From Fodinibius saliphilus (GTDB lineage: Bacteria > Bacteroidota > Rhodothermia > Balneolales > Balneolaceae): 64,000 bases of DNA. Positions 1 through 64,000 of the stretch are shown here, piece by piece. Positions within the stretch are counted from its first letter, which is position 1. Every line of letters starts with the position of its first letter. The stretch covers positions 1,834,414 through 1,898,413 of the forward strand of contig NZ_VAWF01000001.1 in the NCBI RefSeq assembly GCF_005869845.1, read 5' to 3'. Below the pieces are notes generated by a model that was not told where the DNA came from, searched no databases, and saw nothing but the letters and a program-made list of their open reading frames with translations. Made by a program: the position numbers and the translations under genes.

Positions 1-141
1 GCTAATCAATTTGCTGAAAAATGATACATGAAGAAGCCACGTACTATGGTTTAATCATTCAAATATATAACTATTCAATAATCATACAAATGAAAACTCA
101 TACAATCATTGTAATTAAATTTTTTGTCTTCTGATATTTTT

Positions 142-171
142 TGTAACAAACGAATGTCTAAATACTCTTGT
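142..171 (+). promoter_or_regulatory. Bipartite promoter-like element, copy 1
   Basis: TGTAACAAA (142-150), 12 nt, then TACTCTTGT (163-171). The same two 9-mers with the same spacing recur at 273-302 (+) and 5196-5225 (-). The geometry, two short blocks with about 15 nt between TGTAAC and TACTCT, resembles a -35/-10 pair for an ECF sigma factor. It would drive the lipoprotein genes starting at 404. A two-site operator is the alternative reading. Confidence 0.6.
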
Positions 172-272
172 ATCATAGAGTATACTGAATTATAGTCACT
201 AAAATTTATCTTAAAATAGACTACTGTTACAAATAATTATATGTGGTAATATTACAGAAATATTGACTTTCT

Positions 273-302
273 TGTAACAAACTCCCCATTCGCTACTCTT
301 GT
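273..302 (+). promoter_or_regulatory. Bipartite promoter-like element, copy 2
   Basis: TGTAACAAA (273-281), 12 nt, then TACTCTTGT (294-302), with the same blocks and spacing as 142-171 and 5196-5225 (-). It lies about 100 nt upstream of the lipoprotein start at 404 and is the more proximal candidate promoter. The spacer sequence is unrelated to that of copy 1, so the conservation is confined to the two blocks, as expected for a recognised site rather than a recent duplication. Confidence 0.65.
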
Positions 303-403
303 AGTCGAGAATTGGTATGTTTAATAACATTTATACTTAAGGCTTTTAGGTACAACAATTCATACTCGTTACAATTTAACCAAGAATAAAACCAAGGATC
401 ACT

Positions 404-601
404 ATGAAATCTCTCGCTAAAAAACTACTCGCTGTCACTTTCGCTTTTGCCCTGTTCACCGGTTGTGCTTCCGTTACCGACCCCGGCCTCGATACCACAC
501 CTGAGCAGAACAACTCCGAAGTCACCCAGGATACCCCTGATCGCGACGGCTTCGACTCCGACTCCGACATGAGCACCATCTACGACAAGCCCGAACTGTA
601 A
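404..601 (+). CDS. Small acidic lipoprotein, copy 1
   Basis: A 65-residue protein of unknown function. The basic n-region (MKSLAKK), hydrophobic stretch and lipobox FTGC at residues 18-21 form a lipoprotein signal, so the mature protein is about 45 residues starting at the lipidated Cys21. The mature part is hydrophilic and strongly acidic (DSDSD run, many Asp/Glu/Thr), with no domain I recognise. An AAGGA Shine-Dalgarno sits 5-6 nt before the ATG. Two bipartite promoter-like elements lie upstream. Codons are rich in C-ending forms, unlike the AT-rich gene at 1027, which hints at high expression. The gene is followed 45 nt later by a copy differing at a single amino acid (Ser3 to Thr3). Confidence 0.75.
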   Translation: MKSLAKKLLAVTFAFALFTGCASVTDPGLDTTPEQNNSEVTQDTPDRDGFDSDSDMSTIYDKPEL

Positions 602-895
602 TCACTGCCTGACGTTACCTTTTTAACTCAAAACACTTTTATCATTATGAAAACGCTCGCTAAAAAACTACTCGCTGTCACTTTCGCTTTTGCCCTGTTC
701 ACCGGTTGTGCTTCCGTTACCGACCCCGGCCTCGATACCACACCTGAGCAGAACAACTCCGAAGTCACCCAGGATACCCCTGATCGCGACGGCTTCGACT
801 CCGACTCCGACATGAGCACCATCTACGACAAGCCCGAACTGTAATCACTGCCTGACGTTACCTTTTTAACTCAAAACACTTTTATCATTATGAAA
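413..895 (+). repeat. Tandem 243-bp duplication with third-copy stump
   Basis: The 240-nt segment 413-652 recurs without visible change at 656-895. Each contains a lipoprotein body, the intergenic spacer and the ATGAAA that starts the next copy. Period is 243 bp; copies 1 and 2 differ only at codon 3 (TCT versus ACG). At 890-895 the second repeat ends on an ATGAAA that would start a third copy, but the sequence then diverges and reaches a TAG after eight codons. This is either a decayed or deleted third copy or a junction at microhomology. Confidence 0.85.
647..844 (+). CDS. Small acidic lipoprotein, copy 2
   Basis: A 65-residue protein identical to the product of 404-601 except Thr3 for Ser3, with the same lipobox Cys21 and acidic mature segment. 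It lies 45 nt downstream of copy 1 in the same direction, so the two are almost surely co-transcribed. Unlike copy 1 it has no obvious Shine-Dalgarno before its ATG (the leader reads TTTTATCATT), so it may be translated less efficiently or by reinitiation. The DNA identity through the intergenic spacer points to a recent duplication or ongoing gene conversion. Function unknown; probable attachment to the periplasmic face of a membrane is inferred from the lipobox only. Confidence 0.72.
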   Translation: MKTLAKKLLAVTFAFALFTGCASVTDPGLDTTPEQNNSEVTQDTPDRDGFDSDSDMSTIYDKPEL

Positions 896-1026
896 GTGAC
901 AGTCTGCCTTAGCTAGGCTAAGATCTATATTTTTAACAAAAATTTTGCTTTACTGTAATAGTACCATAGATTTAATCTAGAACGACCAAAAGAAATGGCA
1001 TATCAATCCTAGCTAAGATCTATCTG

Positions 1027-4000
1027 ATGTTGTTAGTTATTCTATTCAGCTTCTTTCAAATTGTTGCGGGGTCTGATAGCTCTGAGCTATTACATAACTC
1101 AAAACAACAAGCCAAACACTATGCAAAACAGATAGAAAACGGAATAAACACCGACGAGAACCTGTGGGCACTCAGCTTATTAGCCAGTGAAAAAGATGAG
1201 CTGAGAGACTTTATTGAACAACTTAATCGAAAGAAAAATTTCCATCCATCTTTTGATGAGGTCAACAAAAATTTTCATCAGCAGTTAAAAAAAGTAGTCT
1301 GGCATACAGGCTCTGTAGATCTATTTATCGGACTGCTTCTCCGCACCGAAACTATTCAAAGAAAGAAGAATCTCTATACTGATTTTATATCACGCTTTAC
1401 CCTCCCTTCTACTAGTAATATCCAATATGAAAAACTAGTACAAACTATTGTTCAAAACAAAACAATAGACCGAGAGAGTCTGAATCCGAATAAGTTTGTT
1501 CTTCCTCACTTTTTCCTGTTGTTTAGCAGTAGTCAAAATGATCTATTGAGTAAATCCTACCGAGAAAAGATAATACAAAGCTGGAACACAAGCATTTCAG
1601 ACGAAAAGGACCTAAAAAAAACGCTGGCCCAATTTAGTTACTTCAGAACCCTCTACCTTGAAGACCAATATTCCAACACCTCCTCCCTTTATAATACACT
1701 GATTAATAACAAACTCTTTCCCAATTCCTCCCTTAAGCTGCGCACATTCCGCCTCCTCGACTACTCAATGTATCGACTAGGTTTCTATGACCGTAATCTG
1801 GAAATTGCTCGAAATATTACGCTCCCATTAGCAGATTACTTAAATCGCAAAAAACTAAAACAGCAGATTAAATATTCCACTGGAATCAATCTATATAATA
1901 TTGGTAAAATTAAGGCTGCAAATAAAGTCTATTTGGAGATACTTAAACAAATAGAAAAAAACAATCCTCCGATTAAATTCTCAGCGCTCTATAATAACTT
2001 AGCGTTAACTCACTACAAACTAGGACAGTATGCAAGATATTTGGATCTACAATTTCAGGCTTTAGAAACAGCCAAAAATAAGGAGAACTACGACCACCAA
2101 ATTGAAATCCTAAATAATCTTTTTATTTACCATCGAAAAACTAATGATCAGGAGAATGCCTTAGCATACCTGCAAACAGCAAGAAAATTGGCGCAGAAAA
2201 AAAATAACAGCTCAGATTTGGGAACATTGTATATGCTGAATGGTTCTTTTTATCGGAAATTCAGGAATGATTTTCAGAAAGCCCATATTTTTTTCAACAA
2301 GGCTGAAGAGCATCTATCCTCTTCAACTGATACCAAAGCATATATAGAGTTATTAAATGAACAAGCAGAAACTTATTCTGAGCAAAGAAAGTTTAAAAAA
2401 GCAATCGAAAAACAAGATAAGATTCTCAAATTAGCTCCCAATAAAAATAACCCAAACTTTATTGAAGCTACTATAAACAAAGCCTTAAACTACCTTAACA
2501 GTGAACAGAAAGGTAAAGCTGGCTCTCTAATCACAGAGTTTAAAAACAAAAACCTTAAGCTTCTTGATTTTGAACAAATCATAAAAGCAAAAACTATTGA
2601 AGCAAACTATCTATACCTAACTGGGAAACCTCATAAAGCACTCGCCATTCTTAATCCCGCTCTTGAGCAGGTAATTGTTAGAGCCAGAAGCAGCGCAGAT
2701 CTAAAATCTGGTTTTTGGCATATCGAAGATGAGTATTTAGATGCTTTTGAGTTGGCCGTATCTATTTATTTAAAAGAAGACCAGCCGGACAAAGCAACAC
2801 AAGTACTAGACCAACTTAAGACTATCAATGATTCCCGTTATTATCAGAACCCTCTTGTTAAATCGAGTTTATTGAATGAGTCCGAGCTGACCCAATATAA
2901 GAAGCTGACCAAACAGCTGGATGCCAATCGAAAAAGATTACTGACTGCTCCAGAGGATGAACAGTTTCAAATTCGCCAGCGCATAAGCAAACTTAACCTC
3001 AAAAAACGGAAGCTGGATAAAAAACTTACTAGAAAAGAAGGATCAGAAACAGTTTCAATACATAAAATCCAAAGTCAACTCTCTGCCCGTGAAATGATCA
3101 TGCATGTGACTGAGCTGAAAAATAAATATTACATTGCTAAAATCAGTCGGTCGGATGTAGAAATGCAAACTGTTTCACTAGATTCAACACTTCGCAATCT
3201 ATTTTCAAATTCTGTTACACAAGTAGCTACCCATAAAACAAATCTCGACTCCTTATATACAGTCACAAAGCTACTTGGTATTAATGATATACCTGGGCAC
3301 ATTGAACAGATAACCATTATCCCTGACAGTTATTTATACCAGCTTCCTATTGATATTCTACCTCTCGCGAAACCAACACACAACTACAGTTATGGGGAAG
3401 CTACATACCTTATTGAAAAGTATAACACACAGTACCTTACTTCTCTTGACGAAGTAATTAATAAAAATAATGAACCGTCTAATATTCAAAACCCCTTGAG
3501 TTATGTTGGTTACGGTGTCTCCGAATTTAATTCTTACAAAGAAAAAAAACTTGTACCATTACCCTTTGCCCAAAAAGAAGTGACTTCCATAGCGAATAGG
3601 TTAACAAATCTATCTGAAGTACAAACTTTTATTAACCAGAACTCTACCAAAGAAACGTTTAAACGCACAGCACCAAAGGCACGTATCTTACATATGGCTA
3701 CTCATAGTTCTGTCTCTGAACGCGATCCTATGTTCTCTACGATGTATATGAGCAAACAGCAGGCAGCTGCAGATACCACTTTTGAAGACCAAATATTTGC
3801 TTATGAACTTTTTGAACTGAACCTTAACAGCGATATGATTATGCTAAACTCGTGTGAGTCTGGGTCAGGGTCATATATACAGGGAACAGGAGTCATGGGC
3901 ATTAGTCGGGCCCTTCGTTATGCCGGTGCAGAGTCGCTAGTCTTGAATTTATGGTCGGTAAATGACATGCTGGCTTCTGATTTTGCAGTCCATTTTTATG

Positions 4001-4266
4001 AACAATTAAATGAAGGAAAATCGAAAGCTGAAGCCCTACAAGCGACAAAACGGTATTTCCTCGAGAATAAAAATGCCAGCCCTCATTTTTGGGGTCCCTA
4101 TATGTTAATAGGGGATTCACAACCTATTGTAAGGCCCGATTACAACAAAAATATGGCTTTAGCCGGCACCTTCGTTTTTTATTTCTTGTTGATGGTAGGT
4201 CTATCTTACATGGCAGAACAGGGAATCTTTTTTAACAATAATGGGAATAAGCAGCATAACATCTAG
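1027..4266 (+). CDS. TPR-CHAT caspase-like protein, membrane anchored
   Basis: A 1079-residue protein. Order seen: a short hydrophobic N-terminus (residues 1-15, probable signal peptide cleaved near VAG), a long helical region with TPR-like repeats (roughly 230-620), a charged linker rich in Lys/Arg, and a C-terminal CHAT domain (about 780-1035). The expected caspase-like dyad is present: His893 in HMATHSS and Cys943 in LNSCESG. A hydrophobic segment at about 1044-1063 should anchor the C-terminus, placing TPR and CHAT in the periplasm if the N-terminus is a real signal. CHAT proteins are clan CD peptidases related to caspases and separase. There is no Shine-Dalgarno and no basic n-region, so the start is uncertain, but no in-frame ATG lies upstream before a stop at 973. 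It lies downstream of the lipoprotein pair and converges on the anti-sigma-like gene. Substrate unknown. Confidence 0.85.
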   Translation: MLLVILFSFFQIVAGSDSSELLHNSKQQAKHYAKQIENGINTDENLWALSLLASEKDELRDFIEQLNRKKNFHPSFDEVNKNFHQQLKKVVWHTGSVDLFIGLLLRTETIQRKKNLYTDFISRFTLPSTSNIQYEKLVQTIVQNKTIDRESLNPNKFVLPHFFLLFSSSQNDLLSKSYREKIIQSWNTSISDEKDLKKTLAQFSYFRTLYLEDQYSNTSSLYNTLINNKLFPNSSLKLRTFRLLDYSMYRLGFYDRNLEIARNITLPLADYLNRKKLKQQIKYSTGINLYNIGKIKAANKVYLEILKQIEKNNPPIKFSALYNNLALTHYKLGQYARYLDLQFQALETAKNKENYDHQIEILNNLFIYHRKTNDQENALAYLQTARKLAQKKNNSSDLGTLYMLNGSFYRKFRNDFQKAHIFFNKAEEHLSSSTDTKAYIELLNEQAETYSEQRKFKKAIEKQDKILKLAPNKNNPNFIEATINKALNYLNSEQKGKAGSLITEFKNKNLKLLDFEQIIKAKTIEANYLYLTGKPHKALAILNPALEQVIVRARSSADLKSGFWHIEDEYLDAFELAVSIYLKEDQPDKATQVLDQLKTINDSRYYQNPLVKSSLLNESELTQYKKLTKQLDANRKRLLTAPEDEQFQIRQRISKLNLKKRKLDKKLTRKEGSETVSIHKIQSQLSAREMIMHVTELKNKYYIAKISRSDVEMQTVSLDSTLRNLFSNSVTQVATHKTNLDSLYTVTKLLGINDIPGHIEQITIIPDSYLYQLPIDILPLAKPTHNYSYGEATYLIEKYNTQYLTSLDEVINKNNEPSNIQNPLSYVGYGVSEFNSYKEKKLVPLPFAQKEVTSIANRLTNLSEVQTFINQNSTKETFKRTAPKARILHMATHSSVSERDPMFSTMYMSKQQAAADTTFEDQIFAYELFELNLNSDMIMLNSCESGSGSYIQGTGVMGISRALRYAGAESLVLNLWSVNDMLASDFAVHFYEQLNEGKSKAEALQATKRYFLENKNASPHFWGPYMLIGDSQPIVRPDYNKNMALAGTFVFYFLLMVGLSYMAEQGIFFNNNGNKQHNI

Positions 4267-4279
4267 CAAAAATAGAATA

Positions 4280-4312
4280 GGCCGGAAGGATATTTCCTTC
4301 CGGCCTTTTATT
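4280..4312. terminator. Bidirectional intrinsic terminator
   Basis: An 11-bp perfect stem (GGCCGGAAGGA, 4280-4290, with its complement at 4295-4305) and a 4-nt loop. On the plus strand it is followed by TTTTATT, terminating the CHAT gene. On the minus strand it is followed by CTATTCTATTTTT, serving the convergent gene ending at 4346. Confidence 0.85.
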
Positions 4313-4345
4313 CATTTCCTGATACTAGAAGAGTTGCTTTTTTCT

Positions 4346-5077
4346 TTAGTCAGAAAGGGCGTCAAGATAACTTTTAGAAACTCTGCGGTAAGCCCCATTT
4401 AAATCATACGCTTTTTCAATATGCGTTCGTGCCTTCACAAGCTGATCTATATGGAAGTAGGCGTTACCCACATACCAATATGCCTTTTCTAACATAAGAA
4501 GATCCACTTTCTCTTTGTGTTCTATCACTCGCTCATAATGATTAATGGATTCTCGATAATTACCCTCATTATAATAGAGAGATCCTAAGTTTAAACTTAA
4601 TTCAGCAATCCAGGAAGGTTTTGACGCCTTTTCCAACTCACTATCTAATAAATTAATGGCTTCAGTGACTGCCCCTGTATTGGCTAGACGTATTGCATCC
4701 CGAATAACCTTAGAGTCATCCTGAGCCATATTACCATCTTCAGAACGATAATAATCAAGCTCAATACTAGAGATTGGTTCTAAAGATCGTGTGTTATTTT
4801 GGTTATAAATATTCATATAACCTACTACGCCAACTAAAAAGATAACTATGGCTGCAGCAGCATAAAACCATTTTTTTCTTCTTTTCTGAATTTGACGTTC
4901 TTCCTTCTTCTTTTCAATAACAGCCTTCACATTTGCAACACTTTTCATATAGTCCAGATGGTAACCATCCTGGATCAATTCTGCCCATAGCTCGTCTGTC
5001 TCTCTTGGCGAAAGCTCTCCATTGACATACTTGTCAATTTTTTCTTCCAACTGCTTTTCATTATAGCTCTCAATCAT
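4346..5077 (-). CDS. Anti-sigma-factor-like membrane TPR protein
   Basis: A 243-residue single-pass membrane protein. The first ~65 residues look like a cytosolic anti-sigma domain (YVNGELSPRETDELW, residues 17-31, resembles the YLNGELS-type opening of many anti-sigma factors). A basic stretch (KRRKKW) then precedes a transmembrane helix at about 71-91, and a TPR-rich part at about 125-235 would be periplasmic. No zinc-finger cysteines are visible. Anti-sigma proteins usually sit beside their ECF sigma factor; none is in view, so the partner may be encoded elsewhere. The upstream element at 5196-5225 matches those before the lipoproteins, as expected if the cognate sigma factor controls its own regulator. 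A generic TPR membrane protein is the alternative. Confidence 0.6.
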   Translation of the reverse strand: MIESYNEKQLEEKIDKYVNGELSPRETDELWAELIQDGYHLDYMKSVANVKAVIEKKKEERQIQKRRKKWFYAAAAIVIFLVGVVGYMNIYNQNNTRSLEPISSIELDYYRSEDGNMAQDDSKVIRDAIRLANTGAVTEAINLLDSELEKASKPSWIAELSLNLGSLYYNEGNYRESINHYERVIEHKEKVDLLMLEKAYWYVGNAYFHIDQLVKARTHIEKAYDLNGAYRRVSKSYLDALSD

Positions 5078-5195
5078 GATTCTTCACGTTTAAATTTTAC
5101 TTAAATATATCTTACAATACCCTCAAAGGATAATGTCTGCAGCAACCCAACATAATGACTATCGTAATCCAATTATGTTTTCATCAATTCATGTA

Positions 5196-5225
5196 ACAAG
5201 AGTATTTTAAATCCCATTTGTTACA
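5196..5225 (-). promoter_or_regulatory. Bipartite promoter-like element, copy 3
   Basis: Read on the minus strand: TGTAACAAA, 12 nt, TACTCTTGT, exactly the blocks and spacing found at 142-171 and 273-302. It lies about 120 nt before the start of the anti-sigma-like gene (5077) and points at it. The site also has dyad symmetry (TGTAACAA versus TTGTTACA at its ends) that the other two lack. It therefore could be an operator, but the symmetry is not conserved and an ECF promoter fits better. Confidence 0.65.
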
Positions 5226-5336
5226 AAATATTTTTGCATTTAGGATTAAAGCCAAATACTAATTAGCTTTGAACAGCTTTAAAAGTACTTTAATCTTAAA
5301 TATTAAAATTTTCTAATGTTTTCCGGATTAAAATCT

Positions 5337-6782
5337 ATGTCTAAATTAAATGGCCTATCAACACTAATCATTTTCCTCATAGTGTTATCCGGGTGTCAAA
5401 CAGAATATACTTCTACCATTTCAGGCAGTATTGACTACGTTGGCTCCGCAGATATTTTCATCTCAAAACAACCGGTTCACTATAAGTATGCTCCCAAAAA
5501 ACATTTCCCGGTGACTGTAAATGAGGAGGGGAATTTCTCACTTTCCCTACCAATTGATTCTACACAACTCATTAAGTTTAATGTTAATGAACAAACTTAT
5601 CCAGTTGTAGCTGAACCGGCACAACCCCTTAAGCTCAATATATCTTTTTCTCACTTCCCTGATTCTGTATCTGTTAGTGGATATCCTAAACCATGGGACC
5701 AAAGCTACTCAGATTATCGTAATAAACTTAAGCCCATACAACAAAAAATTAACAATGCTATCCCTGATTTTCGGGAAGGGAAACAAACGAATATCACCGA
5801 CTTATACAAAAAACGATATCAAATAGCGAAAAAACATTTATTTAACACGCCGCTGGTAGATATATACTATAAAGCAGTGGGTGAATATTTAGTGAAAGAA
5901 TTAGAGGAAGTTACCTATCAACGCACAAAACCAGACATCTCTCCAAAATCCAGACGAAAGCAAATCCTTGAAGAAGCCCAAGAGCTTAACTTCTTCACCT
6001 TTGAATCATTGCATTCACAACGTGCAGGTATTCGTGATTTCACCAATGCCTTTGCAAACACCTTTGGAGTTGAGGATAGCCTGGAAGAAAAATATGGTCA
6101 GGAACTGATGCAATACGACATTAAACGACTGGGATACGAAACCCTTGATTCAGCTCGCAGATCTGTACTCCAATATATCGATCAGAGAAAAGCTAAAGCA
6201 TATGCAAAAATGTATCTCGTAGCTGAACGCATCGGAGAAATGTCTTTAGAAGTTGCAACGCCTAGCTACAAAAACTATTTAAAAAAGTACGAAAACTATC
6301 CTAAATACACATCATTTCTAAAATCATTCTATAGTCAGATTAAAAAGGTCTCACCCGGACAACCGGCAGTACCTTTTACCCTTCCTAATAAAAATGAAGA
6401 GATGGTGAGTATGGAAGACTACGAAGGACGATATGTACTTCTCGATTTTTGGGCCAGCTGGTGTATTCCGTGCCTCGATGAATTTCCACACATGAAGGAT
6501 CTGTATAATAAATATTCTCGTGATCAATTTGAGATATTGGCGATTTCCATTGAAGAAGATAGTGTACGCTGGCGACAATCACTGCAACAATTTAAGAATC
6601 CTTGGCCACAACTGTATGGCGGAAATGGCTTTCAGCAAGAAACATTTCGAACTTACCGGGGCGGCGGTATTCCTTTTTATATCCTCGTAGGCCCCGATGG
6701 AAAGATCGTTCGTTATAATGATGCGCGCCCTTCATTTAATCTCCCCAAACTACTAGACAGTTTAATTACACCGAAACAATAA
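5337..6782 (+). CDS. TlpA/ResA-like thioredoxin-fold lipoprotein
   Basis: An extracytoplasmic thiol-disulfide oxidoreductase of the AhpC/TSA-TlpA type, common in the FCB group. I chose the ATG at 5337 rather than 5316 because it gives a compact lipoprotein signal (MSKLNG, hydrophobic core, lipobox LSGC, Cys20). A beta-rich N-terminal domain (about 25-110, DUF4369-like) is followed by a helical middle. The C-terminal thioredoxin domain has WCIPC, Cys376/Cys379, within the typical FWASWC context. 481 residues is the usual size for this multidomain family. It may reduce disulfides for cytochrome c maturation or envelope repair. The GH3 gene follows after 3 nt, so the two form an operon. Confidence 0.85.
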   Translation: MSKLNGLSTLIIFLIVLSGCQTEYTSTISGSIDYVGSADIFISKQPVHYKYAPKKHFPVTVNEEGNFSLSLPIDSTQLIKFNVNEQTYPVVAEPAQPLKLNISFSHFPDSVSVSGYPKPWDQSYSDYRNKLKPIQQKINNAIPDFREGKQTNITDLYKKRYQIAKKHLFNTPLVDIYYKAVGEYLVKELEEVTYQRTKPDISPKSRRKQILEEAQELNFFTFESLHSQRAGIRDFTNAFANTFGVEDSLEEKYGQELMQYDIKRLGYETLDSARRSVLQYIDQRKAKAYAKMYLVAERIGEMSLEVATPSYKNYLKKYENYPKYTSFLKSFYSQIKKVSPGQPAVPFTLPNKNEEMVSMEDYEGRYVLLDFWASWCIPCLDEFPHMKDLYNKYSRDQFEILAISIEEDSVRWRQSLQQFKNPWPQLYGGNGFQQETFRTYRGGGIPFYILVGPDGKIVRYNDARPSFNLPKLLDSLITPKQ

Positions 6783-6785
6783 AAG

Positions 6786-7904
6786 ATGGCTCGCTTACTA
6801 CTATTTTTTTTAGTTTTCTCATTTCTTTCAGGCAATATAAATGGTCAATCCTTATCAAAAACCCTTGACGAAATACCGCTGAATAAAAAAATTGGTCAAA
6901 TGTTGACCATTGGATTTCGTGGCATGACCATAGCTGACACCAATCATATAGTCCGCGATATACAAAAGTATCACTTGGGAGGAGTCATACTCTTTGACTA
7001 TGATGTACCTCGGGGCCAAGCCAAAAGAAATATACGATCATCCGAACAACTTAAAACCTTGGTGAAAAAGCTTAAGGCGTTATCTTATTCTCCCCTAATT
7101 GTTTCAATAGATCAGGAAGGAGGAAAGGTGAATCGCCTTAAACCTAAATACGGATTCCCTCCATCGGTTTCAGCACAATATTTGGGAGAACTAAATAATA
7201 TTGATAGTACCAGAAAGTATGCACGACGCACTGCGCATACCCTTTCCAAAATTGGTATTAACGTTGATTTTGCACCTGTCGTGGATCTAAATGTAAATCC
7301 GGACAATCCCATTATTGGAAAACTTGGTCGCAGTTATTCTTCCAAACCTACAACTGTTGTAAAGCATGCCGGTACATTTATACAAACCTTAAATGAATAC
7401 GATATACAAACCGTCTTAAAACATTTTCCGGGCCATGGCAGCTCAAAAAAAGACTCTCACCTCGGGGTTGTTGATGTAACTGATACATGGTCAGAGAAAG
7501 AACTTATTCCTTACCGGCAGCTCATTAATACTGGTAAAGCTGATGCTATTATGACGGCCCATATTTTCAATGCACAAATTGACTCCAGCTATCCTGCTAC
7601 TTTATCAAAACCTACAATCACAGGCCTTTTGAGAAACAAGTTGGAATATGATGGGGTGATATTTTCAGATGATATGATGATGGGAGCAATCCGCAAAGAG
7701 TACGGCTTACAAACAGCTATTAAACAAGCTATTATGGCCGGCGTCGATATCCTCGCCTTTGGAAATAATTCGATTTATGATCCGAATATCGTACCAAAAG
7801 CCCATCGCATAATAACTGAACTTGTAGATAAGGGAGTTATTAATGAAGAACAAATTGATCAGTCTTATAAACGTATTATAAGATTTAAAACACAGTTAAA
7901 ATAA
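6786..7904 (+). CDS. Secreted GH3 beta-N-acetylhexosaminidase
   Basis: A glycoside hydrolase family 3 N-terminal domain protein of 372 residues, NagZ-like. The diagnostic KHFPGHG starts at Lys212 and is followed by the DSH that supplies the mobile catalytic His/Asp pair of NagZ enzymes; the nucleophile should be in FSDDMMMG near residue 295. Family role: removal of N-acetylglucosamine from muropeptides. Unlike cytoplasmic NagZ of enterobacteria, this one begins with a clear signal peptide (MARLLLFFL to about residue 22, GQS), so it acts outside the inner membrane. The start is 3 nt after the stop of the TlpA-like gene, with a weak AAAAG leader. Confidence 0.88.
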   Translation: MARLLLFFLVFSFLSGNINGQSLSKTLDEIPLNKKIGQMLTIGFRGMTIADTNHIVRDIQKYHLGGVILFDYDVPRGQAKRNIRSSEQLKTLVKKLKALSYSPLIVSIDQEGGKVNRLKPKYGFPPSVSAQYLGELNNIDSTRKYARRTAHTLSKIGINVDFAPVVDLNVNPDNPIIGKLGRSYSSKPTTVVKHAGTFIQTLNEYDIQTVLKHFPGHGSSKKDSHLGVVDVTDTWSEKELIPYRQLINTGKADAIMTAHIFNAQIDSSYPATLSKPTITGLLRNKLEYDGVIFSDDMMMGAIRKEYGLQTAIKQAIMAGVDILAFGNNSIYDPNIVPKAHRIITELVDKGVINEEQIDQSYKRIIRFKTQLK

Positions 7905-7906
7905 CA

Positions 7907-7930
7907 GGCAGTGGCTTTTTCACCACTGCC
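7907..7930. terminator. Hairpin between convergent genes
   Basis: 8-bp stem GGCAGTGG (7907-7914) with CCACTGCC (7923-7930) in the 34-nt gap between the GH3 gene and the convergent peptidase gene. The plus side lacks a clean T-run. The minus side is followed by TGTTATTTT, so it serves mainly the peptidase gene. Confidence 0.6.
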
Positions 7931-7938
7931 CGGATAAT

Positions 7939-10692
7939 TTATTCCCCTCGGTATGGCACTCCGTCGGTAATCCATTCAGGAGCTTCCTCTCCCCGCAGAT
8001 AGTGATCAAAATACTCTTTCATTTTGATTGCATAGTCTAACTTGTTGGCATACTTTTGCAAGTGATGCGGCTCATCACGGTATTGTAAAAAGACAGCATC
8101 CTTATCGAGTCTACGCATTGCCAAGTACATTTCTATTCCCTGATACCATGGCACCGCGGTATCTTCATCTCCAAACATCATCAACAAGGGAGTATTAATG
8201 CGGTCTGCATAAAATACCGGCGAATTTTCAATATAACGCTCGGGATACTCCCACAAGCTTCCCCCGATACGACTTTGGGTTTGCTCATATTGAAATTGAC
8301 GGGCAAGTCCCGATCCCCATCGAATACCACTATAAGCACTCGTCATGTTTGAAACAGGTGCACCGGCAATTGCTGCATCAAATATATCGGTCTGGGTAAT
8401 CATGAAAGCCGTTTGATACCCGCTCCAGGAATGTCCGTGTAGGCCTAATTTGTCAGGGTGTGCAATCCCCATTTCAATTAGCTTTTGCACACCGGGCACC
8501 AAGCTCTTGGTTGATGCAAAACCAGGCGTGCCCACTTCAAAACGGATATCCGGTAGAAACACCACATAGTTATCACTCACCCATTGTGGGAGCGTAGGAC
8601 GGTCGTCGGTCGTAATGTTATTAAACTCATACGCCCGTTGCGAAAAGAATCGGTAGTAATAGATCAATACCGGGTATTTTTTATCCGGATCATAATTATC
8701 CGGTTTTATCAAAGCCCCGCGAATAGTTTGTCCGTCATCCATATCCGACCATTCAATAAGCTCAGCCGTTCCCCAATTATAGGTATCATGGAGATTTAAA
8801 TGCAGCCCTGTTAGTCGTTCGGTATCCCCAAACGAAAGATCGTTGCTAACCCACAAGTTTGGATACTCATCATATTTTTCACGGCTATAGATAATACGAT
8901 CTGAATCTTCAGCAGAAGTCACGAAATTGTACTTATGGTCTGTCTCCAATTTTTTTTCTGTTCCAGGCTCATCCAGCTTCAGGGTATAAAAACCATAGTT
9001 TTTTTTATGGTCATAAAATCCCCGAACTAAGACTTCATCGCTGGGATCAAAAGTTTTGCGATCCTTCTCAGTGCGCTCAATACGATATATTATATCCCGG
9101 TCACGGCCATCTTCAGTGAGGTTTACGGCTTTACCCTCATCTGTAAAAAACTTCCATACATCGTACTTATCATAGATCATAACGGCTTTATCTCCCTTCA
9201 TCCACCCAGCGATTCCATATCCCTGTACCGGATAGGGATAATCATGATCTTCATTATAAAAGGGCGTATCCAGATGCTTTGTGAGATTACGATACAGTTC
9301 TTCTTCCACATTATACAGATGCCAATCTTTGTCTTGATAAAAAACTACATAATTTCCTTTGGGGGACAGAACGGCGTCAGATCTTAGCTTCTCAATAACC
9401 TTTGTGCGCCCACCTGTTTTCAAGTCAATAATGTAGTAATCGCTGAAAAACCCGTCCCAAGTCATCTCTTGCAGATATGGCACCCGGGATTGTCCCAACA
9501 CATAATCAGGATTCTGGCTGACTTCTACATTCGGCACCTTGTGGTCAGCCAGTTGTACCCATTGGGCATTATCCATATGATAAACCGCTCGATATGTTCG
9601 TTTTTTGCGCCAAGTCCATGATTCCTTCTCATGAGTTTTAATCCGGGGATCATCATAATGCCATACATCCATCTCTTTTTTATCCAGAATCTGTTCCCGA
9701 CTGTAAATATCTACAGAGTCTGCTTTTTCCTCTTTTTTCTTCTGATTGACTTCAGCCATTTCCCGTGACATTAATCCGAAAAATAAGCGCTCTCCATTTT
9801 CTGTCCATTCCAGGTCGTTATTGGTGCGCAGCGCCCATTCCTTATCAACATCTCCAGCTTCAACCAATGTACGTACACCCTCATCATTAACCTGCCAAAT
9901 CCTCAGGTCTGCATCATCTGTTTCAAACGTAGTATCCAGACTGGCTTGAGTAAAAGCAAGCTTTTCGTCGTTATGATCCCACTCCAGGTTGGCAAACAGC
10001 TGGTTTCCTGCCTTAACTACCGTCTGCTTTTCTGATGAGGACGATTCCAGGTCACGATAAAATAGCCCATTATTAGCCCCATTGGTATCAACGACTGAAT
10101 ATGCTAAATGATGAGAAGTACTGTCAAAGGCAACTTCTTTTACAAAAGGGACGCTATACTCTTGACCTGATTCCAAGTTACGCAATATCATTTTGGTACC
10201 CAGATAATCATTTTTACTCTTTTTATCCTTAATACTTTTAGATTGATAAAAGTGAACTACAGCCCATTTCCCATCATTAGAAAACTCAAACGATTTTACA
10301 CTATCCTTTTCAATTGTAGTACCGTTAGCGGTATTTAATAAAGCCAACCCCTGTTTAGGTTTATCCTTTTCAGCTTTTATCTGATCGATGAGTTTAGGTT
10401 TTAGATAAGCTCCTACCCAATTTCCATTGCGAGTTATCCTAGGATCATCTCCCATCTTGACGGTAAAAATTTTATCCTCTTCCAGGCTACGAATACGCAC
10501 TTCACCATCTCCTCTGTCTGGCCAGACACTATATACCAGCCATTCCCCATTGTCTGAAAAGTGAGAGTCTGAAATATCCTCCCATTTCATCACATCCTCA
10601 AAAGTAAGCTTTTTATTTTGTGCCGTGGACAAAAGCGGTATAGCTATTACTACCGTAATCCACATTACAAAAGAACGCAGTACCCATTTCAT
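7939..10692 (-). CDS. S9-family prolyl-oligopeptidase-like peptidase
   Basis: A 917-residue exported serine peptidase. An ATG at 10692 is preferred over 10701 because it starts a standard signal peptide (MKWVLRSF, cleavage near STAQ). Residues ~30-650 form a beta-propeller-like region with repeated WD/TxD-type strands. The C-terminal alpha/beta-hydrolase domain carries the nucleophile in GHSWSG (Ser755), an acid in FGDEDTAVPW and a His in DEPHH. Family members cleave oligopeptides or dipeptides in the periplasm. The gene stands alone and ends at the shared hairpin at 7907-7930. A long variant of the DPP-type S9 peptidases is the best description; substrate preference cannot be read from sequence. 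Confidence 0.88.
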   Translation of the reverse strand: MKWVLRSFVMWITVVIAIPLLSTAQNKKLTFEDVMKWEDISDSHFSDNGEWLVYSVWPDRGDGEVRIRSLEEDKIFTVKMGDDPRITRNGNWVGAYLKPKLIDQIKAEKDKPKQGLALLNTANGTTIEKDSVKSFEFSNDGKWAVVHFYQSKSIKDKKSKNDYLGTKMILRNLESGQEYSVPFVKEVAFDSTSHHLAYSVVDTNGANNGLFYRDLESSSSEKQTVVKAGNQLFANLEWDHNDEKLAFTQASLDTTFETDDADLRIWQVNDEGVRTLVEAGDVDKEWALRTNNDLEWTENGERLFFGLMSREMAEVNQKKKEEKADSVDIYSREQILDKKEMDVWHYDDPRIKTHEKESWTWRKKRTYRAVYHMDNAQWVQLADHKVPNVEVSQNPDYVLGQSRVPYLQEMTWDGFFSDYYIIDLKTGGRTKVIEKLRSDAVLSPKGNYVVFYQDKDWHLYNVEEELYRNLTKHLDTPFYNEDHDYPYPVQGYGIAGWMKGDKAVMIYDKYDVWKFFTDEGKAVNLTEDGRDRDIIYRIERTEKDRKTFDPSDEVLVRGFYDHKKNYGFYTLKLDEPGTEKKLETDHKYNFVTSAEDSDRIIYSREKYDEYPNLWVSNDLSFGDTERLTGLHLNLHDTYNWGTAELIEWSDMDDGQTIRGALIKPDNYDPDKKYPVLIYYYRFFSQRAYEFNNITTDDRPTLPQWVSDNYVVFLPDIRFEVGTPGFASTKSLVPGVQKLIEMGIAHPDKLGLHGHSWSGYQTAFMITQTDIFDAAIAGAPVSNMTSAYSGIRWGSGLARQFQYEQTQSRIGGSLWEYPERYIENSPVFYADRINTPLLMMFGDEDTAVPWYQGIEMYLAMRRLDKDAVFLQYRDEPHHLQKYANKLDYAIKMKEYFDHYLRGEEAPEWITDGVPYRGE

Positions 10693-10963
10693 ACTAATCA
10701 TAATGTCTGACTTTTTTTTCGATTACCATAACTATTGTATCTGCTGATTCCTACCACCTGTACAATAGAAAAACTTTGTTTACACAATGAGAAGAAATAA
10801 TATTGTTATTGCAACTCTTTCACTCCCTTTTTTGTATAGTTTTACGAACTTCTACCAAGACCAAATATTTAGTCACAAATTACATTATACTTTCGATTGA
10901 TTAACCTGAATATCTTGTATTTTTTAAAATTAGTTTTTAAACGGATTATCAAAATTGCTCCTT

Positions 10964-11530
10964 ATGGAACAGCCCTATAGTTATTCTTGGTATATTGAAC
11001 AATTCGAAAAAACTAAAAAAGACGCTGAGAGTTTTATCTTGTCGGTTGATGAAGTACAACTTTTTCAACCCCCTTCAAAGGGTACATGGTGTATTGCAGA
11101 ATGTTTTAGCCATTTAATCAATTATGGGAACCTATATTTCAATGATTTAGCGGCCAGTATCTCGAACCCTTCGGCGACAACTAAGAATATCCAGCGTCCT
11201 TTTCCGCCCCGTTGGCTAGTAAGAAAACTAGTAACATGGTTCGAACCCCCATACAAGATCAAATTAAAAACAGTACCTCAAATGAAACCGGATCCTGTTT
11301 CCGGCTATAATCGCATGAATTTACTTAATGATTATATTTCTCTGCAAGATCAATTTATTGCTCAACTGGAGAAAGGCCGTCATCACCATGCAGACCTGGG
11401 ACGAATAAAGATGAAACATCCTTTAATTTCATTAATCAAGATGACACTGACAGAAACGTTCGCCCTTGCCGAAGCCCATCAAAGAAGACACTTCTGGCAA
11501 GCTGAACAAATACTGCATACACTTCAATAG
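10964..11530 (+). CDS. DinB-fold (DinB_2) protein
   Basis: A 188-residue protein of the DinB/YfiT four-helix superfamily. The ATG at 10964 is used; the TTG three codons upstream is less likely. Possible metal ligands are the His in ECFSHL (first helix pair) and the two His in EAHQRRHFWQ near the C-terminus, the usual three-His pattern of this fold. Members are putative thiol-dependent transferases or hydrolases; the particular substrate is unknown. It converges with crtZ, leaving only 6 nt between the stops, with no terminator in the gap. Confidence 0.8.
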   Translation: MEQPYSYSWYIEQFEKTKKDAESFILSVDEVQLFQPPSKGTWCIAECFSHLINYGNLYFNDLAASISNPSATTKNIQRPFPPRWLVRKLVTWFEPPYKIKLKTVPQMKPDPVSGYNRMNLLNDYISLQDQFIAQLEKGRHHHADLGRIKMKHPLISLIKMTLTETFALAEAHQRRHFWQAEQILHTLQ

Positions 11531-11536
11531 CAGCCG

Positions 11537-11983
11537 TCATTCTTTATATTTGTCATATGGAAATAAGAATAACCCATAAGGCTCCTGCCCTTTTTTATCG
11601 ATAGACTGGTGATGGCGCTGATGGGCATATCTTATTAGTCGCATAATTTTACTATCACTTTTGAACGGCATAAAGCGCTTGTGTGCGAAGAGATCGTGAA
11701 TTATAAAGTATAGCACCCCATAAATGGCAATACCGCTGCCTATCGCAAAATTCACGGAAGTAAGAGGGGAATCAATACCAACATAAATGAGGTATAAAGA
11801 GATACCTGCGAAGAAGAGAGAAAAAAGATCATTCATCTCAAATAAACCGTGTGTGGATTCATGATGTGAACGATGAACCTGCCAAAGTAGTCCATGAAAA
11901 ATAAATCGATGGACCAGGTATGAAATGATCTCCATCCCTGCAAAGCCCAACAAAATCCATCCTGTAAAAATCAATATATCCAT
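11537..11983 (-). CDS. crtZ: Beta-carotene hydroxylase (CrtZ type)
   Basis: A 148-residue integral-membrane di-iron hydroxylase of the fatty-acid-hydroxylase superfamily. Four His clusters are visible: H25/H30 (HRFIFH), H37/H40/H41 (HRSHH), H96/H101 (HDLFAH) and H121/H124/H125 (HQRHH), matching CrtZ. Hydrophobic segments flank them (about 3-22, 52-70, 78-97). It would add 3/3' hydroxyls to beta-carotene, giving zeaxanthin-type pigments. crtI is 28 kb away at 39609 and no other carotenoid gene is in the window, so the pathway is not clustered here. A perfect 14-bp palindrome lies about 105 nt upstream (12087-12100). Confidence 0.88.
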   Translation of the reverse strand: MDILIFTGWILLGFAGMEIISYLVHRFIFHGLLWQVHRSHHESTHGLFEMNDLFSLFFAGISLYLIYVGIDSPLTSVNFAIGSGIAIYGVLYFIIHDLFAHKRFMPFKSDSKIMRLIRYAHQRHHQSIDKKGQEPYGLFLFPYDKYKE

Positions 11984-12443
11984 ACTTATATCTTTTATTA
12001 TTATTTAATAACGACCTTATCTAAAATCATATTTAATAGGTGTCGAACAATAATGATAACATTGACTTCTGCATCCTCGTTTAGATAGTACTTAAGTACT
12101 TTGACAATCTCAGTGATTAACTCTCAGATTATATAAGAGGCTCATTACCTATTAACGGGAGTATATTTTTTCAAAGCTGTGGGCGTTTAGGTTTTGCAAA
12201 GCCGCCTATGAGTAAAATGAAAAACTAAAACAGTAATAGATATCAGCAATCTACCTTATAGAAAATTAACTTATAAAATGGGGAATGTTTTCAGGGGGCA
12301 TCAGCGTTATTAACCGCTCGATATGTTATATTATAAAAAATATCGACTCACGGTGTTACAATATTAAAGATACATAACAGTTGATAAAACAAAGCCTTGA
12401 AGCTATAAGAAAAACAGTTCTATAACACTATCTACCAATCATT
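11984..12443. other. 460-nt divergent intergenic region (crtZ / TetR)
   Basis: No gene seen. It holds a perfect palindrome AGTACTTAAGTACT at 12087-12100, followed immediately by TTGACA on the plus strand, and a weaker inverted repeat centred on TTTGCAAA near 12195. As the shared upstream region of crtZ and a TetR-type regulator it is the natural place for an operator. No Shine-Dalgarno is obvious before the TetR gene start. Confidence 0.5.
12087..12100. promoter_or_regulatory. Perfect 14-bp palindrome, candidate operator
   Basis: AGTACTTAAGTACT is a perfect dyad in the divergent region between crtZ and a TetR-family gene, 104 nt before crtZ. Length and symmetry suit a TetR-type or other dimeric repressor. 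That it is bound by the neighbouring TetR protein is inference from position only. Confidence 0.4.
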
Positions 12444-13145
12444 ATGGATGATACTTTTGATCCTGAAATTTTTGAATTAAAGTTCCAATTAGCTGATGTC
12501 GCAACGGACCTGTATATAGAGGGCGATGGCGACTTTTTAATTAAAGAAGTGGCACAAGCAGCAGATCTCACTCCCGCTGAAGTCTTCAACTATTTTGCGA
12601 ATAAAAAGTCGATTCTGGAATTCTATTATGCTTCCTTAGTCATTCGCTATGAAATGATGATTAGTGAGATAGATAGCTTTGAATCGTATACAATTAAAGA
12701 AAAGCTTTCAAACTTTATCTTCACTAATTTTGATCTACTAAGCGAAAAAGAAGCATTTGTTGAAGATACATTCAAAGAATATATCATCCATAGTTATTCT
12801 AAAACGGATTATGAAAAAGAGGTAGAACGATTAACCAAGCAGTTTCTTGAAAATGATGATCAAATATCTATAACCTCTACCCTGGCCCTCAATTCTTATG
12901 CTTACTCTTTTTTAAGACGCCAATACCTTGAGCTGATCCGGTTTTGGTTGAATGACACAAGTGACGATAAAGAATTAACAATGGAGTTAACAGATAAGCT
13001 CACCGGGGTTCTCGAAGAAATGCTCTACAATCCCGTTCTTGACAAAAGCTTTGATCTACTAAAATTCATAAATGCCAATCGGAAAGAATTTTTCAAAAAT
13101 ATTCCTGTTGTAAAACAAGTTTGTTCTAAAATTGAAATCAAATAA
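12444..13145 (+). CDS. TetR-family transcriptional regulator
   Basis: A 233-residue protein whose N-terminus fits the TetR helix-turn-helix: an opening helix (ELKFQLADVATDLY), then FLIKEVAQAADLTPAEVF and NYFANKKSILEFYY, equivalent to the recognition helix and the YYHFxxKxxL signature (residues about 8-60). The rest is an all-helical ligand or dimer domain with no assignable ligand. The stop is 3 nt before the UbiB-family kinase gene, so they form one operon and may be functionally linked. FCB-group genomes often carry a TetR plus AarF/ABC1 pair. Its operator is unknown; the palindrome at 12087 is a candidate. Confidence 0.8.
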   Translation: MDDTFDPEIFELKFQLADVATDLYIEGDGDFLIKEVAQAADLTPAEVFNYFANKKSILEFYYASLVIRYEMMISEIDSFESYTIKEKLSNFIFTNFDLLSEKEAFVEDTFKEYIIHSYSKTDYEKEVERLTKQFLENDDQISITSTLALNSYAYSFLRRQYLELIRFWLNDTSDDKELTMELTDKLTGVLEEMLYNPVLDKSFDLLKFINANRKEFFKNIPVVKQVCSKIEIK

Positions 13146-13148
13146 ACT

Positions 13149-14477
13149 ATGAGCAACGATTTTCCATCATCAAAGCTTGAGCGCGGTAAAATTTTTGCTA
13201 AAACCGGGCTTAAGGTAGGTACCAACTATGCTAAACGATACCTCAAAAAATCAGTTGGTAAAAAAGAATCCGAAGAAGAAGGCAAAGAGTTCCATACTAA
13301 AAATGCACGGCACGTATTTAATGAATTCACCAAGCTTCGCGGTACAGCACTTAAGATAGCTCAATCATTGAGTATGGACGATGGTATGCTCCCTGAAGAG
13401 TTTGCTGAAGTAATGAGCGAATCCCAATACAGTGTCCCGCCTATTAATAAAGCCCTTGCACGCTCTATTATTCGAAAAGAACTCGGTGATTATCCTGAAA
13501 AACTTTTTGCTGAATTTAACCCTGAAGCTTTTGCAGCCGCTTCTATTGGACAAGTGCATGAAGCACGACTAAAAAATGGACAAAAGGTAGCAGTAAAAAT
13601 CCAATATCCAAATGTGAAGAATACCATTCATTCTGATATGGCGATGGCCAAAACGTTAGTGAACAGGGTTATTAGTGGAAATGGTTCTTTTGATGAGTAT
13701 TTTGAAGAAATTGAAGAGACACTGATGGAAGAAACAGATTACCATCAAGAGGCCGAATACCTGGAATATTTCCATAACCGATTTTCGGAGGGAGCGGTCA
13801 TTACTCCTGAATATATTAAGGAGTTATCCACGGAAAAAGTATTAACCATGTCTTTTATTGAGGGGCATCACCTAAAAGAGTTTTTAGCTGACAATCCCAG
13901 CCAAGAAAAGAAAAACCACTTTGGACAATTGCTCTGGGATTTTTTCCATGATCAAGTGGAACAACGAGATTTTATTCATGCCGACACACATCCGGGCAAT
14001 TTTTTCTTTCGGGAAGATAACAAACTTGGGGTCATCGACTTTGGCTGTGTCAAAAAGTTCTCAGAAGAGTTTACGCACAACTACATGAAACTTTTGCCCA
14101 CACACTTGGAACAAGATGAGCAAAAGATTCGCAAACTCTATAAGCAGTTGGATATCATCAAAGAAAACCCTAAAAATCCAGCAAAGGAAGAGGAATTTTT
14201 CCAGTTCTGTAAGGCCTATGGAGATATCTTTGCCCAACCGTACATGGGAAATGAATTTGATTTTGGTGATCGCGAATTCAAAGAAAATTTAACACGATTT
14301 GCCAAAGAGCTGCCTATTAAAAACGAACCGCGAGGTGACAAGAACTTTATCTACAGCACCAAGGTACATATGGGACTTTATAACATCTTAATGAAATTAC
14401 AGGCGCAAATAGATACAGAACGGAGCAAAAAATTAACCCATACCATGATTGATGTGATGGAGCAAGAAGCGGCATAA
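13149..14477 (+). CDS. UbiB/AarF (ABC1) family protein kinase-like protein
   Basis: A 442-residue ABC1/UbiB protein kinase-like ATPase. Hallmarks: KxxQ motif (LKIAQSLS, Lys69/Gln72), the Ala-rich loop AAAS (129-132) replacing the usual Gly loop, Lys150 in VAVKIQ, catalytic HADTHPGN (Asp279, Asn284) and IDFG (Asp297). In this family these features favour ATPase activity linked to lipid or isoprenoid quinone handling rather than protein phosphorylation. There is no C-terminal membrane pair as in E. coli UbiB, so it may be peripheral, like some ABC1 proteins. It is encoded 3 nt after the TetR gene. The role in quinone or lipid homeostasis is family-based inference. Confidence 0.87.
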   Translation: MSNDFPSSKLERGKIFAKTGLKVGTNYAKRYLKKSVGKKESEEEGKEFHTKNARHVFNEFTKLRGTALKIAQSLSMDDGMLPEEFAEVMSESQYSVPPINKALARSIIRKELGDYPEKLFAEFNPEAFAAASIGQVHEARLKNGQKVAVKIQYPNVKNTIHSDMAMAKTLVNRVISGNGSFDEYFEEIEETLMEETDYHQEAEYLEYFHNRFSEGAVITPEYIKELSTEKVLTMSFIEGHHLKEFLADNPSQEKKNHFGQLLWDFFHDQVEQRDFIHADTHPGNFFFREDNKLGVIDFGCVKKFSEEFTHNYMKLLPTHLEQDEQKIRKLYKQLDIIKENPKNPAKEEEFFQFCKAYGDIFAQPYMGNEFDFGDREFKENLTRFAKELPIKNEPRGDKNFIYSTKVHMGLYNILMKLQAQIDTERSKKLTHTMIDVMEQEAA

Positions 14478-14512
14478 AAAAAGCCCGCAACGTTTTCATC
14501 AACGTGCGGGCT
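14475..14512 (-). terminator. Intrinsic terminator of hflKC
   Basis: Stem AGCCCGC..CGTT / AACG.GCGGGCT (14482-14512, one bulged base). On the minus strand it is followed by seven T residues, so it terminates hflC. On the plus strand no T-run follows, so it is a poor terminator for the UbiB gene. Confidence 0.85.
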
Positions 14513-14533
14513 CAATGCTAGTTCGTTTCCAGA

Positions 14534-15481
14534 TCAGTCTTGAATACTATTTAGATACTCATAGAACTCGCTTTCTGTAGAAAGAATAATTGACGTTTGC
14601 TCATCAAAGACCTTCCCATATGATTCCATAGTTCGAGTAAAGTTGTACAGTTCGCGCGCCGCCCGGGATTGATCATACGCTTCTGCATAAATTGCAGTTG
14701 CTTCCGCATCCGCTTTTCCCCGTATCTCTTCTGCCTCACGAAATGCCTCTGACTGAATTGATTTCAGCTCACGTTCTTTTTCACCGTTGATGCGGGCAGC
14801 TTCTCCCTGTCCTTCAGATCGAAATTTATCCGCGATACGATTCCGTTCACTGATCATACGATCGTATACTGTTTTTCGGACCTCCTCAACGTAATTAATG
14901 CGTTTGAATCGGAAGTCCAGAACTTCCAGACCTAAATCGGAAGCACGTTTATTTGCCAGCTGCTGAATAGCTGTCTGAATGGAATCTCGTCCTACCACGA
15001 TGTCTGCCAGTGAGTCTTCCACAATCTCTGTTATTGTAGCTCCTGTTTCAGGATCACGATTGGTCGATCGTACGACTTCTACCAAATCATGAGAAGCAAT
15101 GGCATTACGTGTTTCCCCATCCAGGATGTCATCGAGGCGAGATTGCGCTCCACGCTCATCCCGTAATCGTTTGAAGAACTGCAGGGGATCGGTAATCTGC
15201 CATCGAGCATATGTATCAACAAAAATAAACTTTTTGTCTTTGGTCGGCACTTGGTTTCGATCACCATCCCACTCTAGGTAACGTTTATCAAAGAAGTTAG
15301 CTGTTTGTACAAAAGGAATTTTCATCTTCATTCCCGGTTCGGTAATCGTTTCGCCCACGGGATCACCGAACTGTGTTATGACAACCTGCTCAGTCTCATC
15401 AACGATATAGAAACCATCAAGTCCAATGAGAACAAGTAGGCCAAGAACAATAAATAATGTAATACTTTTCCAATTCTTCAT
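14534..15481 (-). CDS. hflC: HflC, FtsH modulator subunit
   Basis: A 315-residue SPFH/prohibitin-domain protein. An N-terminal membrane anchor (about 5-27) is followed by the SPFH core (EQVVITQFGDPV, then ARWQITDPLQFF) and a long alanine/glutamate-rich coiled coil (about 205-285). In E. coli HflC and HflK form a large periplasmic cage around the membrane protease FtsH and restrain its activity. It lies 2 nt downstream of hflK, in the standard order hflK-hflC, and shares a terminator at 14475-14512. The length is close to E. coli HflC (334). Confidence 0.93.
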   Translation of the reverse strand: MKNWKSITLFIVLGLLVLIGLDGFYIVDETEQVVITQFGDPVGETITEPGMKMKIPFVQTANFFDKRYLEWDGDRNQVPTKDKKFIFVDTYARWQITDPLQFFKRLRDERGAQSRLDDILDGETRNAIASHDLVEVVRSTNRDPETGATITEIVEDSLADIVVGRDSIQTAIQQLANKRASDLGLEVLDFRFKRINYVEEVRKTVYDRMISERNRIADKFRSEGQGEAARINGEKERELKSIQSEAFREAEEIRGKADAEATAIYAEAYDQSRAARELYNFTRTMESYGKVFDEQTSIILSTESEFYEYLNSIQD

Positions 15482-15483
15482 AG

Positions 15484-16494
15484 TTAGTTACCCTGTGCGT
15501 TTGTATTTGAATTATTCGCCTTTACGCCATCCATCTGCATTTGTAACAGTGGCAGTACGCTGTTGCCATTTTGGTCCGTCACGATCTTATTACCCATCTT
15601 CGGGATAATATCTTCGAGCGTCTCCAAATAAATTCGGCGCTTGGTAACTTCTGGGGCTTTAACATATTCACGATAGAGTTGATTAAAACGTGAAGCCTCA
15701 CCCTCTGCCCGGTTTATTCTGTCAATAGAATAACCTTCAGCTTTTTGGATTGTTTCCTGGGCCTGTCCCCTTGCTTTGGGAATCACTTTGTTATACTCCG
15801 ATTTCGCCTGATTGATCAGCGTCTCTTTTTGTTGCTGTGCTTCGTTTACAGCATTAAAAGATGGTTTCACCGGATCCGGCGGATTAATATCCTGAAGTAC
15901 AATTTGTTCAATTTGCAATCCTGCCTCATACTCATCACAGATCTCTTGAATCAACTGTTGTGCTTCTAAAGTAACCTCGGCACGTCCTACTGTTAGCACC
16001 TCATTCACTGTACGGTCTCCAACAATTTGACGCATTGCCGACTCAGAGATATCGCGCAGTGTTTGTTCCGGATTTCGAATTTTAAATAAGAAATTATACG
16101 GATCTGAAACCCGGTACTGTACAACCCATTCTACGTCAGCAAGATTAAGGTCACCGGTAAGCATAAGTGATTCATCCGTATATCCAGCTTTCTGATAGCT
16201 TGATCGAACGTTTGCACTCGTCGTTCGATAACCAAACTCATGCTTTAGCTGACGTTCAACAGGCACATAGCGAACTTCTTCAATAAAAGGCGCTTTAAAA
16301 TTCAAACCAGGCTGTGCTGTACGTGTAAATTCACCAAATCGTGTTACAATGCCTACTTCTTCAGGATTAACCGTAAAAAAGGAGGCAAAAATCACGATAA
16401 AAACTAAAACACCCAGAATAATAAACCGGATGTTTTTGCTCAAACTTTTGAGCTGTGGCGGCATATCCATGCCAGAAAAATTATCTTGAGCCAT
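15484..16494 (-). CDS. hflK: HflK, FtsH modulator subunit
   Basis: A 336-residue SPFH-domain partner of HflC. A cytoplasmic tail with a short Met/Pro stretch precedes a transmembrane helix (about 25-43), then the SPFH core (EEVGIVTRFGEFTRTAQPGLNFKAP split by conserved Gly/Pro) and a coiled-coil segment with QQQKETLINQAKSEY. It is shorter than E. coli HflK (419) mainly because the Gly-rich cytoplasmic N-terminus is reduced. It is first in the hflKC operon, with an RsbU-like phosphatase gene 75 nt upstream on the same strand, possibly co-transcribed. Confidence 0.93.
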   Translation of the reverse strand: MAQDNFSGMDMPPQLKSLSKNIRFIILGVLVFIVIFASFFTVNPEEVGIVTRFGEFTRTAQPGLNFKAPFIEEVRYVPVERQLKHEFGYRTTSANVRSSYQKAGYTDESLMLTGDLNLADVEWVVQYRVSDPYNFLFKIRNPEQTLRDISESAMRQIVGDRTVNEVLTVGRAEVTLEAQQLIQEICDEYEAGLQIEQIVLQDINPPDPVKPSFNAVNEAQQQKETLINQAKSEYNKVIPKARGQAQETIQKAEGYSIDRINRAEGEASRFNQLYREYVKAPEVTKRRIYLETLEDIIPKMGNKIVTDQNGNSVLPLLQMQMDGVKANNSNTNAQGN

Positions 16495-16569
16495 TAGTAC
16501 TATGTTTTCAGATTAGAGAGAATAGAGATGAAAATAAAAAATAAACCAACAATGTTAAGAAACTGCATT

Positions 16570-19104
16570 TTAAATTTTAAGACATATGATAGTGGTATCA
16601 TCTGCCAATTGATAGTCGCTAAATTTTTGAACCCGCCGTTTAATATCCATTGATATTTCATTACTTGGACGGTTTTCTGTATCCAAGGATTCAACCAGTG
16701 ACATTAGGTTTTCAAAACCAAAACGCTCTCCTTCCGAATTCACTGCCTCTGGTAATCCATCGGAGTAAAGTAATAAAAAGTCATTTTCTTGCATCTGCAT
16801 TTCCCGGGCTTGATAATCAACCGTATCCTGTATGCCCAGCGGATATTTAGGAGCTGGCGTACTAACGAATTCGGCCTTCCCGTTGCGCTTTAGAATTGGC
16901 AAACAGTGACCTGCATTTGCCAACATTAATTTTCTGCTTTTTAAATGAAATTGTGCAATAATGCAGGTAATAAAGGTCTGAGGATCGGTACGGCTGTGCA
17001 GTGTTGGAGTAATTTCGCGAAGGATTTCCTCGGGCCGGTCGCGATGAAGCCGTGATAGTAACAATCCACTGGTGAATACCGCATGCATCGCCGCCTTCAT
17101 TGCCTTCCCTGAGACATCTACGATAGTCATATTAAGCACTTTGCTATTTTCTGAACTGTTATGCCCAACAATGTAATCGAAGTAGTCTCCTCCCACTTCA
17201 AATGAAGGCATAAAGAATCCGTAAACATCAACACCATCCAGAGATGGAGGCTTCAACGGCATTAACTTAAATTGGCTTTCCCGTGCAATTTCTATCTCTT
17301 TTTCTACCCTTAAATGATTCGCCATACGCTGTTGATAAGCAGGAATATATCCACTCAATTCGTGAATAGAATTGCCATACTTAAATGCAATAAGTCCATA
17401 AATAAGAGGTAAGCCTAGAATCGCAAACTGTGTCCATGATATATAAGCGACATCTAAACTTGAAGATCCCCAATACGGCATAATCATAATGATAGCAACA
17501 AAGCCCCACCACCCTGTGGCAAATGACACCAAGCCAGCCTTCTCTATCACATATAAAACAACGGCTCCAATTAATGTAAAAATAATAACATCATACCATC
17601 CCGGTCCAACGATACCAATGAGTATAGCAGATCCTGCAAAGAGGAAGCCCAGCAAAACCATACCGAGCCCATAATAGAGCCATTTACTTTCAACTTTTGA
17701 GGATAAAAAACCTGTGACAACCCCAACATGACCCAATGACACAAGTACCACATTAACCCATATAGATATATTTATAGTTAATAACTTGGGCTGCATGCTC
17801 GCCTCTGCAAAACCAAATTGACTGTCAGCCTGAAAATATTGCGTACCAAATACATATACCCCCGCAGCAAAAATTCCCAGCATTACTCCTGTAACAGCAT
17901 ACCCTCGTAATAGCCCTTCGCCAGTTTCCCGGAAAAAAAACTGTTTTTGCCAAAAAGCATCTACTAATTGAAGCTGTACTTGATCTTTTGATCGTGCCAG
18001 TACTTCCCAACCGATGTATGCCATTGCTGCATACAACCCCATTACAGCTGCAAATAATAAATTATTAAGCAGGTACACCGCCTCACTTGTAGCATGCAAA
18101 AATACGTCTATGGTATTGAACATATACAAAACACGCCATAGCATAACTGCAATTGTTACACTCACCATAATAACTATTGCCCGACGCCATTCTACCTGTC
18201 CTTTGTTAATATACTTAATACCTAAAAAGAAGATCAGGAAGGCTAAAATCCCACTAGACAAAAAAGTGACCGTAAGATCAAAATTGCTAATTGTTTGAAA
18301 TGAGCCTAGTTGCTCAGGCTCATACTTTTCCAATGCCTCAAAATTATCTATCGCAACCCCATACCGGATATTAGCAATATTAGAAACATTAGACTCCCTG
18401 ATCATTGGTGTCACTTCCAAAGAAATATTCTCAGGCCCGGGCGTACCTATCTGCTTTTTAGTCCAGCTAAAGACCATATTATTGCCCACACTACTGTTAG
18501 ACATATTAAGAGGCTGAGTTTTGGGGCCGGGCTCTGAACTCATCAACGTATCTTGAACATCTACATATTTTAGTGCGTACCGATCTAAATCATAGCCAAA
18601 TATATTACGTACAATACGATCAGCTATGGCAAATAAAGAGTCTCCTGCTACAAAGGTGGGATTAAGATTTTGTGGATACGAAGATATGCGTCGTACTTTG
18701 CCTTGCTGGTCATATCTAATATCTAACTGGCCCAACTCAGACATAAAGCTGGTCTTATCATAAACGACTCTGTCACCCGGACTTTGTTCAACACCAATTT
18801 GTACAAGCCACCCAGTAAGGTTAACCCCCTTTTTATTTAACACCCCCGCTGACGACAGATTGTTCTCAGTAGAATCTTGAAGTATTTTATAGTAATTCAA
18901 ATGTTGAGTGCGTGTAGCCATCATGGCAAGACTATCAACAGAAAATCCCAACTGAGTTGCCAACTGCTGCGTTTTACCCTCAATAGCCAACTTACTGTGA
19001 TCAACAGGAGCATTGGCATTAAATGAAATAGAAGAGTGCAACAAGAAAAAAGCTGCAAAACCCATCACTCCAAGAAAAACCCAGTATGTTAATCGCTGCC
19101 CCAT
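16570..19104 (-). CDS. Membrane RsbU/SpoIIE-type PP2C phosphatase
   Basis: An 844-residue protein with a membrane region and a C-terminal PP2C (PPM) phosphatase of the RsbU/SpoIIE class. The ATG at 19104 is chosen over a TTG one codon earlier. A hydrophobic N-terminus (about 8-24) precedes a ~240-residue extracytoplasmic part, then about eight membrane helices (about 275-590). The phosphatase domain (about 610-844) shows the metal motifs GGDYFDY, DVSGKAMKAA, an NAGH turn, YSDGLPEA and ADDTTIICL. Such enzymes dephosphorylate anti-sigma-factor antagonists in partner-switching pathways. No RsbV/RsbW-type partner is in the window. The large sensory membrane part suggests an envelope signal. Confidence 0.87.
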   Translation of the reverse strand: MGQRLTYWVFLGVMGFAAFFLLHSSISFNANAPVDHSKLAIEGKTQQLATQLGFSVDSLAMMATRTQHLNYYKILQDSTENNLSSAGVLNKKGVNLTGWLVQIGVEQSPGDRVVYDKTSFMSELGQLDIRYDQQGKVRRISSYPQNLNPTFVAGDSLFAIADRIVRNIFGYDLDRYALKYVDVQDTLMSSEPGPKTQPLNMSNSSVGNNMVFSWTKKQIGTPGPENISLEVTPMIRESNVSNIANIRYGVAIDNFEALEKYEPEQLGSFQTISNFDLTVTFLSSGILAFLIFFLGIKYINKGQVEWRRAIVIMVSVTIAVMLWRVLYMFNTIDVFLHATSEAVYLLNNLLFAAVMGLYAAMAYIGWEVLARSKDQVQLQLVDAFWQKQFFFRETGEGLLRGYAVTGVMLGIFAAGVYVFGTQYFQADSQFGFAEASMQPKLLTINISIWVNVVLVSLGHVGVVTGFLSSKVESKWLYYGLGMVLLGFLFAGSAILIGIVGPGWYDVIIFTLIGAVVLYVIEKAGLVSFATGWWGFVAIIMIMPYWGSSSLDVAYISWTQFAILGLPLIYGLIAFKYGNSIHELSGYIPAYQQRMANHLRVEKEIEIARESQFKLMPLKPPSLDGVDVYGFFMPSFEVGGDYFDYIVGHNSSENSKVLNMTIVDVSGKAMKAAMHAVFTSGLLLSRLHRDRPEEILREITPTLHSRTDPQTFITCIIAQFHLKSRKLMLANAGHCLPILKRNGKAEFVSTPAPKYPLGIQDTVDYQAREMQMQENDFLLLYSDGLPEAVNSEGERFGFENLMSLVESLDTENRPSNEISMDIKRRVQKFSDYQLADDTTIICLKI

Positions 19105-19344
19105 CAATTCAGTATTAATTATCAGTATTTACTACCAACTGAGATTTATTGTAAAACATCCCATTCATTTATGAGTATCGCCTAATTAAATCACACTCAA
19201 ATATACATCTTGTATAGGAAAACCTTACGTTTTTTTAAGCTTATTTGTTATCTGTATTGCAATTTTCTAATTCAAATCTGTACTTTATCTGAGATTGCCA
19301 ATACATACTAAATACAGAAAGTTCTTTACTAAGATCATAAAAAA

Positions 19345-19371
19345 AGCCGATGGACAAGCTGCCCATCGGCT
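19345..19371 (-). terminator. Intrinsic terminator of bacilliredoxin gene
   Basis: A 9-bp stem AGCCGATGG / CCATCGGCT (19345-19353 with 19363-19371), followed on the minus strand by a run of seven T residues, just beyond the stop of the gene at 19406. This gives clean rho-independent termination on the minus strand. Confidence 0.88.
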
Positions 19372-19405
19372 CTAAAATTATTTATCAGAAAAGAACGGTT
19401 GGTAA

Positions 19406-19861
19406 TTAACTCTCTGCTTCTTCCGTCTCTCCGTCAAACGCTTCGAACACCATCTTTAGGTCATCAGCAATCTCCACTTTTGTGCGACCTTCGATACGGT
19501 GACGGGGTATCATTGCTTTTATTTCTCCATCTTTAAAATATGCGAAAGCCGGAGACGATGGAGGATACTCACTAAAGTATTCACGTGCGCGTGCTGTTGC
19601 TTCTTTATCTTGACCTGCAAACACAGTAACCATATGATCAGGCTGCACCTCCGATTCATTAAGTGCGATCTTTACTCCCGGGCGTGCATTTCCAGCAGCA
19701 CATCCACAAACCGAATTAATTACCATTAGCATCGTGCCTTCATTATATTCTTTCATAGCACGATCTACATCTTCAACCGTCTCCAATTCTTCAATTCCAA
19801 GTTCTGTTAACTCTTCTCGCATCCATGAGACATCGGGGCCTGCTCCTAGTCCAAATTGCAT
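19406..19861 (-). CDS. Bacilliredoxin BrxA/BrxB family protein
   Basis: A 151-residue thioredoxin-fold protein of the BrxA/BrxB (YphP/YqiW) family. The signature CGC is Cys52-Gly-Cys54 in NSVCGCAAG. In Firmicutes these enzymes remove bacillithiol from S-bacillithiolated proteins, and the family is also found in bacteria of the FCB group. The cis-Pro region SSPAFAYF and the conserved RHxIEG near the C-terminus are present. A short acidic tail is extra. It is a single gene with its own terminator, neighbouring sodA on the same strand, consistent with a redox-stress theme. Confidence 0.87.
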   Translation of the reverse strand: MQFGLGAGPDVSWMREELTELGIEELETVEDVDRAMKEYNEGTMLMVINSVCGCAAGNARPGVKIALNESEVQPDHMVTVFAGQDKEATARAREYFSEYPPSSPAFAYFKDGEIKAMIPRHRIEGRTKVEIADDLKMVFEAFDGETEEAES

Positions 19862-19932
19862 AAGTAATCGTATTTATTTCTGCTTAGTATTCAAAAAACA
19901 AATATAACATTCTAATATGAAGTATTGAAGAA

Positions 19933-19966
19933 GAAAAAGCACTCCATGAGAACATGAAGTGCTTTT
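19933..19966. terminator. Bidirectional hairpin terminator after sodA
   Basis: Stem AGCACT.CATG / CATG.AGTGCT (19938-19963, one mismatch) with A-run before and T-run after on both strands. It terminates sodA on the minus strand. Confidence 0.75.
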
Positions 19967-19995
19967 CCACTTTTCGCTAAAATATGCTCTTAATA

Positions 19996-20604
19996 TTATC
20001 GAGCATCATTATAATATTCATTCACTTGATCCCAGTTGACCAAGTTCCAGAAGTTATTAACATAAGTTCCACGCTCGTTCTGATAATTTAGATAATAGGC
20101 GTGTTCCCAAACATCAACACCGAGGATTGGTGTTAAGCCATTCATATACGGGCTATTTTGGTTCGCAGTAGAAAGCACTTCTAAGCTGCTATCCTTCTTA
20201 ACGCACAACCAACCCCATCCAGAACCAAACTGTCCTGTTGCGGCATTATTAAACGCTTCTTTGAATGAAGCAAAATCACCGAACTCTTCATTAATTGCTC
20301 CTGCAATATCACCGGTTGGTTCACCGCCACCATTAGGAGAAAGAATAGTCCAAAATAATTTGTGGTTCGCATAACCACCGCCATTGTTGATTACTGCCTG
20401 ACGAATATTTTCAGGTACTTCAGTAATACGCTGTAAGACTTCTTCAATAGGCAATTCAGCAAATTCATGCCCTTCAAGAGCAGCATTTACCTTATTTGTA
20501 TATCCTTGGTGGTGTTTACCATGATGAATTCTCATGGTTTGTTCATCAATATGCGGTGCCAATGCATCGTAATCGTACGGTAGGTCAGGTAATTCGTAAG
20601 CCAT
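19996..20604 (-). CDS. sodA: Superoxide dismutase, Mn/Fe type
   Basis: A 202-residue Fe/Mn superoxide dismutase, 2 O2- + 2 H+ to H2O2 + O2. Metal ligands are visible at His27, His81, Asp164 and His168 (DVWEHAYY). [11 protein letters not shown] and the Gln of ANQN (Gln149) resemble manganese-type or cambialistic enzymes. There is no signal peptide, so it is cytosolic. The start [15 protein letters not shown] is canonical. It is divergent from a SthA-like gene, with a 243-nt shared upstream region that carries a 9-bp inverted repeat (20747-20773). Confidence 0.95.
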
Positions 20605-20746
20605 AGTTATTTTTTAGTTTTAAATTTCAAATAGTTGTTAATAATATAATAATGAATAATGTTAACTCATTACGCTGCAATGCCTTAAATTTAGCATCTA
20701 AGATTCATACTCCCAATCAAAAAACTATATCTTATCGTTCCATTAG

Positions 20747-20773
20747 TTTTTCGAGAAATAATCCCTCGAAAAA
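20747..20773. promoter_or_regulatory. Inverted repeat between sodA and sthA-like gene
   Basis: TTTTTCGAG (20747-20755), 9 nt, CTCGAAAAA (20765-20773): a perfect 9-bp dyad midway in the divergent region. It could be an operator for a redox regulator or a 5'-UTR hairpin. No terminator role is expected because no gene ends here. Confidence 0.4.
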
Positions 20774-20847
20774 AGCAGAAATCATGATGATTTTATCCTA
20801 TTTTAGGGACTTAACTAAAATATCGCTGTTAGCTTTTATATTCTAAT

Positions 20848-22308
20848 ATGAGCCAAGATTACGACGTTATTATTATTGGATCCGGCCCAGCCGGCTTTTC
20901 ATGTGCTATGCAAAGTTCAAAGTTTGATAAAAAAGCCCTGGTGGTTGAAGCACATAAAGAATATCTCGGGGGAACCTGGATTAATACTGGCACCGTGCCT
21001 AGCAAAGCTCTTCGTGAAGCAGCTAAAACAATTCTGGAATTTAACAATCAATTTGGAGATCACGAGAATAAGAAGCCTTATGAACGCTTCCGCATGGCAG
21101 ACCTGCTGCAATACAAACAGGAGATTCTGGAAAAGGAAAACCGCAAGGTCAAAAACGACCTAATCAAGAACAAAATTGATGTAGCAAGAGGATCAGGGAG
21201 ACTTGTAGATGAACACACTGTAGAAGTAGAAACCCATTTTGGATCTACCGAAAAATATACTGCCGATTATATCCTAGTTTGCACTGGCAGTAATCCGGTA
21301 GAACCCAAGGAGTTTGAGATTGACCACAAGAAAGTTCTAGATTACAGATCAATTCTCGAACTAACACATATACCGCGACGACTAACGGTTATAGGTTCAG
21401 GGGTTAATGCAATTGAATATGCAACTACTTTTGCTGCCTTGGGTACTCGTGTAACAATACTTAACGACCGCGAAGAATATCTCACTTTTCTGGATCATGA
21501 AATAAAAGAACATATTGAACATCATTTTGATGAGAAAGGAATCAATATTAAAAATGATGTTGCTATACAAGAGGTAGCATTTAACTCACTGCGAAACCAT
21601 ACTGAAGTAAAATTCAATAAAAAATCCGGCGATCAGCGATTGCAGGTCATTGAAACCGAACACGTGCTTTTTCTCGGTGGAAGGCAACCTAACACTAACG
21701 GGCTTAACCTGGAAGCGGTACAAGTAGAAACCGATAACAATGATTTCATCACCACTGATGATTCGTTTAAAACCAATGTTGATAGTATTTATGCTGCTGG
21801 TGATGTGATAGGCTTTCCTCGTCTTGCCTCTGCTTCCTTCTCACAGGGGCGCCTTGCCGCATGTAATATGTTTGGGATTCCAGCTCTTAAAGTGCCTGAC
21901 CAAATTCCATACGGTATCTATGCAATTCCTGAAATCTCAAATATTGGCCTTACCGAAGAGCAGGCAAAAGAGATGGATATTAATGTATCAGTGGGTCGCG
22001 CCTATTTTAAAAACATTGCCAAAGCTGATATGACAAACCATACCGATGGGATTCTCAAACTTGTTTTTAACAGCAATAATTTCAAGCTGCTGGGAGTTCA
22101 TATTTTTGGTGATGAGGCCGCAAACCTTATTCACTTGGGCCAATCGGTTATGGCAAACGATGGGGATATCCGATACTTCATAAATCACGTCATGAACTAT
22201 CCTACATTAAGTGAGGCCTACCGTATTGCAGCATTTAATGGAGTAAACCGGGTATATAAAGCCGGCGTAAAATATAAAAACATCCTTGAAAATAAGGACA
22301 ATAACTAA
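20848..22308 (+). CDS. SthA-like soluble pyridine nucleotide transhydrogenase
   Basis: A 486-residue flavoprotein of the pyridine nucleotide-disulfide oxidoreductase family. FAD motif GSGPAG starts at Gly11, a second NAD(P) Rossmann motif (GSGVNAIEYA) is near residue 190, an FAD contact (YAAGDVIG) near 315, and the dimerisation domain follows. In disulfide reductases the segment after the FAD helix has a CxxxxC pair; here both positions are changed (Trp44 and Thr49 in GGTWINTGTVPSK). E. coli SthA lacks only the second Cys. It therefore cannot be a dithiol reductase, and NADH/NADP+ transhydrogenase is the best family match. Divergent from sodA. Confidence 0.8.
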   Translation: MSQDYDVIIIGSGPAGFSCAMQSSKFDKKALVVEAHKEYLGGTWINTGTVPSKALREAAKTILEFNNQFGDHENKKPYERFRMADLLQYKQEILEKENRKVKNDLIKNKIDVARGSGRLVDEHTVEVETHFGSTEKYTADYILVCTGSNPVEPKEFEIDHKKVLDYRSILELTHIPRRLTVIGSGVNAIEYATTFAALGTRVTILNDREEYLTFLDHEIKEHIEHHFDEKGINIKNDVAIQEVAFNSLRNHTEVKFNKKSGDQRLQVIETEHVLFLGGRQPNTNGLNLEAVQVETDNNDFITTDDSFKTNVDSIYAAGDVIGFPRLASASFSQGRLAACNMFGIPALKVPDQIPYGIYAIPEISNIGLTEEQAKEMDINVSVGRAYFKNIAKADMTNHTDGILKLVFNSNNFKLLGVHIFGDEAANLIHLGQSVMANDGDIRYFINHVMNYPTLSEAYRIAAFNGVNRVYKAGVKYKNILENKDNN

Positions 22309-22343
22309 TCAAAGAAGATGACGGACTAAAACGGCCGCTTAAC

Positions 22344-23054
22344 TTAAACGTAATATATTGCCATTGGCAGTCCTGTTTCATCTTTCGGAGGATTATCAGG
22401 CAATGTTTTCATCTCCTTCTCAGTTGATTTTAGGGCAAACAAGGCCAATGCCATAGCATCAACGATATCATCTTCATCAACTTGGTTACGCCGGTACTCT
22501 TCTTTGATATCCCGAAAAAAGTCATCTGCAAACTTGCTGCGATCTTTCAACAGCTTAAGACGATGGCGAAGTCCCTTCTTTGTAGCTTTTTTCTGGAGTA
22601 TAGAATTGTCTCCATTTAAGATCCGAAAAAGAAGCTCGGGATGACTTTCAAAAACTTTATCTCTTAAATCTTCACTATTTTGCAGAAACTGATCTACCGT
22701 TCGAATATTCGGCGTAATATTCCAGGCCTGAATCGATATTTTCTTTCCCGTTTCTTCATAGCTGGTCATAGATGCCTCGGCATAAGTGGGCGCATGCAAA
22801 GCCGGACGTATGGGCGGGTTAAAAACACTGGCCTGGTAATCAGGGCCCAAAACATCCCGGAGTTTATCATCACACTTTCGTACATAATCAGATGCTGATA
22901 GGCCAATGGGCACATCAATAAAAGTGCGATCAAATTTTTCTAAAAACTCCTTAAGTTCCTGGTCCGACTCTAGTAGCCAATAGCCTGCATGTTCCTCATC
23001 CAAACTTATTGCTATCCAACCAGCCCGACAGCCGTCAATTCCTAATGTTTTCAC
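22344..23054 (-). CDS. DUF429 (RNase H-like) family protein
   Basis: A 236-residue DUF429 protein, a predicted RNase H-fold nuclease-like family of unknown role. Seen: the opening LGIDGCRAGW with an acidic residue on the first strand, FIDVPIGL as the second acidic strand, and DAMALALFAL near the C-terminus with the third acidic position. It starts with GTG 11 nt downstream of aspS on the same strand, so it is probably translated from the aspS message. No substrate is known; the link to tRNA charging is only by position. Confidence 0.8.
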   Translation of the reverse strand: MKTLGIDGCRAGWIAISLDEEHAGYWLLESDQELKEFLEKFDRTFIDVPIGLSASDYVRKCDDKLRDVLGPDYQASVFNPPIRPALHAPTYAEASMTSYEETGKKISIQAWNITPNIRTVDQFLQNSEDLRDKVFESHPELLFRILNGDNSILQKKATKKGLRHRLKLLKDRSKFADDFFRDIKEEYRRNQVDEDDIVDAMALALFALKSTEKEMKTLPDNPPKDETGLPMAIYYV

Positions 23055-23065
23055 CGCAAATAATT

Positions 23066-24862
23066 TTAGTGTTGTTCTTGCTGTTCCTCTTTCGCGTACT
23101 CTTTTAGAGTAATATGCAAATCATCCAGTTGTTCTTGATCTACATAATCAGGGCTACTATCCATCAAGCTCTGAGCTTTCTGATTTTTGGGAAAAGCGAT
23201 AACATCCCGAAGGCTTGTTCCGCCCGTTAAGATCATAACAATGCGATCTACCCCGAATGCAATACCACCATGAGGGGGTGCGCCATACTTAAATGCTTCA
23301 AGCAAAAAGCCAAACCTCTTCTCAGCTTCTTCTTTATCAATACCTAATAAATCAAACATTTTAGTTTGTAGTTCCCGATCATGTATGCGGATTGAACCTC
23401 CACCAATTTCATACCCATTAAGTACTAAATCGTATGCTCGAGAACGTACATCATCAGGATTATCATTCAGCGTTTCTAAATCGTCAGGGTGAGGTGATGT
23501 AAACGGATGGTGCAATGCATGATAGCGATGATCCTCTTTGCTGTATTCAACCAGCGGGAAATCAGTGACCCACAGAAATTCATATGCATCCTCATTAATA
23601 AGATTATACTCTTCGGCCATCATTAAACGAAGCTGGCCTAATTGCTTGTGGACTTCAGGGGCAGGACCTGCTAAGATCAATACGAGATCTCCCATTTCTG
23701 CCTCAGCAGTCTCGACCATTGCATCAACAGTTTTTTCTTCAAGAAACTTACCTACACTGCACTTTACTCCGTCGTCTTCATTTAACTTAATATAAATGAG
23801 TCCTGCAGCACCTGTTTCATGCTGTACCCGTTCGGTTAAGCGATCGATTGCACCACGTCCCATATCGCCTTGTCCGGGAACCGTGATACCGAGTACCGCA
23901 CCACCTTTTTCGACAGTACTTGAAAATATCTTAAACTCAGAATCCTCAACCAGCTCAGAAAAATCAGCAAATTCTAACCCAAATCTCGTGTCCGGTTTAT
24001 CGGTACCATAGGTTTCAATTGCCTCTTTATAGGTCATGCGACTAAAAGGGGCAGACACCTCTTCATCAATCGTATCTTTCAGTAACTTTTTCATCAGCCC
24101 TTCCGTCATCTCCATGACGTCATCCTCATCCACAAACGACATCTCAACATCGATTTGTGTAAACTCAGGTTGACGATCTGCGCGCAGATCTTCGTCCCTA
24201 AAGCACTTTACAATCTGAAAATAACGATCAAAACCTGAAACCATTAGCAACTGTTTGTAGGTCTGCGGACTCTGGGGTAGTGCAAAAAACCTACCTGGAT
24301 TCACCCTACTGGGGACCAAGTAATCGCGAGCTCCTTCAGGGGTACTCTTCATAAGTACAGGCGTTTCAACCTCTAAGAATTCATTGTTATGAAAGTACGC
24401 CCGAGTAGACTGATAAAAATCAGACCGTAACTTCATATTTTCTTGAATATCAGGACGTCGTAGATCTAGATACCGATATTTAAGACGAGTCTCCTCATTT
24501 GTAGCAATATCTTCTTTTATTTCAAAAGGTGTTGTTTCTGCCTCTGAGTAAATCTTAAGATCCGTCACACGAATCTCCACACCGCCGGTAGTAAGTTCCT
24601 CATTAATATTCTCTTCACCTCGTTTCTCAACAACACCTTTAATACCAATTACGTACTCGCTTCGAAGCTGTTCGGCTTTTTGATGCAGGTTTTCATCTGT
24701 TTCATAAAAAACAATCTGCGTGATTCCATTTCGATCTCGGAGATCAATGAAAATCACCCCACCCAGATCGCGCCGAGTGGCTACCCATCCATTGAGTATG
24801 ACTTCTTCGCCTGTATTTTCAGTTGTAAGTTCAGAACAATGATGACTTCGTTTCCAGGTCAT
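23066..24862 (-). CDS. aspS: Aspartyl-tRNA synthetase
   Basis: A 598-residue class II synthetase of the bacterial type, attaching Asp to tRNA-Asp. An N-terminal OB-fold anticodon-binding domain (GWVATRRDLGGVIFIDLRDR, split about residues 25-45) precedes the catalytic core with motif 2 (FRDEDLRADRQPEFTQ) and an inserted GAD domain (about 285-420). Motif 3 lies at the end (GGIAFGVDRIVMI). The length is typical of bacterial AspRS with the GAD insert (about 590). A short acidic C-terminal tail is present. The downstream DUF429 gene follows after 11 nt. Confidence 0.96.
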   Translation of the reverse strand: MTWKRSHHCSELTTENTGEEVILNGWVATRRDLGGVIFIDLRDRNGITQIVFYETDENLHQKAEQLRSEYVIGIKGVVEKRGEENINEELTTGGVEIRVTDLKIYSEAETTPFEIKEDIATNEETRLKYRYLDLRRPDIQENMKLRSDFYQSTRAYFHNNEFLEVETPVLMKSTPEGARDYLVPSRVNPGRFFALPQSPQTYKQLLMVSGFDRYFQIVKCFRDEDLRADRQPEFTQIDVEMSFVDEDDVMEMTEGLMKKLLKDTIDEEVSAPFSRMTYKEAIETYGTDKPDTRFGLEFADFSELVEDSEFKIFSSTVEKGGAVLGITVPGQGDMGRGAIDRLTERVQHETGAAGLIYIKLNEDDGVKCSVGKFLEEKTVDAMVETAEAEMGDLVLILAGPAPEVHKQLGQLRLMMAEEYNLINEDAYEFLWVTDFPLVEYSKEDHRYHALHHPFTSPHPDDLETLNDNPDDVRSRAYDLVLNGYEIGGGSIRIHDRELQTKMFDLLGIDKEEAEKRFGFLLEAFKYGAPPHGGIAFGVDRIVMILTGGTSLRDVIAFPKNQKAQSLMDSSPDYVDQEQLDDLHITLKEYAKEEQQEQH

Positions 24863-25494
24863 ATGAGCTACTATTAATACTAATAAATTTAAAATGCGTT
24901 TTTAGAAATGTTGAAAATAAGTATTATGAAGACCAATCGCTTACTGATATTGTGATAATTTATGTTTGAGCTTCTTCTTGTTTCAAATATTACATCTTCC
25001 CTTTTTAAGACCAAACTCACCTAGTATATCCAGCTTGTTCATTATACCTATTTACTGGTTTTAGGCGACGACAACCTATTTTTATATCATAAAAATCATA
25101 TTAGGTGAACAACCTTTGTGGCTATCCCTCCCATGCTTCTTGAGCTTGAAACATCAGTTTGCTTGGTAATAATATTCGAATCCTTATGGTATTCTAATGT
25201 TACCGGGCTCATCGTGGTAGTAGTTATTTTGATTTCCACCTTTGCACCTCAGACTCCTATACATCAATACCTTCAAAAACATTTCACCCAGAGCCTGTAA
25301 AAAAGTTAATTCACAGCAAGTGGATACGAACTGTTATATGAACTTTTAAATCATTACTTGGTCCATATATAGCTTTATTTGAGATTGACTTAAAAAACAC
25401 TTCCCACTTTACTGTGCTTTCGTTACATTATTAGTTCTAAACTTCCAGACTTAATTGACTTTTGCAGATCTGGATCGCTAAAAGAGGGATATCT
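24863..25494. other. 632-nt intergenic region
   Basis: No convincing gene, repeat or hairpin was found. A 60-codon GTG-initiated reading frame (25118-25300) encodes a partly hydrophobic peptide but has no Shine-Dalgarno or recognisable domain and is not called. The 3' end carries the leader and Shine-Dalgarno (AAGAGGG, about 25481-25488) of the response regulator. Confidence 0.5.
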
Positions 25495-26148
25495 ATGACA
25501 TCTATCTCCGTTCTTATTGCTGATGATCATGAGATTGTTCGATATGGTATCAGTACATATTTATCATCTGCTAAAGACATTGACATTGTAGGGAAAGCTT
25601 CAAGTGGAGAAGAATGCCTAAACCTTTTTCAAAAGGAAAAGCCGGATGTATGCCTGCTCGACATCAGTATGCCCAAGAAAAATGGTATAGAAACCGCCAA
25701 AAGCATTCGAAGCCTCAATGATGAAACAAAAATCATTATACTCTCAATGCATATTGATAAGCAGATGCTCAATGACGCTCTGGAAGCAGATATAAACGGC
25801 TATCTTTTGAAAAACACCGAAAAGTCTGACCTTTTGCACGGCATTCGTGCTGTTATGAAGGGACAACAAATTTTTAGTGACCCAATCTCTGAGCTTATCA
25901 AAAAATCATTTCTAAATAGCAACAATAGTAAAAAGAATCGCACGAACCACTCTATTACAGATCGTGAACAAGAAATATTACAATTCATAGTAGACGGTTT
26001 CACAAGTAAAGAAATCGCCCAAAAACTATACATCAGTCCCCGTACTGTCGATACCCATAGAGCCAATCTGATGGAAAAATTGGAACTGAAAAATATTGCT
26101 GAACTTGTACGCTATGCTATTGAACACGATCTGGTTTCTATAGGTTGA
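25495..26148 (+). CDS. NarL/FixJ-type response regulator
   Basis: A 217-residue DNA-binding response regulator. The ATG at 25495 is chosen because a Shine-Dalgarno (AAGAGGG) precedes it and the receiver starts at once (SVLIADDHE). The phospho-acceptor is Asp56 in DVCLLDISMP, with the acidic pair DDH near the N-terminus and Lys at KNTEKSD. The C-terminal LuxR-type helix-turn-helix spans about 150-210 (TDREQEIL, FTSKEIAQKL, SPRTVDTHRANL). A strong terminator follows at 26263. The histidine kinase at 26431-28170 faces it and is a candidate partner. Confidence 0.93.
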   Translation: MTSISVLIADDHEIVRYGISTYLSSAKDIDIVGKASSGEECLNLFQKEKPDVCLLDISMPKKNGIETAKSIRSLNDETKIIILSMHIDKQMLNDALEADINGYLLKNTEKSDLLHGIRAVMKGQQIFSDPISELIKKSFLNSNNSKKNRTNHSITDREQEILQFIVDGFTSKEIAQKLYISPRTVDTHRANLMEKLELKNIAELVRYAIEHDLVSIG

Positions 26149-26211
26149 TTTTCAATACGTAAAAATACGTACCCTAAAATACATACTATCTCTATTGATG
26201 CTAAAAGCTTC

Positions 26212-26247
26212 GGCTATTACATTGTAAGTGCAAATGGGGTAATAGCC
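26212..26247 (+). other. Hairpin GGCTATTAC/GTAATAGCC
   Basis: A perfect 9-bp inverted repeat (26212-26220 with 26239-26247, 18-nt loop) between the response-regulator stop and its terminator. No T-run follows, so it is not a terminator by itself. It may be a 3'-UTR structure or the body of a short 3'-UTR RNA. Confidence 0.4.
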
Positions 26248-26262
26248 GTCTGTAGATGATAT

Positions 26263-26300
26263 TTAGCAGCTATCTGTGACAGGATAGCTGCTAATTTTTT
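26263..26300 (+). terminator. Strong intrinsic terminator of response regulator
   Basis: A 12-bp perfect stem TTAGCAGCTATC / GATAGCTGCTAA (26263-26274 with 26283-26294), 8-nt loop, then six T residues. It ends the plus-strand transcript before the convergent kinase gene. Confidence 0.92.
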
Positions 26301-26430
26301 GCCTTTCACTAAATATTTATATCTGCACCGTTCTTATAACTAGCATTGAAAATAAGTTAGATTTTTTTTGCTCTCGAATATTTCTTTCAAATCAAAAAAA
26401 ACTGAGAATACGTTCTAAAAACGGTAAAAC

Positions 26431-28170
26431 TTAAACTTGGAAAGAGATCTCAAATTTTGTCCACTTATCCTCTGAAATATTGATTTCCCCTTCAAGTTGT
26501 TGAGTTAACGTTTTAACAAGAGTCATCCCCAAAGAATTACTTTCGGCAATTGTAAAACCTTCAGGCAGCCCCTTACCATTATCTTTTACTGAAAACTGTA
26601 CCGTACCATCTGTCTCTTCAAGTGCAACTACGATCTCCCCATCATTGACATCCTCAAAACCGTGCTTAAAAGCATTATTTAGCAGCTCATTTACAATAAG
26701 CCCCAAGGGAACTGCTTTTGTTATATCCAGATCAAAACTCTCAACCTTATTTTTAATTGTTATATTTTTTTGCTCAGAATTAAAAGCATCAGAAATCATT
26801 CCGGCAAAATCTTCGATATATTCTTGAATATCGATTGCAGACAGCGTCTCATTCTGATACAACTTCTCATGGATCATTGCAATTGACCTGATCCGCGACT
26901 GGGTATCTTCAAAAACAGTAACCAGCGGCTCTTCAGATTCATGCTTCTGCAATTCTAATAAACTTGAAATAACGGCAAGGTTATTTTTTACCCGGTGGTG
27001 AATTTCCTCTAAAAGAGTTTGTTTCTCTTTTAAAGACCGTTCAATCTCCACTTCATATTTCTTTCGATCTGATATATCTCTTACGCTTCCCACGATAGCC
27101 ACGGCAGTCCCATTCTTACCCTTCACCAATGCCCGCTGATTATTCACCCAAATATAATTTCCATTATTGGTCCTAATTCTAAACTCCGTCTCATCTGCAA
27201 AATAGTCGTAATGACCTTTCTCTTCCATGCTCTCGATTTCCTGTTTCATTTTCTCCAAATCTTCCGGATGGACGTGCCCCAATACAAATGACCTGCCTTT
27301 ATTTAAGAAATCATCAGTCGGATATCCCAGCATCTCTTCTACATAAGGACTTATGTATTCATACTGTCCCGATTTAATATCTAACTGATAAACGATATCA
27401 CGGGAATGCTGCAATACCTTTTTAAATTTTGACTCACTTCTGGAAAGCTTTTCATTTAAATTATTTATCTCTCTGAAAAAAGAGTTGACTACCAAATAAC
27501 CAATTATTAGAAGTGTTATCCCTACAATAATAATTGTCCAGAAAATAAACGATTTAACCCAACTTGCCATGCTCCCCATGGTATGTGAAAAACTTCCCTC
27601 TAATTCAGTAAGATTATGATCAATTGAGGAAATTTCTGATGCAATTCTCTTTCTTTTTTGAATTCCAAGCTCCCCCTTTTGTATAGCCTCATGCAGCTTC
27701 GCTCCTAATTTTTCCAGCTCGGCAATCTGCTCATCCCCTTTTTGCCAGGTATTAATCGCTTTTTGGAGTTGCTCAGAACTCTTAAAGTTTTGGGTAAGCC
27801 AGATGAGCAAGCTAATATCCTCATCATGCCCTATGCCCAGTTTAAAACCTTGGTATGCAATTTCTAAGTTGGGATTATCAGACATTAATGTCTTACGTGC
27901 TCTTTCAAACCCCTGATGCAATTCCAACTTATCACGAAACTTTTGATAATAAGAAGGTTCTTTGTGAATACTATACTCTAGCAATGAAGTAACCGCTTCT
28001 TTTTGTGCTTTCGTCCACTGACCTTCACCTGCGATGTAGGCACGAACAGATGAAAGTGTTTTGGTTCCATAGTAGGTGCCCACCATCATGAACAAAGCCA
28101 AGACTACAAAAACTAAAATAATAGCAATCCGACTCCTATTATTGCTAATACTATTCAGTAAGCCAATCAT
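26431..28170 (-). CDS. PAS-containing sensor histidine kinase (HisKA_2 type)
   Basis: A 579-residue membrane sensor kinase. A transmembrane helix at about 13-34, an extracytoplasmic helical domain (about 40-205), a second helix at about 210-231, a PAS/PAC domain (about 245-370: FKKVLQHSRDIVYQLD and VGSVRDISDRKKYE), then the DHp helix with EIHHRVKNNL (His391/392 is the phosphorylation site). The HATPase has its N-box near NELLNNAFKHGF and G-box in DNGKGLP. The HHRVKNN form marks the HisKA_2 class. It is convergent with the NarL-type regulator; NarL-type regulators more often pair with HisKA_3 kinases, so pairing here is unproven. Confidence 0.9.
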   Translation of the reverse strand: MIGLLNSISNNRSRIAIILVFVVLALFMMVGTYYGTKTLSSVRAYIAGEGQWTKAQKEAVTSLLEYSIHKEPSYYQKFRDKLELHQGFERARKTLMSDNPNLEIAYQGFKLGIGHDEDISLLIWLTQNFKSSEQLQKAINTWQKGDEQIAELEKLGAKLHEAIQKGELGIQKRKRIASEISSIDHNLTELEGSFSHTMGSMASWVKSFIFWTIIIVGITLLIIGYLVVNSFFREINNLNEKLSRSESKFKKVLQHSRDIVYQLDIKSGQYEYISPYVEEMLGYPTDDFLNKGRSFVLGHVHPEDLEKMKQEIESMEEKGHYDYFADETEFRIRTNNGNYIWVNNQRALVKGKNGTAVAIVGSVRDISDRKKYEVEIERSLKEKQTLLEEIHHRVKNNLAVISSLLELQKHESEEPLVTVFEDTQSRIRSIAMIHEKLYQNETLSAIDIQEYIEDFAGMISDAFNSEQKNITIKNKVESFDLDITKAVPLGLIVNELLNNAFKHGFEDVNDGEIVVALEETDGTVQFSVKDNGKGLPEGFTIAESNSLGMTLVKTLTQQLEGEINISEDKWTKFEISFQV

Positions 28171-28498
28171 AATATGATTTTTACTAATTCGACGAAGAAA
28201 TGCTTACCAACATATTAATTTTGATATGAAAGAAAGCTAATTACAACCTCTAAAAAAGAGAGGAGTACATAATACAGTCCTCAAACTGAGAAATAATGTC
28301 CTACCTTATACCCGTACTACACTCATTGTAATAAATATTACCAATTATTAGCGACTAAACTAAATATTGACTACCTCTATAATATCCTGCAGTATTTTCG
28401 GCTAATTACTTACTAATAAAAAGAGAGGCTTTCAATAAATTGGAACCGTTTTAAAAAAGCTCTAAAGCACTTTTTCTATAAAATACTCTAGAAAAAAG
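28171..28498. other. 328-nt intergenic region
   Basis: AT-rich; nothing beyond a short CCTCT/AGAGG mini-hairpin near 28250 was seen. It contains the upstream region of the histidine-kinase gene and, at its right end, the T-rich 3' flank of the minus-strand tRNA. Confidence 0.4.
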
Positions 28499-28572
28499 TA
28501 CCGTGGGGCGGAATCGAACCGCCGACCTCCGGGTTATGAATCCGACGCTCTCACCAACTGAGCTACCACGGT
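28499..28572 (-). tRNA. tRNA-Met (CAT), elongator-like
   Basis: A 74-nt cloverleaf on the minus strand: acceptor stem ACCGTGG/CCACGGT, D-arm GCTC..GAGC, anticodon loop TTCATAA (CAT) and T-arm GGCGG TTCGATT CCGCC. The first acceptor pair is complete and the initiator G-C triple in the anticodon stem is absent, so it is not initiator tRNA. Elongator Met is most likely; a tRNA-Ile2 whose C34 becomes lysidine cannot be excluded. CCA is not encoded. A T-run follows the 3' end. Confidence 0.93.
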
Positions 28573-28754
28573 ATGGTGATCAAATCAAGAGTTGCCAAAT
28601 ATAAAGCATTAATCAGTAAATATTAAGTACTTTTTCCTTTTTTTTATCTTTCCCCATATAAATAAGACATCTTTTTTTGAGGCTCCTTTAAATCACCTTA
28701 TTTTCCAACTTATTAATTTCAAAAAACTATAAGCATTGAATATTTATATCTCTC

Positions 28755-30221
28755 ATGGCAAAGAAAATCACCAGTAAAGACGAAGATTTTTCGCAATGGT
28801 ATCAAGACATAATTCGTGAAGGCAAGCTAGCCGACCACTCTCCTGTTCGAGGGTGTATGGTCATTCGTCCCAATGGATATGCGCTTTGGGAAAACATGCA
28901 AGATGCTCTTGACCAGATGTTCAAGGATACGGGCCATGAGAATGCCTATTTCCCTCTTTTTATTCCTAAATCATTTCTATCAAAAGAAGCTCAACATGTA
29001 GAAGGTTTTGCAAAAGAATGTGCCGTTGTAACTCATAGCCGACTGCAAAGCTCGGATGATGGTGTCGAAGTTGATCCGGATTCTAAGCTTGAAGAAGAAC
29101 TCATTGTTCGGCCAACTTCAGAAACTATTATCTGGGATTCATATCGGAACTGGATTCAATCATATCGCGACCTGCCTATACTGATCAATCAATGGGCGAA
29201 TGTAGTCCGTTGGGAGATGCGCACCCGGTTATTTTTGCGAACTATGGAATTTTTGTGGCAAGAAGGCCATACAGCACATGCTACCAAAGATGAAGCTGTA
29301 AAAGAAACCAAACAGATGCTTGAAGTATATCGTACTTTTGCAGAAGAATATATGGCAATGCCGGTTGTAACTGGTGTTAAAACGGAGTCTGAACGTTTCG
29401 CCGGAGCGGTAGACACTTATTGCATTGAGACACTGCTACAAGACAATAAAGCACTGCAAGCGGGAACCTCACACTTTTTGGGGCAAAACTTTGCTAAAGC
29501 TTTTGATGTAAAGTTTCAAAGTTCAGAAGGGCAACATGAATATGTATGGGCAACCAGCTGGGGTGTTTCTACTCGTCTCATTGGCGGTTTAATCATGACT
29601 CATTCTGATGATCAAGGTTTGGTCTTACCTCCCAAGCTAGCACCAAACCAAGTCGTTATTGTACCTATCTGGAAAAATGATGAACAAAAAGAACAAGTTC
29701 TCGATTATTGCCATGAAATTATGGATGAACTGAAAGAACTGGATATTCGAATTAAACTTGACCATCGCGAGAACATGAGTCCTGGTTGGAAATTCAATGA
29801 ACATGAAGCAGCCGGTATCCCGCTTCGCCTAACTATTGGGCCTCGTGATCTTTCAAATAACAATGTTGAACTTGCACGACGAGATACTGGTAACAAAAAG
29901 ATTGTTGACCGTAATGGAATTGCTCAAAAAGCAGATGATCTTCTTGACACCATCCAAGATAAACTCTTTGATACAGCACAAAAAAGGATCCAAGATAACA
30001 CCCATTCCGTTGATTCTTATGAAGAGTTTAAAAAGGTGCTCGATGATCAAGGGGGATTTGTTTATGCTCACTGGGACGGTACAGCTGAAACAGAAGAAAA
30101 AATCAAAGACGAAACAAAAGCCACTATTCGATGCATTCCACTTGAAGATGGTGAAGAAGGGGAATGTATGATAACGGGCAAGCCCTCAAAACAAAAGGTA
30201 CTCTTTGCCCGTGCCTACTAA
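28755..30221 (+). CDS. proS: Prolyl-tRNA synthetase, archaeal/eukaryal type
   Basis: A 488-residue class II synthetase charging tRNA-Pro. The opening [22 protein letters not shown], broken here by the conserved G/P, identifies the shorter archaeal/eukaryal-like ProS. It lacks the bacterial INS editing insertion (bacterial form about 570). Motif 2 region ([17 protein letters not shown]), [14 protein letters not shown] and motif 3 ([12 protein letters not shown]) are present, followed by an anticodon-binding domain (about 290-400) and a C-terminal domain with [14 protein letters not shown]. This ProS type is common in the FCB group. It is followed after 12 nt by a membrane-protein gene, probably an operon through 32817. 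Confidence 0.95.
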
Positions 30222-30233
30222 AACGACATAAAA

Positions 30234-30914
30234 TTGGATCGGATATCAGAAGCAGAAAACAGATTTAGTATTAAGCAACGCTTTAAAAGCACCGGCATAG
30301 CAGGCCTGATATCCGATCTTTTTAATCCTCTATTTCTTCCTCTTTTAGTTTTAATAGTGCTGGCTATACAGCTGCAACTGCCATACCTTTCCGTTGGCTG
30401 GATAACGGGTGTATCGCTGATATTCTATACTGTAATACCACTTTGCACTTCATTTTATTTATTAAAAACGAATACAATTTCTTCACTTGACCTGCCAGAA
30501 CGAGAATCAAGAAGTAGACTTTTTTTAATTTCACTTGCATCTTCTGCCATTGCTTTTCTTCTCTTTTTTTATTCCAAACAACATACCCATACTATAATAC
30601 CGTTAGTTGCTTTAACCTTTTTAATAAATGCTGCAATTGCCTTTGTCGTAAACCTATACTGGAAAATAAGCATACATTCAGCTTCTCTTTCATCAACTGC
30701 AGCAATTTTCTTTTTTATTTCTCAATATCAGATACTATCATCATTTTATGCAGCCCTCATTTTATCATTATTTATCCTTTTACTACTTTTACCAATAATG
30801 ATTTGGGCTCGATATCACTTAAAGATTCATACATGGACAGAACTACTCGGAGGCGCTGTAACGGGATTTTTGCTCACTATTATTGATTTAACCATACTTA
30901 CAACCATATGGTAA
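30234..30914 (+). CDS. PAP2-like multi-pass membrane protein
   Basis: A 226-residue protein with about six hydrophobic helices. It has features reminiscent of PAP2 phosphatases: a KISIHS segment (residue about 140) in the place of PSGH, and ARYHLKIHTWTEL (about 190) in the place of SRxxxxxHxxxD. The Asp is replaced by Glu and the first motif is not clear, so catalytic function is doubtful. The start is TTG at 30234; no internal ATG exists until late in the protein and the upstream stop is at 30221. The C-terminus overlaps the nnr gene by 7 nt. It could act on isoprenoid or phospholipid pyrophosphates, or be an inactive relative. Confidence 0.6.
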   Translation: MDRISEAENRFSIKQRFKSTGIAGLISDLFNPLFLPLLVLIVLAIQLQLPYLSVGWITGVSLIFYTVIPLCTSFYLLKTNTISSLDLPERESRSRLFLISLASSAIAFLLFFYSKQHTHTIIPLVALTFLINAAIAFVVNLYWKISIHSASLSSTAAIFFFISQYQILSSFYAALILSLFILLLLLPIMIWARYHLKIHTWTELLGGAVTGFLLTIIDLTILTTIW

Positions 30915-32428
30915 CTACTAGCTTGAATGCCCCGACTTCTCACTATTTACTAACTGCGGAATTAAGTCAAGAGATAGACCGTAAGACCATTGGAGAAATG
31001 CAATTTGATGGTTTTACATTAATGGAGATAGCAGGTAAATCAGCAAGCCAACTATTTCTCGATCACTACAAACAGCTCTCTAAGGGGCTCTACCTCTGTG
31101 GAAAAGGAAATAATGCCGGGGATGCCTTAGTTTTTGCTCGATATCTTTTACAAAATGGGATTAAGGCCTCAGTAGTTTTTATTAGCGGCAGTTCCGATCT
31201 CTCTGAAAATACTAAACGAAACTTGGAGCTGCTCCAAAAATATGATCATGATAATACACTCAACGTGTATGAAAACTGGAATGACGCCAAACCGATTAAA
31301 AACTTTGACTTTATTGTTGATGGTCTACTGGGAACAGGATTAAATAGTAATGTTCGAGGGAAATATGCAGAGGCTATAAAATGGTGTAACAAACAAGAAC
31401 TACCTACTTTTGCAATGGATATTCCTACTGGCTTGCATCCCAACACCGGTGAAATAATGGGAACTGCCCTGGAGGCAAACCATACGTTCTCATTCGGTGG
31501 CCTTAAACAGGGCTTTTACCTTGAAGAGGGACCTGCCCTTACAGGAAAAATAGATTACTGTAAACTGCCATTTCCCCATAAGTATAAAAAGAACTGTAGC
31601 AATTTCTTGCTAGATGAAAGCTGGGTATCTACCGATATATCGCCGACAGGAAAACATAAATATGATTCGGGCGTACTTTATATCATTGCTGGTTCTGAGG
31701 GTCTCACTGGAGCAGCAATAATGGCAGCAAAGAGCGCTTGGGCAGAAGGCTTGGGTGCAGTGATTCTCATCTGTCCCCGAGGCACGCTTCCCATTTATGA
31801 GCAAACATTGCCCTCAATCATAAAAAAACCGGTGGGAAACAGAAATGATTTCTTTTTCAAAAAAGAGCATGCAGAAAAATCCTTACAAATAATTAAAGAA
31901 AAAAAAGGATCACTGCTTCTTGGCCCTGGTATAGGGCGCAACAATAGTACTGTTGAGTTTGTAAAATCAATACTGACGACAAATCGAAAACCAACTCTTA
32001 TTGATGCTGACGGCTTATGGTGCCTGGGGCAATTAGCAAAATGGCCTAAACCCAAGGGAGCAAGCTGGGTATTAACTCCGCATCCGGGAGAATTAAAACA
32101 ACTTGTGGATGATAAGCTCGATTCAGATTATCAAAGATTACAGGTTGTACAAAAAATATCTAACCAACAGCAAGTAACAATACTTTCAAAAGGAATGCCT
32201 GGAATTATCGGAACACTAGAACCTAAGTCTTATTTAACAAATTACGACACAAGCTTTTTTGCCCGAGCCGGTAATGGAGATGTTCTTGCAGGTAAAGTTG
32301 CGGCCTATTTAGCATTGGGGTATTCCACAGATAAAAGTTGTGCGATGGGACTACTTAATGGGAAACAAAAACTTGACCAATTTTTAAGAAATTATAAAGA
32401 ACTACCTGAACCTACAGACTTTATATGA
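30908..32428 (+). CDS. nnr: Bifunctional NAD(P)H-hydrate epimerase/dehydratase
   Basis: A 506-residue nicotinamide nucleotide repair enzyme. An N-terminal YjeF_N epimerase domain (about 1-220: GKGNNAGDALVFAR, GLLGTGLN, MDIPTGLHPNTG) is fused to a C-terminal ribokinase-like ADP-dependent hydratase (about 230-500: IAGSEGLTGAAIMA, LLLGPGIGR, IDADGLW, LTPHPGEL, GNGDVLAGKVAA). It converts damaged NAD(P)HX hydrates back to NAD(P)H. This two-domain fusion is the usual bacterial form (E. coli NnrD/NnrE fusion, 515). It overlaps its neighbours on both sides (7 nt upstream, ATGA downstream), showing tight operon coupling. Confidence 0.93.
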   Translation: MVTTSLNAPTSHYLLTAELSQEIDRKTIGEMQFDGFTLMEIAGKSASQLFLDHYKQLSKGLYLCGKGNNAGDALVFARYLLQNGIKASVVFISGSSDLSENTKRNLELLQKYDHDNTLNVYENWNDAKPIKNFDFIVDGLLGTGLNSNVRGKYAEAIKWCNKQELPTFAMDIPTGLHPNTGEIMGTALEANHTFSFGGLKQGFYLEEGPALTGKIDYCKLPFPHKYKKNCSNFLLDESWVSTDISPTGKHKYDSGVLYIIAGSEGLTGAAIMAAKSAWAEGLGAVILICPRGTLPIYEQTLPSIIKKPVGNRNDFFFKKEHAEKSLQIIKEKKGSLLLGPGIGRNNSTVEFVKSILTTNRKPTLIDADGLWCLGQLAKWPKPKGASWVLTPHPGELKQLVDDKLDSDYQRLQVVQKISNQQQVTILSKGMPGIIGTLEPKSYLTNYDTSFFARAGNGDVLAGKVAAYLALGYSTDKSCAMGLLNGKQKLDQFLRNYKELPEPTDFI

Positions 32429-32817
32429 AGATTAATTTGTTTTACTCCTTTCTTTCTAAAAATAGGTTTTTATTGCCCCTTGCTATCATAGGACTTACAC
32501 TTGTCATGTTGGTACTAACATTGTTACCATCCAGTACTTTTGTTAATAGTGAGTTAATAAGTTATGACAAAATTGGCCACCTAATTCTTTTTGGAAGTTG
32601 GACCTATATCCTCGGTTTATACCATGATATCCAATGGGAATCATCTACAAATTTATGGGTAATATGTCTTATCGGAATTACCTTTGGTCTAGCAGTAGAA
32701 GTTTTACAATACCTGCTCCCGCTAAACCGACATGGTGACTGGGCCGATCTACTTGCTGATACCGTTGGATGCTTGATTGCAGTATGGGCGCTAAAGAAAA
32801 CCATCCCTAGTGAATAG
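32425..32817 (+). CDS. VanZ-like membrane protein
   Basis: A 130-residue protein with four predicted helices and the VanZ-family pattern: an Asp-Lys-xGHLILFG segment after helix 1-2, then EVLQYLLP and RHGDWADLLADTVG. VanZ-like proteins are widespread and mostly uncharacterised; the original confers low-level teicoplanin resistance, but resistance should not be assumed. Its start codon overlaps the nnr stop (ATGA), so it is translationally coupled at the end of the proS-PAP2-nnr run. No clear terminator follows. Confidence 0.8.
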   Translation: MKINLFYSFLSKNRFLLPLAIIGLTLVMLVLTLLPSSTFVNSELISYDKIGHLILFGSWTYILGLYHDIQWESSTNLWVICLIGITFGLAVEVLQYLLPLNRHGDWADLLADTVGCLIAVWALKKTIPSE

Positions 32818-32908
32818 CTTCTAGCTAAATTCTTTTTTTGACTTTTCATAGAGGCTTTTATTTATTAATACTATCTTATTAGTATTATCTTTATAATAAT
32901 TATAGCCT

Positions 32909-33562
32909 ATGAGAAATAACTACAAAGAACCGACTAACGACCTTCGCAACTACTATACTCTTTTCTTTCAAACAGGCCTTATTCTAGTCCTCATTGTATT
33001 AATTGCAGCAATGAAGGTTGAATTTGTTTCCAAAAAACCTAATACAGACCTGACGGAAGAGCAGGAAATCACAAAAATGGAGGATATTATTCAAACCAAA
33101 CAGGAAGAAACCCCTCCTCCACCTCCTCGCCCCCAGGTACCCGTTGAAGTACCTAACGACGAAATTATTGAAGATCAAAGTATTGACCTGGATGCGGAAA
33201 TGAGTTTGGACGAACCCCTTGAGATGCCTCCACCACCTGAAGAGGAAGAAGATGAAGAAGACTTCTTTATTGCAGTTCAACAGATGCCAAAAATGATAGG
33301 AGGACAAGAATGGCTATACAAAAATATAACCTATCCTGAAGCAGCTCGAAGATCAGGAATAGAAGGACGTTTAGTTATACAGTTTATCGTAAATAGAAGA
33401 GGACAAGCCACAAACTTAAAAGTTCTTCGAGGATTAGGGGGTGGTTGTGTGCAAGCTGCTAAAGACGTTCTTAAAAAAGCTGAATTCAAGGTTGGACGTC
33501 AAAGAGGACGAGCTGTGCCGGTACAAATGTCACAAAGCATAGTGTTTAAACTGAATAATTAG
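32909..33562 (+). CDS. TonB family energy transducer, paralogue 1
   Basis: A 217-residue TonB-like protein. A short cytosolic N-terminus, one transmembrane helix (about 17-36), an acidic then proline-rich periplasmic linker (PPPPPRPQ near 70-77, PPPPEEEEDEED near 106-117) and a C-terminal TonB domain (about 125-217: YPEAARRSGIEGRLVIQF, GRAVPVQMS). TonB couples ExbBD proton motive force to outer-membrane receptors, though FCB members of this class often have unassigned partners. It is followed by a paralogue of the same length at 33755. The central 227 bp is nearly identical in both, while N- and C-terminal parts diverge. No exbB/exbD in the window. Confidence 0.9.
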   Translation: MRNNYKEPTNDLRNYYTLFFQTGLILVLIVLIAAMKVEFVSKKPNTDLTEEQEITKMEDIIQTKQEETPPPPPRPQVPVEVPNDEIIEDQSIDLDAEMSLDEPLEMPPPPEEEEDEEDFFIAVQQMPKMIGGQEWLYKNITYPEAARRSGIEGRLVIQFIVNRRGQATNLKVLRGLGGGCVQAAKDVLKKAEFKVGRQRGRAVPVQMSQSIVFKLNN

Positions 33563-34110
33563 CCGTATAAGATGAGAGTTACATCATTCTTAATGATAAT
33601 AAAGACGCACCTTTTACGTTTTATTTCTAACAGGCAACCAATGAAACAAATAATAAGTTTTTCCTGTTATTAGAGTGGAGATTTAACAGAATTATTCGTT
33701 TCATTAGGTTTCCTAATAAAAACTTTTTCTATAAAATTTTACGCGGAGGTAATTATGCGTTCAGACAGAAAGAAACCTAAGTCTGATCTGAGAAACTACT
33801 ACACTGTCTTTTTACAGTTGGGCATGGTAGCAGTACTTCTCATTTTTATTGTAGCAATGAAGGTGGAGTTCGTTTCCGAAAAGCCTAATACAGACCTGAC
33901 GGAAGAGCAGGAAATCACAAAAATGGAGGATATTGTTCAAACCAAGCAGGAAGAAACCCCTCCTCCACCTCCTCGCCCCCAGGTACCCGTTGAAGTACCT
34001 AACGACGAAATTATTGAAGATCAAAGTATTGACCTGGATGCGGAAATGAGTTTGGACGAACCCCTTGAGATGCCTCCACCACCTGAAGAGGAAGAAGATG
34101 AAGAAGACTT
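33038..34110 (+). repeat. Near-identical 227-bp blocks in the two tonB genes
   Basis: Blocks 33038-33264 and 33884-34110 (offset 846 bp) differ at only two positions that I can find, although the flanking coding sequence of the paralogues is clearly diverged. The blocks encode the acidic and proline-rich linkers. The pattern fits recent gene conversion or a segmental duplication. Confidence 0.85.
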
Positions 34111-34408
34111 TTTTGTTGCTGTAGAACAAATGCCCCAACTTAAAGGAGGCCTAGCTGCACTACAAAAGAAAATTAACTATCCCGAAATGGCCCGAAAAGC
34201 TGGTATTGAGGGACGAGTAATTATACAGTTTGTTGTAACTGAAAATGGTAAGGTCGAGAACCCCCGTGTAATTCGAGGTATTGGCGGTGGTGCTGACAAA
34301 GAAGCTTTAAGAGTTGTCAAAGAAGCCGAATTTGTTCCCGGTCGTCAGCGTGGGAAAGCAGTCCGTGTGCAATATAGTTTGCCAATAACTTTCCGACTGC
34401 AGAACTAA
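33755..34408 (+). CDS. TonB family energy transducer, paralogue 2
   Basis: 217 residues with the same architecture as 32909-33562: N-terminal anchor (about 17-36), shared linker and a TonB domain (about 125-217: YPEMARKAGIEGRVIIQF, GKAVRVQYS). It has a strong Shine-Dalgarno (GGAGGT) 5-6 nt before the ATG, which paralogue 1 lacks, so it may be the more highly translated copy. The periplasmic C-termini differ, suggesting different receptor or partner specificity. A clean terminator at 34430 ends this unit. Confidence 0.9.
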   Translation: MRSDRKKPKSDLRNYYTVFLQLGMVAVLLIFIVAMKVEFVSEKPNTDLTEEQEITKMEDIVQTKQEETPPPPPRPQVPVEVPNDEIIEDQSIDLDAEMSLDEPLEMPPPPEEEEDEEDFFVAVEQMPQLKGGLAALQKKINYPEMARKAGIEGRVIIQFVVTENGKVENPRVIRGIGGGADKEALRVVKEAEFVPGRQRGKAVRVQYSLPITFRLQN

Positions 34409-34429
34409 CCATAAATCACTTTTATATTG

Positions 34430-34463
34430 GGAGGTACATCAAACGATGTATCTCCTTTTTTTT
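34430..34463 (+). terminator. Intrinsic terminator after tonB paralogue 2
   Basis: Stem GGAGGTACATC / GATGTATCTCC (34430-34440 with 34445-34455, one G-T pair), AAAC tetraloop, then eight T residues. Strong rho-independent terminator. Confidence 0.93.
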
Positions 34464-34502
34464 ATAGTTAAAAATAGGCCCTTCCGATTCTTTAATTAGT
34501 TT

Positions 34503-34940
34503 CTATGATGAAACCCAAGAAGAGAATGATTCCAGCACGTCAACAAGGTTTTTATAACCTACTCTATCTATAGCTTCTTCAACAGATGCCCACTCTACTT
34601 TTTCAATCCCCTCTTCAGACTGAGGCACCAGCTTTTCTTTTTCCCATTCTTTGTATTGCATCGCAAACCAATGGGTAGTTTTACCATATCGGATATTATT
34701 CTGTTGGTACTCGTGGTAGGTGTTCTGCAGAACCCCAACGATATCAGGCAGACCAGATAAACCGATCTCTTCTGCAACTTCACGAACAGCGCACTCCTCT
34801 ATCGTCTCCCCTTCTTCATTTTTTCCTTTGGGAAGATCCCAAACTCCTCTTCTGTAAATAAGAATTACCTGAAGCGCGTCCTGTGCAACTGTCCGAAATA
34901 CGACCCCGCCTGCTGCCGTTACTTCTTTAATATTTGCCAT
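34503..34940 (-). CDS. Nudix hydrolase
   Basis: A 145-residue Nudix protein. The Nudix box is complete in GKNEEGETIEECAVREVAEE (residues about 38-57), followed by IGL, fitting Gx5Ex7REUxEExGU. The ATG at 34940 is used; the TTG one codon earlier is unlikely. The preceding LPKGK and AAGGVVFR elements resemble diadenosine/dinucleotide polyphosphate or NTP-cleaning Nudix enzymes, but substrate is not assignable. It lies 5 nt after the DUF1844 gene stop on the same strand, so they are co-transcribed. Confidence 0.88.
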   Translation of the reverse strand: MANIKEVTAAGGVVFRTVAQDALQVILIYRRGVWDLPKGKNEEGETIEECAVREVAEEIGLSGLPDIVGVLQNTYHEYQQNNIRYGKTTHWFAMQYKEWEKEKLVPQSEEGIEKVEWASVEEAIDRVGYKNLVDVLESFSSWVSS

Positions 34941-34945
34941 CAATA

Positions 34946-35266
34946 TTATTCACTCTCCCCAGAATCACCTTCTTCTTTACCTTTTTCATCAGCATAGCTT
35001 ACTCTAAGATTATTCAGAGTTTCGGTTAGATAATTATCAAGCTTATCAGGCAAATTGCCTTCAGTATAGTCTTGGAGCATCACTAAAGTATCAATGGCAA
35101 ATTTTGCTGATTTTAACTCGCGTTCTTTTTCACCGGTCTGAGGGTTCTCCAATTGCCCCAACCCCATTTGAGCAATCTGCTGATGTTGTTGCACAAGCAT
35201 CATAAAAAGCAGTTGCTGCTGTTCATCTTCCGATAAATTATCGCCATTCATTTTTTTCTGGTCCAT
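34946..35266 (-). CDS. DUF1844 protein
   Basis: A 106-residue hydrophilic protein of the DUF1844 family, function unknown. The conserved core is the helical FMMLVQQHQQIAQMGLG (about residues 20-37), then AKFAIDTLVMLQDYTEGNL and a helix-rich C-terminus, ending in an acidic tail. There is no signal peptide or membrane helix. It is first in a two-gene unit with the Nudix gene. DUF1844 proteins are common in FCB and deltaproteobacterial genomes, usually as small single-domain proteins, which fits here. Confidence 0.75.
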   Translation of the reverse strand: MDQKKMNGDNLSEDEQQQLLFMMLVQQHQQIAQMGLGQLENPQTGEKERELKSAKFAIDTLVMLQDYTEGNLPDKLDNYLTETLNNLRVSYADEKGKEEGDSGESE

Positions 35267-35434
35267 TGTAAGTCTTTTTTATTAAAATTTGGTCCTAAGA
35301 TAAGATCTTTAAAGGAAAGAATTAATTAACACTAACTATAAATTATCAACAAAGTTCTTTAAATATTGAAAACAACCAAGTACCTTTAGAGGCTCTAAAC
35401 ATCTAATTCATTACACTCACATATATATTCACCA

Positions 35435-36643
35435 ATGGCCATTTTACATCCTTTCAAAGCTTGGCGACCGATACCCGATACTGTAGAAGAAATTGCCTGT
35501 GTACCTTACGACGTGATAAGTGTTGAGGAGGCACGGACCCTTGCAGAAGGCAAACCTAAAAGCTTCTTGCATGTGATACGTCCTGAAATAGATCTACCCG
35601 AAGGCACTGACCCCCATGAAGATCGTGTTTATGAAAAGGGGGCCGAAAACCTCAAAGAATTTTTAATTGATGGAACACTACACCAAGAGGACACACCTCA
35701 CGTTTATGTTTATCAGCTAATTAGACAAGGGCGACCCCAAACAGGAATTTTCTCTTGTGTGTCTGTCGATGATTATAATAAAGAAATTATTCTTAAACAC
35801 GAACTTACCCGGCCTAAGAAGGAAGATGATCGGACACGACATCTTCTGACACAGCAAGCCCATGCTGAACCGGTAATGCTTACCTATAAGGATGATGAAC
35901 GTACACAAGAACTCATTGATGAAACTGTTCAACAAGAACCTCTTTTTAATTTTGAAGCAGAGGATGGTGTTGTTCACAAGGTATGGCGGGCCTCAGACTC
36001 TGATGCCTTTGTAGAAGCTTTTTCGTCTATACCTAACTTGTATATTGCTGATGGTCACCATCGCTGCAAAAGTGCCTCTCGCGCGGCTGCAGTCGAAAAA
36101 GAAAAAAACGATGCACATACAGGAGATGAAGAATATAACTTCTTTCCCGCGGTCCTTTTTCCCATGTCGAACATGAATATTATGGCCTATAACCGAATAG
36201 TCCATTCGATACCGGATAACTTCATAGAAACATTGGGCCAGAAGTTCGAATTGACAGCCGGAGCCGCATCCAGTCCATCCCAAAAGGGAAATATCAGTAT
36301 TTATATCAACAATAAGTGGTATGCATTAGAACTACCGATTGCTGACAATCCAAATAGCGTAGAACAGCTAGACGTGCATCGGCTGCAAGAACATCTACTA
36401 TCTCCCCTGCTGGATATTACGGATCCCAGACGAGATAACAACATCTCTTTTGTCGGTGGCATACGCGGCACAGAAGAATTGGAAAAACTTGTCAATAATG
36501 GTGATGCCCAAATGGCCATTAGCATGTATCCTACAAGTATAGAAGAACTTGTAGAAGTATCTGATGAAGGTCTTCTGATGCCCCCCAAATCAACTTGGTT
36601 TGAACCTAAACTTCGATCCGGACTTTTAGTTCACACTTTTTAA
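35435..36643 (+). CDS. DUF1015 family protein
   Basis: A 402-residue DUF1015 protein, function unproven. Seen: the family opening (PFKAWRPIP, VPYDVI), the central DGHHRCKSA (around residue 206), VLFPMSNMNIMAYNR and a GGIRGTEELE stretch. It lies directly upstream of serC (29 nt), a context conserved in many bacteria where DUF1015 accompanies serA/serC, so a role near serine biosynthesis is inferred from context only. No signal peptide; cytosolic. Confidence 0.82.
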   Translation: MAILHPFKAWRPIPDTVEEIACVPYDVISVEEARTLAEGKPKSFLHVIRPEIDLPEGTDPHEDRVYEKGAENLKEFLIDGTLHQEDTPHVYVYQLIRQGRPQTGIFSCVSVDDYNKEIILKHELTRPKKEDDRTRHLLTQQAHAEPVMLTYKDDERTQELIDETVQQEPLFNFEAEDGVVHKVWRASDSDAFVEAFSSIPNLYIADGHHRCKSASRAAAVEKEKNDAHTGDEEYNFFPAVLFPMSNMNIMAYNRIVHSIPDNFIETLGQKFELTAGAASSPSQKGNISIYINNKWYALELPIADNPNSVEQLDVHRLQEHLLSPLLDITDPRRDNNISFVGGIRGTEELEKLVNNGDAQMAISMYPTSIEELVEVSDEGLLMPPKSTWFEPKLRSGLLVHTF

Positions 36644-36672
36644 TTTCCTAACATCTTTAAATTCTTACTACT

Positions 36673-37752
36673 ATGAATCGCGTTCACAACTTTAGTGCAG
36701 GACCCGCAACACTCCCTCTGGAAGTATTAAATAAGGCCAAGGCAGAACTCACTGAATATCAAGGTATGGGACGCTCCATTATGGAGATTAGTCACCGAAG
36801 CCCTCAATACGAGGCTATAGACCAACAAGCTAAAGCCCGCCTAACTGAATTACTTGGCCTGGGTGATGATTTTGAAATCATGTTTTTGCAAGGCGGTGCG
36901 AGTTCACAATTTATGATGGCCCCCTTCAATTTTTTACGCGACGGCCAAACAGCTGATTATATTGATACCGGTCGCTGGTCGAACAAAGCAATTAAAGAGG
37001 CCAATATTTTTGGAAATGTGCACCGTCCCTTTTCAAGTGCTGATTCCGGATATGATCGTGTCCCCTCCAATGAGGAGTTGAACCTAAGTGATAGTCCCGA
37101 ATATGTCCATTTTACCTCTAATAATACGGTAGCGGGCACACAGTTTTCGACAGAACCAGAAACCGGTGACATACCCTTAGTTTGTGATGCATCATCGGAT
37201 CTGCTTTCACGACCTATCGATGTGTCAAAATATGGTATCATTTATGCAGGAGCCCAGAAAAATGTAGGACCTGCCGGTGTTACTATCGTAATTATTAGCA
37301 AGGATTTTCTTGCCCAAGCCCATACCGAGAATGTACCTACCATTCTGCAGTACAAGACCCATACAGAAAAAATCTTTAATACCCCTCCCACTTTTAATGT
37401 ATATATGGTTAACCTTGTACTGGAATGGGTTCAGAACAAAGGTGGACTCTCATACTTCAAAAAATTTAATGAAGAAAAAGCAGCGTTGCTTTATGATGAG
37501 ATCGATAGAGACGATTTCTACCGAGGCGCTGTAGAAAAAGATTCTCGTTCTTTAATGAATGCAACTTTCCGCTTGCCTTCTGAAGAACTTGAAGAAAAAT
37601 TCTTATCTGAAGCAAAAGAACATGACCTTATGACACTCAAAGGACACCGAAGTGTTGGAGGAATCCGAGCCAGCATGTACAATGCCTGTCCCCGTGAAAG
37701 TGTCCAAGCACTGGTTAACTTTATGAAAGAGTTCAAGAAGAATAACGGCTAA
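36673..37752 (+). CDS. serC: Phosphoserine aminotransferase
   Basis: A 359-residue class V PLP aminotransferase that makes 3-phosphoserine from 3-phosphohydroxypyruvate and glutamate (serine pathway; it may also serve pyridoxal phosphate synthesis). Opening NFSAGPATLP, MEISHRSPQYEAID and the PLP-Lys in YAGAQKNVGPAG are diagnostic of SerC. GHRSVGGIRASMYNA supplies the C-terminal substrate-binding Arg. Length matches E. coli SerC (362). It is in tandem with the DUF1015 gene; serA is not in the window. Confidence 0.96.
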   Translation: MNRVHNFSAGPATLPLEVLNKAKAELTEYQGMGRSIMEISHRSPQYEAIDQQAKARLTELLGLGDDFEIMFLQGGASSQFMMAPFNFLRDGQTADYIDTGRWSNKAIKEANIFGNVHRPFSSADSGYDRVPSNEELNLSDSPEYVHFTSNNTVAGTQFSTEPETGDIPLVCDASSDLLSRPIDVSKYGIIYAGAQKNVGPAGVTIVIISKDFLAQAHTENVPTILQYKTHTEKIFNTPPTFNVYMVNLVLEWVQNKGGLSYFKKFNEEKAALLYDEIDRDDFYRGAVEKDSRSLMNATFRLPSEELEEKFLSEAKEHDLMTLKGHRSVGGIRASMYNACPRESVQALVNFMKEFKKNNG

Positions 37753-37772
37753 TACTATTTCTTGATCGCTGT

Positions 37773-38390
37773 TTAGATAAGTCCGAATACGGTTAAAATA
37801 TGATCAACCGTATTCGGCACAAACAGTATTAAATAAACCATTCCCCAAAGTGCTCCTGCCACATGCGCTTCATGATTCACCTTCCCTCTCTCCTGTTTAC
37901 TTGCATACATACTGTAAACAAGGTACAAGACACCAAGGATAATTGCCGGTATAGGAATAGGTATTAACATCAACATAATTCCTTCCATTGGGAATAATAA
38001 AATAAAGGCAAAAAGGACAGAACCTACTGCTCCCGATGCACCTAATGTAGCATAATTAGGATCATCCTTAAATTTTACAAGGGACGGTATGCCTGCCACA
38101 ATTAAACCGGTCAAGTATAGTCCCAGAAGATATTTCCCCCCAATTACCTGCTCCATTACAGTACCAAAAAAGTAGAGTGTAAACATATTTACAAAAAGGT
38201 GACCAACATTGGCATGCAAGAATCCCGAGGTTAACAATTCATACCATGATTTTTCTCTTACTGTTCGATAAGGTCTTAGATATCCCCATTCTGTTAGCGG
38301 AGGATACACAAACAAAGCAACTAACGAAACGATAATCGTTGTTGCCAATAAGTAAAATGTTACGGGACTATTTGAAATAAGACTTTCCAT
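37773..38390 (-). CDS. Rhomboid family intramembrane serine protease
   Basis: A 205-residue rhomboid-type protease with about six helices. The ATG at 38390 (MESLISNSP) is preferred to a TTG 51 nt upstream. Catalytic dyad: Ser119 in GASGAVG and His176 in AHVAGALWG. HANVGHLFVN carries the conserved His/Asn. The enzyme cleaves transmembrane substrates in the inner membrane; substrates are unknown. The final codons contain a perfect 12-bp inverted repeat (37783-37817). It converges with serC with a 20-nt gap. Confidence 0.88.
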   Translation of the reverse strand: MESLISNSPVTFYLLATTIIVSLVALFVYPPLTEWGYLRPYRTVREKSWYELLTSGFLHANVGHLFVNMFTLYFFGTVMEQVIGGKYLLGLYLTGLIVAGIPSLVKFKDDPNYATLGASGAVGSVLFAFILLFPMEGIMLMLIPIPIPAIILGVLYLVYSMYASKQERGKVNHEAHVAGALWGMVYLILFVPNTVDHILTVFGLI

Positions 38391-38555
38391 AAAGCTAATT
38401 TTTGATCTCTGAAAATAGACAACAGTATTCCCGATCGCCAATCTTATTTTTCGATTGAATTACATGCAACTTACTTGCTAACGTTTGCCGATACTGTTTA
38501 TATTATGCGTCTACTAATGAAATGTACAGGCAGATAGCTCCCGAGAATCTATTAG

Positions 38556-38628
38556 CCGAAGTAGCTCAGCTGGTAGAGCGACGCTCTCGTAAAGCGTAGG
38601 TCGTCGGTTCGAATCCGATCTTCGGCTC
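38556..38628 (+). tRNA. tRNA-Thr (CGT)
   Basis: A 73-nt cloverleaf: acceptor GCCGAAG/CTTCGGC, D-arm GCTC..GAGC, anticodon stem ACGCT/AGCGT with loop CTCGTAA (anticodon CGT, reading ACG) and T-arm GTCGG TTCGAAT CCGAT. Discriminator T, CCA not encoded. It stands alone between the divergent rhomboid gene and rlpA. Confidence 0.95.
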
Positions 38629-38868
38629 AATATTTTCAGAAAAAATAGTGCTTGTTTAAAAACAAAAACTGCCGCAAGAACTACCTTTCAGAATCTTCTT
38701 TCCTCAAATCTATACTCCCATATTTATCTATTTTTGTAGCAGCAAGGGGCAGAAAACCATTTTCTTAGGGAATACAACATATAGGTTGTTACAATCCTTT
38801 TTTATACGGATTTTAACTCCTCTAAAATATATTATCAGCTAAAAAGAAAAAGAAGAGTAGCATACATT

Positions 38869-39537
38869 TTGCGATATATTTTACTACTTACAATTTTAGT
38901 AGCTCTTTTTATCACCTCTTGTGGTACCACCTCACGTTTTAATAAAACTGAGGCCGAAGGCAAGTCGAAACCATTAAAAAAGGGAGCTGTTATAGAAAAA
39001 GGTAGAGCTAGCTGGTACGGTCCAAAATTCCATGGAAAACTGACTGCCAATGGGGAAAAGTACGATATGTATGGTCTCACGGCAGCTCACCGCACATTAC
39101 CGTTTAACACCATATTAGAAGTTCAGAACCTAGACAACAATAAATCAGTTCAAGTCCGCATTAATGATCGTGGCCCCTATGCAAAAGATCGAATTATCGA
39201 TCTCTCTAAAAAAGCCGCACAAAAGATAGAAATGCTTGGTCCTGGCACCGCTAATGTAAAACTAGTTTTAATGAGTGAAAACCTGGCTGGCCCCCTCCCC
39301 CAAAATCTTAAAGTACCTACCTATACCGTACAACTTGCTTCATATAAAAAAGAGAACAAAGCCTTTAGTCACTCCCAAAAGATTAAAGGGGCTCGAGTAG
39401 AAACAGTCAACTTGCAAAAAGGAACAGTATATCGGGTCTATTATGGCGTTTATACTGATAAAACAGAGGCACGGCAAAATCAACGTAAACTTAAAAGAAA
39501 GGGATATGAAGGCTACGTTAAACAAATTGAAAATTGA
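38869..39537 (+). CDS. rlpA: RlpA-like lytic transglycosylase lipoprotein with SPOR domain
   Basis: A 222-residue outer-membrane lipoprotein. Signal peptide with lipobox ITSC (Cys18), then a double-psi beta-barrel RlpA domain (about 42-140) with the typical RASWYG, AAHRTLPFNTI and VRINDRGPY, and a C-terminal SPOR domain (about 148-220; YTVQLASY) that binds denuded peptidoglycan at the septum. RlpA of Pseudomonas cleaves glycan strands lacking stem peptides; the catalytic Asp/His region appears intact. It starts with TTG at 38869, with AAGAAGAG upstream as a weak Shine-Dalgarno. No other cell-division gene is adjacent. Confidence 0.9.
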   Translation: MRYILLLTILVALFITSCGTTSRFNKTEAEGKSKPLKKGAVIEKGRASWYGPKFHGKLTANGEKYDMYGLTAAHRTLPFNTILEVQNLDNNKSVQVRINDRGPYAKDRIIDLSKKAAQKIEMLGPGTANVKLVLMSENLAGPLPQNLKVPTYTVQLASYKKENKAFSHSQKIKGARVETVNLQKGTVYRVYYGVYTDKTEARQNQRKLKRKGYEGYVKQIEN

Positions 39538-39608
39538 TGCTATTCATGGGAATGGAAGCGTCCCTCTTTCTGGTTGTACCAATCTGTTTTAAAACTTAAA
39601 ATTTATAT

Positions 39609-41087
39609 ATGAAGAAGAAAATTATTGTCATCGGCAGTGGTTTTGGGGGACTTGCAACGGCATCACGCCTGCTATCGCAAGGGTATGAAGTAGAACTATT
39701 TGAAAAACGTGATAAGCCCGGTGGCCGTGCCTATGTTTATGAAATAGAAGGGTTTAAATTTGATGGTGGCCCTACGGTTATTACTGCACCATTTTTGTTT
39801 GATGAAATCTTTGAAGCTGCCGGCAAAAAACGGGAGGATTATTTCGACTTAGTTCCTTGCGATCCTTTCTATCGCATCTTCAATGCTGAAGGTGAAAAAT
39901 TTGATTACAACGGGGACCATGACTTTGTCCTTAATGAAATTGAGCAATGGAATCCCAATGACAAAGAAGGATATACTAAGTTCTTAAAATCGACTAAAGC
40001 TATCTTCAATAAAGGTTTTGTAGAGTTGGCTGACCAACCGTTTCTGAGCTTATGGGATATGATTAAAGTTATACCCGATCTTATTAAGCTCCAGTCACAC
40101 AAAACGGTTTACCAATACATCTCCAAGTTTATTGACGATGATTTTTTGAAGAAGGTTTTTTCATTCCACCCGCTATTGGTAGGCGGAAACCCTTTTGACA
40201 CTACCTCGATTTACGCCATGATTCACTACTTGGAGCGGGAATGGGGAGTGCACTATGCCATGGGGGGCACAGGAGCCATTGTAAATGCCTTAGTGCGGCT
40301 TATCAAGGAGCAAGGGGGGACAATACATCTCAATGCCGAAGTAGACAAGATTTTAGTGAAAGAGGGTCAAGCAACAGGCATTCAACTTACCAATGGATCC
40401 CAGTATAAAGCAAATCAGGTCGTCTCTAACGCAGATGTCGCCTTTACATATCGCCATATGATTGATGCAAAGGATCGCAGCACCTATAGTAACAGAAAGA
40501 TTGAACGGATGAAATACAGTATGTCTCTTTTTGTGATATACTTCGGTACCAAAAGGCGTTACCTTAATTCAGAACTGGAACACCATAATATTATCTTGGG
40601 TGAACGCTACCGAGAATTGCTGTCTGATATTTTCCACGATAAAAAACTGGCTGAAGACTTTTCTCTCTACCTCCATATGCCCACCAAAACAGATCCCTCA
40701 TTGGCTCCAGAAGGTTGTGAAGGGTTCTATGTACTTTCTCCCGTTCCCCATCTTGACAGTGGAACTGATTGGGAAGCCAAAGCTAAGCCCTATCGCGATG
40801 CCATCATTAACTTTTTAGAAGAAAATTATCTGCCCAATCTGGAAGAAAATATTGTAGTAGAACATCATATTGATCCCCTGCACTTTAAACAAACTCTTAA
40901 TAGTTTCAAAGGTTCAGCTTTTTCAGTAGAACCGATACTAACGCAATCAGCATGGTTCCGGCCACATAATAAATCAGAAGATATTGATGATCTGTTTTTT
41001 GTCGGCGCTGGTACACATCCTGGAGCAGGGTTACCGGGCGTTCTTTCCTCAGCCAAGATTGCGGAACAACTGATTTGCAATCCTTAA
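39609..41087 (+). CDS. crtI: Phytoene desaturase (CrtI type)
   Basis: A 492-residue FAD-dependent carotenoid desaturase. An N-terminal dinucleotide-binding motif ([10 protein letters not shown] from Gly9), the [11 protein letters not shown] element, and the C-terminal [16 protein letters not shown] signature of CrtI enzymes are visible. CrtI-type enzymes convert phytoene to lycopene or neurosporene. With crtZ at 11537 this shows a hydroxycarotenoid pathway; crtB (phytoene synthase), often adjacent to crtI, is not next to it here. A methoxyneurosporene-type or diapophytoene desaturase cannot be excluded from sequence alone. Confidence 0.9.
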
Positions 41088-41182
41088 TTCTAGTTTAATC
41101 AGGAGATAACTGGAATTGCTCTGCATCTCTTATATATTTGCTATGGCAAGTATATTACAATAACCATTATACCTTTTCCATT

Positions 41183-42751
41183 ATGGGATTTAAAAAAGCG
41201 TATCTTTTATTCTCACTTCTCTTCTTTATTGTTGCGTGCCAACCCAAGGAATCAAAGTTTCAACAACTTGGTCTTGAAGAAATCACCATTACGGAGCTAC
41301 AAAATGGCTATCAAAATGGTGATTATTCCATTGTTGATGTGACGGAAGCTTATCTGGAACGTATTGAGGAAATAGATCAAAATGGGCCTGCCCTTAATTC
41401 TATGCTGTTTCTCAATGCCAATGCCATTGAGAAAGCTAAAACACTTGATGCTGAGCTTGCCAAAGGCAACAAGCGCGGACCGCTTCATGGCATACCTGTT
41501 GTTTTGAAAGATAATGTAGACACCCATGATATGCCTACCACTGGCGGAGCACGCCCGATGGAAGGGTCCATACCTCCGGATGATGCTTTTATCACCCAAA
41601 AGTTGCGAGAAGCTGGAGCCATTATTCTAGGAAAAAGTAACTTAAGTGAATGGGCCAATTTCCACAGCAGTTTTTCTTCCAGCGGGTGGAGTGGTTTGGG
41701 TGGACAAACAAATAATCCTTATGATCTTAGTCGTAATCCGTGCGGATCAAGTTCTGGAACAGGTGCAGCAATCTCTGCCAATTTAGCTGTTTGGGGAATT
41801 GGTACAGAAACCAACGGTTCCATCACCTGTCCTTCCTCTGCAAATGGACTAGTTGGCATAAAACCTACGGTGGGACTGCTCAGTAGATCAGGTATTATTC
41901 CTATTTCCTTCACACAAGATACGCCCGGTCCTATGGCAAGAACAGTTACTGATGCAGCTATTGCTTTAGGTACAATGGTTGGCATAGACCAAGTTGATTC
42001 TAAGACGTTAAAAAGTGAGGGTAATTTTGTAAACGATTATACAAAATTCCTTAATAAAGACGGTCTTAAAGGAAAAAGAATTGGGTTTTGGACGGGACCA
42101 CTTGGTCAGCATCATCGAGTAGACACCTTGATGCATCAAACAATTCGTGTTTTGAAAGAGCAGGGTGCCAAAATTGTAGAATTGGAAACGATTACAAAAG
42201 AGAATATCGGAGGAGATTCATTCCAGGTTTTACTCTATGAATTCAAAGATGGGCTAAACAAGTATTTTAAATCGTTGGGATCAGATGCCCCTGTTGACAA
42301 TCTTGACGAACTTATCAAATTAACACTTGCCGACTCTGTTGAAATGCAATACTTCGACCACGACTTACTGATTAAGGCCAGTGAAAAGGGAGAGCTCAAT
42401 TCCGAGGAATACACTAAGTCACTTAAGAAGATGCTTAAATATGCTCGTGAAAAAGGCATTGACAGGGTGATGCAAGAGAACAACCTGGATGCCATTGTGA
42501 GTCCTACCGGAGCCCCCGCCTGGAAAACAGATTTAATTAATGGGGATAATTTCTCCGTTTCCTCAAGTAGTCCTGCTGCACGTGCAGGTTATCCGAATAT
42601 AACTGTTCCCATGGGATATATTGATGATCTGCCTGTTGGCATTTCATTTTTTGGCAAAGCATGGAGTGAACCAAAGCTTTTAGAAATCGCATATGCATTT
42701 GAGCAAGCTACAAATATTCGAGTGCCTCCTTCGATAGCAAACATCAAATAA
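41183..42751 (+). CDS. Amidase-signature lipoprotein
   Basis: A 522-residue amidase-signature enzyme. The ATG at 41183 gives a lipoprotein signal (MGFKKAY, core, lipobox IVAC) and is preferred over 41138. The Ser-cisSer-Lys triad is in place: Lys109 (VLKDNVD), Ser189 in GSSSGTGAA and nucleophile Ser213 in ETNGSIT. Such enzymes hydrolyse amides; because it is exported, peptide or N-acyl amides in the periplasm are likely targets, not tRNA-linked amides as for GatA. A hairpin terminator on the opposite strand follows. It lies 95 nt after crtI with no obvious functional link. Confidence 0.87.
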   Translation: MGFKKAYLLFSLLFFIVACQPKESKFQQLGLEEITITELQNGYQNGDYSIVDVTEAYLERIEEIDQNGPALNSMLFLNANAIEKAKTLDAELAKGNKRGPLHGIPVVLKDNVDTHDMPTTGGARPMEGSIPPDDAFITQKLREAGAIILGKSNLSEWANFHSSFSSSGWSGLGGQTNNPYDLSRNPCGSSSGTGAAISANLAVWGIGTETNGSITCPSSANGLVGIKPTVGLLSRSGIIPISFTQDTPGPMARTVTDAAIALGTMVGIDQVDSKTLKSEGNFVNDYTKFLNKDGLKGKRIGFWTGPLGQHHRVDTLMHQTIRVLKEQGAKIVELETITKENIGGDSFQVLLYEFKDGLNKYFKSLGSDAPVDNLDELIKLTLADSVEMQYFDHDLLIKASEKGELNSEEYTKSLKKMLKYAREKGIDRVMQENNLDAIVSPTGAPAWKTDLINGDNFSVSSSSPAARAGYPNITVPMGYIDDLPVGISFFGKAWSEPKLLEIAYAFEQATNIRVPPSIANIK

Positions 42752-42762
42752 CAGGCTACATT

Positions 42763-42794
42763 AAAAAACCCCCGACATAACGATATGACGGGGG
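42763..42794 (-). terminator. Intrinsic terminator of transaldolase gene
   Basis: Stem CCCCCG / CGGGGG (42769-42774 with 42789-42794) with an inner CAT/ATG extension, followed on the minus strand by six T residues. It sits in the convergent gap and serves the minus-strand gene ending at 42817. Confidence 0.85.
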
Positions 42795-42816
42795 ATTAAA
42801 AATCAATAAGGAATAT

Positions 42817-43479
42817 TTATTTACTTTCGAGCTCTTCTTGCAAGGCATCCCAGTCAGCCAAAAATCGCTCAAGTCCGCGATCTGTTAGTGGATGATGCAT
42901 TAACTGGTCAATAACTTTAAGCGGCATGGTAGCTACATCTGCACCCAACCGTGCTGATTCGAATACATGCATAGGATGACGGATACTTGCTGCCAATACT
43001 TCCGTTTCGAAATCGTAATTCTCATAGATAGTTACAATATCAGCAATTAGCTGCATTCCGTCATCAGAAATATCATCAAGACGACCAATAAATGGAGAAA
43101 TATATGTTGCTCCCGCTTTTGCAGCTAATAGTGCTTGGGTTGCAGAAAAGCAGAGGGTACAATTCGTTCGAATGCCTTCATCAGATAAGCTACGAATCGC
43201 TTTTATACCATCTTTAATAAGCGGCACCTTGACTACTACATTATCTGCTATCTTGGCCAGATTACGCGCTTCGGCCATAATCTCTTCATATTCTGTAGAA
43301 ACAACTTCTGCCGAAACATCCCCATCAACTAAGTTACAGATTTTTGCAATATGCCCTTCAAAATCAGCAACTCCTATTTTTGCACACAAACTTGGGTTTG
43401 TTGTTACTCCATCCAAAACACCCAAGTCATGGGCTTCTTGAATCTCATCAAGGTCGGCGGTGTCAATAAAAAATTTCAT
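42817..43479 (-). CDS. Small transaldolase / fructose-6-phosphate aldolase type
   Basis: A 220-residue member of the short transaldolase subfamily (FsaA/TalC/Tal type, usual length about 220). The Schiff-base Lys is Lys84 in [16 protein letters not shown] and [14 protein letters not shown] are diagnostic of the family. Function is either transaldolase of the pentose phosphate pathway or fructose-6-phosphate aldolase; the sequence alone does not decide, but in the FCB group transaldolase is the common role. It is transcribed singly on the minus strand with its own terminator. Confidence 0.9.
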
Positions 43480-43711
43480 ATTTAGCTTAGTGGCTTTGTG
43501 ATTATTTATGGTAGGCTAAAAATAACAAATTTTATACCTCTTTCTTAAAGCAACACCTTATTAATTATTTATATTTTACAGAACTCAAACGCTACTTCGA
43601 ATGTTAAAAAAATTAAAAATCATCAATTTCTATCTTAATCTGTCGTTATAGTGAATCATTTGCTGTATCCTCTCGTAAGGCAACTGTTGCTTAACATCTA
43701 TATCATTAAAA

Positions 43712-44953
43712 ATGGATCCAGTGAAAAATTTACAGTACGTATTTGTTCCCTTATTTGTCATTTTTATTCAGGCCTGTGGCGGTAGCTCCGGCGAACCTAC
43801 CAACAACTTTAGAGGAAATAATCAAGAAGAAGATGCAACAAGTGTTGAAACTATAACAGCTTCAACCCAGGATATTTCCCAACAAATAAAATCGTTTGGT
43901 AATGTTCGGGCACAAGAGATTGTGGAAGTTACTCCCCAGGTTTCAAATCGTATAACAAAAATTTATGCCGACCTTGGCGATACCGTCCAACAAGGAGATG
44001 TACTCGCCAAAATTTATGATGCCACTTATCGTGACCAATACCAACAGGCGAAATCACAACTTGAACAGAACCGTGCATCGTATGTTCGGGACAGCCTGCA
44101 ATTTCAACGTCAAAAGGAACTGCATAGAAAAGACTTAATTAGCTCTACAGAATTTGATAATGCAAAAGCGACCTTTGAAAGCAGCAAAGCTCAGCTCCAA
44201 TCGGCTAAAGCTAATCTTACCGAGAGCCGAGAGAACCTAGCTAACACTGAGATAACATCCCCAGTGTACGGAGTTGTTCTCAGTCGCAATATCTCTGAAG
44301 GTGACCTGGCCAGTAACGGACAAGTAGCGTATGAAGTTGCAAACCTTATTGGCCTTCAAGCGCGCGTTCACCTTCCGATGGAAGAATGGCGGGATGTTGA
44401 GATCGGACAAGAAGTTAGCTTCCGTGTATCCAACCAATCAAATGTCAGTGGCAAAGGGCGTGTTACACAGATAAGTCCCCGCCTGGACGCTTCTACCGGC
44501 CTTGGAGAAGTTGTCATAAGCCTCACTGAAACCGGACAATCTATTTATCAAGGAGTCTTGGTAGAATCTAATATCACAGTAAAAACTCATAACAATGCCG
44601 TGGTTATTCCCCGTTCTGCCTTAGTCGAGAATGTACAAACTCTTATTGAACCTGAATCAAATACGATCCAACTAGATCGGAGCTATTCGGTTTTTATTGT
44701 TGAAGATGATTCACTTGCACTACAACGTGATATTACATTGGGAATTGAACAAGGAGATAAAGTCGAAATTATCAGAGGCATTAAGGCCGGTGATGAAATT
44801 GTCACAACAGGCCAAAATGGGTTATCTGACAGTACAAAGGTACGCATTGCTGATCCTCAAAACTTTAATCCCTCTCAAAAAGAAGTTCCGATTGATAATA
44901 TGACAGAGGAAGAAACTAAGGCGACATCACAAGATACAAGCTCAACCTCGTAA
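43712..44953 (+). CDS. RND efflux periplasmic adaptor (MFP) lipoprotein
   Basis: A 413-residue membrane fusion protein. The lipoprotein signal ends at a lipobox IQAC near residue 22, the lipoyl/biotinyl-like halves are around residues 60-105 and 170-200 (ITSPVYGVVLSRN), separated by an alpha-hairpin coiled coil (about 105-165), then a beta-barrel domain and a membrane-proximal domain (GDKVEIIRGIKAGDEIVTTG). It connects an RND pump to an outer-membrane channel. It is first in the MFP-RND-RND operon; no TolC-like gene is nearby. Confidence 0.92.
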   Translation: MDPVKNLQYVFVPLFVIFIQACGGSSGEPTNNFRGNNQEEDATSVETITASTQDISQQIKSFGNVRAQEIVEVTPQVSNRITKIYADLGDTVQQGDVLAKIYDATYRDQYQQAKSQLEQNRASYVRDSLQFQRQKELHRKDLISSTEFDNAKATFESSKAQLQSAKANLTESRENLANTEITSPVYGVVLSRNISEGDLASNGQVAYEVANLIGLQARVHLPMEEWRDVEIGQEVSFRVSNQSNVSGKGRVTQISPRLDASTGLGEVVISLTETGQSIYQGVLVESNITVKTHNNAVVIPRSALVENVQTLIEPESNTIQLDRSYSVFIVEDDSLALQRDITLGIEQGDKVEIIRGIKAGDEIVTTGQNGLSDSTKVRIADPQNFNPSQKEVPIDNMTEEETKATSQDTSSTS

Positions 44954-44972
44954 TAAAGAATACATACTATCT

Positions 44973-47900
44973 ATGAAAGCTCTAGCAAGAAAAGCGGTTG
45001 AGCGGCCTGTTACTTTTTTTATGACGAGTCTTATCGTCATCGGTTTTGGCCTTTTTGGGCTGTCAAACCTGCGGCTCAACCTTTATCCGGATGTCTCATT
45101 TCCAACAATTACAGTTTACACCACTTATGAAGGGGTAGCACCGGGAGATATGGAAACCCTTGTCACCCGTCCCATAGAAGAAGTTGTAGGTAGCATTAGT
45201 GGAGTTCGTGAAGTACGATCATCGTCCAAACAAGGTGCCTCTGTCGTTAAACTAAAATTTAACTGGGGTACCAACCTTTACCAAGCAGAATCAGACGTAC
45301 GTAAAGAGCTTGACTTTGTAAGGCGAACCATACCCGACGACGCTGAACAGCCGATTGTTTTTTCGTATGACCCAAACCAAGAACCAATTATGGTTCTGAC
45401 CTTAACCTCTAAAACCCAGAGCCCTAGAGAACTTCGTACCATGGCTCGCCAGCAGATTGAGCAGCGACTTGAACGAATACCAGGGGTAGCTTCCAGTGAA
45501 ACAGCCGGCGGCTATGAGCGCCAAATCAATATTGATATCAGCAATGAGCAGATGCGCACCTATGGGTTAGATATCTCTACCATTGCTAATAAACTTGAAC
45601 AAGAGAATATCCAGATTCCAGCCGGCGAGCTCATAGAAGGCCGTACTATATATTCACTGAGGACCATTGGTGAATTTAAAAATGTCGACCAGATACGCAA
45701 TACTGTTATTGCGCAAACAGATGATAAACCTCTGCGCCTGAAAGATGTTGCTGATGTAGAAGATGGAGTTGCTCAGCCTATTGGCGATGTGCATGTTGAT
45801 TATAATAAAGGGGTTATCATCAATGTATATCGGCAAAGTGATGCTAATGTTGTAACTACTGCAAATGCAGTTGTCGAAAATCTTGATGACCTCCAAAAAC
45901 CTCTTCCCAGTGGAGTTGCAGTGGATGTATTGACAAACAAGGCCGAATTTATAGAAATGTCTATTGACAACCTACTTTGGACAGGCCTACAGGCCATTAT
46001 CCTGGTGGTTCTTATCTTATTGGCTTTCTTACACAGTGGTAGATCTGCTCTTATTATAGCTATCTCAATACCTGTATCGATTATCTCCACTTTCAGTATT
46101 ATGGACTGGACAGATCTTAGCCTGAATATCATTTCACTCTCAGGACTTACCCTTGCTGTAGGTATGGTCGTGGATGATGCTGTTGTAGTTCTGGAGAATA
46201 TTTTCCGTTTCAAAGAAGAGGGCCATAATAAAAGCAAAGCCTCTGTCTTTGGAGCTCAGGAAGTAGCAGTCCCAGTCGTTATTTCAACACTTACAACACT
46301 CGTTGTCTTTATTCCAATTCTCTTTGTACCTGGTATTGCGGGATTCTTGTTTCGCGATTTAGCTCTTACTATCTCCTTCGCACTTATCGTATCATCGCTG
46401 GTAGCACTCTCTTTAATACCTATGATGAGTTCAATTCTATTAGATACTGATGAAGAGGGTGAACAAAAGAACAAAGACTCTTACCTAAAGCAACTTCTGG
46501 ATTGGAGCCGTGGTAATATATATAAGCGCATTCTTGCTTCTCCGCTTCTATTATTAGGTGCTATTCTATATCCAATATTTTGGATAATTCGACTGGTCGG
46601 GAACAGTATCGCTTCCTTCTTTAGTAACAAAATTGCCCCAGTTACCAGTAACTTTCTAGATAGATTAGAGCAATCTTACAAACGCAGATTAGATTCACTC
46701 CTCAATAACAGTGGGACTGTTATAATATCAGCAGTAATTTTATTCTTGGTAACTCTTCCCATTTTTAATCAGCTGGGGGGAGAGTTTTTTCCAAAGGTTG
46801 ATGATAACTCCTTTATTCTGGATGTACAACGAAATCCTGGGGTTAGCCTCATCGAGCTGGAACGATCAATTGCCCAGGCAGAATCAATAATCAACAAAAA
46901 TGTACCTGAGGCGAAACTAGTAGTCGCAGACTTTGGAGATAAAGAAGGAATAGAAGGTGCAGACAGCCCCGGCGGCTATCAAGGAACCATTAGTGTTGAA
47001 CTGGTTTCTCAAGATCAACGAAAACGATCAGAATCCGTCATTGTATCCAGTCTGCTTAAAAAGCTTGAAGATGTTCCTGGAACTAATATTAAAGAAATTC
47101 AGCAAGATCCATTAAGCCCTGAAGGTGAAAGTGGGCTGGTAGTCCAAATTTATGGTTATGAACCGCAAACAAAAGAAGATCTGGCCAATGGTGTAAAACA
47201 AAAACTTCGTGAGATTGATGGAATTGTAAATGTCTTTAGCACCGCCGACCAAGGGCGTCCCGAACTGCGCGTAACCATGGATCGAGAGCGAATTTCTCGT
47301 ATCGGAATGACCACTTCAGATGTAGCTAATGCACTCAGCAACGCCATCAAAGGCAATATTGCAACAACCTATGTTGACAAGGGAGTTGAATTTGAGGTAC
47401 TCGTTCAACTGGATGAACTGGATAAAGCAGCTGTATCAGACCTTCGAAATTTACAAATTCAAACTCCTTCCAATGGTTGGGTACCTCTATCTAACCTAGC
47501 CCGAATCGAACGCTATCAAGGGCCTACAAATATCTTAAGAATTAACCAAGAGCGTGTTACTGAAGTATCTGCCGACTTATCAGAAATGGACCTCAAAGCA
47601 GCATCAGTGCAAAGCCGGGAAAAGCTAGAGAATATTAATTGGCCCGAAGGATATCGATATGAAATAGCCGGCTCAGCAGAAGAGCAACAAGAATCCTTCA
47701 ACTTTTTGGTACTGGCATTCATGATTGCGGGAATACTCACATATATGGTTATGGCCTCGCAGTTCGAGAGCTTAGTAGAACCCTTTATTATTATACTAAC
47801 TATACCGCTTGCTCTAACGGGAGTTTTACTAATCCTCTGGATTACCGGCACCTCTATCAGTGTAACCTCAATGGTTGGTCTAATTTTGTTATCTGGTATT

Positions 47901-48248
47901 GTGGTAAATAATGGAATTGTCATGATTGATTACATCAAAATATTACAAGCTCGTGCTTATTCACGACACCAAGCAATTGTTGAAGGAGCTACCCGAAGAT
48001 TACGACCTATTTTGATGACTGCCTTTACCACTATTCTTTCAATGGTACCGCTGGCCCTTGAACTTGGGTCAGGCTCGGAAACCTGGAGCCCTATGGCAAG
48101 AACGGTTATTGGCGGACTGGGCATGTCCACTCTGCTAATGCTTTTTGTAGTGCCCTGCTTATACAAACTGATAAACAGTATGGTCGAGAACTTCGGCTTT
48201 GATGCGGTGCATAAAGAAGACCCTCTCCTTCAAACTGAAGTTTCCTAA
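44973..48248 (+). CDS. RND efflux transporter 1, full proton-relay set
   Basis: A 1091-residue inner-membrane RND transporter (HAE-type) with TM1 at the N-terminus, porter domains, and the TM4 proton-relay Asp401-Asp402 (VGMVVDDAVVV) plus Lys989 in TM10 (NNGIVMIDYIK), aligning with AcrB Asp407/Asp408/Lys940. RRLRPILMTA matches the AcrB Arg971 region. Between TM6 and TM7 it has a ~50-residue insertion with an extra hydrophobic stretch (about 525-546) that AcrB does not have. It lies 19 nt after the MFP gene and 12 nt before a second RND gene, so the three form one operon. Confidence 0.92.
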   Translation: MKALARKAVERPVTFFMTSLIVIGFGLFGLSNLRLNLYPDVSFPTITVYTTYEGVAPGDMETLVTRPIEEVVGSISGVREVRSSSKQGASVVKLKFNWGTNLYQAESDVRKELDFVRRTIPDDAEQPIVFSYDPNQEPIMVLTLTSKTQSPRELRTMARQQIEQRLERIPGVASSETAGGYERQINIDISNEQMRTYGLDISTIANKLEQENIQIPAGELIEGRTIYSLRTIGEFKNVDQIRNTVIAQTDDKPLRLKDVADVEDGVAQPIGDVHVDYNKGVIINVYRQSDANVVTTANAVVENLDDLQKPLPSGVAVDVLTNKAEFIEMSIDNLLWTGLQAIILVVLILLAFLHSGRSALIIAISIPVSIISTFSIMDWTDLSLNIISLSGLTLAVGMVVDDAVVVLENIFRFKEEGHNKSKASVFGAQEVAVPVVISTLTTLVVFIPILFVPGIAGFLFRDLALTISFALIVSSLVALSLIPMMSSILLDTDEEGEQKNKDSYLKQLLDWSRGNIYKRILASPLLLLGAILYPIFWIIRLVGNSIASFFSNKIAPVTSNFLDRLEQSYKRRLDSLLNNSGTVIISAVILFLVTLPIFNQLGGEFFPKVDDNSFILDVQRNPGVSLIELERSIAQAESIINKNVPEAKLVVADFGDKEGIEGADSPGGYQGTISVELVSQDQRKRSESVIVSSLLKKLEDVPGTNIKEIQQDPLSPEGESGLVVQIYGYEPQTKEDLANGVKQKLREIDGIVNVFSTADQGRPELRVTMDRERISRIGMTTSDVANALSNAIKGNIATTYVDKGVEFEVLVQLDELDKAAVSDLRNLQIQTPSNGWVPLSNLARIERYQGPTNILRINQERVTEVSADLSEMDLKAASVQSREKLENINWPEGYRYEIAGSAEEQQESFNFLVLAFMIAGILTYMVMASQFESLVEPFIIILTIPLALTGVLLILWITGTSISVTSMVGLILLSGIVVNNGIVMIDYIKILQARAYSRHQAIVEGATRRLRPILMTAFTTILSMVPLALELGSGSETWSPMARTVIGGLGMSTLLMLFVVPCLYKLINSMVENFGFDAVHKEDPLLQTEVS

Positions 48249-48260
48249 TTCAATACTGCT

Positions 48261-51200
48261 ATGAAAAAGTTTTCGTTAGCTGAACGTATACTTAAACGAC
48301 CTATCACAGTGATCATGGCTACACTAGTGATTATCGGCTTTGGGTCATTTGCGCTCTCGAATCTTAAAATCACAATGTATCCTTCTTTTAATATCCCGGT
48401 GCTTGCTATACAGACCACCTATGGCAATGTTGCTCCTGAAGACATGCAAGAACTCGTAGTCGAGCCAATAGAAGGCGCGGTATCAGCCATACAGGGTATC
48501 GAAACCATGGATGGGAACATTGACAAGGGTAGCGCTTTTATCATCCTTAGACTCAAAAATGGCATCGATATACGCCGAACGGAACTGAAGGTGCGGGAAG
48601 CCATATCGCGGATTAGAAATGAACTACCGGCCGAAGCCTCCGAACCGATTATATTCCAGTTTGATCCCGAAAATATGCCCATCATGCGGCTTAGCCTTGA
48701 AGCCGAACAAAAAGGTCTTGATAAACTCCGACGCCTTGGAATAGAGTTCGTTGAACCGCGTATCGAGCGACTGGAAGGGGTAGCCTCAGCTGATACCCGG
48801 GGTGGACTTGAACGCAAAATATTTGTGAATGTAGACCCTATGTCCCTGGCACAACATCGCCTGGTTCCATCAGACCTAGAGAACGCACTACGGTCTAATA
48901 ATGTGCAGGTTCCTGTGGGCGATATTGTGGCAGGTACAAAAAGCTATAGCATTAGGGCACAGTCGATGTATGGGCAAGTAGAAGAGATTAAACAAACGAT
49001 TATCAAAACAAATAATAATGATGTTCCCATACGTATTAAAGATGTAGCGAATGTCAGCGATAGCTTCGCCGATATCTCTACGCTCGTTGAAATCAATGGC
49101 AAAAACAGTGTTACTCTTGATATATACAAAAAGTCTGACGCTAATACACTAGATGTGGCAAATGCCGTAACCACTCAGCTCAATACCATTAATGCCAATC
49201 TACCAAAAGGTGTCAGCTTACAAGTACTTACCAACGATGGTCAAAATGTTGAAAATTCCATCTCTAACCTCACCCAGTCAGCTTTAGCCGCCCTTATCGT
49301 AGTTATAATAGTACTTCTCATATTTTTGGGCGGATGGCGAATTTCATTAGTGGTAGCGGCTTCCATTCCCGTTTCGGTGACCGCTACCTTTGCAGCGATG
49401 TATGCGGCAGGACTTACTCTTAATATCTTGACGATTACTGCTCTTGCGCTTGCCATTGGCTTACTTGTTGATAATGCTATTGTTGTTTCAGAAAGTATTG
49501 CTCGTAAACTCGAAGAAAATCTTCCAAAAATGCAGGCAGCACTGGAGGGAACAAACGAAGTGATCGGAGCGCTGCTGGGGGCAACATTGACCACATTAGG
49601 TGTTTTTGTTCCCATAATCGGATTGTCTGGAGTTGCAGGTCAGTTTTTTGCTCAGTTCGCCATAACAATCAGCATGTCTATTGCAATCTCTTTCTTAGCC
49701 TCCATCATATTGGTCCCTGTTTTAGCTCTACTTTTTCTGAATAAAGAAGAGTTTCAACGTCACAGTTCCTCATTCCAGGCTATTCATAAGATTGAAAACT
49801 GGTATGAAGATTCACTCCGTTGGCTCATGTTTCATAAGTGGACAACAATCGTTTTTGTTTCATTAATTCTTGGAGGAACATACCTTCTATTTTCAAATCT
49901 TGAATCTGAATTTTTGCCGGATACTGATAGTGGCCAGATCTCTGTTGGGGTTGAACTACCTACCGGTACAAAACTTGTTAAAACAGCACAGGTTCTCCGT
50001 AGCTTTAGTGAAGAACTCAAGCAAAAAGAGGTGGTTGAAACCGTTATTACTCAAATAGGCCAAAGTGGATGGAATCAACGGACCAATGAAGGAGAACTCA
50101 ATATTAATCTGATTGAAGCTGATAAGCGTGATATTACTACGAATAAATTTTCAGCAAACCTTCGCCAAACTCTTAAAGCACCGGGTGTAGAAGTAAATAT
50201 TCGAGGGAGCGGTGGTTTTTCCGGCTTTAGCAGCGGAATCCGCTTGAGTGTAGTAGGTCCTGATATTGATATATTACAAGGTATATCAGACAAAATTGAA
50301 AGAAACTTACTTCAAGATTCAACTGTTATTTCTGTCGATAATGGCTGGACAGACCGCACACCCGAACTTAGATATTATGTAGACAGACAACGTATTAGCC
50401 GGGTAGGAAGCTCGCTTAATCAAGTTGCGCGTTCTTTAAAAACACAAGTCCAAGGAACACGAGTAGGATTTCTACGCCAAGAAGGAAGAGAAATACCTAT
50501 TGAAGTACGAGCCAATAAATCTTCCCTTACAAGCCGTGAACAGCTTTATGATCTTGAGTTAATTCAGGCGGATAGTCAACGTATTCCTGTTGCCGGGCTA
50601 GGAAAATTTGTAAGTGCAGAGGGCTTTAACTCTATTGAACGTCGAGATCGAGAAACTGTACTGGATATTAATATCGAAGTAGATGGAAATCCCAGCGAAT
50701 ACCGAGAACAGATAACTTCTTTCCTCAAAGAAGAAATTATATTACCCGAGGGCTACCGTTACGAGTTTACCGGAGGGACCCGTGACTCTGAGGAAGGCTT
50801 TTTTGAAATATTACGATCTCTGATATTTGCCATATTACTTACATACATGATTATGGCATCTTTATTTGAGAACTTTCGTGACCCCTTTATCATCTGGTTC
50901 ACTATACCGCTTGCATTCTTTGGTGCTTTAGTGGGCCTTTGGATATTACAAACCCCACTGAGTGCTACTGCCTATATTGGTATGTTTATGCTCGTAGGTA
51001 TTATTGTTAATAATGGTATCGTTCTCGTTGATTATATGCACTTGTATTCGAAATATAATGAACACTCCGATTCACTTTTCAACAATGTAATTGAAGCATG
51101 TAAAAGAAGACTTCGCCCTATTCTTTTAACAGCCCTTACCACTATCTGTTCAATGATACCTTTATCATTAGCCATCGGTACCGGTGCCCAAATTTGGGCA

Positions 51201-51335
51201 CCGCTTGCACGTGCTGTTATTGGCGGCCTCTTTTTCGGCTCAGTTTTGACACTTTATATCATTCCCGCCTTTGTAATGGGGATCAGTAAAAAAAGAAGAA
51301 ACGCGATCAATGAATACAGAACTTCTTCTAAATAA
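48261..51335 (+). CDS. RND efflux transporter 2, altered proton-relay residues
   Basis: A 1024-residue RND transporter in tandem with the previous one. At the AcrB relay positions it reads Asp404-Asn405 in TM4 (LLVDNAIVV) and His927 in TM10 (NNGIVLVDYMH), so the second Asp and the Lys are replaced; the RRLRPILL motif is kept. Together with transporter 1 this resembles MdtB/MdtC, where two different RND subunits share one adaptor and work as a heterotrimer. Whether this subunit translocates protons is doubtful but not settled, since Asn occurs at this site in some RND families. No terminator is obvious after the stop at 51335. Confidence 0.9.
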   Translation: MKKFSLAERILKRPITVIMATLVIIGFGSFALSNLKITMYPSFNIPVLAIQTTYGNVAPEDMQELVVEPIEGAVSAIQGIETMDGNIDKGSAFIILRLKNGIDIRRTELKVREAISRIRNELPAEASEPIIFQFDPENMPIMRLSLEAEQKGLDKLRRLGIEFVEPRIERLEGVASADTRGGLERKIFVNVDPMSLAQHRLVPSDLENALRSNNVQVPVGDIVAGTKSYSIRAQSMYGQVEEIKQTIIKTNNNDVPIRIKDVANVSDSFADISTLVEINGKNSVTLDIYKKSDANTLDVANAVTTQLNTINANLPKGVSLQVLTNDGQNVENSISNLTQSALAALIVVIIVLLIFLGGWRISLVVAASIPVSVTATFAAMYAAGLTLNILTITALALAIGLLVDNAIVVSESIARKLEENLPKMQAALEGTNEVIGALLGATLTTLGVFVPIIGLSGVAGQFFAQFAITISMSIAISFLASIILVPVLALLFLNKEEFQRHSSSFQAIHKIENWYEDSLRWLMFHKWTTIVFVSLILGGTYLLFSNLESEFLPDTDSGQISVGVELPTGTKLVKTAQVLRSFSEELKQKEVVETVITQIGQSGWNQRTNEGELNINLIEADKRDITTNKFSANLRQTLKAPGVEVNIRGSGGFSGFSSGIRLSVVGPDIDILQGISDKIERNLLQDSTVISVDNGWTDRTPELRYYVDRQRISRVGSSLNQVARSLKTQVQGTRVGFLRQEGREIPIEVRANKSSLTSREQLYDLELIQADSQRIPVAGLGKFVSAEGFNSIERRDRETVLDINIEVDGNPSEYREQITSFLKEEIILPEGYRYEFTGGTRDSEEGFFEILRSLIFAILLTYMIMASLFENFRDPFIIWFTIPLAFFGALVGLWILQTPLSATAYIGMFMLVGIIVNNGIVLVDYMHLYSKYNEHSDSLFNNVIEACKRRLRPILLTALTTICSMIPLSLAIGTGAQIWAPLARAVIGGLFFGSVLTLYIIPAFVMGISKKRRNAINEYRTSSK

Positions 51336-51535
51336 TACTTTCAGTCAGTACATTGTCAATGATCTATAATCAATTTTTTAGACTGATAATCTATTCTTAT
51401 CAAAACAATTATTCAAAATTCACGTTACATGTATTACCTCTGAGATTTAATAAGAAGATGGAAATATTGGACAAAAAGATTGTATATTTATGCAAAGCAT
51501 CTAGAAAACGAGATTAAATTTTAAATCATATTATT

Positions 51536-51853
51536 ATGAGTAAATCAAAAGATTTTACACTTGGCCTAATATCAGGTGCTCTTGTGGGATCAGCTATCGC
51601 ACTATTATATGCACCCGATAAAGGAAGTAACACCCGTGATGTTCTCTCCTACAGACTTAGTAACTACCTAGATGAGCTCACTCACCTCATTGATAAACTT
51701 TCCGACGAGAAAAAGTCCATATCTGAGGCGAAACGAAAAGGGGATTTAGTAGTAGAAGATGCGAAAGATCGTGCAGAAGATTTAATTCGTGAAGCAGAAG
51801 ATCTCCTTAATACTATTGAAGATACTAAAGAGGGTGAGAACAAAGCTGATTAA
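51536..51853 (+). CDS. YtxH-domain protein
   Basis: A 105-residue small protein with the YtxH pattern: a short N-terminus (MSKSKD), a glycine-rich hydrophobic helix (LGLISGALVGSAIALLYAP, about residues 8-26), PDKGSNTRD, then a long charged coiled coil rich in Lys/Glu. YtxH proteins are general-stress membrane-associated proteins of unclear function. It is a single gene with a strong terminator at 51880-51908. Confidence 0.87.
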   Translation: MSKSKDFTLGLISGALVGSAIALLYAPDKGSNTRDVLSYRLSNYLDELTHLIDKLSDEKKSISEAKRKGDLVVEDAKDRAEDLIREAEDLLNTIEDTKEGENKAD

Positions 51854-51879
51854 TAGTCACTTTCTTTCCAAATTTTTTT

Positions 51880-51908
51880 AAAGCCTCCGGTTAATCGGGG
51901 GCTTTTTT
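51880..51908 (+). terminator. Intrinsic terminator of ytxH-like gene
   Basis: 9-bp stem AAGCCTCCG / CGGGGGCTT (51881-51889 with 51896-51904, one T-G pair) and a run of T residues. It terminates the plus-strand gene before the convergent rpoC. Confidence 0.88.
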
Positions 51909-51950
51909 ATTTGTCGGCTACTAGTAAGGGCACTACGATAAAAAAAGCGT

Positions 51951-51984
51951 CTGACCATAGTGGCCAGACGCTTTAAATATTAGT
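51951..51984 (-). terminator. Intrinsic terminator of the rpoBC operon
   Basis: 7-bp core stem GCGTCTG / CAGACGC (51957-51963 with 51975-51981) with A/T flanks, followed on the minus strand by seven T residues, 22 nt after the rpoC stop. Clean end of the ribosomal protein-RNA polymerase operon. Confidence 0.9.
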
Positions 51985-52005
51985 TACTAATGATGTTTAT
52001 CGAAG

Positions 52006-55000
52006 TTATGATTCGTCTTCTTCTACATCAGTTTCAGCAGTTGCTTCTTCACCATTAGGATCGCCAGCTCCACTGAGCTCTTCGAACACTTTGGCTACTT
52101 CTTGCTCATCTTCATCCAGTTCAGTTTTCTTACCAACAATGAGATCATCATACTTACGTAGTCCCGTACCAGCAGGTACTTTATGACCAACGATCACATT
52201 CTCTTTAAGACCTTGAAGTGTATCTTTCTTAGCCTCAATAGATGCTTGTGTAAGAACCTTAGTTGTTTCCTGGAATGAAGCAGCAGATAACCAGCTTTCT
52301 GTTGAAAGTGCAGCACGTGTAATACCAAGCAGTATGGGCTTAGAAATAGCCGGTTCTGCTTCACGTGTTTCAATTTCTTCGACACCTTCTTTAATAAGTT
52401 CGTTGTTAATATCTCGAACTTCACGACGATCAAGGATTCTTCCTTGTTTGAGATCACTTCCACCGACATCGGTAACAACATATTTACCGATCAACTCATC
52501 ATTCTTATTATTGAGTTCAAATCGATCAACTTTGTCACCTTCAAGATACATAGTATCTCCGGGATCGGTTACCTCAACCTTCTGCATCATGGTGCGTACA
52601 ATCGTCTCAATGTGTTTATCATTGATTTTCACACCCTGTAGTCGGTAAACCTCCTGAATCTCATTCACGAGGTAAGACTGTACTGCATAAGGCCCTAGAA
52701 TATTAAGAATCTCTTCGGCCGGAATAGTACCATCAGAAAGTTGCTGGCCAGCTTCAACATAATCATTCTCTTGAACCAAGATATGCTTGGAAAGAGATAT
52801 AAGGTATGTCTTCTCTGTCTTACCATCTTTACTTTCAACGATAACTTCCTGCTTACCACGTTTACGACCGCCGAATCGTACAATACCATCAATTTCAGAT
52901 ACAGCAGCAGGATCACTTGGTGACCGAGCTTCAAAGAGCTCCGTAACACGCGGCAGACCCGCTGTAATATCTTTAGACTGACCGGTTGATCGCGGAATCT
53001 TAGCCAGAACCTGACCTGCAGAAACATCTTGTCCGTCTTCCACAACGATATGTGTATCAACAGGCAATGTTTTCTCACGAACGCGATCATCACTGCCCTT
53101 AACCATCAGGGTTGGAACCAGTGAACGATCTTTAGAGTCAATTACAACTTTCTCGCGGTGACCTGTTTGAGCATCAGTCTCTTCAGAAAACGTGATATCT
53201 TCCATGATATCTTTGTACTCAACAGTACCGTCGATCTCAGCGTAAATATTCGCATTATAAGGATCCCACTTACAGAGTGGTACTCCTTTCGGTATCTCAT
53301 CGCCTTCTTCAACGAGAAGCTCTGAACCGTAAGGAATATTATAGGTCGTAAGAACCTTTCCTTCCTCATCTACGATTTTAATTTCACCGGCACGACTTAA
53401 TACAACATCATGCAGTTCTTCACCGTCATCATATTCGACAACGCGGATATTTTCAAACTCAACTTCACCTTCGAACTTCGCTTTATGCTGTGATTCTGAC
53501 TCCATACGAGAAGCAGTACCACCAACGTGGAATGTTCGTAGTGTAAGCTGCGTACCAGGCTCACCAATAGATTGAGCTGCAATAACACCTACAGCCTCAC
53601 CTACCTGTACCATTGTACCACGTGACAAGTCACGTCCATAGCATTTTGAACATACACCGCGTTCGGTTTCACACGTAAGTACAGAACGGATCTCTACCTC
53701 TTCAATTGAAGTCTCCGCAATACTCTTTGCGACCTTTTCATCAATCATCTGATTTGATTCACAAAGAAGCTCATCAGAGATAGGATCATAAATATCGTGT
53801 AATGAAACTCGTCCAAGAATACGATCTTCCAGGCTCTCGATAACATCTTCGTTATCTTTCAGAGCTTTCATCTTAATTCCACGGAGGGTTCCACAATCTT
53901 TCTCATTAATAATAATATCCTGAGAAACATCTACAAGACGACGCGTTAAGTAACCGGCATCAGCAGTTTTAAGTGCAGTATCGGCAAGACCCTTACGCGC
54001 ACCGTGAGTAGAAATAAAGTACTCAAGAACCGTAAGACCCTCTCTGAATGAGGATAGAATTGGATTCTCAATTACCTCGTTTCCTTCTTGCATAGAACTC
54101 TTCTGCGGCTTAGCCATCAGTCCACGCATACCACCAAGCTGACGAATCTGCTCTTTTGAACCACGAGCACCGGAATCAGCCATCATAAATACTGGGTTAA
54201 ATCCATCACGATCAGAGGTCAATGCCTCAAACAATGATTCAGAAACCCTGTTAGTGGTACTTGTCCACTTATCAATAACCTGATTATATCGTTCGTTATC
54301 GGTAATGAAACCCATTTCGTAACGATCAGTTATTTCAGCAACCTCATCTTGAGCTTTCTGTATTAACTGTTGTTTTTCATCAGGGATTACAATGTCTTCA
54401 AGGCTAAAGGAAAGCCCGCCTGTAGTTGCTTGGTTGAAGCCTAGACGTTTCATTTCGTCAAGGAATTCAGCAGTACGTGATGTTCCTACTTCATAGTGAA
54501 CATCCCCAATAAGAGAACGCAGTTCTTTCTTACCAAGCGTACGGTTAATATACCCCATCTCATCAGGCAGTATCTTATTAAAGACAACTCGACCTGTTGT
54601 AGATTTGATGATTTCATAACCATCACCGTCTTCTTTTGGAATACGGATATTGATTTTCGCGTGCATATCTAAGCGGTCGCGATCATATGCAATAAGCACC
54701 TCATCGAGGTTGGCAAAGGTTTTACCCTCTCCTTTCTGATCACTGGCCATCTTGGTCAGGTAATAAATACCCAAGACCATATCCTGTGATGGTACCGCAA
54801 TAGGACCACCATTGGCAGGACTTAAGATATTATGAGAGCCTAACATTAATACAGATGCCTCTAATATTGCATCATGGCTTAATGGAAGGTGTACAGCCAT
54901 CTGGTCACCATCAAAGTCAGCGTTAAATGCTGTACATGAAAGTGGGTGCAGACGTACTGCTTTCTCTTCAATAAGCACGGGTTGATACGCCTGGATACCA

Positions 55001-56334
55001 AGCCTGTGCAATGTTGGAGCACGATTCAGCATGATTGGGTGTCCGTCAATCACGTTCTCAAGGACCTCCCATACAACTTGATCTCTGCGGTCTACAACTT
55101 TCTTTGCAGATTTAACCGTTTTAACATAACCACGCTCAATGAGTCGGCGGATAATAAATGGCTTATAAAGCTCTACAGCCATCTCTTTCGGCAAACCACA
55201 TTGGTGCATCTTAAGCTCAGGGCCAACAACAATAACAGAACGACCCGAATAGTCAACACGTTTACCGAGCAGGTTCTGACGGAAACGACCACTCTTCCCT
55301 TTCAGCATATCACTGAGAGATTTCAGAGGTCGATTGTTGTTACGTACCGCGTTAGATTTTCTCGAATTGTCGTAAAGTGAATCAACTGCTTCTTGCAACA
55401 TGCGCTTCTCGTTGCGGAGAATAACGTCTGGTGCTTTAATATCAATCAAACGCTTCAGACGATTATTACGAATAATCACCCGACGGTAAAGATCGTTAAG
55501 ATCAGAGGTAGCAAATCGGCCGCCTTCAAGAGGTACCAATGGCCGCAGTTCCGGTGGAATTACCGGAATAACACTCTGGACCATCCATTCAGGACGGTTT
55601 TCAGTGTGTTGGTTTGCAGCTCGGAAAGATTCAATAACTTGCAGGCGCTTCAGCTTCTTTTTCTTACGCATCTGCGAAGTTTCGTTCCGTGCCTCATAAC
55701 GAAGACGATAGGCAAGCTCATCAAGATCTTGCGTAGAGAGCAGCTCTTGAATAGCCTCAGCACCTTCTTTAGCGCGGAATTTCTCTTTATTATCGTCATC
55801 CATCTCCCATTGATCTTCAGGGAGTTGTTCCTGGATGTCATAATATTCTTCCTCTGAGATCAGATCGCCTTTCTTGTAACCAAGATCACGAGCAACACCG
55901 GGATTCATCACGACGTATGTTTCGTAATAGACAATCTTCTCCAGATTCTTTGAAGAATATCCGAGTAAGTATGCTAATTTATTTGGTAGTGATTTGAAGT
56001 ACCAGATATGAACTACAGGTACGGTAAGCGAAATATGTCCCATTCGCTCACGGCGTACTGCCTTTCTAGTTACTTCAACGCCGCAACGGTCACAAATAAT
56101 CCCTTTATAACGGATTCGTTTGTATTTACCGCAGTGGCATTCATAATCTTTAACCGGACCAAAGATCTTTTCACAGAAAAGACCGTCCATTTCCGGTTTA
56201 AAGGTACGATAGTTAATTGTTTCGGGAGTTAAGACTTCGCCATGCGACCGAGACAAAATAGTCTCTGGTGACGCAAGGGATATACCAATTTTATCGAAGT
56301 CTTTCGAAACTGTTAATGTATTAGTAGTCGGCAA
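52006..56334 (-). CDS. rpoC: RNA polymerase beta-prime subunit
   Basis: A 1442-residue catalytic subunit of RNA polymerase. The N-terminal zinc site is Cys66/68/81/84, the active-site NADFDGDQM is at 471-479 with Mg-binding Asp473/475/477, and the second zinc cluster is near [11 protein letters not shown]. Length is near E. coli (1407). It starts with TTG, and a perfect GGAGGT sits 6 nt upstream (56341-56346), which decides the start because no in-frame ATG is close. It is last in the rplK-rpoC transcript, 52 nt after rpoB, with a clear terminator downstream at 51951-51984. An acidic C-terminal tail ([14 protein letters not shown]) is present. Confidence 0.97.
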
Positions 56335-56340
56335 GGATGT

Positions 56341-56346
56341 ACCTCC
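56341..56346 (-). promoter_or_regulatory. Shine-Dalgarno deciding TTG start of rpoC
   Basis: GGAGGT read on the minus strand, 6 nt before the TTG at 56334. The perfect anti-SD match and ideal spacing support TTG as the true initiation codon. Confidence 0.85.
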
Positions 56347-56386
56347 GGATTGACTTTATTTAACAGTGTAAATTCTGTTGTTATAA

Positions 56387-59300
56387 TTAGTCGATGTGAA
56401 CTTCAAGGCCAAGACCCATCATTTCGCGTAGCAGTACCTTAAAGGATTCTGGAACGTCACCTTCGGGCAAGTTTTCACCTTTTACAATAGCTTCATAAAC
56501 TCGCGATCGACCTTTCACATCGTCACTTTTAACAGTAAGCATCTCTTTGAGTATACTGGAAGCACCATAAGCATATAGTGCCCAAACCTCCATTTCACCG
56601 AGACGCTGTCCACCAAACTGAGCTTTACCGCCCAACGGCTGCTGAGTAATAAGCGAATACGGTCCAATTGAACGAGCATGCATCTTATCTTCAATCAAGT
56701 GATTGAGTTTAAGCATGTAGATATAACCTACAGTAGATTTCTGATCCATTGGCTCACCAGAACGGCCGTCGTATAATGTTACACGTCCGTCGCGGGGCAG
56801 CCCGGCTTCTTCCATCATGTCTTTAACTTGTTCTTCACTGGCACCGTCAAAAATGGGTGATGCAAACTTGACACCCAATCGCTTAGCAGCCCATCCCAGA
56901 ATGGTCTCATAAATTTGACCAAGATTCATTCGGGAAGGTACACCAAGTGGGTTCAAACAAATATCAACGGGGGTACCATCTTCCATGTAAGGCATATCCT
57001 CTTGTGGGACTACCTTGGCGATTACACCCTTGTTACCGTGTCGTCCTGAAAGCTTATCACCAACCTGAAGCTTACGCTTCTTGGCAACATAAACTTTTGC
57101 TTTCTGGATAATTCCAGGGGGTAGATCATCGCCTACCTGAATCTGATATTTGCGTCGTTTGGCTTCTGTATCAATTTCTCTTCGCAGTTCCCTATAATTT
57201 TTAAAGAGTAATCGCACATGTTCAACCAATTCATCATCAGTTGCCCAAGCGATGTTCTCATTAATATTTACGGGATCAAGTTCTTCAAAGTCTGATTTAC
57301 GATATTTCTGTCCTTTTTCAATAAGTTCTACGCCACTAAAGTCGTAAACACCCGGTGAGGTTTTATCACGAAGCAACGTATATAGCTTATCAACCATTTG
57401 GCTATTAAGTTCGTCAACCTTCTTCTGGTGACGCTCATTTTCAAGCTCAACCTGCTTCTTCTCCTCTTTACGGGAAATCTGTTCATCACGCTTACGGCTA
57501 AAGAGTTTGGTATCAATAACAGTACCAGAAACTCCTGGTGGAACTTTCAACGACGCATCTTTCACATCGCCGGCCTTATCACCGAAAATTGCTCGAAGCA
57601 ATTTTTCTTCGGGAGTAGGATCAGTTTCACCTTTGGGCGTAATCTTACCGACCAGTATATCACCGGGATTAATCTTAGCACCGGTTCTAATAATTCCCTG
57701 CTCATCAAGATCCTTAGTAGAATCTTCACTCACGTTAGGAATTTCACGTGTCAGTTCTTCTTCACCACGTTTAGTATCACGAACTTCTTGTTCAAACTCT
57801 TCAATATGGATGGATGTGTAGATATCATCCTGCACTACACGTTCACTTACTACAATGGCATCCTCAAAGTTATATCCTCTCCATGGGACAAATCCTACTA
57901 ATAGGTTACGCCCAAGTGCAAGTTCACCTTGGTCAGTAGCACAACCATCAGCCAGAGTCTGTCCTTTCTTAACTTTATCACCAACTTCTACAATAGGAGT
58001 TTGGTTGATTGTTGTGTCCTGATTAGTGCGTTCAAACTTGGTAAGATTATACTTCTTAATACCTTCGTCGAAATAGCATTGCTGCTCCATATCCGTACGA
58101 TCGTACTTCACATGGATCTCTTTGGCAGATACGTATACGACTTCACCATCTTCTTCTGCAGCAATAATTGCACGAGAATCTTTCGCAGCTCTGTGCTCAA
58201 GACCTGTACCGACAACCGGTGCTTCCGGGCGAAGCAATGGTACTGCCTGTCGCTGCATGTTTGCACCCATAAGGGCACGGTTCGCATCATTGTGCTCCAT
58301 AAATGGAATAAGTGCTGCAGCAACCGAAGTAATCTGGTTGGTAGAAACATCCATATAGTGGATCTCTTCCGGCTCTGCCAATCCAACCTCACCATCACGG
58401 AAACGAGAGAAGATATTATCATTTTTGAACACCCCGTTTTTCTCGAGAGGGGCATTGGCCTGAGCAATAACGGTTTCATCTTCCTGCTCAGCAGATAGAT
58501 ATTCTATCTCTTCTGTAACCTTTCCATCTTCAAGCTTACGATACGGAGTTTCAATAAATCCGAAGTCGTTAACTTTGGCATGCACACAGAGCGAAGAAAT
58601 CAAGCCAATATTGGGGCCCTCTGGTGTTTCAATAGGACATAAACGACCATAGTGCGTATAGTGGACGTCACGAACCTCAAAGCCAGCGCGTTCACGAGTT
58701 AGACCTCCTGGCCCTAATGCCGACATACGACGCTTATGCGTCAATGTAGCGATGGGGTTGGTTTGATCCATAAACTGCGACAGCTGGTTGGTACCAAAGA
58801 ATGTATTGATAACAGAAGAAATGGTACGAGCATTAACTAAATCTTGTGGGGTTAACTGCTCGGCATCGCGTGAATTCATTCGTTCTTTTATAGTACGCGA
58901 CATTCGAGCCAACCCAATAGAGAACTGCTGCCCCAGCTGCTCACCAATAGTACGAACACGTCGGTTACTCAGATGATCAATATCATCCACCTGAGCTTTC
59001 ATATTTTTAAGTCGGATAACCTCTTTGATAATAGCTACGATATCTTCCTTCACCAAGTAGCGGATATCCATATCCACATCCACTTTCAATCGTTTATTCA
59101 AACGATATCGTCCTACTTCTCCAAGGTCATATTTTTTATCACTAAAGAATAAACGTTCAAGCACTTGTCGTGCTGTTTCTGGATCCGGCATCTCACCAGT
59201 TCGAATCTGCTTATAAATTTCTCCAAGAGCAGACTCTTCATCGTGTGTCGGATCTTTACGAAGCGTATTCATAAATACATCGCGTTCAGAATCCTCAGGC

Positions 59301-60220
59301 TCCATTGTTTGAACCCGAACTTTTTCAACATCAGCTTCTTGAAGCAAACCGTAATCATCTTCAGTGAGCTCATGGTCAATTTCCAGAAGCGTGTTACGAG
59401 TCATCGCCTCAGTAACTTCTCCAGTCTCATCGTCTACAACTTCTTCGACTTTTTCTTCAACGATATCAACCGCAAGACGCTTGCCTACAAGCTCATCGTT
59501 ATATTGCTTTTTATCTTCAAGTTCTATGACTTCAGAATTACCGAATAAGTTATACAGTTCTTCGTCAGTAGAATATCCAAGCGCTCTAAGTAGAGTCGTA
59601 AATGGAACCTTCTTTTTTCTATCAATATAAGCCCATAATACATCACGGATATCGGTAGAAAACTCTATCCAAGAGCCTTTAAATGGAATTACTCGCGCGT
59701 TATATAACTGCGTGCCGTTAGGGTGTACATTCTGTCCAAAAAATGCACCTGGCGAACGGTGTAGCTGACTTACGATTACACGTTCGGATCCATTTATAAT
59801 AAAGCTACCCTTTTCAGTCATCCAAGGGAGATCGCCAAGAAACACTTCTTGCTCAATCGTTTCTGTTGTTTCGTCATCGTCATCAACAGCAGAAAGACGA
59901 ATCTTTGCCTTTAAGGGTACAGCATAAGAAAGGCCACGTTCCTGGCATTCCTTCATACTATATTTAGGAGTATCCACACTATAATGCATGAACTCCAAAA
60001 TATGTGTTTCCCGGGAATCTTGAATTGGGAAATTTTCGTTAAAAATCTTTTGAAGACCTTGATTCTTACGATCTTCAGGTGCCACATCCAGTTGGGTAAA
60101 CTGTTCGAACGATTCTAATTGGATATCCAGAAAATCAGGATAGTCCAGAACATGTTCAGTACTGGCAAATGACAAGCGGTCGGTGAAAGGGATTTTCTCC
60201 ATTTTACTCTGTTTACTCAA
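56387..60220 (-). CDS. rpoB: RNA polymerase beta subunit
   Basis: A 1277-residue subunit of RNA polymerase, slightly shorter than E. coli (1342), as usual in the FCB group. The rifampicin-pocket region is recognisable (FFGTNQLSQFMDQTNP, HKRRMSALGPGG), as are the GRHGNKG and KIT-PKGETDPTPEEK blocks and the C-terminal GGKAQFGGQRLGEMEVWAL, broken here by Gly-rich turns. It starts with TTG at 60220 with AAGGAG 8 nt before it; an ATG six codons later lacks a Shine-Dalgarno. The gene follows rplL after a 162-nt gap that carries a hairpin (60323-60353). Confidence 0.97.
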   Translation of the reverse strand: MSKQSKMEKIPFTDRLSFASTEHVLDYPDFLDIQLESFEQFTQLDVAPEDRKNQGLQKIFNENFPIQDSRETHILEFMHYSVDTPKYSMKECQERGLSYAVPLKAKIRLSAVDDDDETTETIEQEVFLGDLPWMTEKGSFIINGSERVIVSQLHRSPGAFFGQNVHPNGTQLYNARVIPFKGSWIEFSTDIRDVLWAYIDRKKKVPFTTLLRALGYSTDEELYNLFGNSEVIELEDKKQYNDELVGKRLAVDIVEEKVEEVVDDETGEVTEAMTRNTLLEIDHELTEDDYGLLQEADVEKVRVQTMEPEDSERDVFMNTLRKDPTHDEESALGEIYKQIRTGEMPDPETARQVLERLFFSDKKYDLGEVGRYRLNKRLKVDVDMDIRYLVKEDIVAIIKEVIRLKNMKAQVDDIDHLSNRRVRTIGEQLGQQFSIGLARMSRTIKERMNSRDAEQLTPQDLVNARTISSVINTFFGTNQLSQFMDQTNPIATLTHKRRMSALGPGGLTRERAGFEVRDVHYTHYGRLCPIETPEGPNIGLISSLCVHAKVNDFGFIETPYRKLEDGKVTEEIEYLSAEQEDETVIAQANAPLEKNGVFKNDNIFSRFRDGEVGLAEPEEIHYMDVSTNQITSVAAALIPFMEHNDANRALMGANMQRQAVPLLRPEAPVVGTGLEHRAAKDSRAIIAAEEDGEVVYVSAKEIHVKYDRTDMEQQCYFDEGIKKYNLTKFERTNQDTTINQTPIVEVGDKVKKGQTLADGCATDQGELALGRNLLVGFVPWRGYNFEDAIVVSERVVQDDIYTSIHIEEFEQEVRDTKRGEEELTREIPNVSEDSTKDLDEQGIIRTGAKINPGDILVGKITPKGETDPTPEEKLLRAIFGDKAGDVKDASLKVPPGVSGTVIDTKLFSRKRDEQISRKEEKKQVELENERHQKKVDELNSQMVDKLYTLLRDKTSPGVYDFSGVELIEKGQKYRKSDFEELDPVNINENIAWATDDELVEHVRLLFKNYRELRREIDTEAKRRKYQIQVGDDLPPGIIQKAKVYVAKKRKLQVGDKLSGRHGNKGVIAKVVPQEDMPYMEDGTPVDICLNPLGVPSRMNLGQIYETILGWAAKRLGVKFASPIFDGASEEQVKDMMEEAGLPRDGRVTLYDGRSGEPMDQKSTVGYIYMLKLNHLIEDKMHARSIGPYSLITQQPLGGKAQFGGQRLGEMEVWALYAYGASSILKEMLTVKSDDVKGRSRVYEAIVKGENLPEGDVPESFKVLLREMMGLGLEVHID

Positions 60221-60228
60221 AGGAACCT

Positions 60229-60234
60229 CTCCTT
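60229..60234 (-). promoter_or_regulatory. Shine-Dalgarno deciding TTG start of rpoB
   Basis: AAGGAG read on the minus strand, 8 nt before the TTG at 60220. The alternative in-frame ATG at 60202 has no such element, so the TTG start is preferred. Confidence 0.8.
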
Positions 60235-60322
60235 TAAAATTAATTAGATGGTGATGAGCATAATTTGCCGCTTCTAATACACTTTATAACAAGTGAAATA
60301 CTAGCATGCAAATAGACGCCAA

Positions 60323-60353
60323 TAGCCAATACCGCACAAGACGATATTGGCTA
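60323..60353 (-). promoter_or_regulatory. Hairpin in the rplL-rpoB gap
   Basis: A perfect 9-bp stem TAGCCAATA / TATTGGCTA (60323-60331 with 60345-60353) lies about 30 nt after rplL on the minus-strand transcript, with no T-run. In E. coli the equivalent gap holds an attenuator and an RNase III site that balance ribosomal protein and polymerase output; a similar role is inferred here. Confidence 0.5.
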
Positions 60354-60382
60354 ATGACAAATTATAAGATATTGAACCTTAA

Positions 60383-60754
60383 TTATTTAAGTTCAACTTC
60401 AGCACCGGCATCTTCAAGCTGAGACTTAAGATCTTCAGCTTCATCTTTAGAGATACCTTCCTTAATTGGGTTTGGCGCATTATCAACCAATTCTTTAGCC
60501 TCTTTAAGTCCGAGACCAGTAATTCCGCGAACTTCCTTAATAACGGCAATCTTCTTGTCGCCAGGACCGTTCAGAACTACATCGAATTCGGTTTGTTCTT
60601 CTTCGCCACCGCCTTCGCCGCCACCAGCTGCTACAGCTACACCAGCAGTCGCAGGCTTAATGTCGTATTCTTCCTCTAGGAAGTTAGCGAGTTCGTTTGC
60701 TTCTTTTACAGTTAAGTTGACTAATTGTTCAGCTAATTCTTTAACGTCAGCCAT
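60383..60754 (-). CDS. rplL: 50S ribosomal protein L7/L12
   Basis: A 123-residue stalk protein: an N-terminal dimerisation helix region (about 1-35), a flexible Ala/Gly/Glu hinge ([14 protein letters not shown], about 40-53) and a C-terminal domain ([24 protein letters not shown]) that recruits translation GTPases. GGAG lies before the ATG. It is 56 nt after rplJ in the same operon. Confidence 0.97.
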
Positions 60755-60810
60755 TTGATTATTCTCCGATTGATCTTTTGAATTGAAAATTCGTTGTGTT
60801 GTTGTATGTA

Positions 60811-61335
60811 TTATTCGTCGCCTTCTTCGGCGATTGTTTCAACGGCTCCGGCGATATTTCGACCGGGAGCTTGTAGTGCACTAACCACATTAGAAACAGG
60901 AGCAAGCAAGAGACCAACAATGTCTCCAATAACTTCACTCTTAGACTTCATTGCAGCCAAGGTTTCCAGCTCATCCTCACCGTAATAATCCCCATCGATG
61001 ATTGCAGCTTTAAACTTAGGCTTTTCTGTTTCCTCAAATAACTTTTTAATCACTTTAGCGGGTGCGGCAAGCTCTTCTTCTACAAAGGCAAAACCATTTT
61101 GTTCAACCAAGTGGGGATACAAATCTTCGTACCCTCCAACTTCGTCCATGGCTCTTTTAACCAAAGTATTTTTATATACTTTGTATTTAATATCGCCTTC
61201 GAAGAATTCGCCACGCATAGTGTTGATTTCCTTTACTGTCATACCCGAATAATTGGTGATATAGACCGCACCAGAGTTATTCAGATCGTCAGTAATTTTT
61301 TCAACAGTTGCTTTCTTTTCTGCTAATGTTGGCAT
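60811..61335 (-). CDS. rplJ: 50S ribosomal protein L10
   Basis: A 174-residue stalk base protein that anchors L7/L12 dimers and binds 23S rRNA. Typical opening ([20 protein letters not shown]), [11 protein letters not shown] and a C-terminal helix (about 140-174) that carries L12 dimers. In many bacteria L10 (with L12) represses its own message; the 24-nt gap upstream here leaves little room for a leader, so any control site would be within rplA. Confidence 0.95.
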
Positions 61336-61359
61336 TATTCAGTTCCTAGTTTTAAATCT

Positions 61360-62058
61360 TTATGCAGAAATTACAGATGAACGACTCAATGGAATACTTG
61401 GGCCCATGCTGGAGCTCATAAACGCACTTCTGATATATAAACCTTTAGCAGAAGCGGGTCGAAGCCGCATAACCTCTCGTATAAATTCCAAAGCGTTTTC
61501 ACGAAGTTCACTAGCATCAAAGCTAACCCGTCCTATTGATGCATGTAGAATACCGTAGTCGTCTACACGAAAATCAATTTTACCGGCCTTTGCTTCTTTA
61601 ATAGCATCAGTCACATCGTTGGTAACAGTTCCACTCTTAGGGTTGGGCATCAGTCCTCGTGGACCTAAAATACGTCCAAGCCTTCCGATTTTTCCCATAA
61701 CATCAGGAGTGGCAACAATTACGTCAACATCTGTCCATCCATCTTCAATTTTCTCAATATACTCATCAAGACCTACATGATCTGCTCCGGCCTCTTCAGC
61801 TTCTTCTTGTTTAGCTTCGCTTACCAAAGCTAAAACACGTATCTCTTTTCCCGTACCATTTGGCAGGGTTACAGATCCGCGCACCATTTGATCGGCATGT
61901 CGGGGATCAACTCCCAGACGCAAGTCCAGATCAACGGATTCGTCGAAATTAGCCTTAGAGGTTTTCTTCACAAGATCACAAGCTTCAGCCAGAGTATATT
62001 CCAACTCGGGATCAATGAGCTTTGCGGACTCTTGGTACTTCTTTCCTCGTTGTGCCAT
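61360..62058 (-). CDS. rplA: 50S ribosomal protein L1
   Basis: A 232-residue large-subunit protein of the L1 stalk, involved in E-site tRNA release. Diagnostic segments: [47 protein letters not shown] and the C-terminal [17 protein letters not shown]. It follows rplK after 15 nt. L1 usually autoregulates the rplKA unit by binding its own mRNA; no such site was identified. Confidence 0.96.
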
Positions 62059-62073
62059 AAATTAATTTACCTT

Positions 62074-62505
62074 CTATTTATCTCTTTGCACTCGAAGCCC
62101 CATACTTCGGGCAGTACCTGCAATCATTTCAGCAGCATTTTCTACCTCAAAAGCATTAAGATCCTGCATTTTTTGTTCTGCTATATCTTTGCACTGAGTC
62201 CAGGTGACGCTACCAACTTTCGTTCTATTGGGCTCGCCAGAACCTGATTTAATCCCAGCAGCTTGCTTTAACAGAACTGCAGCAGGTGGAGTTTTAGTTT
62301 TGAATGTAAAAGACTTGTCCTGATACACAGTAATTTCAACCGGAATAATAGTACCGGCGTCTTCCTGAGTAGCAGCATTAAAAGCCTTACAAAACTCCAT
62401 AATATTAATTCCAGCCTGACCCAATGCGGGTCCGACGGGAGGAGCAGGGTTTGCCTGTCCACCTCGAATCTGGAGCTTAAGTACTTGATCTACTTTTTTT
62501 GCCAT
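62074..62505 (-). CDS. rplK: 50S ribosomal protein L11
   Basis: A 143-residue large-subunit protein at the GTPase-associated centre. The N-terminal domain has the proline-rich [19 protein letters not shown], the site where thiostrepton-type antibiotics act with 23S rRNA; the C-terminal RNA-binding domain includes [21 protein letters not shown] turns. It lies 74 nt downstream of nusG on the minus strand. Confidence 0.96.
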
Positions 62506-62579
62506 TTTAATTTACTGCTTGTACTTATGTTTATTTGCCGCGTAATAGCTCACTTTTGCATCAAGTGATTTTAAAGTGG

Positions 62580-63146
62580 TTAAGTTGCAGGTTCTACCTG
62601 GTTCACATCAACTTCAACCGGGGTCTTTCGACCAAAAATACTTACCATGACACGTAACTTGAGTTTATCAGTATTAACCTCTTGTACAGTGCCATCAAAA
62701 TCCTTAAAGGGTCCATCAATAACTTTTACAATATCTCCTTCATCATAGGGGATCTCAATCTTACCCCCCTCTTCAGCGGAACCTTCACCTTCACGAACAC
62801 GACCAAGTATTCTATTCACTTCGGCCTTACGTAGTGGCTTTGGCACATGATCGTTCTTACCGCTTTTAAGGAATCCAATTGTAGACGGAGCCCCCTGAAT
62901 AAGATTATTTACCTCCTCATCATATATGGTCTTAAGCAATATATAGCCTGGAAAGAAATTCTTTTCACGTGTTTTCTTCTTACCAGAACGTATTTCAATA
63001 ACAGTTTCTGTAGGTATTAACACCTCAGTAATCTTATCTTCCAGCCCTTGCATTTCGATCTCTCGATCCAAATAGCGCTTAACCTTCTTTTCGTGACTGG
63101 AAAAAACACGAACTACATACCATTTATGCTGATCTTCTTGTGTCAT
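62580..63146 (-). CDS. nusG: Transcription factor NusG
   Basis: A 188-residue elongation factor with the NGN domain (WYVVRVFSSHEKKVKRYL at the N-terminus, FFPGYILL) and a C-terminal KOW domain (VKVIDGPFKDFDGTVQEV, about 135-188). It binds RNA polymerase and links to Rho or ribosomal S10. The start codon overlaps the secE stop (ATGA), showing translational coupling. Confidence 0.96.
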   Translation of the reverse strand: MTQEDQHKWYVVRVFSSHEKKVKRYLDREIEMQGLEDKITEVLIPTETVIEIRSGKKKTREKNFFPGYILLKTIYDEEVNNLIQGAPSTIGFLKSGKNDHVPKPLRKAEVNRILGRVREGEGSAEEGGKIEIPYDEGDIVKVIDGPFKDFDGTVQEVNTDKLKLRVMVSIFGRKTPVEVDVNQVEPAT

Positions 63147-63325
63147 TGATAAATTGCCTCTAATACCGTGCTGTATACTTGGTCAACCGCAAATATAAAT
63201 GCGGAAAGGAGTATAGTGAAGACGACGACGACAATAGTATAATCAACCAATTCTTGCTGGTCTGGCCAAGAGACTTTTCTCATCTCTTTTCGTACGTCTT
63301 CTATAAATTCTTTAATCTTATCCAT
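63143..63325 (-). CDS. secE: Preprotein translocase subunit SecE
   Basis: A 60-residue single-span SecE of the short bacterial type. An amphipathic helix (KEFIEDVRKEMRKVSWPDQ) is followed by one membrane helix (about 30-52). SecE stabilises SecY in the translocon. It overlaps nusG by 4 nt (ATGA) and follows tRNA-Trp, the standard order tuf-trnW-secE-nusG. Confidence 0.95.
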   Translation of the reverse strand: MDKIKEFIEDVRKEMRKVSWPDQQELVDYTIVVVVFTILLSAFIFAVDQVYSTVLEAIYQ

Positions 63326-63350
63326 GTATATATAATCAGTTCAATTCTTG

Positions 63351-63423
<73 letters not shown>

Positions 63424-63431
63424 ATACGCAG

Positions 63432-63463
63432 AGAGAATAGACTCTCAGACGAGCCTATTCTCT
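63432..63463 (-). other. Hairpin between tuf and tRNA-Trp
   Basis: A perfect 9-bp stem AGAGAATAG / CTATTCTCT (63432-63440 with 63455-63463). In transcript order it follows tuf and directly precedes the tRNA, with no T-run on that side, so an RNA-processing site is more likely than a terminator. On the opposite strand a T8 tract follows, but no gene reads that way. Confidence 0.5.
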
Positions 63464-63494
63464 TTGCAAATTTTTTTTAGTACTGTTGAGCAAC

Positions 63495-64000
63495 CTAGTC
63501 CTTAATTTCAGTCACAACACCAGCGCCTACTGTGCGGCCGCCCTCGCGGATCGCAAAGCGCAGGCCTTCTTCCATCGCTACCGGCTGAATCAGCGTAACA
63601 TCCATTGTTACGTTATCGCCCGGCATCACCATCTCAACGCCGTCAGGCAACTCACAAGAGCCCGTCACGTCGGTGGTACGGAAGTAGAACTGCGGACGGT
63701 ATCCGTCGAAGAATGGGGTATGTCGCCCACCTTCATCCTTACTCAACACATATACCTCACATTCAAACTCCTTGTGGGGCGTAATTGAGCCAGGCTCACA
63801 GAGTACCATTCCGCGCTGCAGATCTTCCTTGTCAACTCCACGCAACAGAATTCCGGCATTATCTCCGGCCTGTCCCTCGTCGAGCATCCGGCGGAACATC
63901 TCAATACCGGTTACTACACTATCCATCGGATCTTCAATAATTCCGACAATTTCAATCTCATCATTGAGCTGAATCACACCACGCTCAATTCGTCCGGTCG
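63495..64000 (-). CDS. tuf: Elongation factor Tu, 3' part (cut by window edge)
   Basis: The open frame runs to the window edge and encodes the C-terminal ~168 residues of EF-Tu, domains 2 and 3: [42 protein letters not shown] and the terminal [15 protein letters not shown]. The GTPase domain lies beyond the edge. Its codons are notably C/G-ending compared with neighbouring genes, as expected for the most highly expressed protein. It precedes trnW-secE-nusG. Confidence 0.97.

What the first reader, a model, noticed from the sequence alone, without database searches (positions are those of the whole stretch)
404..5077. Candidate envelope system: CHAT protease, acidic lipoproteins, TPR anti-sigma
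A presumably periplasmic, C-terminally anchored TPR-CHAT protein with an intact His893/Cys943 dyad sits between tandem small acidic lipoproteins and an anti-sigma-like TPR protein whose promoter element matches that of the lipoproteins. A model that fits: the lipoproteins are substrates, sensors or output of the CHAT protease, and cleavage or binding changes the anti-sigma protein and so the regulon. CHAT proteases are known as effectors (TPR-CHAT with type III-E CRISPR; separase relatives), but I do not know a described combination with lipoproteins and an anti-sigma partner.
Basis: inference. Interest (0 to 1): 0.8.

Follow-up and report, generated by a model that had tools for sequence, protein, structure and literature searches.

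The report
Caspase-like protease sigma-factor envelope switch
In Balneolales bacteria a gene set that stays together across four of the order's five families (a sigma factor, one to six copies of a tiny lipoprotein, a caspase/separase-like TPR-CHAT protein and a TPR protein predicted to sit in the membrane and likely to be the sigma factor's inhibitor) is predicted to be an envelope alarm in which the CHAT protease would cut the inhibitor at an arginine found in all 64 aligned family members, which matters because it would give bacteria a separase-like switch for turning genes on.

Summary
The window (a Fodinibius-like genome, Balneolales) holds two 99%-identical lipoprotein units, a TPR-CHAT gene with intact His893/Cys943, a one-TM TPR gene, and three copies of one promoter element. 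An ECF-type sigma gene, divergent from the lipoproteins, lies just outside the window. An orthologue-grade CHAT match occurs in 93 of 128 genomes of the order. In 41 neighbourhoods (four of five families) the TM-TPR gene is convergent with CHAT in 41, lipoprotein ORFs precede CHAT in 37 (the other 4 have at most 217 bp upstream), and sigma is present in 32 of 35 testable. The strict element occurs 6 times in the genome, 0 in the reversed control. The TM-TPR protein has one invariant arginine in its predicted periplasmic linker (64 of 64), also in 11 of 11 paralogues near other CHAT genes. I infer that CHAT is the site-1 protease of the anti-sigma factor and the lipoproteins its ligand or brake. 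No cleavage was shown; the P1-pocket test was inconclusive; some CHAT-less genomes keep the arginine in paralogues. Nearest precedents: Csx29/Csx30/CASP-sigma and DdvA. Verdict: new variant of a known kind.

The parts
1..403 (.). Intergenic region shared with the divergent ECF-type sigma gene (188 aa; L004:11826-12392 minus; start codon about 23 bases left of window base 1, so the gene is outside the window)
142..171 (+). Promoter element TGTAACAAA-N14-CTCTTGT, upstream copy, reads toward the lipoproteins
273..302 (+). Promoter element, second copy, reads toward the lipoproteins
398..883 (+). Tandem direct repeat, two 243-nt units 99% identical, each holding one lipoprotein gene
404..601 (+). 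Small acidic lipoprotein copy 1 (65 aa, lipobox FTGC, C-terminus ...TIYDKPEL)
647..844 (+). Small acidic lipoprotein copy 2 (98% identical protein)
1027..4266 (+). TPR-CHAT protein, 1079 aa: hydrophobic N-terminus, TPR superhelix, CHAT domain 757-1030, predicted C-terminal TM about 1043-1061
3703..3705 (+). Codon of catalytic His893 (invariant 49/49)
3853..3855 (+). Codon of catalytic Cys943 (invariant 49/49)
4279..4306 (.). Bidirectional terminator-like stem (12 pairs) between the convergent CHAT and TM-TPR genes
4346..5077 (-). Predicted anti-sigma factor, 243 aa: predicted cytoplasmic N-terminus, TM about 70-88, periplasmic linker, TPR domain
4745..4747 (-). Codon of Arg111, invariant linker residue (IELDYYR|S), candidate CHAT cleavage site
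5196..5225 (-). Promoter element, reads toward the predicted anti-sigma gene

Best explanation
A four-part module conserved across four of the five families of the order Balneolales (a gene for an ECF-type sigma factor, one to six tandem genes for small lipoproteins, a gene for a TPR-CHAT protein and a gene for a TPR protein with one predicted TM segment that is likely the sigma factor's inhibitor) is predicted to be an envelope-stress switch in which the CHAT protease, predicted periplasmic and membrane-anchored, would make the first cut in the anti-sigma factor at its invariant linker arginine (R111) and so free the sigma factor. Shown by calls: gene order and its conservation, intact catalytic dyad, invariance of R111, the shared promoter element and its few genomic sites. 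Predicted from sequence: topology, with CHAT domain, lipoprotein and anti-sigma TPR domain on the outer side of the inner membrane and the anti-sigma N-terminus inside. Inferred: (1) the TM-TPR protein holds the sigma factor; (2) CHAT cuts after R111, next to a low-confidence, probably flexible stretch some 20 residues outside the membrane; (3) an intramembrane M50 protease finishes the job; (4) the freed sigma factor transcribes from TGTAACAAA-N14-CTCTTGT the lipoproteins, its own inhibitor, an M23 peptidase, an RND-pump locus and others; (5) the conserved C-terminal peptide of the lipoprotein gates CHAT. The sign of step 5 is the least certain: my preferred version is that lipoprotein stuck near the inner membrane (failed trafficking) activates CHAT; the alternative is a brake giving negative feedback.
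Against: No cleavage, binding or expression was measured. The P1-pocket test was inconclusive: separase's P1-binding Asp is Cys+41, where this CHAT has S984; an acid sits one residue on (D/E in 39 of 49). The TM-TPR N-terminus matches no anti-sigma family above cut-off (best zf-HC2, E 0.023). In F. roseus and F. sediminis (L073, L074) this sigma factor was not found, nor the promoter element nor the lipoprotein [KR]P motif, yet CHAT and R111 are kept. In 8 anti-sigma-like proteins of 7 genomes without an orthologue-grade CHAT match, 5 keep R at the aligned column and 3 do not (those have an Arg a few residues later). Two of the keepers, G116 and G117 (88% complete), had no CHAT match even at 1e-10, so the Arg may serve another protease. 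Positive-inside bias of the CHAT tail is weak (29 of 49), and 2 of 49 have an internal TM-like stretch. Lipoprotein [KR]P is 34 of 37 in one set but 31 of 40 in an overlapping wider set. 35 of 128 genomes lack an orthologue-grade CHAT, among them G092, G095 and G107 at 99-100% completeness.
Confidence: 0.5

Rival explanations
1. Non-proteolytic sensing: CHAT and the anti-sigma TPR domain bind each other in the periplasm and the signal passes by conformation, perhaps as a two-chain version of DdvA. R111 is then a structural or binding residue.
Against: The catalytic dyad is invariant in 49 of 49, which pure scaffolding does not require; R111 is followed mostly by a small residue and a disordered stretch.
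Confidence: 0.2
2. The lipoproteins, not the anti-sigma factor, are the CHAT substrates or clients: CHAT processes or polices small outer-membrane lipoproteins, and the sigma factor merely responds to their state.
For: Lipoprotein ORFs lie before CHAT on its strand (the only strand scanned) in 37 of 41 loci, 24 of the 37 with two or more copies; C-terminal motif conserved.
Against: The basic residue of the motif is followed by proline, usually a poor P1' (general knowledge), and [KR]P is missing in 9 of 40. Conservation of R111 in the anti-sigma factor is stronger.
Confidence: 0.15
3. The CHAT protein is a defence or cell-death effector that happens to sit beside a sigma/anti-sigma pair.
For: TPR-CHAT proteins act in defence elsewhere (Craspase; SAVED-CHAT is a fold match); DdvS drives a defence island in Myxococcus.
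Against: No PADLOC match for the window CHAT, the TM-TPR protein or sigma; fixed architecture in four families of the order; putative regulon looks envelope-like.
Confidence: 0.08
4. Rival only to step 5 of the main model: the lipoprotein is a pseudosubstrate brake whose C-terminal x-[KR]-P would occupy the CHAT active site like securin in separase, giving negative feedback on the sigma factor.
For: C-terminal [KR]P in 34 of 37; securin is a pseudosubstrate of separase (passages); both lipoproteins and anti-sigma gene carry the promoter element, as negative feedback would want.
Against: [KR]P is missing in 9 of 40 of the wider set; in the tails read there is as a rule no acidic residue at P4 as in the anti-sigma site.
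Confidence: 0.25

Closest known systems
Craspase: Csx29 (TPR-CHAT) / Csx30 / CASP-sigma of type III-E CRISPR
   Same: TPR-CHAT protease linked to an ECF-like sigma factor and its inhibitor, and cutting that inhibitor (abstract and passages of PMC10028731); Csx29 is the best structural match to the CHAT protein.
   Different: There it is switched by guide RNA and target RNA. Here no CRISPR gene was noticed in the ORFs listed round the module (not searched for), there is a lipoprotein array, the inhibitor candidate is a TM-TPR protein and the protease is predicted periplasmic and anchored.
Myxococcus DdvA/DdvS anti-sigma/ECF pair
   Different: One polypeptide there (inferred from the fold match), two genes here; DdvS controls a defence island (passage of PMC12288465). 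The DdvA structure paper was not held, so its domain make-up and catalytic state were not checked.
RseA/DegS/RseP sigma-E pathway (regulated intramembrane proteolysis)
   Same: Single-TM anti-sigma factor, envelope signal, proposed periplasmic first cut, M50 protease available. Pathway itself from general knowledge and passages.
   Different: Site-1 protease would be a clan CD cysteine protease instead of a PDZ serine protease; the gating peptide would come from a dedicated lipoprotein array.
ECF54 sigma factors
   Same: CHAT-domain proteins reported in the genetic context of an ECF group and proteolysis proposed (passage of PMC8999054).
   Different: ECF54 was described as acting without an anti-sigma factor; here a TM-TPR candidate is in the module.
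Separase
   Different: P1-pocket Asp not found at the ungapped equivalent position; bacterial, predicted membrane-anchored.

Membership tests
CHAT peptidase family (PF12770) | Match above the curated cut-off | tested here: met
   175.1 bits against 24
CHAT peptidase family (PF12770) | His-Cys catalytic dyad | tested here: met
   H893 and C943 invariant 49/49
CHAT peptidase family (PF12770) | Peptidase activity | not testable with these tools
   needs an assay
ECF sigma factor | Sigma regions 2 and 4 only, match to sigma70-ECF (TIGR02937) | tested here: met
   21 of 21 aligned proteins at E<=1e-3; the window's own sigma scores 40.6 bits, just under the cut-off of 42.9
Anti-sigma factor | Known anti-sigma domain at the N-terminus | tested here: inconclusive
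   best relevant Pfam hit zf-HC2, E 0.023, under cut-off, in 1 of 6 members tried; no Pfam hit at all in 2 of 6
Anti-sigma factor | Linked to a sigma gene; N-in single TM | tested here: met
   sigma in 32 of 35 testable loci; TM in 64 of 64, N side more positive in 62 of 64, by hydropathy
Anti-sigma factor | Binds and inhibits the sigma factor | not testable with these tools
   needs binding assay
Craspase (type III-E) | cas7-11/gRAMP and CRISPR array with the TPR-CHAT gene | not tested
   no targeted cas7-11 or CRISPR search was run; none noticed among ORFs listed round the own-genome module
Craspase (type III-E) | Csx29-like fold | tested here: met
Separase-like P1 Arg specificity | Asp at the P1 pocket (human D2070, Cys+41) | tested here: inconclusive
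   S984 at Cys+41, D/E at 985 in 39 of 49; register counted from the Cys, no structure alignment
[quoted passage not shown]
   4 match rows over cut-off, two of them in one ORF; generic, rings in 14 of 14 controls
Bacterial lipoprotein | Signal peptide with lipobox | tested here: met
   pattern-based ORF scan on CHAT's strand, 37 of 41 loci; no signal-peptide predictor was run
DdvA-type anti-sigma | Anti-sigma domain, TM and TPR-CHAT in one chain (my reading of the fold match; paper not seen) | tested here: not met
   two separate genes here; relation by fold only

The most novel reading that the evidence does not exclude
Balneolales run an envelope-stress response in which a periplasmic separase-like protease cuts a transmembrane anti-sigma factor at a D-x-x-R|S site, and the trigger is a self-encoded, copy-number-variable array of tiny lipoproteins whose shared C-terminal peptide reports on lipoprotein trafficking by docking on the protease's TPRs when stuck at the inner membrane. 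The type III-E Craspase sigma circuit would then be a cytosolic, RNA-triggered cousin of this older kind of envelope circuit.
Probability: 0.25. Interest if true: 0.88.

Novelty: new variant of a known kind. Interest (0 to 1): 0.74.

Why it matters
Envelope sigma circuits are known to me mainly with PDZ serine or metallo site-1 proteases. A caspase/separase-like site-1 protease would widen that list and would suggest a non-CRISPR setting from which the Csx29/Csx30/sigma circuit might have come. It also gives Balneolales, with named strains such as Fodinibius halophilus and F. salsisoli, a candidate envelope-stress pathway with a single-residue prediction (R111) and a short list of predicted target genes.

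Tried and rejected
Sequence search of the PDB with the CHAT domain alone found nothing at E<=10; profiles A1, A2 and A4 listed mostly helical-repeat (TPR and similar) proteins in the best 60 of 68, 120, 145 and 167 hits. The anti-sigma model matched mostly TPR structures over about 113-243, leaving the N-terminal domain untested by fold. Reading D980 as separase's P1 Asp was considered and dropped: it aligns with D2066, not D2070. Lipoprotein tail as a separase-type substrate was dropped: proline at P1' and as a rule no acidic P4. No Rfam match in 1-6000. Class-wide search (244 genomes) gave no orthologue-grade CHAT outside the order; best outside about 223 bits. In the named-genome scan the best 80 of 193 relatives were kept; a few orthologue-like loci carry other names (L188 Rhodothermaceae, L173 PVC group, L184 Mollicutes, L140 Chitinophagaceae, L127 and L190 Bacteroidetes; all MAGs), which I take as binning or naming error, untested.

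Rows dropped: the 49-row CHAT alignment used 48 of 53 complete ORFs found plus the window; the 64-row anti-sigma alignment used 63 of 64 plus the window (a shorter L158 ORF left out).

Literature: ten searches (listed of found): 0; 29 11 of 11; 46 15 of 2,559; 47 6 of 6; 68 10 of 39; 69 10 of 26; 85 4 of 4; 86 15 of 417; 90 2 of 2; 95 6 of 6. No listed paper describes this combination by title or abstract start. Only open-licence PMC text was searched, so it may be in print elsewhere. Seen as passages found by term: PMC8999054, PMC10028731, PMC9729208, PMC10317155, PMC4374960, PMC12288465; none read whole. DdvA/DdvS papers and the ECF reclassification paper were not held.
Full report
1. What is there. 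The window is G000:C1:1834414-1898413 of a Fodinibius-like genome: named relatives with the locus include Fodinibius halophilus, F. salsisoli, F. roseus, F. sediminis, Aliifodinibius salipaludis, and Gracilimonas, Rhodohalobacter and Balneola strains. Reading the genome to the left of the window shows the missing piece: a 188-aa ECF-type sigma gene, divergent from the lipoproteins. All 21 aligned sigma proteins (20 of the 32 module sigmas plus one paralogue) match TIGR02937 at E<=1e-3. The layout is: sigma (minus), lipoprotein array (plus), TPR-CHAT (plus), terminator-like stem, TM-TPR (minus). The two lipoprotein units are a 243-nt repeat, 99% identical; no further copy was found in the genome at E<=0.1.

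2. Conservation. Of 128 genomes of the order, 106 have some match to the TPR-CHAT protein at E<=1e-10, but part of these are only the paralogous CHAT proteins. With a profile, orthologue-grade scores (497 bits or more, plus one contig-end piece) occur in 93 of 128, and not outside the order among 244 genomes of the class. Genomes without one include small draft genomes but also G092, G095 and G107 at 99-100% completeness. The TM-TPR gene is next to and convergent with CHAT in 41 of 41. Sigma was found by blastp in 31 of 41 and by profile in one more: 32. Six loci stop at a contig end within 436 bp upstream and cannot be judged, leaving 3 of 35 testable without sigma (L073, L074, L097). A lipoprotein ORF lies before CHAT, on the one strand scanned, in 37 of 41, the other four having at most 217 bp upstream; 24 of the 37 have two to six copies. 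In a second, overlapping set of named loci it was 40 of 43, the three misses having at most 268 bp upstream.

3. Promoter element and likely regulon. TGTAACAAA, 14 bases, CTCTTGT occurs three times in the window (0 in 100 shuffles) and six times in the genome when the spacer may be 8-18, always with 14, against 0 for the reversed pattern. A looser form with up to two mismatches gives 41 hits against 15 in the control, so many of the weak ones are probably noise. Across the 41 loci the element (2 mismatches or fewer) precedes the lipoproteins in 23 of 32 sigma-positive loci and 0 of 3 sigma-negative loci, and the TM-TPR gene in 21 of 32 and 0 of 3; in the six unjudged loci, 0 of 2 and 5 of 6. 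The comparison is confounded by divergence: distant sigma-positive loci mostly keep the TGTAACA half and drift in the other. The fair contrast is within Fodinibius: 7 of 7 sigma-positive against 0 of 2 (L073, L074) before the lipoproteins. Outside the module, exact sites precede an M23 peptidase (L006) and an RND-pump locus (L008); a third (L007) has no ORF of 60 aa or more on that strand within about 1.2 kb. F. halophilus has 8 exact sites, including the lipoproteins (two), the TM-TPR gene, the M23 gene, an AcrB-family gene, a ParA gene (own-genome site one mismatch off) and a subtilase; four other genomes of the genus had 1, 2, 2 and 0. That this sigma factor reads these sites is inferred from the co-occurrence.

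4. Topology. CHAT has a hydrophobic N-terminal core in 49 of 49 and a C-terminal TM segment in 46 of 49 orthologues; the charge bias of its tail is weak (29 of 49) and 2 of 49 have an internal TM-like stretch. The TM-TPR protein has one TM in 64 of 64 and a more positive N side in 62 of 64. Simple hydropathy was used; no dedicated predictor was available.

5. The candidate cut site. The linker between TM and TPR in the TM-TPR protein reads P-[IVL]-x-x-I-[EG]-L-D-x-x-R-[SG] as a majority pattern, and its Arg (R111) is invariant: 64 of 64 and 121 of 121 rows in an alignment with the best 120 of 369 database proteins, one of which is the window's own. The next residue is Ser in 55 and Gly in 6 of 64. 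In the model the stretch just after it (112-115) has pLDDT under 50. A paralogous sigma/TM-TPR pair sits near other CHAT genes: both were found within the stretch in 11 of the 17 Balneolales loci read (own included; Fodinibius and Gracilimonas relatives), and sigma alone, at the edge, in one more (L209; its TM-TPR gene lies just outside the stretch). That paralogue has a different linker but again an invariant Arg followed by Ser, Asn or Ala in 11 of 11. As a control I looked at anti-sigma-like proteins of 13 genomes without an orthologue-grade CHAT: 8 proteins in 7 genomes, 5 with R at the aligned column and 3 without; the 3 have an Arg followed by Asn or Asp a few residues later. Five of these genomes have other CHAT matches, but two of the R-keepers (G116, G117; 88% complete) have none at 1e-10. 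The control therefore weakens the exclusive tie between the Arg and CHAT without breaking it.

7. The lipoproteins. Mature parts are about 40-65 residues, acidic in the window, variable in the middle, with a C-terminal [KR]P, usually after a hydrophobic pair and one more residue, in 34 of 37 loci (read by eye; exceptions L073, L074, L094) and in 31 of 40 of the second set. Identical or near-identical copies within a locus suggest gene conversion or recent expansion (inference). A short tethered protein with a conserved tip fits a ligand; activator or brake cannot be told from sequence.

8. Facts that do not fit neatly. F. roseus and F. sediminis keep CHAT, array and TM-TPR with R111, but this sigma factor was not found in their genomes (only the paralogue at E<=1e-15), nor the promoter element, nor the [KR]P motif. 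The TM-TPR N-terminus matches no anti-sigma family above cut-off.

9. Novelty. Ten literature searches (four of them listed only part of what they found) showed no description of this module. The idea of a TPR-CHAT protease cutting a sigma inhibitor is in print for Craspase, CHAT genes near ECF54 are noted, and DdvA is an anti-sigma factor whose structure aligns, loosely, with this protein. So: new variant of a known kind, with a sharp, cheap test.

Noticed in passing
L005 6883-17607 (G000:C2, about 346382-357106): Paralogous set: two tandem TPR-CHAT genes with signal-peptide-like starts, then, by eye, an M28-like peptidase and scpA on the other strand, then a sigma/TM-TPR pair. Sigma plus TM-TPR near CHAT in 11 of 17 Balneolales loci read.
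   Followed up: partly
L073, L074 (Fodinibius roseus, F. sediminis): Module kept without its sigma gene, promoter element or lipoprotein [KR]P motif; possibly rewired to the paralogous sigma factor.
   Followed up: partly
L007 1501-1530: Exact promoter element with no ORF of 60 aa or more on that strand within about 1.2 kb; possible non-coding RNA or small gene. F. halophilus has an exact site (L115) that may be its counterpart.
   Followed up: no
L008, downstream of the exact promoter site: The RND-pump reading frame is broken early in the own-genome assembly, while F. halophilus has an open frame (L110); sequencing error or decay not resolved.
   Followed up: no
G014:C34 and G014:C38, G018:C2 and G018:C4 contig ends: In these two genomes contigs appear to break inside the lipoprotein array, as near-identical repeats would cause, so copy numbers from draft genomes are probably too low.
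   Followed up: no
L235, L238 (G116, G117): Sigma/anti-sigma-like pairs that keep an R-S linker site although these drafts show no CHAT match at 1e-10; either the CHAT gene is missing from the draft or another protease uses the site.
   Followed up: no
window 5316-6782 and 6786-7904: Next genes downstream: a thioredoxin-fold (AhpC/TSA) protein with a lipoprotein-like start and a GH3-family protein.
   Followed up: no
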